From the NCBI GenBank assembly GCA_002938195.1, contig PTKX01000008.1, positions 1 to 41,543 on the forward strand: a DNA stretch of 41,543 nucleotides, written 5' to 3'. Source of the stretch: Alphaproteobacteria bacterium MarineAlpha5_Bin7. Its GTDB lineage: Bacteria > Pseudomonadota > Alphaproteobacteria > HIMB59 > GCA-002718135. Shown here one piece after another: positions 1-41,543 of the stretch. Under the pieces are notes generated by a model. It saw nothing but the letters and a program-made list of their open reading frames with translations, made no database searches and was not told where the DNA came from. Position 1 is the stretch's first letter; each line of letters starts with the position of its first letter. A program made the position numbers and the translations under genes.

Positions 1-568
1 GATAGCCAACATAGTCAGCTAAATCAATTTGTTCAGCAACCCAACCAGGCATTTCAGAAGTAAGTTTTTTACCACATATATCCCCTTCAAAAGGAGCTCC
101 TGCTTGGAGAATATCAAAATCTACTGTTCCAGTAGCAATTGATTGCTGAAGTCTTGCATTATAATCAGCTTGAGCCAAGTCAATCCAATTAATTTTCGCT
201 CCGGTATATTTTTCCCAAGGTTTCAAAAAACCTCTGTGAAGCATGTTATGAAGGTTAAATGAATCTAAACCCATAAAGTTTAGTTCAACACCTGCAAATT
301 CTCCTTCTTTTACTCTTTCTTTAGTTCCACCAAGACACATTTCTCCAACTTTTTGGAATTCAGCATCTCCAGGAGAACCTGCTCCAACTCCAGGAATTTT
401 TAGAATAGCTTTTCTGAGTTCAGAATGACCATCAGCAAATGCACTTGTTGCAACTGATGATAATCCTCCACTCATAGCAGCTATAGCACCAGCAGAAGCA
501 GCCCCTTTAACAAAGCTACGTCTATCCATCCCGTGTTTGAGCGCATATTCGTAAAGTGATTTTTTCAT
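1..568 (-). CDS. ABC transporter extracellular (sugar-type) substrate-binding protein, N-terminal part, runs off the window start
   Basis: Not in the ORF track. Reverse-strand translation from ATG at 566-568: MKKSLYEYALKHGMDRRSFVKGAASAGAIAAMSGGLSSVATSAFADGHSELRKAILKIPGVGAGSPGDAEFQK..., with twin-arginine signal (DRRSFVKGAA) and strong SD (AGGAGGAA) upstream. Confidence 0.85.
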   Translation of the reverse strand, partial: MKKSLYEYALKHGMDRRSFVKGAASAGAIAAMSGGLSSVATSAFADGHSELRKAILKIPGVGAGSPGDAEFQKVGEMCLGGTKERVKEGEFAGVELNFMGLDSFNLHNMLHRGFLKPWEKYTGAKINWIDLAQADYNARLQQSIATGTVDFDILQAGAPFEGDICGKKLTSEMPGWVAEQIDLADYVGY

Positions 569-711
569 ATTTCCTCCTAAAAATATGTTTAAATTTAAAC
601 TATTCTAACAAAGTAAAAAAAACAAGTTTCTTTATTGGATAATTAGCTTGATTTTTTTAACAAATGATTAATAATTTTCATTAATATTCACAAATATTAT
701 CAATATTCGAT

Positions 712-1734
712 ATGTTTAATGAAAAAAAATTAGGAAAATCAAATATTAATATATCCTCAATTGGATTTGGAGGAGCGCCAATAGGAGATCTTTTTGAAAA
801 TCTTGATGATAGTTTATGTCAAGAAATACTCAAAGAATCTTATAAAAAGGGCTTAAATTTTTACGACACTTCCCCCTATTATGGCTCAGGTTTGAGTGAA
901 GTAAGAATTGGAAATTTTTTAAAGTCAATTAAACGCGAAGAAATAGTTTTGAGCACTAAAGTAGGTAGATACTTAACACCTGAAGATCCAAATAAAATTA
1001 ATAGAGGAGCTTTTAAAGGAGGACTAAATTTTGTTCCTAATATTGATTATACCTATGATGGAGTAATGAGATCATTTGAACAATCACTTGAGAGATTAAA
1101 TATATCAAAAATAGATGTCTGTTTAATTCATGATGTTGATACATGGACGCACGGTGATGAGATGGAAGTACATTTTAAAACAGCAATGAATGGAGCTTAC
1201 AAAGCTATATCAAAACTTAAAGAAGATAATATGATTCAAGCAATTGGTGTAGGCGTTAATGAAACAGAAATGTGTGTTAGGTTTGCTCAAGAGGGAGATT
1301 TTGATTGTATGATTTTAGCAGGTAGATATACTTTACTTGAACAAGATGGTCTTGAAAATTTTTTTCCTATGGCACTAAAAAAAAATATTGGCATTATTCT
1401 TGCTGGAGTATTTAATTCGGGTATACTAGCAAAAGGAATAGAATCAAATTCAACCTACGACTATGGTAAAATTCCTAGTCATATTGCTGAAAAATATATT
1501 AAGATAGATAAAGTGTGCAAAGAATTTAATATACCTATAGCAGCCGCAGCTTTGCAATTTTGTAATGCCAATGAAGCTGTTTCAACAATGATTTTAGGAA
1601 TGGATCGGCCAATACAAATTAATGAAAATATTGATCTTTTTAATTATAAAATTAATCCTGAATTTTGGCAAAAACTAATTAAAGAAAATCTTATTGACCC
1701 TATGTCACCTGTTCCAAAAGAAATAAATCAGTAA
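712..1734 (+). CDS. Aldo/keto reductase (L-fucose / D-threo-aldose dehydrogenase-like)
   Basis: 340 aa; AKR motifs GFGGAPIGDLF, NFYDTSPYYGSGLSEVRIG, STKVGR, CLIHDVD. Confidence 0.88.
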   Translation: MFNEKKLGKSNINISSIGFGGAPIGDLFENLDDSLCQEILKESYKKGLNFYDTSPYYGSGLSEVRIGNFLKSIKREEIVLSTKVGRYLTPEDPNKINRGAFKGGLNFVPNIDYTYDGVMRSFEQSLERLNISKIDVCLIHDVDTWTHGDEMEVHFKTAMNGAYKAISKLKEDNMIQAIGVGVNETEMCVRFAQEGDFDCMILAGRYTLLEQDGLENFFPMALKKNIGIILAGVFNSGILAKGIESNSTYDYGKIPSHIAEKYIKIDKVCKEFNIPIAAAALQFCNANEAVSTMILGMDRPIQINENIDLFNYKINPEFWQKLIKENLIDPMSPVPKEINQ

Positions 1735-1738
1735 ATAT

Positions 1739-2719
1739 ATGTTAGGAAGTAGATTTGCAGCGAGACTTAATTCCTTTTCATCTAAACCTGAATTATTTTG
1801 GGAAGGAAAATCTACTATTGAAACAATTGATCTTATTAATAGAGCTGCCACAGTGAAAGGATTAACTGATATTGATTTAAATTATCCTGACCACACAAAA
1901 AAAAATTTTCTCGATATAATTAGTTGCTTGAAGGATAGCGACTTAAACATTAACGGATTGGCTATGAGATATTATGATAATCCTGCCTTTAAGCTCGGAG
2001 CTTTTACTCATCCTGATAAAAAAATTCGTCAGGAAGCCATAGATTTAACAAAAAACGGTATTGATTGCGCTAGAGAAACTGGATGTAATCTAATGACATT
2101 ATGGCTTGGACAAGATGGTTTTGATTATAGTTTTCAAGCAGATTACAAAGATTTATGGCAAAAAGAAATAGAAGCAATACATGAAGTGGCACTACATGAT
2201 CCAGAATGTAAAATCAGCATTGAATACAAACCTAATGAACCAAGAGCATATTCATTATTACCAAATTTAACATCAACACTTCTAGCAATATCCGAGATAG
2301 GTTTAAAAAACTTAGGTGTAACATTAGATTTTGCACATTTGCTTTATGCTAATGAACAACCTGCCTTTGCTGCCGCAATGGTTTCAAAAAAATCGCAATT
2401 ATTAGGTGTTCATCTTAACGATGCATATGGGAAAAGAGATGATGGATTAATGGTGGGATCAGTCCATTTTCATGCAACTGTTGAGTTTTTATATCAGATA
2501 ATACAAGATGGATATGATGGTGTAATATATTTTGATACATTTCCTAATATTACAGATCTTGATCCAGTAAATGAATGTCAAACTAACATAGAAACTGTTA
2601 AAAAAATTTTAAAAATAGCGCACCGTATTTTAAAGGATAAAAAATTCTCAGAATCAATACAAATACAAGATCCAATTACTACTCAACAAATTTTTTTCGA
2701 TTCTCTAAAAAATGAATAG
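1739..2719 (+). CDS. Sugar phosphate isomerase/epimerase-type TIM-barrel protein
   Basis: 326 aa; xylose isomerase-like TIM barrel features (LWLGQDGFDY, SIEYKPNEPR, LDFAHLLYA, GVHLNDAYGKRDDGL). Confidence 0.85.
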   Translation: MLGSRFAARLNSFSSKPELFWEGKSTIETIDLINRAATVKGLTDIDLNYPDHTKKNFLDIISCLKDSDLNINGLAMRYYDNPAFKLGAFTHPDKKIRQEAIDLTKNGIDCARETGCNLMTLWLGQDGFDYSFQADYKDLWQKEIEAIHEVALHDPECKISIEYKPNEPRAYSLLPNLTSTLLAISEIGLKNLGVTLDFAHLLYANEQPAFAAAMVSKKSQLLGVHLNDAYGKRDDGLMVGSVHFHATVEFLYQIIQDGYDGVIYFDTFPNITDLDPVNECQTNIETVKKILKIAHRILKDKKFSESIQIQDPITTQQIFFDSLKNE

Positions 2720-3572
2720 TAAGGGCGTAATCGTTGTAGGTAGTTTGCATTATGACATTTTTGTTCAATCTTCGCACTTACCTAAAGCAGGAGAAATAGT
2801 TGTAGGTAATGATTGGTATCCAAAATTAGGAGGCAAAGGAGGTAATCAAGCTATAGCTGCATCGGAGTATGGGTGTTTTACTAAAATAATAAGCGTTGTT
2901 GGAGATGATACATTTGGAAAATATATGTTGGATAAAATAAATTTAACGAATGTAAATACTGATGACATACAAATTAATAATAAATACAATTCTGGAATGA
3001 GTGTTGCCCTCTCTGATAGCGAAGGTGAGTACGGAGCAGTAATAGTTTCAGGAGCAAATTTTCATATAAAACCTGAAATATTTAAAAGTTTAAAAATTTG
3101 GGAAAATTGTAAAATTTTGATGATTCAAAATGAAATTGATGAAAATACAAATATTGCTGCAGCGACTAATGCTAAATTAAATGGATTAAAAGTATGTTTA
3201 AATGCATCTCCACCAAAAAAAATCATTTCAAGATTGATTGATAATATAGATATTTTAATAGTTAATACAATTGAAGCCGAATATCTATCTCAAGAAAAAA
3301 TAACTAGTCTTGAAGAGGCAAAAAATATATCAAAAAAACTTTCAGATATTTATAAGACTGTCATTATTACTTCTGGGGGTAAGGGAGTTACAGCTTGCAA
3401 AAAGAATGACTCTCCCTTTCATATTCCGGCGTTAAATGTTAAGGTTAATAGTACGCATGGAGCAGGGGATGTATTTGCAGGAACATTATGTGCAGCCCTT
3501 GCCGCGGACTTAAATTTATTAGACGCAATTACATTGTCTAATGAAAAAGCTGGCTTTCATATTGCAAAATAA
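2712..3572 (+). CDS. PfkB-family carbohydrate kinase (first of tandem pair)
   Basis: 286 aa; N-term GGKGGNQAIAASEYG, C-term HGAGDVFAGTLCAAL PfkB signatures. Overlaps the upstream gene by 8 bp. Confidence 0.88.
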   Translation: MNSKGVIVVGSLHYDIFVQSSHLPKAGEIVVGNDWYPKLGGKGGNQAIAASEYGCFTKIISVVGDDTFGKYMLDKINLTNVNTDDIQINNKYNSGMSVALSDSEGEYGAVIVSGANFHIKPEIFKSLKIWENCKILMIQNEIDENTNIAAATNAKLNGLKVCLNASPPKKIISRLIDNIDILIVNTIEAEYLSQEKITSLEEAKNISKKLSDIYKTVIITSGGKGVTACKKNDSPFHIPALNVKVNSTHGAGDVFAGTLCAALAADLNLLDAITLSNEKAGFHIAK

Positions 3573-3602
3573 TTAGATATAAAGTTAAATAATTTATTAG
3601 TT

Positions 3603-4517
3603 ATGAAAAATATTTGTATATTAGGAGTGTTTGTTGCAGATCTTGCTTTTTTTGGCGATGAAATTCCTGTTAGTGGTGAAACAGTCATAGGAAAGGAATA
3701 TATCATAGGTCCAGGAGGCAAAGGATCTAATCAGGCAGTTGCAGCGGCCAAAGCTGGAATTAAAACCTATTTTATATCCAAAATAGGAGATGATCAATTT
3801 GGTCAAATGGCAAAAGAAATTTATAATAAATCTGGAGTTGATTACTCTAGGGTAATAACTTCTAAAGAGCACTCAACAGGTGCTGCCGGCATTATAGTTA
3901 ATAATCGAGGTCAAAATGCAATTAGCGTGGTCACAGGGGCTGGAGGAGCTATTACTAAAGAGGATTTTAATAATTCCATGGATATAGTTTCTAATTCATC
4001 AGTATTTCTTACTAATTTAGAAATTCCAGTAGAAGTTGTGTATTACTCTCTTAAAAAAGCCAGAGAAAACAATGTTACAACTATTTTAAATCCTGCTCCT
4101 GCATCAGAATTCTCTCAAGAAAACTTCCATCTAGTAGATTTTTTTACTCCTAATGAGACAGAAACAGCTTTTTTTGTTAAACAAAAAGTAGAAAGTAAAG
4201 ACGATGCAAAGCAAGCTGCAGAAAAATTATTGGATATGGGTATAAAGAATGTAGTTATTACATTAGGTGAAAAAGGAGCCTATTATGCTAATAGCAATGA
4301 ACACTTTCACGTTGACGCAATTAATTTAGGAGACAAAGTAATAGATACTACAGGGGCCGGTGATGCTTTTAATGCGGGATTTGCAGTAGCTTTAACTGAA
4401 GGTAAGAGTATTAAAGAATCTATAATTTTTGCCAATGCAACGGCAGGTCTTTCAACGACTAAAATTGGAACAGCTAAGTCTATGCCTTTACGTAGTGAAA
4501 TTGATGATTTATTATAG
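3603..4517 (+). CDS. Ribokinase-like PfkB carbohydrate kinase (second of tandem pair)
   Basis: 304 aa; GPGGKGSNQAVAAAKAG, LNPAPA, DTTGAGDAFNAGFAVAL are ribokinase-type motifs. Confidence 0.88.
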   Translation: MKNICILGVFVADLAFFGDEIPVSGETVIGKEYIIGPGGKGSNQAVAAAKAGIKTYFISKIGDDQFGQMAKEIYNKSGVDYSRVITSKEHSTGAAGIIVNNRGQNAISVVTGAGGAITKEDFNNSMDIVSNSSVFLTNLEIPVEVVYYSLKKARENNVTTILNPAPASEFSQENFHLVDFFTPNETETAFFVKQKVESKDDAKQAAEKLLDMGIKNVVITLGEKGAYYANSNEHFHVDAINLGDKVIDTTGAGDAFNAGFAVALTEGKSIKESIIFANATAGLSTTKIGTAKSMPLRSEIDDLL

Positions 4518-4531
4518 AAAGCAATTTTTAT

Positions 4532-4711
4532 ATGAAACTATTTCTTGAAAGATTACTTTATTTTTGGGCTGGCATTACAGTTATTGGTCTTGGAATCGCA
4601 GCTTTATATTGGGCAATTAAAGTAGTCATATATATTGCCTTTATATCGTTATTTGTCGCTATAGCAGCAACTGCTTTTTACCATTTTTATTGGGTACAAA
4701 GAGATAAGTAG
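4532..4711 (+). CDS. Small membrane protein of unknown function (59 aa)
   Basis: Not in ORF track (short). Translates as MKLFLERLLYFWAGITVIGLGIAALYWAIKVVIYIAFISLFVAIAATAFYHFYWVQRDK*; two predicted hydrophobic segments; fills the gap between ribokinase and ExoI. Confidence 0.6.
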   Translation: MKLFLERLLYFWAGITVIGLGIAALYWAIKVVIYIAFISLFVAIAATAFYHFYWVQRDK

Positions 4712-4743
4712 TCTATTTTGCATTTAAATATTTTTTATCGACA

Positions 4744-6273
4744 ATGCCAAATAATTTAATTGCTAATAAACAAGTCTTCTGGGATTTAGAAACATCAGGA
4801 GCCGGAAAGAAAGAACATCCTAAGGCTTTTGGAAGCACTCCCAAATGGGAACAAATACTTCAGATAGCTGCAATAGTAGTAGATGAACAACTTCAACCTA
4901 CCAATCAGAACATGAACGAATTTTGTAGACCACGAACTTCAATTATAGCTCAACCAGGAGCATTGCTAACTACTCAGCAAGGTATAAGAGAGTCTTTACA
5001 AGCTAGACATTCATCTTATGAATTAATATCAATGATTAATAATCAATTTGAGGAATGGAAAAAAGAAAACAATAATTTAGTTTTCATCGGACATAATATA
5101 ATTTCATTTGATAGCACGGTTTTGGAATACAATTTATTTAATAATTTATTCTTTCCTTATATTGATAGAAAAAATAGAGGGGATACACTTAATTTAGCAA
5201 GAGCATTATATGCTATAAATCCCTCTGCTATTAAAACACCTCTTACAGAAAGAGGTAATCCAAGTTTTCGTCTAGAAAAATTAGCTGAATTAAACAACCT
5301 TCCTGTAGAGTTTGCTCATGATGCTTACAGTGATGTAAAAACTTCAATTGCTCTAACTAAATTTGTACATGATTCTGATCCTGAAAGTTGGTCTCAACTA
5401 GCAATGACTATGAATAAAGAAAAAGCTATTGAATTTATTAATACTAATAAAGGATTTTGTTATTTAACTACTTTTGCAGGTAGAATAAAATTAGAGGCAC
5501 TTTCAGTGGTGTGTGAATCTTCATATAGTGGTTGGTATAATGCTTTTAATTTAGCTTTTGATCCGACACCTTTATTGGAAGCTAATCTTGATGAATTTAA
5601 AACATTAATTAAGAAAAAAAACAGATATGTCATAACAAATCAGCATCCTATTTTATTACCTGGAAAGTTAGCAACCAATTTTGAACCCTACAACGAACTG
5701 GGATCAGATATTTTAAATGAACGTGCAAAAATGGTTTTTAAAAATAAATCTTTAGCCAATAAATTCAAACATATGGAAACTGATCGTCAATTAGAAAAAC
5801 TAGATGAAAGTTCTCAAGATAATATTTTTCCTGAAAGTAAAGCAAATAAATTTAGTGAATTTGGACAACAAGATGTTATTAAAAATTTCCATGAACAAAA
5901 AACTTGGGAAGAAAAATACAAAGTTGCTCTAACCTTACGTGATCCAAGAGCTAGTTTTATAGCTAAACGATTAATATTTGATGAAAACCCATCTATTCTT
6001 TCTGAACAAGATTTTAAAATGATTCACAGAGAATTACATGATCGTCTAGTAATTAATCAAGAAAGACCGTTTACAACTATTCCAGAGGCAATGAATCAAA
6101 TAGATAACGAATTGGCAAAGATTGAATCCAATGATGATCAGGAAAAAGATAAAAAGTTAAAAATTCTTAATGATTATAATACATATTTAATTTTTCTAGA
6201 GAAATATTTTAAGAATCAAAATGCGAAACCACTAAAAAGTGGTGCAGAATTGATAAAACAAATTTTTGGTTAA
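4744..6273 (+). CDS. sbcB: Exodeoxyribonuclease I (SbcB-like)
   Basis: 509 aa; DEDDh exonuclease motifs (FWDLETSG, FIGHNIISFDSTVLEYNLF, AHDAYSDVKTSIALTKFV), PGALLTTQQGI and GNPSFRLEKLAELNNL as in ExoI; ExoI-type C-terminal domain. Confidence 0.87.
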   Translation: MPNNLIANKQVFWDLETSGAGKKEHPKAFGSTPKWEQILQIAAIVVDEQLQPTNQNMNEFCRPRTSIIAQPGALLTTQQGIRESLQARHSSYELISMINNQFEEWKKENNNLVFIGHNIISFDSTVLEYNLFNNLFFPYIDRKNRGDTLNLARALYAINPSAIKTPLTERGNPSFRLEKLAELNNLPVEFAHDAYSDVKTSIALTKFVHDSDPESWSQLAMTMNKEKAIEFINTNKGFCYLTTFAGRIKLEALSVVCESSYSGWYNAFNLAFDPTPLLEANLDEFKTLIKKKNRYVITNQHPILLPGKLATNFEPYNELGSDILNERAKMVFKNKSLANKFKHMETDRQLEKLDESSQDNIFPESKANKFSEFGQQDVIKNFHEQKTWEEKYKVALTLRDPRASFIAKRLIFDENPSILSEQDFKMIHRELHDRLVINQERPFTTIPEAMNQIDNELAKIESNDDQEKDKKLKILNDYNTYLIFLEKYFKNQNAKPLKSGAELIKQIFG

Positions 6274-7061
6274 TGTTTGAACTTCAATATTTTGTTTTAG
6301 GCCTTATTCAAGGAATAACAGAATTTTTACCTATCAGTTCTTCAGCCCACCTTATTTTAATCTCAGAGTTAACAAACTGGGAGGATCAAGGAATTTTCTC
6401 TGATATTGCAGTTCATGTAGGAACTTTAATTGCAGTAATTCTTTATCTCTTAAAAGATCTCAGAATTATTTTGATAGATTTTTTTAACTTTAGAAAAAGT
6501 AATAGCAAGAATTTTGCAATTAAAATTTTTATAGCAACATTGCCTGCGCTTATTATTGGTTTTATTGTCTATGAATATTTTATTATTTATTTTCGCAATT
6601 TGACTGTAATTGCATTGGCAAGTATTATTTTTGCTATAATATTATATTTGGCAGATCAAAGAAAAAATTTAAACAAGAAATGGGAAGATTTAAATTATAT
6701 TGAAGTTTTTTTTATTGGTTTATGGCAATCTTTAGCTTTTATACCAGGTGCAAGCAGGGCAGGTGTTACTATTACAGGCGCTAGATTTATAGGAGTGAAG
6801 AGAAAATCATCAGCTATATTTTCTATGCTACTATCAATTCCAATAATTTTAGGCTCCCTGAGTTTATCAATTGTTGATCTTTTTTCTAAGCAATCAATTG
6901 AAATTAATCTAACTCAACCTATTTTTGCTGCTTGTATTGCGTGTATTACAGCTTTAATCTCTATTCATACTATGATGAAAATATTAAAGTTTACTAATTT
7001 TAACATATTTATAATATATAGAATTATACTAGGTATTTTATTATTGATATTTTATGCTTAA
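6273..7061 (+). CDS. uppP: Undecaprenyl-diphosphatase
   Basis: 262 aa; LGLIQGITEFLPISSSAHLIL and PGASRAGVTITGARFIG signatures. Confidence 0.95.
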   Translation: MFELQYFVLGLIQGITEFLPISSSAHLILISELTNWEDQGIFSDIAVHVGTLIAVILYLLKDLRIILIDFFNFRKSNSKNFAIKIFIATLPALIIGFIVYEYFIIYFRNLTVIALASIIFAIILYLADQRKNLNKKWEDLNYIEVFFIGLWQSLAFIPGASRAGVTITGARFIGVKRKSSAIFSMLLSIPIILGSLSLSIVDLFSKQSIEINLTQPIFAACIACITALISIHTMMKILKFTNFNIFIIYRIILGILLLIFYA

Positions 7062-7983
7062 ATTACGAGGAACTTATTGCGCGGCGTTAACGCCCATTCA
7101 TGATGATTATTCAATTGATAAGAAATTATTTCTTGCACACTGTAAAAACCTTCTCTCGGAAGGTTTAGATGGTTTAGCAATATTTGGCACAACTGGAGAA
7201 GCTAATTCATTTAATGTAAATGAAAAAATTGAAGCAATACATTATTTAATTGATAACGGTATTAACCCAGATAAAATTATAGCTGGAACAGGGCAGTGTT
7301 CTGTTACTGATACTGTTTTACTTAGCAAAGAAGTATCACAACTAAAAGTTAAAGGTATATTAGTATTGCCTGCTTTTTTTTATAAGAATGTAAAAGATGA
7401 TGGTATTGTTGAATATTATAAACAGATAGTTGAAGGAGTAGGCGACGAAAATCTTCATTACGTGCTTTATAATATTCCACAAGTCTCAGGTATTAAAATT
7501 AATATAAGTATTCTCGAAAGATTAATTAATCTATTTCCGAATAATATCATTGGAATGAAAGATTCTAGTGGCGATCTTGATAATATGCTCCAAGTCATAA
7601 AATCAATTAGTGATTTTTCATTATTTTCAGGCTCAGACAGTTTAGCTTTAAAAGTTTGTCAATATGGTGGAGCAGGGGCTATTACTGCAACCTCTAATAT
7701 TTCAGGTAAACTTCTTAGTTATCTAATAAACAATCATGAAAATGAATCCAATATTGAAAATTTTCAAGAGTTACAGAATTTACAAGTTCAAATTCGGTCA
7801 ACACTTTTTAATCAGGAGCCTATTAGTGCTCTTAAGGCATTTTTATCAGTTAATAATAATGATGAAAATTGGAATAGAATTACGCCGCCCCTTAACACCA
7901 TTATTGAACCTCAAAAAGATAAGACAGTGATTGCATTAATAGAGTTAATAAAAAAAATGGAAGAACTTTTATCTAATTCTTGA
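7054..7983 (+). CDS. Dihydrodipicolinate synthase / N-acetylneuraminate lyase superfamily aldolase
   Basis: 309 aa; LFGTTGEAN-like FGTTGEANSF, YNIPQVSG, Schiff-base lysine GMKDSSGD. Confidence 0.88.
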   Translation: MLKLRGTYCAALTPIHDDYSIDKKLFLAHCKNLLSEGLDGLAIFGTTGEANSFNVNEKIEAIHYLIDNGINPDKIIAGTGQCSVTDTVLLSKEVSQLKVKGILVLPAFFYKNVKDDGIVEYYKQIVEGVGDENLHYVLYNIPQVSGIKINISILERLINLFPNNIIGMKDSSGDLDNMLQVIKSISDFSLFSGSDSLALKVCQYGGAGAITATSNISGKLLSYLINNHENESNIENFQELQNLQVQIRSTLFNQEPISALKAFLSVNNNDENWNRITPPLNTIIEPQKDKTVIALIELIKKMEELLSNS

Positions 7984-8325
7984 GCTGAAATAATCTTTTG
8001 CTTGTCTTGCAACAAAGTTTTGCACAGGTTTCAGAAACATTGCAAAACCTATGCAATCCGTAAAGAATCCTGGTGTAATCAAAAGAAGACCTGAAATTAA
8101 AAGAAAAATTCCACCTTTAATTTCTTCGGTAGGCATTATACCTTGAGACATATTCTTCTGTGCATTAAACAATAAACTCATACCTTGTCTTCTAACTAGA
8201 AAAATACCAACAAGAGCAGTGGTAAGAATTATAACTATAGTATTTAAAATTCCTATATTTGAACCAATTGAAATAAAAATTGTTATTTCTATTATGGGTA
8301 TAAATATAAAAAGTAAAAATATCAC
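7969..8325 (-). CDS. FxsA family membrane protein
   Basis: 118 aa; pattern of FxsA (LLFIFIPIIEITIFISIGSNIG..., GGIFLLISGLLLITPGFFTDCIGF). Confidence 0.85.
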   Translation of the reverse strand: MIFLLFIFIPIIEITIFISIGSNIGILNTIVIILTTALVGIFLVRRQGMSLLFNAQKNMSQGIMPTEEIKGGIFLLISGLLLITPGFFTDCIGFAMFLKPVQNFVARQAKDYFSSRIR

Positions 8326-8328
8326 AGG

Positions 8329-9330
8329 TTAGATTTTCTCGCTCGATTTATCGTTTACAATACTCTTTTCAATTTTATCTTCAAATTCTCTTAAACGTCT
8401 ATATACGCTAGCTAATTCAATAATAGTAGGCCAAGCTTTTAATAAATATTGCATTGAACCTTCAACTCTTCCAAATGCCCTTATAATTTGCTGCATTACA
8501 CCAAGTGTGACAACACCTGCTACAATCGCTGGGGCTAAAAACACATAGGCAGATAGTACATTAGCTTGTAAATAAGCTATTCGACCAATATTGAAATATA
8601 GATAGCGTAAATAACTTAAGAAATGAATTGAACGAACATCATCAAATAGATCATCAATTGTTTTTGGTCTCACACTTCCATCATCTTCTGCGATAACAAG
8701 TATTTTTCTATAGGCGGCTTCTTTTTTTTGTAAGTCGTATTCTACACCAACTAGACGCAATATCCATCCAAGACCTATCAAGAATACAGTGCCACCCAAT
8801 GTCCAAAGTAATGCTCCAGTAATCAATCCATATTGCCAATCGCCAAAAAAGAAAATTGGAATACCCATTGATAATCCTAATAAGATGGGAATAAATTGAA
8901 CTAAAACCATAATTGATTCAATTAAACTGGTACCAAGTGATTCCATAATACGTGAAAATTTAATTGTATCTTCTTGCACCCTTTGTGCAGCACCTTCTAT
9001 TTTTCTGGCCTTATCATATACGCTATGGTACCATTCTACCATTGCAGTTCGCCATCTAAATAAGAAGTGAGCTGTAAAAAAACTTATAGCTACAGCTAAT
9101 GCAATATACATGCCTGCTAGCATAATAAATGAAAATAAACTCGACCAGTATTCCGAGATTGTAATTGAGTTTGGAGCCCCTAGAGCTTTTTGGATCATAT
9201 CATAAAATTCTCCAAACCATTCATTGATTTCAACGTCAATTTTTACTTGGATCCATAGTGATGATAAAATGATAGCTGAACCTAACCAGCCCCATAAAAT
9301 CCATTTTCTAGTTGTAAAAAATCTAAACAT
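8329..9330 (-). CDS. SbmA/BacA-like family peptide/antibiotic transporter
   Basis: 333 aa; EWFGEFYDMIQKAL, RWRTAMVEWYHSVYDKARKIEGAAQRVQEDTIKFS typical of the SbmA/BacA family. Confidence 0.88.
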   Translation of the reverse strand: MFRFFTTRKWILWGWLGSAIILSSLWIQVKIDVEINEWFGEFYDMIQKALGAPNSITISEYWSSLFSFIMLAGMYIALAVAISFFTAHFLFRWRTAMVEWYHSVYDKARKIEGAAQRVQEDTIKFSRIMESLGTSLIESIMVLVQFIPILLGLSMGIPIFFFGDWQYGLITGALLWTLGGTVFLIGLGWILRLVGVEYDLQKKEAAYRKILVIAEDDGSVRPKTIDDLFDDVRSIHFLSYLRYLYFNIGRIAYLQANVLSAYVFLAPAIVAGVVTLGVMQQIIRAFGRVEGSMQYLLKAWPTIIELASVYRRLREFEDKIEKSIVNDKSSEKI

Positions 9331-9355
9331 AGCTATTTTTTATATTATAACTTTA

Positions 9356-9601
9356 ATGATTATTTTAGTCGTAATAATAGCTTGCATTTTAACATGGTTC
9401 TTTATTGAAATAACCCTTTTTATCGTAAATAAGTTTAATTATGATAGTAATATTAAACAGCAAATTACTCATAAAAATTTTATTTGGTATTTAAGAATAC
9501 TAGCAATTTCTTTGTTTTTTGTTACTACAGTTTATATGTATTTTTTTGAGAATGACAAACTTCTACAAGCTATAGAGTATTGCCTTGGAATAGTTAATTA
9601 A
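9356..9601 (+). CDS. Small membrane protein, unknown function (81 aa with the ATG at 9356; the track ORF from 9224 overlaps sbmA antisense)
   Basis: Internal ATG at 9356 gives MIILVVIIACILTWFFIEITLFIVNKFNYDSNIKQQITHKNFIWYLRILAISLFFVTTVYMYFFENDKLLQAIEYCLGIVN; abuts the downstream MFS gene. Confidence 0.5.
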   Translation: MIILVVIIACILTWFFIEITLFIVNKFNYDSNIKQQITHKNFIWYLRILAISLFFVTTVYMYFFENDKLLQAIEYCLGIVN

Positions 9602-10819
9602 GTGAACAAAGCCTCAAATAATAATTTAATTCCCTTATTTGTCATCATTGGCGGAAGTGTTTTATTGTTAATCTCATTTGGCTTAAGACATTCATTCGGC
9701 TTATATCTGCTTCCAATCTCAAATTACCTAAATACTGGAAGAGAGGTATTTAGTTTTGGAGCAGCATTACAAGTTTTGATGATTGGTATAGGCTCCCCTC
9801 TTTTTGGAGCTTTATCAGATAAATATGGTTCAGGGAGAGCTTCTTTATTTGGAATTTTACTAGTCATACTTGGTCTTTATTGGATGGTTAATGTTGAAAA
9901 TTCTTTAGATCTTATTGGTGCACATATTTTATTTGGTTTAGGGGGCGCTGGTTGCGGTACAGCAGTTGTGCTTGGAGCAGTTGGCCGATCAGTTAAATCA
10001 GCAAATAGAACATTAGCACTTGGAGTTGTTATGGCTGCTGGATCTTTTGGCCAATTTATTATGGTACCTCTTATTGGATATTTAATTGAACTTTTTGGTT
10101 GGTCACAATCTTTAGTCTATTTATGTTTTTTTGCTGCAATCATGATTATCTTTTCTTTTGCTTTAAATTTTTCTGGCAAATCTGAATCATCTAAAGCTGG
10201 AAGTTCGCAAAGTGTAAAAGAAGCATTAAAAGAAGCTTTTCAAAATAAAAGTTTTAATCTCTTAACATTAGGTTTTTTTGTCTGTGGATTCCATGTCACT
10301 TTTGTTGCAGTTCATTTACCTGCGTTTATTGAAGATGAAAAGCTTCCTTTTTGGGTAGGAGGCTGGGCTCTCGCTCTGATAGGACTATTTAATGTTGTTG
10401 GTACAATTTATTTTGGTTATTTAGGAGATAGATTATCTAAAAAAAATCTATTAGCCCTTTTATATTCTCTTAGAGGTCTACTTTTTTTGATTTTTATTTT
10501 TTTACCCAAAACTGAATTAACAGTTTTAGTATTTTCCTGCATCCTTGGTATTTTATGGTTATCCACTGTACCTTTAACAAGCGGAATTATTACGGTAGTT
10601 TTTGGCCCTTATTATATGTCAATGCTTTATGGAATAGCATTCTTCTCTCATCAAGTTGGATCTTTTTTAGGCTCTTGGCTTGGCGGTAGATTATTTGATA
10701 CCTATGCATCATACGATTTAATGTGGTGGATTTGTGTTGGACTTGGATTTCTAGCAGCTTTTATGCATATGCCTATTAAAGAACAAGCAGTTGACAGGTT
10801 AGCCATCCAAAAAATATAA
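9602..10819 (+). CDS. MFS transporter (oxalate/formate antiporter-like)
   Basis: 405 aa, GTG start; 12-TM hydrophobic pattern, GALSDKYGSGRASLFG and GYLGDRLSKKNLL MFS loops. Confidence 0.85.
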   Translation: MNKASNNNLIPLFVIIGGSVLLLISFGLRHSFGLYLLPISNYLNTGREVFSFGAALQVLMIGIGSPLFGALSDKYGSGRASLFGILLVILGLYWMVNVENSLDLIGAHILFGLGGAGCGTAVVLGAVGRSVKSANRTLALGVVMAAGSFGQFIMVPLIGYLIELFGWSQSLVYLCFFAAIMIIFSFALNFSGKSESSKAGSSQSVKEALKEAFQNKSFNLLTLGFFVCGFHVTFVAVHLPAFIEDEKLPFWVGGWALALIGLFNVVGTIYFGYLGDRLSKKNLLALLYSLRGLLFLIFIFLPKTELTVLVFSCILGILWLSTVPLTSGIITVVFGPYYMSMLYGIAFFSHQVGSFLGSWLGGRLFDTYASYDLMWWICVGLGFLAAFMHMPIKEQAVDRLAIQKI

Positions 10820-10822
10820 TTA

Positions 10823-11215
10823 CTATTTTAAATAATCATCAATTTCTACTTGATATGACTCTACTAATCTATTTGTTTCATTTGCCATTGCAACTACAGC
10901 TATTAATTCTTTGAGCATTGTATCATCCATACCCTTTTTCCTTGCAGCTAAAGTATGAGATCTAATGCAATATTCACAACTATTTGTCATTGAAACTGCG
11001 ATATAGATCATTTCTTTTGTTAAAGAATCTAATGATCCTTCTTTCATAACTTGTTTTAATGACTTCCATGTTCTTTCTAAAGTTATAGGATCGTTTGCTA
11101 GAGTTTTCCAAAAATTAGGGATCTTATTAATTTTTCTTATTTTTTTTATATTGTCAAAAGTTTGTTTTACTTTTCCTTTAGCATTTTTTTCTGATACTTT
11201 TTTTAATAATGGCAT
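10823..11215 (-). CDS. Carboxymuconolactone decarboxylase / AhpD-like family protein
   Basis: 130 aa; redox motif SMTNSCEYCIRSHTLAARKKG; SD AGGAGGAAT upstream. Confidence 0.85.
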   Translation of the reverse strand: MPLLKKVSEKNAKGKVKQTFDNIKKIRKINKIPNFWKTLANDPITLERTWKSLKQVMKEGSLDSLTKEMIYIAVSMTNSCEYCIRSHTLAARKKGMDDTMLKELIAVVAMANETNRLVESYQVEIDDYLK

Positions 11216-11296
11216 CTATTCCTCCTGTATAAAAGCTTAGCAATAAATTAACTTTTTTAGGAGAAAATAAAAGAGTTTAAATTAAATGAAATAGAA

Positions 11297-11380
11297 TTAC
11301 TTCTTTTTTTGTCTTCTTTTGCTTCTGCGGTATTTAGAGCCTCTTTTTCTACGTCCTCTATGTTTTTTTGGATATCCCAT
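11297..11380 (-). CDS. Tiny, extremely basic protein (27 aa), possible RNA/ribosome-associated peptide
   Basis: Not in ORF track. Reverse-strand ATG at 11378-11380 to TAA at 11297-11299: MGYPKKHRGRRKRGSKYRRSKRRQKKK; 16 K/R, 1 H, 0 D/E; GC-containing Arg codons in an otherwise AT-rich gap. Confidence 0.6.
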   Translation of the reverse strand: MGYPKKHRGRRKRGSKYRRSKRRQKKK

Positions 11381-11420
11381 TGTTGGCTTTAAATATAGAA
11401 AAAATACATTAAGTCAAAGA

Positions 11421-12308
11421 TTAATAGCGCCAATCTTTTGCTTCATTATATAAAAAATCTCTGAATAACTCTAATCTTCTGTCATTTTTAAATTCTTCAG
11501 TATAAACAAAATAAGTTTGATATGATGGTCCCTCAATATTAGGCAAAACTCTCACCAAGTGTGGTTTATCTGCTACCATATAATCAGGCAATGAAGCAAG
11601 ACCAGCACCGTTTTCAACAGCAAGAGACATACCATAGATACTATTTACTCTAAACTTTGGCCTCCTTTTCCCTTTTTCTTTTCCAATTTTTAATATCCAA
11701 TCGATATTTGAAATAGGAGATGGCAATCCTATACCGAAACAAATAAGATTATGCTTATTTAAGTCATTAATATTTCTTGGAATTCCTTTTTCTTTTAAAT
11801 AGTCAGAAGAACCATAAATATGATTATGGAAATTAACAAATTTTTTAAAGATTAAATTTCCCTGAGTAGGTTTTTTTACTCTTACAGCTATATCAGCAAC
11901 TCTATTATTTAAATCAATCTCTTCATCACTCATTAACAAGCTAATGTCCATATCTGGAAATTGATCTAAGAATTTATTAATTCTAGGAGTTAGCCAAGTT
12001 GAACCAAAACCTACAGTTGTATTAATAATTAGTTTACCACTAGGTTTTGTCTTTTTATCTAATAATTTTTTTTCAAAACCTGCAATTGAAAGATTAATAT
12101 CTTTAACTGTATTAAATAAATTTTCTCCTTGTTCTGTTAATACAACACCTTTTTGATGGCGAATAAACAACGCAGTTTTCAAATCAATTTCTAAATCTTG
12201 AATTTGCCGACTTAAAGCAGACTGACTAATATTTAATTTAATGCTAGCTTTCGAAATACTTTTATTTATGGCAACTTCATAAAAAGTTTTTAATTTATCC
12301 CAGTCCAT
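11421..12308 (-). CDS. LysR family transcriptional regulator
   Basis: 295 aa; N-terminal HTH SISKASIKLNISQSALSRQIQDLEIDLKTALFIRHQKGVVLTEQG. Confidence 0.93.
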   Translation of the reverse strand: MDWDKLKTFYEVAINKSISKASIKLNISQSALSRQIQDLEIDLKTALFIRHQKGVVLTEQGENLFNTVKDINLSIAGFEKKLLDKKTKPSGKLIINTTVGFGSTWLTPRINKFLDQFPDMDISLLMSDEEIDLNNRVADIAVRVKKPTQGNLIFKKFVNFHNHIYGSSDYLKEKGIPRNINDLNKHNLICFGIGLPSPISNIDWILKIGKEKGKRRPKFRVNSIYGMSLAVENGAGLASLPDYMVADKPHLVRVLPNIEGPSYQTYFVYTEEFKNDRRLELFRDFLYNEAKDWRY

Positions 12309-12955
12309 TATTTTAATGAATGTATTAAATTTTTATATTCTTCACAAGGTTTATTAAAAATATAAGTTCCTGCAACTAAAATATCAGCTCCTTTGTCTAT
12401 ACATAGTTTTGCAGTATCATTATTTATTCCACCATCTACTTCTATTTCGAAGTTTAAATTTTTAATAGATTTAATTTTTTTAAGCTCTGATATTTTATCA
12501 ATTTGCTCTATCTGGAATTTTTGGCCACCAAAACCAGGTACAACGGTCATTACTATAACAAGATCAACTAAATTTAAATATTGCTTAATATCTGTTATTC
12601 TAACATCAGGATGAATAGCTAAGCCGCATTTACAGTTTAAATCTTTTATTTTTTGAATTGTTTTATTAACATTTTTTTCCGTTTCTGGATGAAAGCTAAT
12701 TATATCAGCACCTGAATTAACAAAATCTTCAATAAATTTGCTAACAGGATTTATCATCAAGTGAACATCTAAAATTTTATTAGTAATTGTTCTGAGTTTT
12801 TTAACTATATCTGGACCAAAAGTAATATTTGGCACATAATTACCATCCATTACATCTATATGAATATAATCAGCACCTGCTCGATCTACTTCACTAACTT
12901 CTTTCTGTAAGTTTAGTAAATCAGCAGCTAATATAGACGGTGCTATTTTGATCAT
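12308..12955 (-). CDS. rpe: Ribulose-phosphate 3-epimerase
   Basis: 215 aa; APSILAADLLNL, IHIDVMDGNYVPNITFGP, MTVVPGFGGQKF, EVDGGIN. Confidence 0.96.
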   Translation of the reverse strand: MIKIAPSILAADLLNLQKEVSEVDRAGADYIHIDVMDGNYVPNITFGPDIVKKLRTITNKILDVHLMINPVSKFIEDFVNSGADIISFHPETEKNVNKTIQKIKDLNCKCGLAIHPDVRITDIKQYLNLVDLVIVMTVVPGFGGQKFQIEQIDKISELKKIKSIKNLNFEIEVDGGINNDTAKLCIDKGADILVAGTYIFNKPCEEYKNLIHSLK

Positions 12956-13009
12956 TTAATTTTTTAATATTAACATTTGTATATTATAATATATTACGAT
13001 TTGGATATA

Positions 13010-13360
13010 ATGAAATCAATTATTAATAAACCTTGGGGATCATATACTGTCATTGAAAATGGAAAAGATTATGTTGTTAAAAAGCTTATTATTAAAACCA
13101 ATGAAAAAACTTCTCTTCAAAGCCATGATTATAGATCAGAACATTGGATAATTGTTCAAGGAATCGCAGAAGTTACAATCAATAAAGAAACAAAAACTAT
13201 TAGAGCTAATGAAAATATCTTCATACCCACTAAAGCAAAACATCGTATTGCTAATCAACATAATGAAGATTTAGTAATTATTGAAATATGGTATGGCAAA
13301 AGATTAGAAGAAAAAGATATTATTAGATATGACGATAAATATAATAGAGTAACAGAATGA
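13010..13360 (+). CDS. Cupin-type mannose-6-phosphate isomerase-like protein (type II PMI C-terminal domain only)
   Basis: ATG at 13010 inside track ORF 12977-13360: MKSIINKPWGSYTVIENGKDYVVKKLIIKTNEKTSLQSHDYRSEHWIIVQGIAEVTI...; matches ManC/PMI-II cupin pattern. Confidence 0.85.
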   Translation: MKSIINKPWGSYTVIENGKDYVVKKLIIKTNEKTSLQSHDYRSEHWIIVQGIAEVTINKETKTIRANENIFIPTKAKHRIANQHNEDLVIIEIWYGKRLEEKDIIRYDDKYNRVTE

Positions 13361-13740
13361 TTGTTAATACACCTATATCATTGGGAGAATTAATAGATAA
13401 GATATCAATTTTGATTATTAAGGAAAAGAATATCCAGGATAGCGCAAAACTTGTTTTAATAAAAAATGAATTAAAATTATTAAACGATACAGTAAGCAAA
13501 GTTCTTAAAGTAGACAATATTAAGGATTATTTAGATAAACTCATTGAAATTAATTCTCAACTCTGGAAAATTGAAGATGATATAAGAGAATGTGAACATA
13601 AAAAAAATTTTGATGAAAATTTTGTTCAATTAGCAAGATTAGTTTATGTTACTAATGACAAAAGAGCAGCTATTAAGCTTGAAATAAATAAAAAATTTGG
13701 CTCAGAAATTATTGAAGTTAAATCATATAATAAATATTAA
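13357..13740 (+). CDS. DUF6165-like family protein
   Basis: 127 aa; ISLGELIDKISILIIKEKNIQD..., LWKIEDDIRECE; 4-bp ATGA overlap with the cupin gene. Confidence 0.65.
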   Translation: MIVNTPISLGELIDKISILIIKEKNIQDSAKLVLIKNELKLLNDTVSKVLKVDNIKDYLDKLIEINSQLWKIEDDIRECEHKKNFDENFVQLARLVYVTNDKRAAIKLEINKKFGSEIIEVKSYNKY

Positions 13741-13741
13741 A

Positions 13742-14770
13742 TTAAGATAATCTTGTCAGTCCTGAATTGATGATATTAATTAATATCTCTTTATATTTAT
13801 TATTCTCAAAAATCCCAAGACTATCAATTGCTATATTAGCAAAATGTTTTGCTCTTTCTAAGGTATCATCTATGCAGTTATATTTTTTAATTATATTTAT
13901 AGCTTTAGTTAAGTCATGTTTATCTTGATGGAGATTTTCTATAGTTTTTTTCCAAAATTTCTTTTCAGAACTATTGGATCTTAGGTACGCTAAAATAAGA
14001 GGAAGAGTTATTTTACCTTGTTTAAAATCATCACCTACATTTTTTCCTAAAATATTAGAGCTAGAATAATAATCAATTGCATCATCAATTAATTGAAAAG
14101 ACATTCCAAAATTTGTACCAAATGATTTAATAGCATCTATTTTTTCTTGAGTTGTTTTAGCTGTTATTGCTCCAACTTGACATGCAGCACTAAATAAAGA
14201 GGCAGTTTTACCATTAATTACCTCAAAATATACATCTTCATTTATAGTAGGATTTTTATCATTACTAAGTTCAAGAATTTCTCCTTCAGAAATAATAACA
14301 CTAGTATCTGATAAAAGTTTCAGGATTTGTATGTTTCCATATTTTGCCATTAATTGGAAAGCTCTACTGAATAAAAAATCACCAACAAGGACGCTAGTTT
14401 TATTTCCCCATAATTCATTTGCCGATAATGATCCTCTTCTTGTCTTACTTTCATCAACTACATCATCATGTAGTAGAGTTGCGGCATGTATAAATTCAAC
14501 TGCAGCAGCTAATCCTAGATGCTTATCTTCGTTTTTGTTATTCTCAATACACATTTGATAACAACAAGATGTTAGAAGCGGTCGAAGTCTCTTACCTCCA
14601 GATAATATTAGATGAGAAGCAATTTTTTGAATTAAAGGAACATTACTATCAAGCTTTTCTAAAATAATTGAATTAACTAATGAGAGATCTTTTTCACATA
14701 ATTTTTGTAGAGAATTTATATAGAAATTGAAATCTTTTGTTTGATTATTCAGTTTAATTAATTGACCCAT
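13742..14770 (-). CDS. Polyprenyl synthetase (octaprenyl diphosphate synthase-like)
   Basis: 342 aa; GGKRLRPLL, ATLLHDDVVDESKTRRG, FQLIDDAIDY: both Asp-rich motifs. Confidence 0.93.
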   Translation of the reverse strand: MGQLIKLNNQTKDFNFYINSLQKLCEKDLSLVNSIILEKLDSNVPLIQKIASHLILSGGKRLRPLLTSCCYQMCIENNKNEDKHLGLAAAVEFIHAATLLHDDVVDESKTRRGSLSANELWGNKTSVLVGDFLFSRAFQLMAKYGNIQILKLLSDTSVIISEGEILELSNDKNPTINEDVYFEVINGKTASLFSAACQVGAITAKTTQEKIDAIKSFGTNFGMSFQLIDDAIDYYSSSNILGKNVGDDFKQGKITLPLILAYLRSNSSEKKFWKKTIENLHQDKHDLTKAINIIKKYNCIDDTLERAKHFANIAIDSLGIFENNKYKEILINIINSGLTRLS

Positions 14771-14933
14771 AATTCAATAATATAAAGCCTATATATGTAT
14801 TCTAAGATTAATTATTGTCGCAGTTATATTTATTTTATCTTTTTTTAAAGATAAAAATCATTATATTTCATTTTTTTCTTGCTATTTCTACTTAAAAACT
14901 TTCTTGATAGTATAACTTTTGATAATAGTAATT

Positions 14934-15758
14934 ATGTTTAAGAATATATTCAGCAAATCAATTAATATACCTACTTTGCGACTTTCAGGAGTAATTGGCC
15001 AAACTGGAGCTTTTCGTTCAGGTTTAACATTAAACTCTTTAAATAAATTAATAGATAGATTATTTTCTGATAAAAAAAGTCCTGCAGTTGCTTTAATAGT
15101 AAATTCACCTGGGGGTTCTCCTGCTCAATCTTCTCTTATAGCAGAAAAAATAATTGATAAATCTAAAGAAAAAAATAAAAAAGTTATCGCATTTGTTGAG
15201 GATGTTGCTGCTTCTGGAGGTTATTGGCTGGCATGTTCTGCTGATGAAATATTTATTGATCAAAATTCTATAATTGGATCAATAGGCGTTATTTCTCCAG
15301 GGTTTGGCTTTGTTAATCTTATAAAAAAAATAGGAATTGAAAGAAGGGTGTATACATCAGGAAAGAGTAAAAGTTTTTTAGATCCATTTAAACCTGAAAG
15401 AAAAGAAGATATAGATAGATTGAAAAAGATTCAGGAGCAGATTCATGAAAATTTTATATCTTTTGTTAAGAGCAGAAGAGGGAAGAAATTAAATAAAAAT
15501 CAAGAAAAAGAAGTTTTTAGCGGTCTTTTTTGGGTTGGAAAGAGAGCTTTAGATTTTGGATTAGTAGATGGTATTGGCTCTATCAATACAGTTTTAGTAA
15601 ATAAGTTCGGAAAAAATGTAAAAATTAAATACATAGATCAAAAAAAATCATTTATTCAACGCAAGTTATCCTCTTCCTTATCTGCATCTCTAGTAAATGC
15701 AGATGAATTAATTGATAAGATTGAGGAAAAATCTTTATTGTCTAGGTATGGTTTATAA
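14934..15758 (+). CDS. S49 family peptidase (SppA/SohB-like signal peptide peptidase)
   Basis: VNSPGGSPAQSSLIAEKI, AASGGYWLACSADEI, SIGSIGV-like SIIGSIGVIS; ATG at 14934 preferred over the TTG at 14919. Confidence 0.88.
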   Translation: MFKNIFSKSINIPTLRLSGVIGQTGAFRSGLTLNSLNKLIDRLFSDKKSPAVALIVNSPGGSPAQSSLIAEKIIDKSKEKNKKVIAFVEDVAASGGYWLACSADEIFIDQNSIIGSIGVISPGFGFVNLIKKIGIERRVYTSGKSKSFLDPFKPERKEDIDRLKKIQEQIHENFISFVKSRRGKKLNKNQEKEVFSGLFWVGKRALDFGLVDGIGSINTVLVNKFGKNVKIKYIDQKKSFIQRKLSSSLSASLVNADELIDKIEEKSLLSRYGL

Positions 15759-15916
15759 TGAAGTATGCAATATTATTGTTAATTATTTTTTTAATAATAA
15801 TTTTTTTTAGATTTATTGGGCACATTAAAAAACAAAGTGAATTAAAAGATAAAAAAAATAATGTTGTAGACCTTGAAAAAGATCCTGAATCGAATGAATA
15901 TAGACCTAAAGAGTAA
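15758..15916 (+). CDS. Small single-TM protein (52 aa), unknown function
   Basis: Not in ORF track. [55 protein letters not shown] overlaps the S49 stop (TAATG) and it ends 2 bp before glyS. Confidence 0.65.
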
Positions 15917-15918
15917 AT

Positions 15919-17268
15919 ATGACGGCTAAATCTATGGATGAACTAGTCTCTTTGTGCAAGAGAAGAGGTTTCATTTTTCAATCAAATGATATCTACGGAG
16001 GAATAAAAGGTCTGTATGATTATGGACCAATGGGCGTCGAATTAAAAAATAACTTGAAACAGACTTGGTGGAAATCAATGATTTATGAAAGAGATGATAT
16101 AGAGGGTTTAGATGCTTCTATTCTTAGTGCTCCAGATGTTTTAAAGTATTCAGGTCATGAAGATACATTTACTGATCCTTTAGTTGATTGTCGTTCTTGT
16201 AAATCAAGATGGAGAATTGATAATTTGGATAATAAATTGTGTCCTAATTGTAAGTCAGGTGATTTAACTGAGCCTAGACCATTTAATCTTATGTTTAAAA
16301 CAAACATTGGACCTGTCGAAGATGGTAGTTCTTTTGCTTATTTGCGACCAGAAACATGTCAACAAATATTCACTAATTTTAAAAATATTTTAGATTCAAC
16401 AAGTAGAACAATTCCATTCGGTATCGCTCAAATAGGAAAAGCGTTTAGGAATGAAATCACTCCAAGAAATTTTATATTTAGAGTTAGAGAATTTGAACAA
16501 ATGGAATTAGAATTTTTTGTAGAACCAGGAACAGATGAAAAATGGCATGACTATTGGGTAAAAAAAAGATTTAATTGGTGGGTAGATCAGGGCATTAATA
16601 GTAATAATTTAGAATTGTTGGATGTTGATCAAGACGATTTATCACATTACTCAAGTAAAACTGTTGATATAATGTATACTTTTCCTCATGGTAAGGAAGA
16701 ATTAGAAGGAATAGCTAATAGAACAGATTTTGATTTGGGATCACATACTAAAAATCAAAAAGATTTTAATATTTCATCAAAAGTTTCAAAAAATGATAAA
16801 TCAACAACTAAATTAGCTGTACAAAACTTTGAAAATAAAAAATGGTATATGCCATTTGTTATAGAGCCATCAGCAGGTGTAGAAAGAGGTTTTTTAGCAA
16901 TATTAAATGAATCTTATAAATATGATGAAGAAAACTCTAGAACAGTTCTATCCTTAAAGCCTCATTTATCGCCAATTAAAGCAGCTGTTATTCCATTAAA
17001 AAGAAATAATGAAGAATTAGTAAATAAGGCCAAAAAAATAAAAAATAATTTGCAAAAAATAGGTTTAGGAAGAATAATGTTAGAAAATACTGGCAATATT
17101 GGTAAAAATTATCGTAGACATGACGAAATAGGTACTCCAATTTGCATAACAGTTGATTTTGAGACCTTAGAAAATAATACTGTTACAGTTAGAGATAGAG
17201 ATACCATGGAACAACAAAGATTAAATCAAGATGATTTGAAAACGTACTATGAAAATTATTTTGATTAA
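15919..17268 (+). CDS. glyS: Glycyl-tRNA synthetase, homodimeric (alpha2) type
   Basis: 449 aa; [40 protein letters not shown], Zn-finger-like CRSCKSRW...[22 protein letters not shown]. Confidence 0.95.
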
Positions 17269-17316
17269 CTTTTATAATTTTTTCTAATTAAAATAAATTT
17301 TATTTAATAATGAATA

Positions 17317-18459
17317 ATGCAAAAAATTAATGATATATTTTCTTGTCGTGCACTTTTTCTAATAATTGGTTTTTACATTGGACTTTGGACAATAAGAATT
17401 CCGACTATTAAAGATCAAATTGAAACTGACTACTTGGGAATAGGATATATATTTCTGGTTTTCGCTATCGGTTCAATTATCACAATGGTTTTTGCAAATA
17501 ATATTATTAAAAAATTTAGTTCTCAAAAAACTATTTTGTATTCAGGCGTTATTCAAGGAGTTTTATGGCTAGCTATGCCATTTATTAATAATCTTCAAAA
17601 TTTTATGCCATTAGCTTTTATTTTTGGATGGTGTTTCGGTGTATTTGAAGTAGCTATTAATTATCAGGCATCTGAAATTGAAAAAAAAGAAAAAAAATCA
17701 ATGATGTCTGCGTTCCATGGTTTTTTTAGTTTAGGTCTTTTACTTGGAGCTTTTCTGACTAGCTTGTGTTTACAATGGAGAATTGATTTTTTTATAAATA
17801 CATTGATTTATGTCATAATTTTAGTTCCATTTACTTTTATTTTTGCTAGTTCTTTAGAGAAAGATGAAAAAACTTTAGAAAATAACAAAGGTAATATATT
17901 TTTTATATGGCCTATAATTATTTTTTTATTAGTCTTATTATCTATCGCCAATGCTTTAACTGAAGGTGGGGTAGACGCATGGGGCGCTTTATACATGAGA
18001 GATGTTATTGAAGTAGATGGATTTAAAATAGGAATAGCTACTATATGTTTTAACACTTTTATGGTTATTGGAAGATTCACTGGCGATAGATTAAGAGATA
18101 GATTAGGTGTTTTTTTGTTCTTAATAATTCTGATTTTTTTATCATTATTTGGTTTAATTATTTTATATTATTTCGACACTTTATTGTCATCAATAATTGG
18201 TTTTTCTACTTTAGGCATGGGCGCTTCTTCAATTGTTCCTATAGCATATAGTTTAGCTGGTAAAGTACGAGGCATAGATAGTGCAGTGGGGATTACAATC
18301 ATATCAATCTCAGTTTATGGTGTTTTTATGATAGCGCCAGTGGCCTTAGGCTTTCTTGCAAATAGTTTTGGAGTTAATTACGTATATCTACCTATGATAA
18401 TAATTTTTATAATAAATTTAATAACCATAGGGATTTTTAGGAAAAGATTTATTTTATAA
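17317..18459 (+). CDS. MFS transporter
   Basis: 380 aa; 12-TM pattern, starts with FIGLWTIRIPTIKDQ-type segment of FucP/YbjJ-like MFS. Confidence 0.82.
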   Translation: MQKINDIFSCRALFLIIGFYIGLWTIRIPTIKDQIETDYLGIGYIFLVFAIGSIITMVFANNIIKKFSSQKTILYSGVIQGVLWLAMPFINNLQNFMPLAFIFGWCFGVFEVAINYQASEIEKKEKKSMMSAFHGFFSLGLLLGAFLTSLCLQWRIDFFINTLIYVIILVPFTFIFASSLEKDEKTLENNKGNIFFIWPIIIFLLVLLSIANALTEGGVDAWGALYMRDVIEVDGFKIGIATICFNTFMVIGRFTGDRLRDRLGVFLFLIILIFLSLFGLIILYYFDTLLSSIIGFSTLGMGASSIVPIAYSLAGKVRGIDSAVGITIISISVYGVFMIAPVALGFLANSFGVNYVYLPMIIIFIINLITIGIFRKRFIL

Positions 18460-19299
18460 AAAATTAACTACTCCGTTATTACTTGTCTTGAAAGAAGTTT
18501 TATTCCCCTTTTTTATTTCAGCAGATTCAATTTTTAACATTGCAAGCAAATATTGATCTGAAAATGAAATTACTTTCCCGACATTAGTATTATTATCTAA
18601 AAGTATCTCACCTATTTTTACTGATCCTGAAATTTTTTTCAAAGCGTAAATTTGTTTTTTTAGTAAAGATCTATATTTCATACGTGCTGTAATTTCTTGA
18701 CCTATGTAACAACCTTTATTCCAATCAATTGCATTAATATTTTGAAAATTATTTTCAAGTAATAAAGATTTATTTACAATTAAATCTTCAACTGAATATG
18801 GAATTAAATTCCTCATTAATTTCTGTCTATATATTTTAAAATTAATTTCATTTAGATTAAATTTTGTTATAACATCATTTAATATACTCTCTTTTATATA
18901 ATATTTTATTCCTATATTTTCCTTACGCGGATCCTTGAAATAGATTATTTTATCACTTGACTCTTCTAACAAGTTATTTTCTAATACTACTATTGATAGA
19001 AAACTTTTGTTCTCTTTAATTTCAATTTTAGATCTAAGTTTATATATTTTTAATTTATTAATAAAATCATTAAAAAATTTTTCATTAATTTCTATTAAAT
19101 ATCCATCATTATAAAAAGTTACAAAAAAGTCAGCTATAAATTTTCCTTGAGGAGTAAGCAAACAAGAATAAATTGATTTGTTATCATCACATTTATTAAT
19201 GTCATTAGTTACGATACTTTGAAGAAAATCCTTACAGTCATCTCCCGAAATAACTATAAATTTAGATTCTTTTAGTTTAATAAAGTTACATTTTTTCAT
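18454..19299 (-). CDS. ygfZ: YgfZ/GcvT-domain folate-binding protein
   Basis: 281 aa; hallmark NKGCYIGQEITARMKYR and DCKDFLQSIVTNDI. Confidence 0.9.
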   Translation of the reverse strand: MKKCNFIKLKESKFIVISGDDCKDFLQSIVTNDINKCDDNKSIYSCLLTPQGKFIADFFVTFYNDGYLIEINEKFFNDFINKLKIYKLRSKIEIKENKSFLSIVVLENNLLEESSDKIIYFKDPRKENIGIKYYIKESILNDVITKFNLNEINFKIYRQKLMRNLIPYSVEDLIVNKSLLLENNFQNINAIDWNKGCYIGQEITARMKYRSLLKKQIYALKKISGSVKIGEILLDNNTNVGKVISFSDQYLLAMLKIESAEIKKGNKTSFKTSNNGVVNFL

Positions 19300-19351
19300 A
19301 TTTCAATGTAATATATATTCCTATATTCAAAAAATTGTACTGGAAATCCTT

Positions 19352-20275
19352 GTGAAAATACTAGTAATATCCTCAAATCTCATAGGCGACACTGTTTTAT
19401 CTACTGGTGTTATAGAGGATTTTATTAAAAAATATCCAAATTCAAAATTAACTATAGTTATCGGCCCTTCAGCAGCACAAATATATGAGCATGTTCCTAA
19501 TCTTGATAAAATCATAATAATTAAGAAAAAAAAATTCAATTTGCATTGGTTTGAAATATATAAAAAATGTTTTTTTAATAAATGGGATATAATTATAGAT
19601 TTTAGATCTTCTTTAATTAGCTATATTCTGTTTCATAAAAAAAAATTTATTTTTAAAAAAAATGATCAAAGTCATCACTTAAATCAACTATCTTTTTATT
19701 TTAACTTTAATTGCAATAATCTTAAAATTTATAATAGTGATAAAGAAAATAATGAAATAAACACTTATTTAGAAAAAAATAAAAAATATATTGTTATTTG
19801 CCCTGGAGGTAATTGGAAGCCAAAAATATGGCCAGTAGAAAATTTTAATCTATTGGTTAATAGTATTAAGAAAATATATTCAAATGTTAAATTTATAATA
19901 GTAGGCTCTAAATTAGAAGAAGAAAATTATTTTATTAATGTCATCAAAGGGTTAGATAAAGATGATATAATAAATTTAATGGGAAAATCTCTTACATTAA
20001 CCTCCGCATATATGAAAAAAAGTACTTTGTTTATAGGTAATGACTCTGGATTAATGCATTTGTCGGCTGCTTCTAAATTGAACACCATAGGTTTATTTGG
20101 ACCTACAAATGATAAAATTTATTCACCAATAGGTGAAAATTGTTTTGTAATTAGAACAAAGGAAAGTTATGATTCTTTTTCCATCAAAAATATTGATCAA
20201 AATATTACTTACATGAATTCTATAGACTCCAATCAAATTATTGATTTGATAATAAATAAAAAACTCTTAGACTAA
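19352..20275 (+). CDS. Glycosyltransferase family 9 (ADP-heptose:LPS heptosyltransferase-like)
   Basis: 307 aa, GTG start; SSNLIGDTVLSTGVIEDFIKKYP, CPGGNWKPKIWPVENF, FIGNDSGLMHLSAASKLNTIGLFGPT. Confidence 0.9.
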   Translation: MKILVISSNLIGDTVLSTGVIEDFIKKYPNSKLTIVIGPSAAQIYEHVPNLDKIIIIKKKKFNLHWFEIYKKCFFNKWDIIIDFRSSLISYILFHKKKFIFKKNDQSHHLNQLSFYFNFNCNNLKIYNSDKENNEINTYLEKNKKYIVICPGGNWKPKIWPVENFNLLVNSIKKIYSNVKFIIVGSKLEEENYFINVIKGLDKDDIINLMGKSLTLTSAYMKKSTLFIGNDSGLMHLSAASKLNTIGLFGPTNDKIYSPIGENCFVIRTKESYDSFSIKNIDQNITYMNSIDSNQIIDLIINKKLLD

Positions 20276-21318
20276 TGATGAATAGACTAAATATTATTAA
20301 ACCAGATGATTGGCATGTGCATCTTCGAGAAGGAAAAATGCTAAATATTGTTTCAAAATTTTCAACTAGAATAAATAATCGATGTATTGTAATGCCAAAT
20401 TTAACTATACCAATAACCAATACTGAGTTAGCTAAAAAATATAAAAGTCAAATTCTTAGCTCAATACAAGAAGAATCTTTCATTCCACTTATTCCATGCT
20501 ATTTAACAGATAATTTAGATTTAAAAGATTTTAGAGATGGATTAATAAATGGTATATTTATTGGCGCTAAACTCTACCCACTTAATTCAACTACAAATTC
20601 AGATTATGGGGTATCAAATATAGAAAAAATATTTCCAGCTTTAGAAATTTTAGAGGAACATAATAAGAATTTACTTATACATGGTGAAAAAGTTGCAGAG
20701 ATAATAGATATTTTTGACAGAGAAAAATATTTTATTGATGATGAGTTAACTATTATAAGAAAAAAATTTCCTAAACTTAATATAGTCCTAGAACATGTAT
20801 CAAGTAAATATGGTGCAGATTTTGTTATAGAAAATAATAATATCGCTGGAACAATTACTCCGCATCATATGTTAATTACAAAAAAAGATGTATTTGGAGA
20901 AAATGAAATAGATCCAAATTTATTTTGTATGCCAGTGGTGAAAGAAGAGAAAGATTTAATAGCTTTAAGAAAATATGCTTGTTCAGGAAATAGTAAATTT
21001 TTTTTAGGGACTGATTCAGCTCCACATCCTGACACAGATAAAGAACCATCAAAATCAATTAAACCAGGTATTTTTTCTTCCCCATGCTCTATTGAATTAT
21101 ATGCTGAAATTTTTGAACAGGAAAATTCACTTCAAAATCTTGAAAAATTTTCTTCAATAAATGGTCCAAAATTTTATAATTTGAGTATAAACAAAGATAA
21201 ATTGACATTAATTAAAGAAAATTGGAAACTGGATAAATTTACAGTAAATAATGAAATTAAAATTAAAAATTTCTTTGGCGGAGAAGAAATTAAATGGAAA
21301 GTTGTATTGCAAGAATGA
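20275..21318 (+). CDS. pyrC: Dihydroorotase (class II, homodimeric)
   Basis: 347 aa; KPDDWHVHLREG, NLTIPITNTELA, GAKLYPLNSTTNSDYGV, FLGTDSAPHPDTDKE. Confidence 0.95.
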   Translation: MMNRLNIIKPDDWHVHLREGKMLNIVSKFSTRINNRCIVMPNLTIPITNTELAKKYKSQILSSIQEESFIPLIPCYLTDNLDLKDFRDGLINGIFIGAKLYPLNSTTNSDYGVSNIEKIFPALEILEEHNKNLLIHGEKVAEIIDIFDREKYFIDDELTIIRKKFPKLNIVLEHVSSKYGADFVIENNNIAGTITPHHMLITKKDVFGENEIDPNLFCMPVVKEEKDLIALRKYACSGNSKFFLGTDSAPHPDTDKEPSKSIKPGIFSSPCSIELYAEIFEQENSLQNLEKFSSINGPKFYNLSINKDKLTLIKENWKLDKFTVNNEIKIKNFFGGEEIKWKVVLQE

Positions 21319-21350
21319 TAAAAAAAAAATATTAGATAAATATAATTAAT

Positions 21351-21704
21351 ATGAATTTAGGCACAATTTTATATACTTGGTTTTATGGTAAATATGTTGG
21401 TTCAGATAATTTTAAAAATAGATATTATTGTAATAAAAAAAATTTTAATGACACTAATGCCAAAAGATGGGTAATTTTTTACAAAGAAATAGAAGCTACA
21501 AAAGTGCCACCTCACTGGCATGCTTGGCTTCATAAATCTATTGATGAACCACCTATAAATTATTCTCATCAATATTCTTGGCAAAAAGACCATACTCCTA
21601 ATTTGACAGGAACTTCGAAAGCATATTATCCAGATTCTTACCCTCTTTCAAAATCCAAAACTAAAGAAAAAACAGAAACAGATTATGAGCAATGGAAGCC
21701 TTAA
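21351..21704 (+). CDS. NADH:ubiquinone oxidoreductase 17.2 kDa (NDUFA12) family protein
   Basis: 117 aa; GKYVGSDNFKNRYY, RWVIFYKEIEATKVPPHWHAWLHKSIDEPP. Confidence 0.92.
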   Translation: MNLGTILYTWFYGKYVGSDNFKNRYYCNKKNFNDTNAKRWVIFYKEIEATKVPPHWHAWLHKSIDEPPINYSHQYSWQKDHTPNLTGTSKAYYPDSYPLSKSKTKEKTETDYEQWKP

Positions 21705-22074
21705 ACTAATTTTATTTTTATTTATATTTTTATTTTCCTTTTCAAGTTTTTCTGATCCAATAAGTGGTCAATCAGTTAATCTTAAAGTTTTAGATAAAAT
21801 TTCATCTAAAATTCAATCAATTACAATTAAAGTTAATGAATTTTTAAAATTTGGAACTTTGAAAATAGAAGTATACGCTTGTTTTAAAAGACCGCCGGAA
21901 GAAGTGCCTGAAGATTTCGTGCTTCTTAGAATCTTTGACACTAATAATGATAATGATCTAGAAAAAGTGTATCAAGGATGGATGATTTCATCTAATCCAA
22001 CTGCCACCCCTTTTGAACATCCTATTTATGATATTTGGGTTAATGATTGTAATATTTCTATAGACTCTTCATAA
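21685..22074 (+). CDS. DUF2155 domain-containing protein
   Basis: 129 aa; signal peptide, LKVLDKISSKI, FLKFGTLKIEVYACFKRPPEE, QGWMISSNPTATPFEHPIYDIWVNDC. Confidence 0.9.
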   Translation: MSNGSLKLILFLFIFLFSFSSFSDPISGQSVNLKVLDKISSKIQSITIKVNEFLKFGTLKIEVYACFKRPPEEVPEDFVLLRIFDTNNDNDLEKVYQGWMISSNPTATPFEHPIYDIWVNDCNISIDSS

Positions 22075-22679
22075 CTAATTTTATTATTAAATTCTGCTCT
22101 GTTTTGCAAACTTACATTAAGTTTTTTTTGATACTCTTTGTCAGAAATTTCGTAAGCACCGAATTGAGTTAAATGTTTATTGTAAAATTGTGAGTCGAGT
22201 AATAAAAAATTATTTTTTATTAAAATTGCTATTAAATATAATAAGCAGAATTTACTTGCATTTGAGATTGTGGAAAACATACTTTCTCCAAAAAAACATT
22301 TTCCAAGATGTACTCCATAAAGTCCTCCAATTAGCTTTTTTTTAGACCAACATTCAATTGAATGAGCGATATCTAGTTTATGTAAATTAATATAAGAATT
22401 TATTATTGTATTATTTATCCAAGTATCTTCATGATTCTTTCTTGGTAAAGAACATTGAAATATAACATTTTTAAATTCAGCATCTATTTTATATTCATAT
22501 CCTTTTTTTTTATAATCAATTAAAAGTCTTTTAGGGACATGAAATTCCTTAATTGGAATAATAAATCTATTATTGGGTTTATAAAATTTTATTTTACTGC
22601 TTGTGGCACTATCTGCCATTGGGAAATAGCCTTTACAGTATAAGTTAATTAATTTTTCAGGATCAAGAACTTGTGTCAA
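22026..22679 (-). CDS. aat: Leucyl/phenylalanyl-tRNA--protein transferase
   Basis: 217 aa; LINLYCKGYFPMADS, HVPKRLL, GLYGVHLGKCFFGESMFS, LLDSQFYNKHLTQFGAYEI. Confidence 0.93.
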   Translation of the reverse strand: MTQVLDPEKLINLYCKGYFPMADSATSSKIKFYKPNNRFIIPIKEFHVPKRLLIDYKKKGYEYKIDAEFKNVIFQCSLPRKNHEDTWINNTIINSYINLHKLDIAHSIECWSKKKLIGGLYGVHLGKCFFGESMFSTISNASKFCLLYLIAILIKNNFLLLDSQFYNKHLTQFGAYEISDKEYQKKLNVSLQNRAEFNNKISYEESIEILQSLTQIS

Positions 22680-24004
22680 TCAAATCTCGACATATAATTT
22701 AAATTATAATTGCCCGATATAAAATCTTCTGATTGAATAATTTTTTGATGTAACTGAATATTGGTGTCAATACCAAGTATTACATACTCCTCTAAAGCTC
22801 TTTTCATTTTTTTAATACAATCTTCTCTATTGTCTCCAAAAGTGATTAATTTAGCAATCAAACTGTCATAATGTGGTGGGACAGTACATCCAGGGTAAAT
22901 AGCGGAGTCAACTCTAACTCCTAAGCCTCCGGGTTGATGATATTGATTAACCTTCCCTGGCGATGGGATGAAAGTTTCAGGATGTTCAGCATTTATTCTG
23001 CATTCAATTGAATGCCCTTTCATATTTATGTCGTTTTGATTGAATGATATACTTTTCCCAAAAGCAGCTAAGATTTGTTCTTTTACAAGATCAATTTGAG
23101 TAACCATTTCTGTAACAGGATGCTCAACTTGTAATCTTGTATTCATTTCCATAAAGTAAAATTTATTATTTTCATATAAAAATTCTAGGGTACCAACCCC
23201 CTCATAACCTATAGATTTAATAGCCTTAATGCATAAGTCACTTATTTCATTTCTTTGATCTTGAGTTAAAATATTGCTTGGACATTCTTCAATTAGTTTT
23301 TGATGTTTTCTTTGAATTGAGCAATCTCTTTCACCAAGAGTGACAATATTTCCAGCAGCATCTGCTAAAATTTGAATTTCTATATGCTTTGGATTTGCTA
23401 AATATTTCTCTATATAAACAGTATCATCGTTAAATGCTTTTTTAGATTCAATTTTAGCTGATTCTATAGTTTTTTCTAAATTTTGAATATTATTTAATAT
23501 TCTCATTCCTTTTCCACCACCACCACTTGCAGCTTTAATAATTACTGGCAAACCTACATCTTCAATAAATTTCTTAACTTTTGAAACATCTTTAAGATCA
23601 TTTAATCCAGGGACAGTAGGCACTCCATTTTCATTCATAACTTCTTTAGCTTTAATTTTATCTCCCATTAACGCTATATGAGTAGATTTAGGCCCTATAA
23701 ATTTGATTTGATGTTCTTCTATTATTTCAGCAAATCTTTTATTTTCACTTAAAAAGCCATAACCAGGATGAATAGCATCAACATCAGTAATTGTAGCCGC
23801 AGTTATAATAGCTGGTATATTTAAATAACTTAATTGAGCAGCTGCAGGGCCAACGCAAACACTTTCATCAGACATTTTGACGTGCATAGCAGATTCATCT
23901 GCATCAGAATGTATCGCAACTGTTTTAATGTTGAGTTCTCTGCAGGCTCTCAATATTCTGAGTGCAATTTCACCTCTGTTAGCAATTAAAATTTTTTTGA
24001 ACAT
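22676..24004 (-). CDS. accC: Acetyl-CoA carboxylase biotin carboxylase subunit
   Basis: 442 aa; KKILIANRGEIALRILRACRELNI, GGGGKGMRI, EMNTRLQVEHPVTEMVT. Confidence 0.97.
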   Translation of the reverse strand: MFKKILIANRGEIALRILRACRELNIKTVAIHSDADESAMHVKMSDESVCVGPAAAQLSYLNIPAIITAATITDVDAIHPGYGFLSENKRFAEIIEEHQIKFIGPKSTHIALMGDKIKAKEVMNENGVPTVPGLNDLKDVSKVKKFIEDVGLPVIIKAASGGGGKGMRILNNIQNLEKTIESAKIESKKAFNDDTVYIEKYLANPKHIEIQILADAAGNIVTLGERDCSIQRKHQKLIEECPSNILTQDQRNEISDLCIKAIKSIGYEGVGTLEFLYENNKFYFMEMNTRLQVEHPVTEMVTQIDLVKEQILAAFGKSISFNQNDINMKGHSIECRINAEHPETFIPSPGKVNQYHQPGGLGVRVDSAIYPGCTVPPHYDSLIAKLITFGDNREDCIKKMKRALEEYVILGIDTNIQLHQKIIQSEDFISGNYNLNYMSRFD

Positions 24005-24450
24005 TATTCAAAAATTACAAGATCGTCTCCAAATTCAACTGGCTGACTATTTAACACAATAATTTTTTTAATTACTCCAGATTTTGGGGCTTTAATTTCG
24101 TTAAAAGTCTTCATTGCTTCTATGAGCAACAGTATATCTCCTTGTTTAACGTGCTGACCTTCCTTTATATAAGGTTGTGAAGCCGGATCTGGCGATAAAT
24201 AAGCTACACCAACCATTGGTGAATTGATAATATTTTCTGATTTAATCTGTTCTTTGATTTGTGTATCTGATTCAGGACTGCTTTCAATTTTTTTATGTTT
24301 ATTTTTTTGTGTTTCACTATTGATATCTCCAGTTGATATTTCAACTTCATAATCCTTTTTTTTAATTTTTATTTTATTAATATTTTTTAGTTTTAATTCT
24401 TTTTGTAGTAAATTTATGTTTTCAATATCAATTTTATCTATTTTTGTCAT
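24004..24450 (-). CDS. accB: Acetyl-CoA carboxylase biotin carboxyl carrier protein
   Basis: 148 aa; biotinylation region LLLIEAMKTFNEIKAPKSG. Confidence 0.95.
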   Translation of the reverse strand: MTKIDKIDIENINLLQKELKLKNINKIKIKKKDYEVEISTGDINSETQKNKHKKIESSPESDTQIKEQIKSENIINSPMVGVAYLSPDPASQPYIKEGQHVKQGDILLLIEAMKTFNEIKAPKSGVIKKIIVLNSQPVEFGDDLVIFE

Positions 24451-24461
24451 ACTTTTATTTT

Positions 24462-24899
24462 TTAAGAATTAATTATGTTATTAATGGCCTCAATAGCTAG
24501 AATATAACTCCAGTAACCAAAACCACATATTAAACCATTTACTCCTTCAGATGTAATACTTTTTCTTCTATATTCTTCTCTACTATATATGTTTGATAAG
24601 TGTATTTCAATTTTTGGTTTTGATAAAGCTCTTAAAGCATCCAATAAAGCTACAGAAGTATGTGTAAAAGCTGCAGGATTTATAATAAGTCCATCATATT
24701 TTTCTTCAGCTGATTGTATATAATTAATTATTTCACCTTCATTATTACTTTGACAAAAGAACAACTCTAAATTTAGCTTTTTACACTTGTCCTTTGATTG
24801 TTTTTCAATATCTTCTATAGAAATTTCTCCATATACATTTTTTTCGCGATTGCCTAATAAGTTTAAATTTGGTCCATTAATTATAATAATCTTCTTCAT
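24462..24899 (-). CDS. aroQ: Type II 3-dehydroquinate dehydratase
   Basis: 145 aa; IIINGPNLNLLGNREKNVYG, INPAAFTHTSVALLDAL, EIHLSNIYSREEYRRKS. Confidence 0.96.
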   Translation of the reverse strand: MKKIIIINGPNLNLLGNREKNVYGEISIEDIEKQSKDKCKKLNLELFFCQSNNEGEIINYIQSAEEKYDGLIINPAAFTHTSVALLDALRALSKPKIEIHLSNIYSREEYRRKSITSEGVNGLICGFGYWSYILAIEAINNIINS

Positions 24900-25984
24900 A
24901 AAATACTTTTTAAATCAAAATGTTTACTTAACGCAAGCCCTTGATTTTGATAATTTGATTTAATATTTGATCCATATACTACCTTTGATTTTTTGTTAAG
25001 CCTTTCGTATTTTATTCTAGCTATAACTTGCCCATCTTCTAAAATAAAAGGAACTTCATTAGTTTTTATTTCTAAAACAGCATAGGATCCTCCAGGATCT
25101 CCAAAACCTGGATCAAAAAACCCAGCATAATGAACTCTAAAATCTCCTATTCCAGTATCATAAGGAACCATTTCTCCAGCCATATTAGGTGGAATTCTAA
25201 TTTTTTGCTTTGATTTTAGTATGTAAAATTTACCTGGTTTAATAGTTATATAGGAATTTTTAGATTTTAAAGGAATCCAATAATCTAATACTTTATGTTT
25301 TTTTATTTTATTAAAATCTAAAACAGGAGCACTTTTTTTGGCTTGAAAAGCAGAAATATTGTTTTCATCGTTTAAATCAACACCGATTTTTAAACCTGAA
25401 TCGACGCTTACCATAGAGTTTGTATTTTTTGGATTAAATATTATAGGATCACTATTATGTAATTTTATTAAGGAAGCATCATTTATAAAATCATTATCTT
25501 CGTATATTAATCTCATTTGGTTGAGAGAGTCACCTTTTTTTAGTATTATATCAAATGATCTAGAGGTAATTTCTAAAAAAATTTCTCCTTGATAATTTCG
25601 GGGAATCTTTTCATATTCGTCACTATAATCTAAAATTGTTCTACAAAATATATCTAATCTACCTGTACTACTTTTAGGATTACATTTACCAAAAATTTTA
25701 TTTGATAAATTTAATTTCTCATTTAGTTTAACTATATAGGTAACATTCTTTTTAAAAATTTTAATATTATTTAAATCAATCTTTTTAATAAATATTGTTT
25801 TAAGCTTATCTCTTATTTTTCCATTTGGAGATAAGAAACTAGCTTTAACTTCGTAAGCTTCTTCGCTCAGAGTAAGATCAAGGCTTGAGGGTTGAATTTG
25901 GCTTTTTTTATAATGATTGTTGATAATTTTATTATTATTTAATAACTTTGCATAATCTTTGTGAGTTAGCGAGCCTTTATTCAT
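24896..25984 (-). CDS. dcd: 2'-deoxycytidine 5'-triphosphate deaminase, long (tandem-domain) form
   Basis: 362 aa; IQPSSLDLTLSEEAYEV, GKCNPKSSTGRLDIFCRT, HYAGFFDPGFGDPGG. Confidence 0.9.
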   Translation of the reverse strand: MNKGSLTHKDYAKLLNNNKIINNHYKKSQIQPSSLDLTLSEEAYEVKASFLSPNGKIRDKLKTIFIKKIDLNNIKIFKKNVTYIVKLNEKLNLSNKIFGKCNPKSSTGRLDIFCRTILDYSDEYEKIPRNYQGEIFLEITSRSFDIILKKGDSLNQMRLIYEDNDFINDASLIKLHNSDPIIFNPKNTNSMVSVDSGLKIGVDLNDENNISAFQAKKSAPVLDFNKIKKHKVLDYWIPLKSKNSYITIKPGKFYILKSKQKIRIPPNMAGEMVPYDTGIGDFRVHYAGFFDPGFGDPGGSYAVLEIKTNEVPFILEDGQVIARIKYERLNKKSKVVYGSNIKSNYQNQGLALSKHFDLKSIL

Positions 25985-27299
25985 CTGAAATTATTTCTTT
26001 TTTTTCTTTGGCATAATTTTGTAATTTTTTATTTGTGGAGCCACTTATTATATCATTATATCTTTGTAATGCCTTGTCATTTTTTGAATTAATCATAAAA
26101 ATATTTCCTTCTAAAAAAATAACCCAATCATCTTTGTTTAACAGATTTGCTAAATTTTTAAATTTTTTTTGCAATAAGATATCATATTGAAAAATAAAAA
26201 TTAAATCTGAATAATAATCAAACATCTTTCTATTATCTTTAAGTGAATTTTTCTCATAATTTTCATATTCAATTTTAAACAATTGTTTTTTTACATACTT
26301 ATTATTATTTTGATTATTTAATACCTTTTGATAAAATTTTTTTGCTTCATTTGTAAAGCCGTGAGCTAAAAGTAGATCAGCTTTTGTTTCAATTAGAAAA
26401 ATATATTCAGGGTATTTATTAATAATATTATTTAATATTTTTAGTGATTCTTTCAGCCTCCCTTTTCTTGATAGCAAAATTGAGTTTGCAAAATTATAAT
26501 AATCACCATCTAAGTGATTATAAAATTCATTATTGTTTTTACTAGTAAAACCAAATAATTTTGCTTTAGAAAAATCAAAATTAATATTTAAATTATTATT
26601 TTGTAAATTAGACTTAACTACACTATTGTTTTCTAAAATTTTATATCTCTCTTCATAGACTGGGTGAGATGAAAATTTATAGTCATCGTTGCTTATACCG
26701 CTTTCAAAAGATTTTTTTTCTAAAAAAATTAAAAATTTTATTAAATCTTTAGAAGATATATTAAGTTCTTTTAACTTTTTTGCTGCAAATGTATCAGCCT
26801 CTCTTTCTTGCTCTCTACTAAAGTAAGAATAGTAATTTTTAATATTAACCTGGCTTGTTATTAATGATTGCATCAAATAATCAGAATTGTTTGCTAATAT
26901 TGATGTTGCTATTAAAGATATGTTGCCTATTTTATTAAAAGTATTAATCTTTTTTAGAGAATCTATTCTTTTAGTTATATGAAAACTTTCTAAATGACCT
27001 AATTCATGAGCTAAAACACCAATTAAAGCTTTGTAAGAAGGGACATATTTTATTAAACCAGTCGTTATAAATAATTTTCTTTTTTCGTTAATAAATGCAT
27101 TTGGATTTTCGTCTAATACAATTGAATATTCAATTTTGATGTTTGTGCTATTTTTTTGAATTAAATTTAATTGATCTTTGATTAAATTTTCTATTTGAAA
27201 ATCATGTATTGTTGTTGCGCTAGCTTTTGAAAAACAAATTAAAAAAATACAAAATATAATTTTTTTAATATTATGCTGACCACCAACCAGACTTTTCAT
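25977..27299 (-). CDS. M48 family metalloprotease with TPR-like C-terminus (BepA/YfgC-like)
   Basis: Track ORF to 27311; ATG at 27297-27299 gives MKSLVGGQHNIKKIIFCIFLICFSKASA signal peptide. HEXXH motif in GVLAHELGHLESFH, EREADTFAAKKL. Confidence 0.88.
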   Translation of the reverse strand: MKSLVGGQHNIKKIIFCIFLICFSKASATTIHDFQIENLIKDQLNLIQKNSTNIKIEYSIVLDENPNAFINEKRKLFITTGLIKYVPSYKALIGVLAHELGHLESFHITKRIDSLKKINTFNKIGNISLIATSILANNSDYLMQSLITSQVNIKNYYSYFSREQEREADTFAAKKLKELNISSKDLIKFLIFLEKKSFESGISNDDYKFSSHPVYEERYKILENNSVVKSNLQNNNLNINFDFSKAKLFGFTSKNNNEFYNHLDGDYYNFANSILLSRKGRLKESLKILNNIINKYPEYIFLIETKADLLLAHGFTNEAKKFYQKVLNNQNNNKYVKKQLFKIEYENYEKNSLKDNRKMFDYYSDLIFIFQYDILLQKKFKNLANLLNKDDWVIFLEGNIFMINSKNDKALQRYNDIISGSTNKKLQNYAKEKKEIISDE

Positions 27300-29118
27300 T
27301 TTTATCATCAATTTGTTTATCTGAAACTTCTTTTTTATCTAAGATAATTTTATCATCTTTGGTTTTATTTATTTTTTTTGCAATTTTTTTCTTTTTTTTG
27401 ATTGTTTTGATTACAGTTTTTTTATTTTTTTTAGCACTATCTTTAGTTTTAACTTTTTCTTTAGTATCTGGTATTGATTTATGGTTATTTTCTACAACAT
27501 CGATTAAAGGTTCATGCAAAGAAAAATGATCATCAAATGAAAATTCAATTATAGAGCTATATTTTTGCTCTAGATTATTGATTTCTTCTCTTTTAATATT
27601 AATCAAAGTTTCTGCTAATGCAGAATTACATTTTACTAAAATTTTTAAATTTTTTGTATTGATAATTTTTTCTTTTAAAACTTTTATTATTTGTTCTGAT
27701 ATTGAATGAACATTTAAAATAATGCCTGATCCATTGCAAAAATGACATTTATTATATGATCGTTCTATCAGGCTAGATCTTAATCTTTGTCTTGATAATT
27801 CAAGCAAACCAAACATGCTTATTCTTCCTATTTGCACTCTAGCTCTATCTCTATAGAGTGCAGTTTTAATAGTTTTTTCAACTTTATAATTATTTCTATA
27901 ATCATCCATATCGATAAAATCTATAACTACTAATCCACCCAGATCTCTTAATCTTAACTGTCTGGCTATTTCATTAGCAGCTTCTAAATTTGTTTTTAAT
28001 GCAGTATTTTCAATATTTCTTTCAGAGGTATTTTTTCCAGAGTTCACATCAATAGCTACAAGAGCCTCTGTAGTATTTATTACAATTGAACCTCCTGACT
28101 CTAAGTTAACTTTTAAGCTGAATAAATCATTAATTTGATGTTCAATATTATTTTCATTGAATAGAGATTTATCCTTATCTTTAAATAATTTTATATTTTT
28201 TATTTTTAAAGGAACAATATTTTTTGTGTATTTTTTTGCTAGATCAAAACCATTTTTTCCTTCTACATAAACTTCATCAACTTCTTTTGTTAATAAATCT
28301 CTAATAGTTCTTTTTATTATATTTCCTTCTTCATAAATAATGATAGGAGCTGAGGATTTGAGAGTTATTTCTCTAATTTTATTCCATTGATTAGTTAAAA
28401 ACTCAAGATCTTTGGAAATTTCTTTTTTAGTTTTACCTATTCCAGCAGTTCTAATTATGACAGACATTTTTTCAGGTATGTTTATATTTTCTAATACTGA
28501 TTTAAGATTTTTTCTTTCTTCATAATCAGCAATTTTTCTAGATATCCCATTTTTGTTAAGACTATTTGGCATTAGAACACAGTATCTTCCTGCAAAAGAT
28601 AGGAAAGTCGTCAAAGCAGCACCTTTCAAACCTCTTTCTTCTTTATTAATTTGAACAAGCATCACCTGTCTGGGTTTAATAACATCTTGAATTTTATATT
28701 TTTTAAAAAAACTTAAATAATTTTTTTTGGTATCATGTTTAGATTTAATTTTAATTTCTTCTTCTTTTGAACCATTTTTAACATCAATTTCATCTTCATT
28801 AGATATTTCTTCTATCTCTTCGTCAGATTGTAATTTACTAGATAATTTTTTTAAGCTCTCCTGATCTGAATTTGGTATTTTAAAATAATCTGGATGTATT
28901 TCTGTTAGTGGCAGAAAGCCGTGTCTGTGTGAACCAAAATCTACAAAAGCTGCTTGCAAAGAAGGCTCAATTCTGGTTATTTTAGCTAGATATACATCGC
29001 CTTTAACAGCATTATTTTTATTTGTTTCAATCTCGAAATCATCAAGTTTTCCATTTTCAGTAACTGCGACCCTAATTTCATCATCTGATGATGTATCAAT
29101 AAGTATCTTTTTTGACAT
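27271..29118 (-). CDS. rne: Ribonuclease E/G
   Basis: 615 aa; MSKKILIDTSSDDEIRVAVTENGKLDDFEIE, S1 domain GDVYLAKITRIEPSLQAAFVDFGSHRHGFLPL, DLGGLVVIDFIDM, CHFCNGSG Zn-link; terminal SGWWSA. Confidence 0.93.
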   Translation of the reverse strand: MSKKILIDTSSDDEIRVAVTENGKLDDFEIETNKNNAVKGDVYLAKITRIEPSLQAAFVDFGSHRHGFLPLTEIHPDYFKIPNSDQESLKKLSSKLQSDEEIEEISNEDEIDVKNGSKEEEIKIKSKHDTKKNYLSFFKKYKIQDVIKPRQVMLVQINKEERGLKGAALTTFLSFAGRYCVLMPNSLNKNGISRKIADYEERKNLKSVLENINIPEKMSVIIRTAGIGKTKKEISKDLEFLTNQWNKIREITLKSSAPIIIYEEGNIIKRTIRDLLTKEVDEVYVEGKNGFDLAKKYTKNIVPLKIKNIKLFKDKDKSLFNENNIEHQINDLFSLKVNLESGGSIVINTTEALVAIDVNSGKNTSERNIENTALKTNLEAANEIARQLRLRDLGGLVVIDFIDMDDYRNNYKVEKTIKTALYRDRARVQIGRISMFGLLELSRQRLRSSLIERSYNKCHFCNGSGIILNVHSISEQIIKVLKEKIINTKNLKILVKCNSALAETLINIKREEINNLEQKYSSIIEFSFDDHFSLHEPLIDVVENNHKSIPDTKEKVKTKDSAKKNKKTVIKTIKKKKKIAKKINKTKDDKIILDKKEVSDKQIDDKNEKSGWWSA

Positions 29119-29270
29119 TTGTTTAAAACTCCGTGTGTATGTATTTTTTGGTTATTCATCGTCTAATAATCTTTAAAAATAGTATATAAATTTATATAAT
29201 TTTATGGTTATGATATATTTTCATCTATTGTCATATTTTTAACTCTTTCACAATCTACAAATTAAAATAG

Positions 29271-31622
29271 ATGAAAAAAGTGTTAAATTTACTAAAGTTT
29301 TTTTTGATATTTAGCCTAATATTTACATTTATATTAGTATGTTCGTCTTTTTATATTTTATGGAAGTTTTCTCCAGAATTGCCAGGGTACTCAGAATTAA
29401 AAGATTATAAACCCTCTCTCTCAACTAGAGTTTATACCTCAGATGGCTTGCTATTAGATAAATATTTTATTGAGGAGAGAATATTTGTGCCTGTAGATAG
29501 AATACCAAAGAATTTAATTAATGCATTTTTATCAGCAGAAGATAAAAAATTTTATTCTCATTTTGGAATTGATCCATTAGCAATATTTAGAGCAACATTT
29601 GTTAATATCTATAATAAATTTATAAATAATAAAATGATAGGTGCATCTACCATAACACAACAAGTTGTAAAAAATCTTCTTTTGACTAACGAGGTTAGTT
29701 TTGAGAGAAAGATCAAAGAAATGATTCTTGCAATTAGATTAGAAATAATTTTGAATAAAGAAAGAATTTTAGAATTATATTTAAACGATATATATCTTGG
29801 TTATGGATCTTATGGAATAGCTGCTGCTAGTTTAAATTACTTTAATAAATCATTATGGGATTTAAGTTTAGATGAGATGGCATTTTTAGCTGCTTTGCCT
29901 AAAGCTCCTAATAATTATAATCCTAAAAGATACTATAAGAAAGCAATAAAAAGACGCAATTGGGTTTTAGATAGAATGTACGAAAATAATTTTATTTCTA
30001 TTAAAGATTTAGAATACAAAGAAAATAAATTAATTGTTCAAAATAGAAATGAAAATAAATTTGAAGCAGCTAAATATTTTAGAGAAGAAACCAGAAAACA
30101 ACTTAACAATTTATTAGGATACAAAGAATTATATAATGAAGGATATATTGTAAAAACAACTATCGACACTCAATTACAAAAAATAGCTGATGATGTTTTT
30201 GTAGAAGGACTTATTCACTATGATAAAAAACAAGGGTGGAGAGGGCCTTTAAAAAATTCCAAAACAAATTTAATTTCAGATGAAAGTTATATTGATAATT
30301 TTAAAAATCCTTTTCCGAAAAAATGGAAACTTTACCAAATAATAGATTTAAATAATGATACCATTAGAGTAATTGATAAAGAGGGTAATATGACTAGTCT
30401 GGATTTTGTTTTAGAAAATAAATGGATAAAAGATTATAAATTTAAGATTGGTGATATTTTCTATGCGGAGTACAAAGATGAGCTTATCATTAGACAATTA
30501 CCTCAAGCAAATGGAGGCATTATTGTTATAGATCCGCATACTGGGAAAATACTGGCAATAACTGGGGGTTTTAGTTATGATTTAAGTGAATTCAATAGGG
30601 CTACTCAAGCATGGAGACAACCAGGTTCTGCTTTTAAACCATTCGTATATTTATCTGCATTAAAGGAGGGTTATACCCCATCTACTTTAATTTTGGACGC
30701 TCCTTATGTTGTAGATCAGGGTCCAGGACTTCCGAAATGGAAACCTTCAAATTATACTGAAAAATTTTATGGTATCAGCACCATGAGAACAGGAATAGAA
30801 AAATCAAGAAATTTAATGACTATTAGATTATCAGATAAAATTGGAATACAAAAAATATTAAAAACTGCGAAAGATTTTAAGATACATCAAAGATTAAATG
30901 ATAATTTATCCATGTCATTAGGAGCGGGATTAGTTACTCTTCAAAATATTACTAATGCATATGCTATGATAGTGAATGGTGGAAAAGAAATAGCTCCAAC
31001 TTTGATTCAAAGTGTTTATGATAAACAGGGAAAATTAATTATTAATAATATTAAAGTTGAATGCAAAGATTGCTTTCAGAATTCAGAAGAAATTAATTTT
31101 TCACTCCCAAAAATTGAAAAAAAAGAAAATACAATTATTGATAGTGTAATAGCATATCAGATGACTTCAATGTTAGAGGGAGTAGTTAGGAATGGCACTG
31201 GTAAAAAGATTTCAAATATAGGCGTTACATTGGCAGGTAAAACCGGCACTACGAATGATAACAAAGATGCTTGGTTTATTGGTTTTTCACCTGATTTAGT
31301 TGTAGGCGTATATGTTGGCTACGACAAACCTAAAAGTTTGGGGTACAAGCAGACTGGCTCTGCTGTAGCTGTTCCAATTTTTAAGAATTTTATGGAAAAA
31401 GCAAAAATAAACAAAGAGAACATTCCATTTAGAATTCCTTCAGGAATAAGCTTTGTTAAGATTGATTCTAAAACAGGATTACAAACAAAATCTAAAAACG
31501 GTGTACTTGAAGCTTTTATAATAGGTACTGAGCCTTTTAATCAAAATGTTAAGAAACTTGATGATTTGGGATCTATAAATAAAGATACCATTTCAGGCAC
31601 AGGTAGTTTATTAATTAATTAA
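29271..31622 (+). CDS. Penicillin-binding protein 1A (bifunctional transglycosylase/transpeptidase)
   Basis: 783 aa; GT51 SAEDKKFYSHFGID, GASTITQQVVKNL, ILELYLNDIYLGYGSYGIAAAS; transpeptidase RQPGSAFKPFVYL, SRN, KTGTTNDNKDAWFIGF. Confidence 0.95.
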   Translation: MKKVLNLLKFFLIFSLIFTFILVCSSFYILWKFSPELPGYSELKDYKPSLSTRVYTSDGLLLDKYFIEERIFVPVDRIPKNLINAFLSAEDKKFYSHFGIDPLAIFRATFVNIYNKFINNKMIGASTITQQVVKNLLLTNEVSFERKIKEMILAIRLEIILNKERILELYLNDIYLGYGSYGIAAASLNYFNKSLWDLSLDEMAFLAALPKAPNNYNPKRYYKKAIKRRNWVLDRMYENNFISIKDLEYKENKLIVQNRNENKFEAAKYFREETRKQLNNLLGYKELYNEGYIVKTTIDTQLQKIADDVFVEGLIHYDKKQGWRGPLKNSKTNLISDESYIDNFKNPFPKKWKLYQIIDLNNDTIRVIDKEGNMTSLDFVLENKWIKDYKFKIGDIFYAEYKDELIIRQLPQANGGIIVIDPHTGKILAITGGFSYDLSEFNRATQAWRQPGSAFKPFVYLSALKEGYTPSTLILDAPYVVDQGPGLPKWKPSNYTEKFYGISTMRTGIEKSRNLMTIRLSDKIGIQKILKTAKDFKIHQRLNDNLSMSLGAGLVTLQNITNAYAMIVNGGKEIAPTLIQSVYDKQGKLIINNIKVECKDCFQNSEEINFSLPKIEKKENTIIDSVIAYQMTSMLEGVVRNGTGKKISNIGVTLAGKTGTTNDNKDAWFIGFSPDLVVGVYVGYDKPKSLGYKQTGSAVAVPIFKNFMEKAKINKENIPFRIPSGISFVKIDSKTGLQTKSKNGVLEAFIIGTEPFNQNVKKLDDLGSINKDTISGTGSLLIN

Positions 31623-31627
31623 GTTAT

Positions 31628-32717
31628 ATGAGTAAAGAAGAATTAGAATTAAATATTAAAGAAATAAGTTCAAACTTTGATCTTTTAAGGAGGGCAGTTT
31701 GACTATGAAGAACTTATTAATAATTTATCTAATTTAAAAAAAGTATCTGAAAATCCTAACATTTGGGATGATCCTTCAGCAAAAGATTTGTTTAGGAAAA
31801 TAAATTCATTAGAAAATAAGATAAAAAACTATAATGATATAAAACAATCTCTTCAGGATATTAAAGATCTTTACAGCATTGCAGATAAAGAAAATGATGA
31901 AGCTTCTATTAAAGAGTTATTATTAGAATCCTCAGATTTATTGAATAATTCAAATAAAATAAGATATTTGACTTTACTGAACGATGAAGCTGATCAAAAT
32001 AATGCTTTTTTAGAAATACACGCAGGTGCAGGAGGAACAGAAAGTCAAGATTGGGCTCAAATGTTGCAAAGAATGTACGTAAGATGGGCTGAAAGTAAAG
32101 AATTTAATATAAGTCTTCTACAAGAATCCAAGGGAGAAGAGGCTGGGATTAAATCATCTACTATAAAAATTTCAGGAGAATACAGTTATGGGTGGTTAAA
32201 GAGAGAGAGTGGAATCCATAGATTAGTTAGAATTTCTCCTTTTGACAGCAATAAAAGAAGGCATACTAGTTTTGCCAGTATCTGGGTTTATCCTGAAGTT
32301 GACGAAACTATTGAAATAGAAATCAAAGATTCTGATTTGAGAATAGATACCTATCGAGCTTCTGGAGCAGGAGGTCAGCACGTTAATAAGACTGATAGCG
32401 CTGTTCGAATAACTCATATTCCAACTGAAATAGTTGTTCAATGTCAAAATGATAGGTCTCAACATAAGAATAAATCTAATGCAATGGCTATGTTAAAGTC
32501 ACGTTTGTATGAATTGGAACTTCAAAAAAGAAAAAATAATGAAAATAAGATTAATAGTGAAAAAAAAGATATTGGATGGGGAAACCAAATTAGATCTTAT
32601 GTGCTTCATCCATATAAATTAATTAAAGATTTAAGAACTAAATATGAAACATCTAATGTTAATAATATATTAGATGGCGATATTGATAAATTTTTAGAAA
32701 TGTCTTTAACTTTATAA
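31628..32717 (+). CDS. prfB: Peptide chain release factor 2, expressed through programmed +1 frameshift (join 31628..31699 and 31701..32717)
   Basis: Frame-0 ORF ATG AGT AAA ... GCA GTT TGA (31628-31702; MSKEELELNIKEISSNFDLLRRAV*), then +1 frame GAC TAT GAA GAA... joins in frame with track ORF 31788-32717. RF2 motifs RISPFDSNKRRHTSFAS (SPF) and GAGGQHVNKTDSAVRITH (GGQ). Reconstructed length 362 aa. Confidence 0.95.
31687..31703 (+). promoter_or_regulatory. Programmed +1 ribosomal frameshift signal of prfB (SD-like AAGGAGG, 3-nt spacer, GTT TGA C)
   Basis: Sequence AAGGAGGGCAGTTTGAC; AGGAGG at 31688-31693, spacer GCA, shift codon GTT 31697-31699, in-frame TGA 31700-31702, C 31703. Same spacing as the E. 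coli AGGGGG-UAU-CUU-UGA-C element. Confidence 0.9.
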
Positions 32718-32729
32718 GTTTATAAAAAG

Positions 32730-33965
32730 TTAAGTAATTTTTATTAAACCAACTTTTTTCTTGCCAACATTAATTTTGATTTCCTTAGTGTGCGTATAAT
32801 TAGATAAAGAAAAATCACTTTTATTATATACTTCGTTGTTTACTTTGATGCCATTTGATTTAATAAGTCTTTTAACCTCACTTCTACTTGTTACTAATTC
32901 TAATTTTTCCATAGCATCAAGCAATGAAAATGATAAATTTGAAATGTCTTTAGAGCTAACTGAAAAAGACTTTATTCTTTCATCAAGAGAATTATTTTCA
33001 AAAATATTATTACTTATATCTTCTGCTTCATTTGCTTGTTTTTGGCCTCTAGTCATTTTAGTTACTTCAAAGGCAAGTATTTTTTTTGCTTCGTTAATTT
33101 CCTGACCTTTCAATTTTGATAATTTTGAAATTTCTTCAAGAGGTAGCTTTGTAAACAAATTAAGAAATTTTGGAACATTAGAGTCATCTATATTTCTCCA
33201 AAATTGATAAAACTCAAAATTAGAAAATTTGTTTTCATCAAGCCATATTGCACCATCTGCTGTTTTACCCATTTTAGAGCCATCATTATTTGTAATGAGA
33301 GGGGAGGTAATTGCAAAAGCTTTTTTATTATTTAAACGACGAATCAAATCAATTCCACTTATTATGTTTCCCCATTGGTCAGAGCCACCCATTTGTAATA
33401 TGCAGTCATGATGTTTATTTAAATGATAAAAATCATATGCTTGTAACATCATATAATTAAATTCTAAAAATGTAAGTGGCTGTTCTCTGTCTAATCTATT
33501 TTTAACAGACTCAAATGTTATCATCTTATTTATTGTTACTTTAGAACCTATGTCTCTCAAAAAATTTATGTAATTGATATTTGATAGCCAATCATAATTA
33601 TTAATTATTTTTGCGTGATTACTTAAATTAATAAATTTATTGAAAGTTTTTTCAATTTTTAAAATATTATTTTCTATATCTTCAGGTTTTAATATTTTTC
33701 TACTTTCATCTTTTCCTGAAGGATCTCCAACTAGTGTTGTTCCTCCACCCATTAATGCAATAGGTTTGTGGTTATAGTGATCAAGCCAATGAAGAAGCAT
33801 TAATTGCACTAAACTTCCAATATGCAAGCTATCATTTGTAATGTCAAAACCAATGTATGCTGTAATACTTTTTTTGTTTATTATATCATCTAGATCCTCT
33901 ATTTCAGAAGATTGATAAATAAAACCTCTGGATTTAATCTCATTTAAAAAATTAGACTTTAACAT
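32730..33965 (-). CDS. tyrS: Tyrosyl-tRNA synthetase
   Basis: 411 aa; YIGFDITNDSLHIGSLVQLMLLHWL, QMGGSDQWGNIISGIDLIRR, DGSKMGKT, C-terminal S4 domain. Confidence 0.96.
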   Translation of the reverse strand: MLKSNFLNEIKSRGFIYQSSEIEDLDDIINKKSITAYIGFDITNDSLHIGSLVQLMLLHWLDHYNHKPIALMGGGTTLVGDPSGKDESRKILKPEDIENNILKIEKTFNKFINLSNHAKIINNYDWLSNINYINFLRDIGSKVTINKMITFESVKNRLDREQPLTFLEFNYMMLQAYDFYHLNKHHDCILQMGGSDQWGNIISGIDLIRRLNNKKAFAITSPLITNNDGSKMGKTADGAIWLDENKFSNFEFYQFWRNIDDSNVPKFLNLFTKLPLEEISKLSKLKGQEINEAKKILAFEVTKMTRGQKQANEAEDISNNIFENNSLDERIKSFSVSSKDISNLSFSLLDAMEKLELVTSRSEVKRLIKSNGIKVNNEVYNKSDFSLSNYTHTKEIKINVGKKKVGLIKIT

Positions 33966-33971
33966 AATTTT

Positions 33972-34619
33972 TTATTTTTTTTCAGACAATCTTTCTTTTA
34001 TATAATTATTTATTGATAATATGAAATCTTCTTTATAGTTTTCATAAAAATGATCGGCACCTTTGATTTGTTTAAATGCAATTTGAACTTTTTTTTGTTT
34101 TTGTAATTTTTCAGATAAAATTCTAGATGAATCAAAAGATGCAATATTATCTTTATCTCCATGTACAATTAAACCTGAAGAGGGGCACGGAGCTAAAAAA
34201 CTAAAATCTCTTGAATTTGCAGGAGGCGAAATACATACAAAGCCATTTATTTCTGGTCTTCTCATTAATAGCTGCATCGCTACCCATGCTCCGAAAGAAA
34301 AACCGGCTACCCAACAAATTTTAGAATTTGAATTATATTGTTGAAGCCAATCTAATACACTTGCTGCATCACTTAATTCACCTTCCCCATCATCAAAAAC
34401 TCCTTCACTTTTACCAACTCCTCTAAAATTGAATCTTAAAGCAGAGAATCCATTATCCACAAATATTTTATAAAGATTAAATACAATTTTTGTATTCATA
34501 GTCCCTCCCTTGGAAGGATCTGGATGAAGTATCAAAACTATTGGAGAATTGTCATTATTGTTATGACTATATTTTGCTTCTATCTTGCCTTCAGGACCTG
34601 GAATTAATAAATCTACCAT
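33972..34619 (-). CDS. Alpha/beta hydrolase
   Basis: 215 aa; HPDPSKGGTMNTKIV, RFNFRGVGKSEG, GFSFGAWVA, HGDKDNI. Confidence 0.9.
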   Translation of the reverse strand: MVDLLIPGPEGKIEAKYSHNNNDNSPIVLILHPDPSKGGTMNTKIVFNLYKIFVDNGFSALRFNFRGVGKSEGVFDDGEGELSDAASVLDWLQQYNSNSKICWVAGFSFGAWVAMQLLMRRPEINGFVCISPPANSRDFSFLAPCPSSGLIVHGDKDNIASFDSSRILSEKLQKQKKVQIAFKQIKGADHFYENYKEDFILSINNYIKERLSEKK

Positions 34620-34675
34620 TTTATAAAGCTAATATTGAACTAATACATATTTGTAAATATAGATTATAAATAATT

Positions 34676-35773
34676 ATGAATAGCCTAGGATTTGACAAAA
34701 AAAAACAAGATACGAAAGTAGTAGTTGCTATGTCAGGAGGGGTGGATAGCTCAGTTGCAGCGGCCATGCTTAAAAAAGAAGGATATGATGTTTTAGGCAT
34801 AACACTTAGGCTTTATAACCAAGGCAGAGTCAATAAATCAAAATCTTGCTGTGCGGGACAGGACATTGAAGATGCAAAAAAAATTGCAAAACAATTTGAT
34901 TTTCCTCATTTTGTATATGATTATCAGGATAAATTTTATTCCGGAGTTATAGATAATTTTGTAGAAACTTATGCAAAAGGTGAAACTCCTGTACCCTGCA
35001 TCAAATGCAATCAAACAGTTAAGTTTCATGATTTATTAAATGAAGCTAAAAAAAATAAGGCTGATACTTTAGTAACGGGTCATTATGCTAGAAGAATAGG
35101 GAATCAAAACTCTAAGTTATTTAAAGCAGTTGATAAAAATAAAGACCAAAGTTATTTTTTATTTGCCACTTTAAGAGATCAGCTAGATTATATCCGTTTT
35201 CCATTGGGAGATTATTTAAAATCAGAAATAAGAGATATCGCTAAAGAACTTAACTTAAAAGTACAAAATAAGCCAGATAGTCAAGACATATGTTTCGTAA
35301 CAACTAATTCTTATAGAGATCTTTTAAACGCATTAAGGCCAGATTTAAATATTCCTGGAAACTTTTTAGATATGAAAGGTAATATTATTGGAAAACATAA
35401 AGGAATTACAAATTATACCGTCGGTCAAAGAAAAGGCTTAGGAATTGGAGGATATAAAGATCCATTATATGTAATCAATATAAATAAAAAAGAAAATTCT
35501 GTTTATTTAGGAGAAGAAAAATTTTTGCAAAAATCAATTGTTTATTTGAGAAATGTAAATTGGCTATCTGAAAAAAATATTAAATCAAAGATTAAATGTT
35601 CAGCTAAAATAAGATCAACCCAGCAAGAAGCTCCTGGAATTTTAGAATTTAATGACAAATATTGCACATTTACTTTTGATGAAAGAATTACTAGTACTTC
35701 TCCGGGTCAAGCTTGTGTTTTTTATTTAAAAGATCAAGTTCTTGGTGGCGGCTGGATAACTAAAAGTATTTAA
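34676..35773 (+). CDS. mnmA: tRNA-specific 2-thiouridylase
   Basis: 365 aa; VVVAMSGGVDSSVAAAMLKKEGYDVLGITLRLY, PVPCIKCNQTVKFHDLL, CFV near SQDICFV, TVGQRKGLGIGG. Confidence 0.96.
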   Translation: MNSLGFDKKKQDTKVVVAMSGGVDSSVAAAMLKKEGYDVLGITLRLYNQGRVNKSKSCCAGQDIEDAKKIAKQFDFPHFVYDYQDKFYSGVIDNFVETYAKGETPVPCIKCNQTVKFHDLLNEAKKNKADTLVTGHYARRIGNQNSKLFKAVDKNKDQSYFLFATLRDQLDYIRFPLGDYLKSEIRDIAKELNLKVQNKPDSQDICFVTTNSYRDLLNALRPDLNIPGNFLDMKGNIIGKHKGITNYTVGQRKGLGIGGYKDPLYVININKKENSVYLGEEKFLQKSIVYLRNVNWLSEKNIKSKIKCSAKIRSTQQEAPGILEFNDKYCTFTFDERITSTSPGQACVFYLKDQVLGGGWITKSI

Positions 35774-35778
35774 TTAAT

Positions 35779-35794
35779 TTAGAATTAATTCTAA
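35779..35794. promoter_or_regulatory. Candidate operator: perfect 16-bp palindrome TTAGAATTAATTCTAA upstream of sufB
   Basis: Exact self-reverse-complement, about 60 bp upstream of sufB ATG; resembles Irr/ICE-like TTTAGAA..TTCTAAA inverted repeats. Confidence 0.4.
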
Positions 35795-35812
35795 TTATCG
35801 TTATTTTATCTT

Positions 35813-35830
35813 AAAAAAGCTGGCTTTTTT
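35813..35830 (+). terminator. Weak candidate hairpin AAAAAAG-CTGG-CTTTTTT after mnmA
   Basis: Inverted repeat with T-rich 3' side between mnmA stop and sufB start; low GC stem, so weak. Confidence 0.3.
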
Positions 35831-35854
35831 ATTATTTTACATTATTTACATATT

Positions 35855-37309
35855 ATGAGTTCAATTAATGAATTAAACGATATACTTTCAGATAAAGAGC
35901 GGTCATATAAATTTGGTTTTTCAACTGATATAGAGTCTGAGAGACCGAAAAAAGGCCTATCAGAAGATACGATAAAATTTATTTCATCAAAAAAAAACGA
36001 GCCTGAGTGGATGCTTGATTGGAGACTTAAAGCTTTTGAAAAATGGAAAGGCTTAAAGGAACCTAGTTGGGCTAATATTTCTTACCCAAAGATAGATTAT
36101 CAAGATATATATTACTATTCTGCTCCTAAAGGTTTTAAGGAAAAACCAAAATCATTAGATGAAGTTGACCCAAAATTGATAGAGACTTATAATAAACTTG
36201 GAATTCCTCTTCAAGAACAGAAAGTTTTAGCAGGAGTTGCTGTTGATGCAGTTTTTGATAGTGTCTCTGTTGCCACAACATATAAAGGTGAATTAGAAAA
36301 ATTAGGTATTATTTTCTGCTCTATTTCTGAAGCAGTAATTAATCATCCTGAATTAATTAAGAAATATTTAGGCTCAGTCATTCCTCCCGGCGACCATTCT
36401 TTTGCTGCTTTAAATTCAGCAGTTTTTACAGATGGTTCTTTTGTTTATATTCCAGAAAATGTTAAATGCCCTATTGAACTTTCAACATATTTTAGAATCA
36501 ATGCTGAAGAAACAGGACAATTCGAAAGAACTTTAATTATAGCTGATAAAAATAGTTATGTCAGTTATTTGGAAGGATGTACGGCTCCTCAAAGAGATAC
36601 AAATCAATTACATGCAGCTAATGTTGAATTGATAGCACTAGAAAATGCAGAAATTAAATATTCTACAATTCAAAACTGGTTCCCAGGAGATGAAGAGGGC
36701 AAAGGAGGAATATATAATTTTGTTACAAAAAGAGGATTGTGTAAAGAAAAAAATAGTAAAATTTCTTGGACTCAGGTTGAGACCGGTTCTGCAATTACTT
36801 GGAAATATCCAAGTTGTATTCTTAAAGGGGAGAATTCAATAGGAGAATTTTATTCAGTTGCAATTACAAACAATATGCAGCAAGCAGACACTGGAACCAA
36901 GATGACACATATTGGTAAAAATACAAAAAGTAAGATTGTATCAAAAGGAATTTCATTAGGTAAATCTCAGAATACTTATAGAGGACTAGTCAATTTTTTA
37001 AAAAACTCAGATAAATCAAGAAATTATACTCAGTGTGATTCTTTATTAATTGGCGATAAGTGCGGCGCCCATACAGTTCCGTATATTGAATCAAAAAATC
37101 ATAGCTCTATTGTTGAACATGAAGCTTCAACTTCTAAAATTAATGAAGAACAACTGTTTTATTGTCGACAAAGAGGTTTGAATCAAGAAGAAGCAGTTTC
37201 ATTAATAGTTAATGGATTTTGTAAACAAGTTTTGCAAGAATTGCCTATGGAATTTGCCGTTGAAGCACAAAAGCTGGTTTCAATATCTCTAGAAGGAAGT
37301 GTTGGATAA
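35855..37309 (+). CDS. sufB: Fe-S cluster assembly protein SufB
   Basis: 484 aa; [73 protein letters not shown]. Confidence 0.97.
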
Positions 37310-38047
37310 ATGTTATCTATAAAAAATCTCACAGCTTCTATAGAAGAAAATAAAATCCTTAATAATTTATCCTTAAATATTGGAAAGGGAGAAGTTCATG
37401 CTTTAATGGGACCTAATGGTTCTGGAAAAAGCACCTTATCAAATATTCTTGCCGGCAAAGAAGAATATCAAATATTAAGCGGAGAGATTATATTTAATGG
37501 AAATAATTTATTAGATTTAGATATTGAAGAAAGATCACAAAAAGGACTTTTTTTAGCCTTTCAATATCCAGTAGAAATCCCTGGGGTGAACATAACTCCT
37601 TTTCTTTTAACAGCATTAAATTCTAAGTTAAAAAAAGAAGGTAAAAAGGAAATCGATAATTTAACTTTTGCAAAGAATATAAAGCATATTGCCAGTGAAC
37701 TAGGAATACAAAAAGAAATGTTAAGTCGTTCAGTGAACGAAGGCTTCTCTGGAGGTGAAAAAAAACGTTTTGAAATTTTACAAATGAGCATTTTAAAGCC
37801 ATTATTATCTATATTAGACGAAACAGATTCAGGTTTAGACGTAGATGCTCTTAGAGTAGTGACAGATGGGGTAAATAAATTGAGAAATCCAGAATCTTCT
37901 TTTTTAATAATTACACATTATCAAAGACTTTTAGATTACATTGAGCCTGACTTTGTACATGTTATACATGAAGGAAGAATTACCAAAACAGGAAATATAT
38001 CTGTTGCTCAAGAGATTGAGAAAAATGGTTATAAAAATTTAATATAA
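37310..38047 (+). CDS. sufC: Fe-S cluster assembly ATPase SufC
   Basis: 245 aa; Walker A GPNGSGKST, signature FSGGEKKRFEI, Walker B LSILDETDSGLDVDALR. Confidence 0.97.
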   Translation: MLSIKNLTASIEENKILNNLSLNIGKGEVHALMGPNGSGKSTLSNILAGKEEYQILSGEIIFNGNNLLDLDIEERSQKGLFLAFQYPVEIPGVNITPFLLTALNSKLKKEGKKEIDNLTFAKNIKHIASELGIQKEMLSRSVNEGFSGGEKKRFEILQMSILKPLLSILDETDSGLDVDALRVVTDGVNKLRNPESSFLIITHYQRLLDYIEPDFVHVIHEGRITKTGNISVAQEIEKNGYKNLI

Positions 38048-38052
38048 TATTG

Positions 38053-39312
38053 ATGTTGTTACAAGATATATACAATGCAAATAAACACTCAATTTTATAT
38101 GAAGATTCTTCTTACATTAAACAAATAAAGAAAAAATTAATTCAAGATTTTATACTTGATCCAAAAATCATTAAAAATAATGAGAGTATTAAATTTTTTG
38201 ATAAAAAGATTTTTCAGGACTTAAGTTATAATTTTAATCAAAAAAGATCAGCAATATTAATTGATAAAAGTTTAGATAATAAATTCTCATCTTTTTTTAT
38301 TAAAAATGGTTATTTAGAAAAAATTGAAAACAATGATGAAAACAAATTTCAAGTTAATTCTTTAGATAAAGAGATAAAATTATTTGAAGAGCAATTTATA
38401 AATTATCAAGATTCTTTCAAAAAAGATTATCTTGTAGATTTAAATTCAGTTCTTTTAAATAACTGTTATAGTTATGACTTTAAAAAAAATACTTTTCATA
38501 AAATCTTTATTCATCACAAAACTGATAATTTGGATAATACTAATTATTCAAGGAATTTTATAAATATAGAGGAAAACAGTAAAATTGTAATAATTGAAGA
38601 GTTTTTTAATAATGTAAAATCAAATGAAAATATTGTCAATTTTTTTGAAATTAAAAAAAACTCTGAGTTAATTCATTTGATCATACAAAATAATTCTCAA
38701 GACTCTAATTTGCAGTTTACTACTTATGCTAATTGCTATGAAAATTCAAATTATCAACAAATTATCTTTAATACCAGTGCTTCATCATCAAGAAATCATC
38801 ATTACGCAAATCTTTTAGAAAAAAATTCAGTAGCAGATTTGAAAGGAATTTTCTTTGGTTCCAAGGATCAAATTATTGATAATAAAACTCAAGTAAATCA
38901 TTTTGCAGAATCATGTAAAAGTAATCAAAAATATAAAGGTCTTTTAAGAGATAGCTCAAAAGCTAGTTATTTAAGCAAGACTCATGTAGACAAAATAGCT
39001 CAAAAAACAGAAGCTTATCAACTTAGCAAAGGAATCATATTATCTGAAAATGCTTATTTTCATTCAAAACCTGAATTAAAAATTTTTGCTGATGATGTTA
39101 AATGTTCTCATGGCTCAACAATAGGATCATTTGATAAAAGTATTTTATTTTATATGAAGTCAAGGGGTATTCCAGAAAATTTAGCAATATCACTTTTAAT
39201 AAAATCTTTTTATTCTGATATTTTAATAGATCAAAAAGATACAACTTATTTAAGTTTAGTCTATAAATCAGTTCAAGAATGGTTGGAATTAAATAAATAT
39301 ACTGATGTTTGA
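38053..39312 (+). CDS. sufD: Fe-S cluster assembly protein SufD
   Basis: ATG at 38053 preferred over TTG 38050; C-terminal KPELKIFADDVKCSHGSTIGSFD...FYMKSRGIP. Confidence 0.93.
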   Translation: MLLQDIYNANKHSILYEDSSYIKQIKKKLIQDFILDPKIIKNNESIKFFDKKIFQDLSYNFNQKRSAILIDKSLDNKFSSFFIKNGYLEKIENNDENKFQVNSLDKEIKLFEEQFINYQDSFKKDYLVDLNSVLLNNCYSYDFKKNTFHKIFIHHKTDNLDNTNYSRNFINIEENSKIVIIEEFFNNVKSNENIVNFFEIKKNSELIHLIIQNNSQDSNLQFTTYANCYENSNYQQIIFNTSASSSRNHHYANLLEKNSVADLKGIFFGSKDQIIDNKTQVNHFAESCKSNQKYKGLLRDSSKASYLSKTHVDKIAQKTEAYQLSKGIILSENAYFHSKPELKIFADDVKCSHGSTIGSFDKSILFYMKSRGIPENLAISLLIKSFYSDILIDQKDTTYLSLVYKSVQEWLELNKYTDV

Positions 39313-40507
39313 GAATATTAAAAGAAAATTTCCTGTTTACGATAAAAACCCAAATCTTGTATTTTTGGATACAGCAGCATCTTCATTAAAACCAACTTCA
39401 GTAATTCAATCAATAAATGATTGTTATTCTTATGAATATGCTAATGTACACAGAGGTTTATATTCTTTAAGCTCAAATCTTACTACTAAATTTGAGAATG
39501 TAAGATCAAAGGTAAGTAAATTTTTGAATTCTGAAAGTGAAGAAAATATAATTTTTACAAAAAGTGCTACAGAGGCTATCAACTTAGTAGTTGAAACCTA
39601 TTGCCAAAAATTTTTATCAAAAGATGATGAAGTAATTATTTCTTATTTGGAACATCATGCAAATATTGTTCCATGGCATATGGCCGCAGAAAAATATAAA
39701 TTTAAAGTTATTGCCTCAGAAATTCTAGAAGATGGATCAATTGATATTGATGATTTATTAAATAAAATTAATTCAAAAACTAAATTCATTTCGCTAGTTC
39801 ACATGTCTAATGTCACAGGTTCAATAACTAATTTTGAAAAAATTTCTAAAAAAGCTAATGAAAATAATATTCCTTTGCTTATTGATGGATGTCAACACAT
39901 TGCTCATAAGATCACCAATGTTCAAGAACTTAATTGTGATTTTTATGTTTTTTCAGGTCATAAACTTTACGGTCCTTCGGGGGTAGGGGTTCTATATATG
40001 AAAAAAAAATGGTTTAATGATTTAGATCCTTATCAAGGTGGAGGATCAATGATAGATAAAGTAGAAATAGATAAAACAACATATGCTCAAGGTTTTCAAA
40101 AATTTGAAGCCGGAACCCCACCTATAGTTCAAGTTATAGGTCTTGGGCAAAGTATTGATTTTATAAATGAACATAGCTTGATACAAATATTTGATCATGA
40201 AAAGAAACTCTATGATTATGCTTATGAAAAAATGATCTCAATGAATGATATAATTATTTATGGAAATTCTAATGAAAAAGGAGGCATTTTAACTTTTAAT
40301 ATTAAAAATATACATCCAAATGATGTAGCCATGATACTTGATCAAAATAATATTGCGATAAGAACGGGGCATCATTGTGCACAACCACTAATGAAAAGAT
40401 TAGGCGTAGAATCTACAGCTAGAGCTTCTTTTGGAATATATAATGATAAAAATGATGTTAATATGTTTTTAGAAGGTCTTGAAAAAGTAAAAGATTTTTT
40501 TAAATAA
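39305..40507 (+). CDS. sufS: Cysteine desulfurase SufS
   Basis: 400 aa; FLDTAASSLKPTSVI, ANVHRGLYSLS, FSGHKLYGPSGVGVLY, RTGHHCAQPLM. Confidence 0.96.
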   Translation: MFENIKRKFPVYDKNPNLVFLDTAASSLKPTSVIQSINDCYSYEYANVHRGLYSLSSNLTTKFENVRSKVSKFLNSESEENIIFTKSATEAINLVVETYCQKFLSKDDEVIISYLEHHANIVPWHMAAEKYKFKVIASEILEDGSIDIDDLLNKINSKTKFISLVHMSNVTGSITNFEKISKKANENNIPLLIDGCQHIAHKITNVQELNCDFYVFSGHKLYGPSGVGVLYMKKKWFNDLDPYQGGGSMIDKVEIDKTTYAQGFQKFEAGTPPIVQVIGLGQSIDFINEHSLIQIFDHEKKLYDYAYEKMISMNDIIIYGNSNEKGGILTFNIKNIHPNDVAMILDQNNIAIRTGHHCAQPLMKRLGVESTARASFGIYNDKNDVNMFLEGLEKVKDFFK

Positions 40508-40899
40508 TGCAAGATAATCAAAAATCGTTGAGTGACTTTATCCCAGGAAAAAACTCGTCCTTTTATTCTAAATTTGAAGTTGAGGGTCAAATTATCCAAA
40601 AATCTGAAGACTCCATTATTGAAAAAATAAAAACTGTTATGGACCCTGAAATACCTGTAAATCTATATGACTTAGGATTAATTTATAACATTGAGATTGA
40701 TCAAAAAAATAACATTTTAGTGGAAATGACTCTAACTAATCCTAATTGCCCTGTCGCAGGAACTATGCCAGAAAATGTTGGAAAAGCTATTTCTTTATTG
40801 GATGGAATATCGTCAATAGAGGTTCGTTTGATTTGGGAACCAAAATGGAGTAAAGAGATGATGTCTGAAGATGCAAAACTAGCTTTAGATATATTTTAA
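40507..40899 (+). CDS. SUF system DUF59/MIP18-family Fe-S assembly protein (SufT-like)
   Basis: 130 aa; IKTVMDPEIPVNLYDLGLIYNIEI, MTLTNPNCPVAGTMPENV. Confidence 0.9.
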   Translation: MQDNQKSLSDFIPGKNSSFYSKFEVEGQIIQKSEDSIIEKIKTVMDPEIPVNLYDLGLIYNIEIDQKNNILVEMTLTNPNCPVAGTMPENVGKAISLLDGISSIEVRLIWEPKWSKEMMSEDAKLALDIF

Positions 40900-40919
40900 T
40901 ATGTTTATAATGACTGATT

Positions 40920-41255
40920 ATGAAAGATTTAATTTCAATTTCCGATAAAGCAGCTTCTCAAATTAAAAGAATAATTTCTGATGCTCATGAAGAAGTTCTT
41001 GGCATTATTGTAGGAGTAGATAAGTCTGGATGTTCTGGTTATGCTTATAAATTAGATTATGCAAAAAAAGAAAATATTAAAAATTTTGAAATAATTGAAA
41101 CAAAAGGTGTGAAAGTCTTTATTGAGCCAAAAGCCTCTATGTTTTTAGTCGGAAGCGAAATGGATTATGTAATTGATAAACTATCTTCAAGATTTGTTTT
41201 CAACAATCCTAATGAAAAAAGTACTTGCGGTTGTGGTGAATCTTTTAATATTTAA
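40920..41255 (+). CDS. Iron-sulfur cluster assembly scaffold/carrier (SufA/IscA/ErpA family)
   Basis: 111 aa; SISDKAASQIKRII, GVDKSGCSGYAYKLDYA, CGCGESFNI: conserved Cys triad. Confidence 0.93.
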   Translation: MKDLISISDKAASQIKRIISDAHEEVLGIIVGVDKSGCSGYAYKLDYAKKENIKNFEIIETKGVKVFIEPKASMFLVGSEMDYVIDKLSSRFVFNNPNEKSTCGCGESFNI

Positions 41256-41257
41256 TT

Positions 41258-41543
41258 ATGGATTATAAAAATTACTATTTTAATTATATAGATTCAATAT
41301 CATTCTTGTTGAAAGAGATTAATCCAGAATTAATTTCTAAAAGTGTAGATCTAATAAAAAAAAAAATAAAAAATAATAATAAAATCTATATAGTTGGAAA
41401 TGGAGGAAGCGCTTCAATAGCTAGTCACATTAGTGTAGATTTTACAAAAGTTGCAAAAATTAAATCATTAACATTTAATAATTCAAATTTTATCACATGT
41501 TTTGCAAATGACTACGGTTATGAGAATTGGGTTAAAGAAGCCA
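41258..41543 (+). CDS. gmhA: SIS-domain phosphoheptose isomerase-like protein, partial (runs off window end)
   Basis: Not in ORF track. MDYKNYYFNYIDSISFLLKEINPELISKSVDLIKKKIKNNNKIYIVGNGGSASIASHISVDFTKVAKIKSLTFNNSNFITCFANDYGYENWVKEA; GNGGSAS signature. Confidence 0.75.
   Translation, partial: MDYKNYYFNYIDSISFLLKEINPELISKSVDLIKKKIKNNNKIYIVGNGGSASIASHISVDFTKVAKIKSLTFNNSNFITCFANDYGYENWVKEA

Follow-up and report, generated by a model that had tools for sequence, protein, structure and literature searches.

The ribosomal protein bL37 lies in a pocket of the 23S rRNA close to the peptidyl transferase centre. The mycobacterial protein is 24 aa long, and the same pocket is filled in Borrelia by an N-terminal extension of uL30 (PMC10618245). 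Another very small protein, the bS22 of Borrelia, consists of 61% K/R and was unannotated before cryo-EM (PMC10618245). The gene for bTHX, also called S31 (Thermus Thx), usually lies outside the ribosomal protein operons (PMC3353972). Phages can contribute as well: the bS21 encoded by pelagiphage HTVC008M has been recovered in ribosome fractions (PMC6375957).

The window, by which we mean the whole stretch of 41,543 nucleotides analysed here, carries the gene for a 27-aa protein which we call mini. Genomes compared with it are grouped by family. Families f1 and f2 belong to the order of the window (HIMB59), f99 is Pelagibacteraceae, f227 is another family of Pelagibacterales, and f25 stands in the collection as a separate order of six genomes; to equate it with SAR11 subclade IV would be guesswork. 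The features of the locus are:

11297 to 11380, minus strand: gene for the 27-aa highly basic protein, 84 nucleotides including the stop codon, translation MGYPKKHRGRRKRGSKYRRSKRRQKKK followed by the stop
11336 to 11374, minus strand: core codons 3-15, YPKKHRGRRKxGS, invariant save position 13 in the aligned bacterial and phage homologues
10823 to 11215, minus strand: AhpD/CMD gene, on one side of the mini gene
11421 to 12308, minus strand: LysR gene, on the other side
11410 to 11417, minus strand: -35-like TTGACTTA just past the LysR stop, at least 95% conserved in 47 f1 sequences
11392 to 11397, minus strand: possible -10-like TATATT, the window's copy, read off the sequence and weak, with the relatives' TTGTATA altered and the spacing short

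The sequence-only reading had described an ATG-to-TAA frame of 27 codons on the minus strand between the CMD and LysR genes, with 16 K/R, one H and no acidic residue; the translation agrees and the composition is exact (59% K/R). The gene is present in single copy, it shares its strand with both neighbours, and rpe lies upstream of the LysR gene. Further along, at 13357-13740 on the plus strand, the window encodes a 127-aa protein with a marginal match to DUF6165/DUF4254, a family of unknown function.

Mini resembles each of the described proteins in some respect. Like bTHX it has 27 aa, an MG start, a KKK end and a very basic composition, but the bTHX motif GKGDxxTxRGK...GTYGxxRPRK is absent from it. 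As homology, the earlier comparison with bTHX fails: the profile of that protein (TIGR04560) put none of 142 class genomes, all Alphaproteobacteria and G000 and G036 among them, over the cut-off while the control, Thermus composti, was positive, and alignments of the two proteins scored like composition-matched shuffles (local Z -1.1 to 0.9, global Z 0.35 to 1.6). With bS22/mS38 (structural analogue eL41) it shares a length of ~30 aa, ~60% K/R, a previously unannotated gene and restriction to a lineage. Here too homology was rejected, as the alignment score equals that of shuffles and the COX24_C profile (PF08213) found nothing over the cut-off in 20 genomes, 15 of them carriers, the Corynebacterium control being positive. 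Both bL37 and mini are tiny basic peptides, and mini is found mostly where uL30 is missing; the alignment gave Z of at most 0.5 against shuffles, so that the likeness is one of composition only and homology was again rejected. The phage bS21 is, like mini, a small ribosomal-type protein common to SAR11 hosts and their phages (PMC6375957), but it differs in sequence and length, and bS21 itself is present in the carriers tested. Segments of bL20, bL32 and uS12, also considered as look-alikes, agree with mini in basic patches only and were set aside, the PDB profile searches being empty.

No match for mini was found in Pfam, NCBIfam or PHROG, and profiles A2 and A3 found none among PDB chains at E<=10, a search which the HMMER filters weaken for short biased queries. 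Both the HMMER and the BLAST filters are weak for such sequences, so that very distant homology may have been missed. Within the libraries searched, mini represents an unnamed family of tiny basic, probably ribosomal proteins. Several misannotated coding sequences have been reported in intergenic regions of P. ubique (Meyer et al., PMC2704228), and mini may already have been seen among them.

The mini frame is a genuine protein-coding gene under strong purifying selection. Homologues aligning over residues 1-27 without internal stops and 81-96% identical were found in 55 of 60 relatives; of the relatives with a completeness of 90% or more and no more than 5% contamination, all 20 have the 27-aa protein, its start and stop unchanged. 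If the six-genome order and the Pelagibacteraceae are included with the relatives, the identity of the 27-aa homologues ranges from 74 to 96%. The 103 distinct nucleotide versions of the bacterial frame encode only 18 protein variants, all of 27 aa. Their mean pairwise difference at codon positions 1, 2 and 3 is 0.16, 0.12 and 0.39, which makes third positions 2-3 times more variable than the first two, and within families pN/pS is 0.04-0.08 with synonymous sites near saturation. The loss of frame in close relatives which the sequence-only reading had named as its refutation was not seen, and its supposition of a real small protein below the annotation cut-offs is supported by this conservation. 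The frame goes far beyond chance, the same start and stop recurring in 55 of 60 relatives. A chance frame, or a leader peptide over a regulatory RNA, with no functional protein made, could be suspected from the short length, the position in a spacer and the lack of a database family. It is hardly credible: the codon-position pattern refutes it, the low pN/pS and a start and stop common to four families and the phages argue against it, the downstream genes differ, and an Rfam search at the frame found no RNA family, for which reason an RNA element at the locus was also rejected.

Within the protein the conservation is unevenly spread. The stretch YPKKHRGRRKxGSxxR is invariant, and 12 of the 13 core residues are unchanging in bacteria and phages alike, K5, K6, R8, R10, R11 and K12 never being exchanged between K and R. 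Positions 16-27 vary freely, K and R replacing one another at will towards the C-terminus.

In a class-wide profile search mini was found in f1, f2, f25 and f99 at E<=3e-12; all other matches had E>=1e-3, which is background level, and mini was absent from the remaining Alphaproteobacteria. A sample at phylum level gave no carrier besides the genome of the window. All six f25 genomes have the gene, as have 59 of 117 genomes sampled from the order of f99, every one of them f99; almost every Pelagibacteraceae genome in the sample is a carrier. Among the matches listed no f227 genome was positive, and two near-complete f99 genomes, G720 and G725, are negative; these two also have no close homologue of the Cys/Met lyase gene found beside mini in f99 and no uL30. 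Since f227, G720 and G725 do without mini, it must be dispensable. An apparent loss in G785 was rejected, the contig ending inside the gene. Among the matches listed in the named collection, carriers are uncultured Alphaproteobacteria single-cell genomes, Pelagibacteraceae, SAR11 SAGs and Ca. Pelagibacter ubique HIMB058; rarer ones may exist elsewhere.

The neighbours of the gene change from family to family: f1 has LysR and CMD, f2 has an MFS transporter and SelR, f25 has a gene of the sigma-70 family (rpoH-like), and f99 has a Cys/Met lyase, a Frag1-like gene, mnmA or biotin carboxylase. Mini is therefore a stand-alone gene, and it was never found in a ribosomal protein operon. In relatives of the window TTGACTTA is followed by a -10-like TTGTATA 11-12 nt ahead of the ATG, a layout which in f1 suggests a very short leader. 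A generic sigma-70 promoter scan gave no score for the window's putative TTGACTTA/-10 promoter, and the promoter pattern, run as a regulon probe, had no match in the window because the window's own -10 differs. In many f99 genomes the ATG is preceded by another element, TTGATAAC...GACAATGCTATATCC, as well as by a purine-rich AAGGA; at f99 loci such as L080, L087 and L109 the element is conserved and is followed by a leader of ~35 nt with AAGGA. The element is possibly a high-activity promoter or a regulatory motif of Pelagibacter.

Mini is also carried by phages. A scan of viral contigs gave 13 relatives, and with DNA patterns for the core the number rose to 26 loci, on contigs from nine or more kinds of phage. 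These copies are 28-40 aa long with an identical core and variable tails. The contigs stem from genuine phages. One group, with portal, holin, GroES and head genes, is related to the pelagiphages HTVC027P and HTVC023P; other contigs have integrase and recombination genes, DNA polymerase or DNA ligase. The cultured relatives HTVC027P, HTVC023P, 023Pt_psg01 and DSL-LC04 have no mini in the regions examined. A tblastn search of the phage collection with the peptide, which the low-complexity filter may mask, gave no match, and four phage homologues matched none of the PHROGs families.

Carriage by so many kinds of phage, the patchy distribution among orders and the identity of phage L188 and f1 over 24 residues would suit a phage gene that was domesticated, or passed on time and again between marine Alphaproteobacteria, and has no housekeeping role. 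We regard this as very unlikely, as near-universal retention in streamlined genomes argues for a use and silent sites of phage and bacterial copies have diverged about as much as those of different bacterial families. With silent sites so diverged no recent transfer between phage and host is visible and recent transfer was rejected; the exchange must be old.

Some phage copies adjoin DNA ligase or a nuclease/HNH cluster, others virion genes, between those for the portal and the major head protein; these positions are no pointer to translation. Together with the high K/R content, the lack of acidic residues and the occurrence beside recombination nucleases, they would fit a small protamine- or nucleoid-like peptide that compacts the DNA of streamlined cells and of phage heads. 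Peptides that condense DNA through their charge as a rule drift in sequence, however, whereas mini keeps its core down to single choices of K or R. The arrays of tRNA and tmRNA genes in three related phages (L202, L213 and L223), where mini lies on the same strand inside groups of 11, 14 and 2 such genes, do not fit a DNA condenser either, and we hold this explanation to be unlikely, though deserving of some weight. Two of the three arrays include tmRNA, and an RNA ligase is found near mini in L195 and L202. The array of L202 (1-10764) has 10 tRNAs and that of L213 (1-11301) has 13, each with a tmRNA (tag peptides AEPLKLAA and ADALPMAA); both also have dCMP deaminase, and the RNA ligase is in that of L202.

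The same arrays with RNA ligase, and the patchy loss of the gene, could indicate a small RNA-binding factor that is not part of the ribosome itself, such as a chaperone of tRNA/tmRNA or rRNA maturation or a hibernation factor. Nothing specific speaks against such a factor; constant length and sequence suit a stoichiometric structural part equally. We consider it rather improbable. Our preferred reading, which we think probable though by no means assured, is that mini is a very small protein of the ribosome, or one that binds rRNA, which is confined to certain lineages and is carried by phages too. The tiny size, the constant length, the near-universal presence in streamlined lineages and the tRNA/tmRNA contexts make an accessory ribosomal protein the best reading; mini shows the purifying selection at the protein level and the near-universal presence in its lineage by which we judged a ribosomal protein, with f227, G720 and G725 as exceptions. 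The fixed choice of K or R in the core together with a free tail points to a specific pocket and not to bulk charge. The independently transcribed gene would thus produce a 27-aa protein binding structured RNA, most likely an accessory ribosomal protein, whose invariant N-terminal half would fit into a particular pocket of the rRNA and whose variable lysine/arginine tail would offset the charge of the backbone; several phages would bring a copy of mini, as is the case for bS21. The ribosomal or nucleic-acid-binding role proposed by the sequence-only reading gains from the conservation, the independence of context and the phage tRNA arrays; its ribosome association as such, like the translation of mini and the exact site, is something we infer.

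The distribution of uL30 is nearly reciprocal. It is absent from all 14 f1, f2 and f99 genomes tested, which are carriers of mini save G720 and G725, and present in 5 of 5 f227 genomes, 2 of 2 f25 genomes and 8 of 9 other Alphaproteobacteria. In G264 (f99) and G036 (f2) rpsE directly abuts rplO and rpmD is cleanly missing, while f25 and f227 have rpmD between the two. The gap is located at ~737.3-737.8 kb in G264 (locus L279) and at ~939.2-939.7 kb in G036 (locus L349). Thus f25 has both mini and uL30, carriers of the HIMB59 order and the Pelagibacteraceae have mini only, f227 has uL30 only, and G720 and G725 have neither. Loss of bS21 as an alternative correlate was rejected, the protein being present in carriers and in 29 of 30 genomes tested. 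uL30 has been lost elsewhere too, for example in cyanobacteria (PMC3353972). The pattern, which reflects few independent events, hints at a compensatory role of mini on the 50S subunit, and the co-occurrence suggests, as an idea formed post hoc, that mini may make uL30 dispensable. A tiny peptide near uL30 has a precedent since the Borrelia uL30 extension and bL37 share a pocket. In its boldest form, which is speculative and in our estimate improbable, mini would be a new 50S protein overlapping uL30 in function (or filling the bL37/uL30 region) that allowed at least two losses of uL30, in the HIMB59 order and in the Pelagibacteraceae; f227 would have kept uL30 and lost mini, and phages would use mini to customise host ribosomes.

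The relation of HIMB59 to SAR11 is disputed, and sequence trees attribute it to compositional artefact (PMC6447387, PMC10308909). The distribution of mini over the HIMB59 order, the six-genome order and Pelagibacteraceae, and not over other Alphaproteobacteria, offers a new character for this question; with phage carriage and losses both transfer and retention are plausible, and transfer has to be set against shared ancestry as an explanation. Few cells on Earth are as abundant as those of SAR11 and its look-alikes. That a conserved protein of such cells has no name in any family library searched is a notable gap and, if it is ribosomal, mini would be an extra part in the commonest marine ribosomes and a new translation gene carried by phages.
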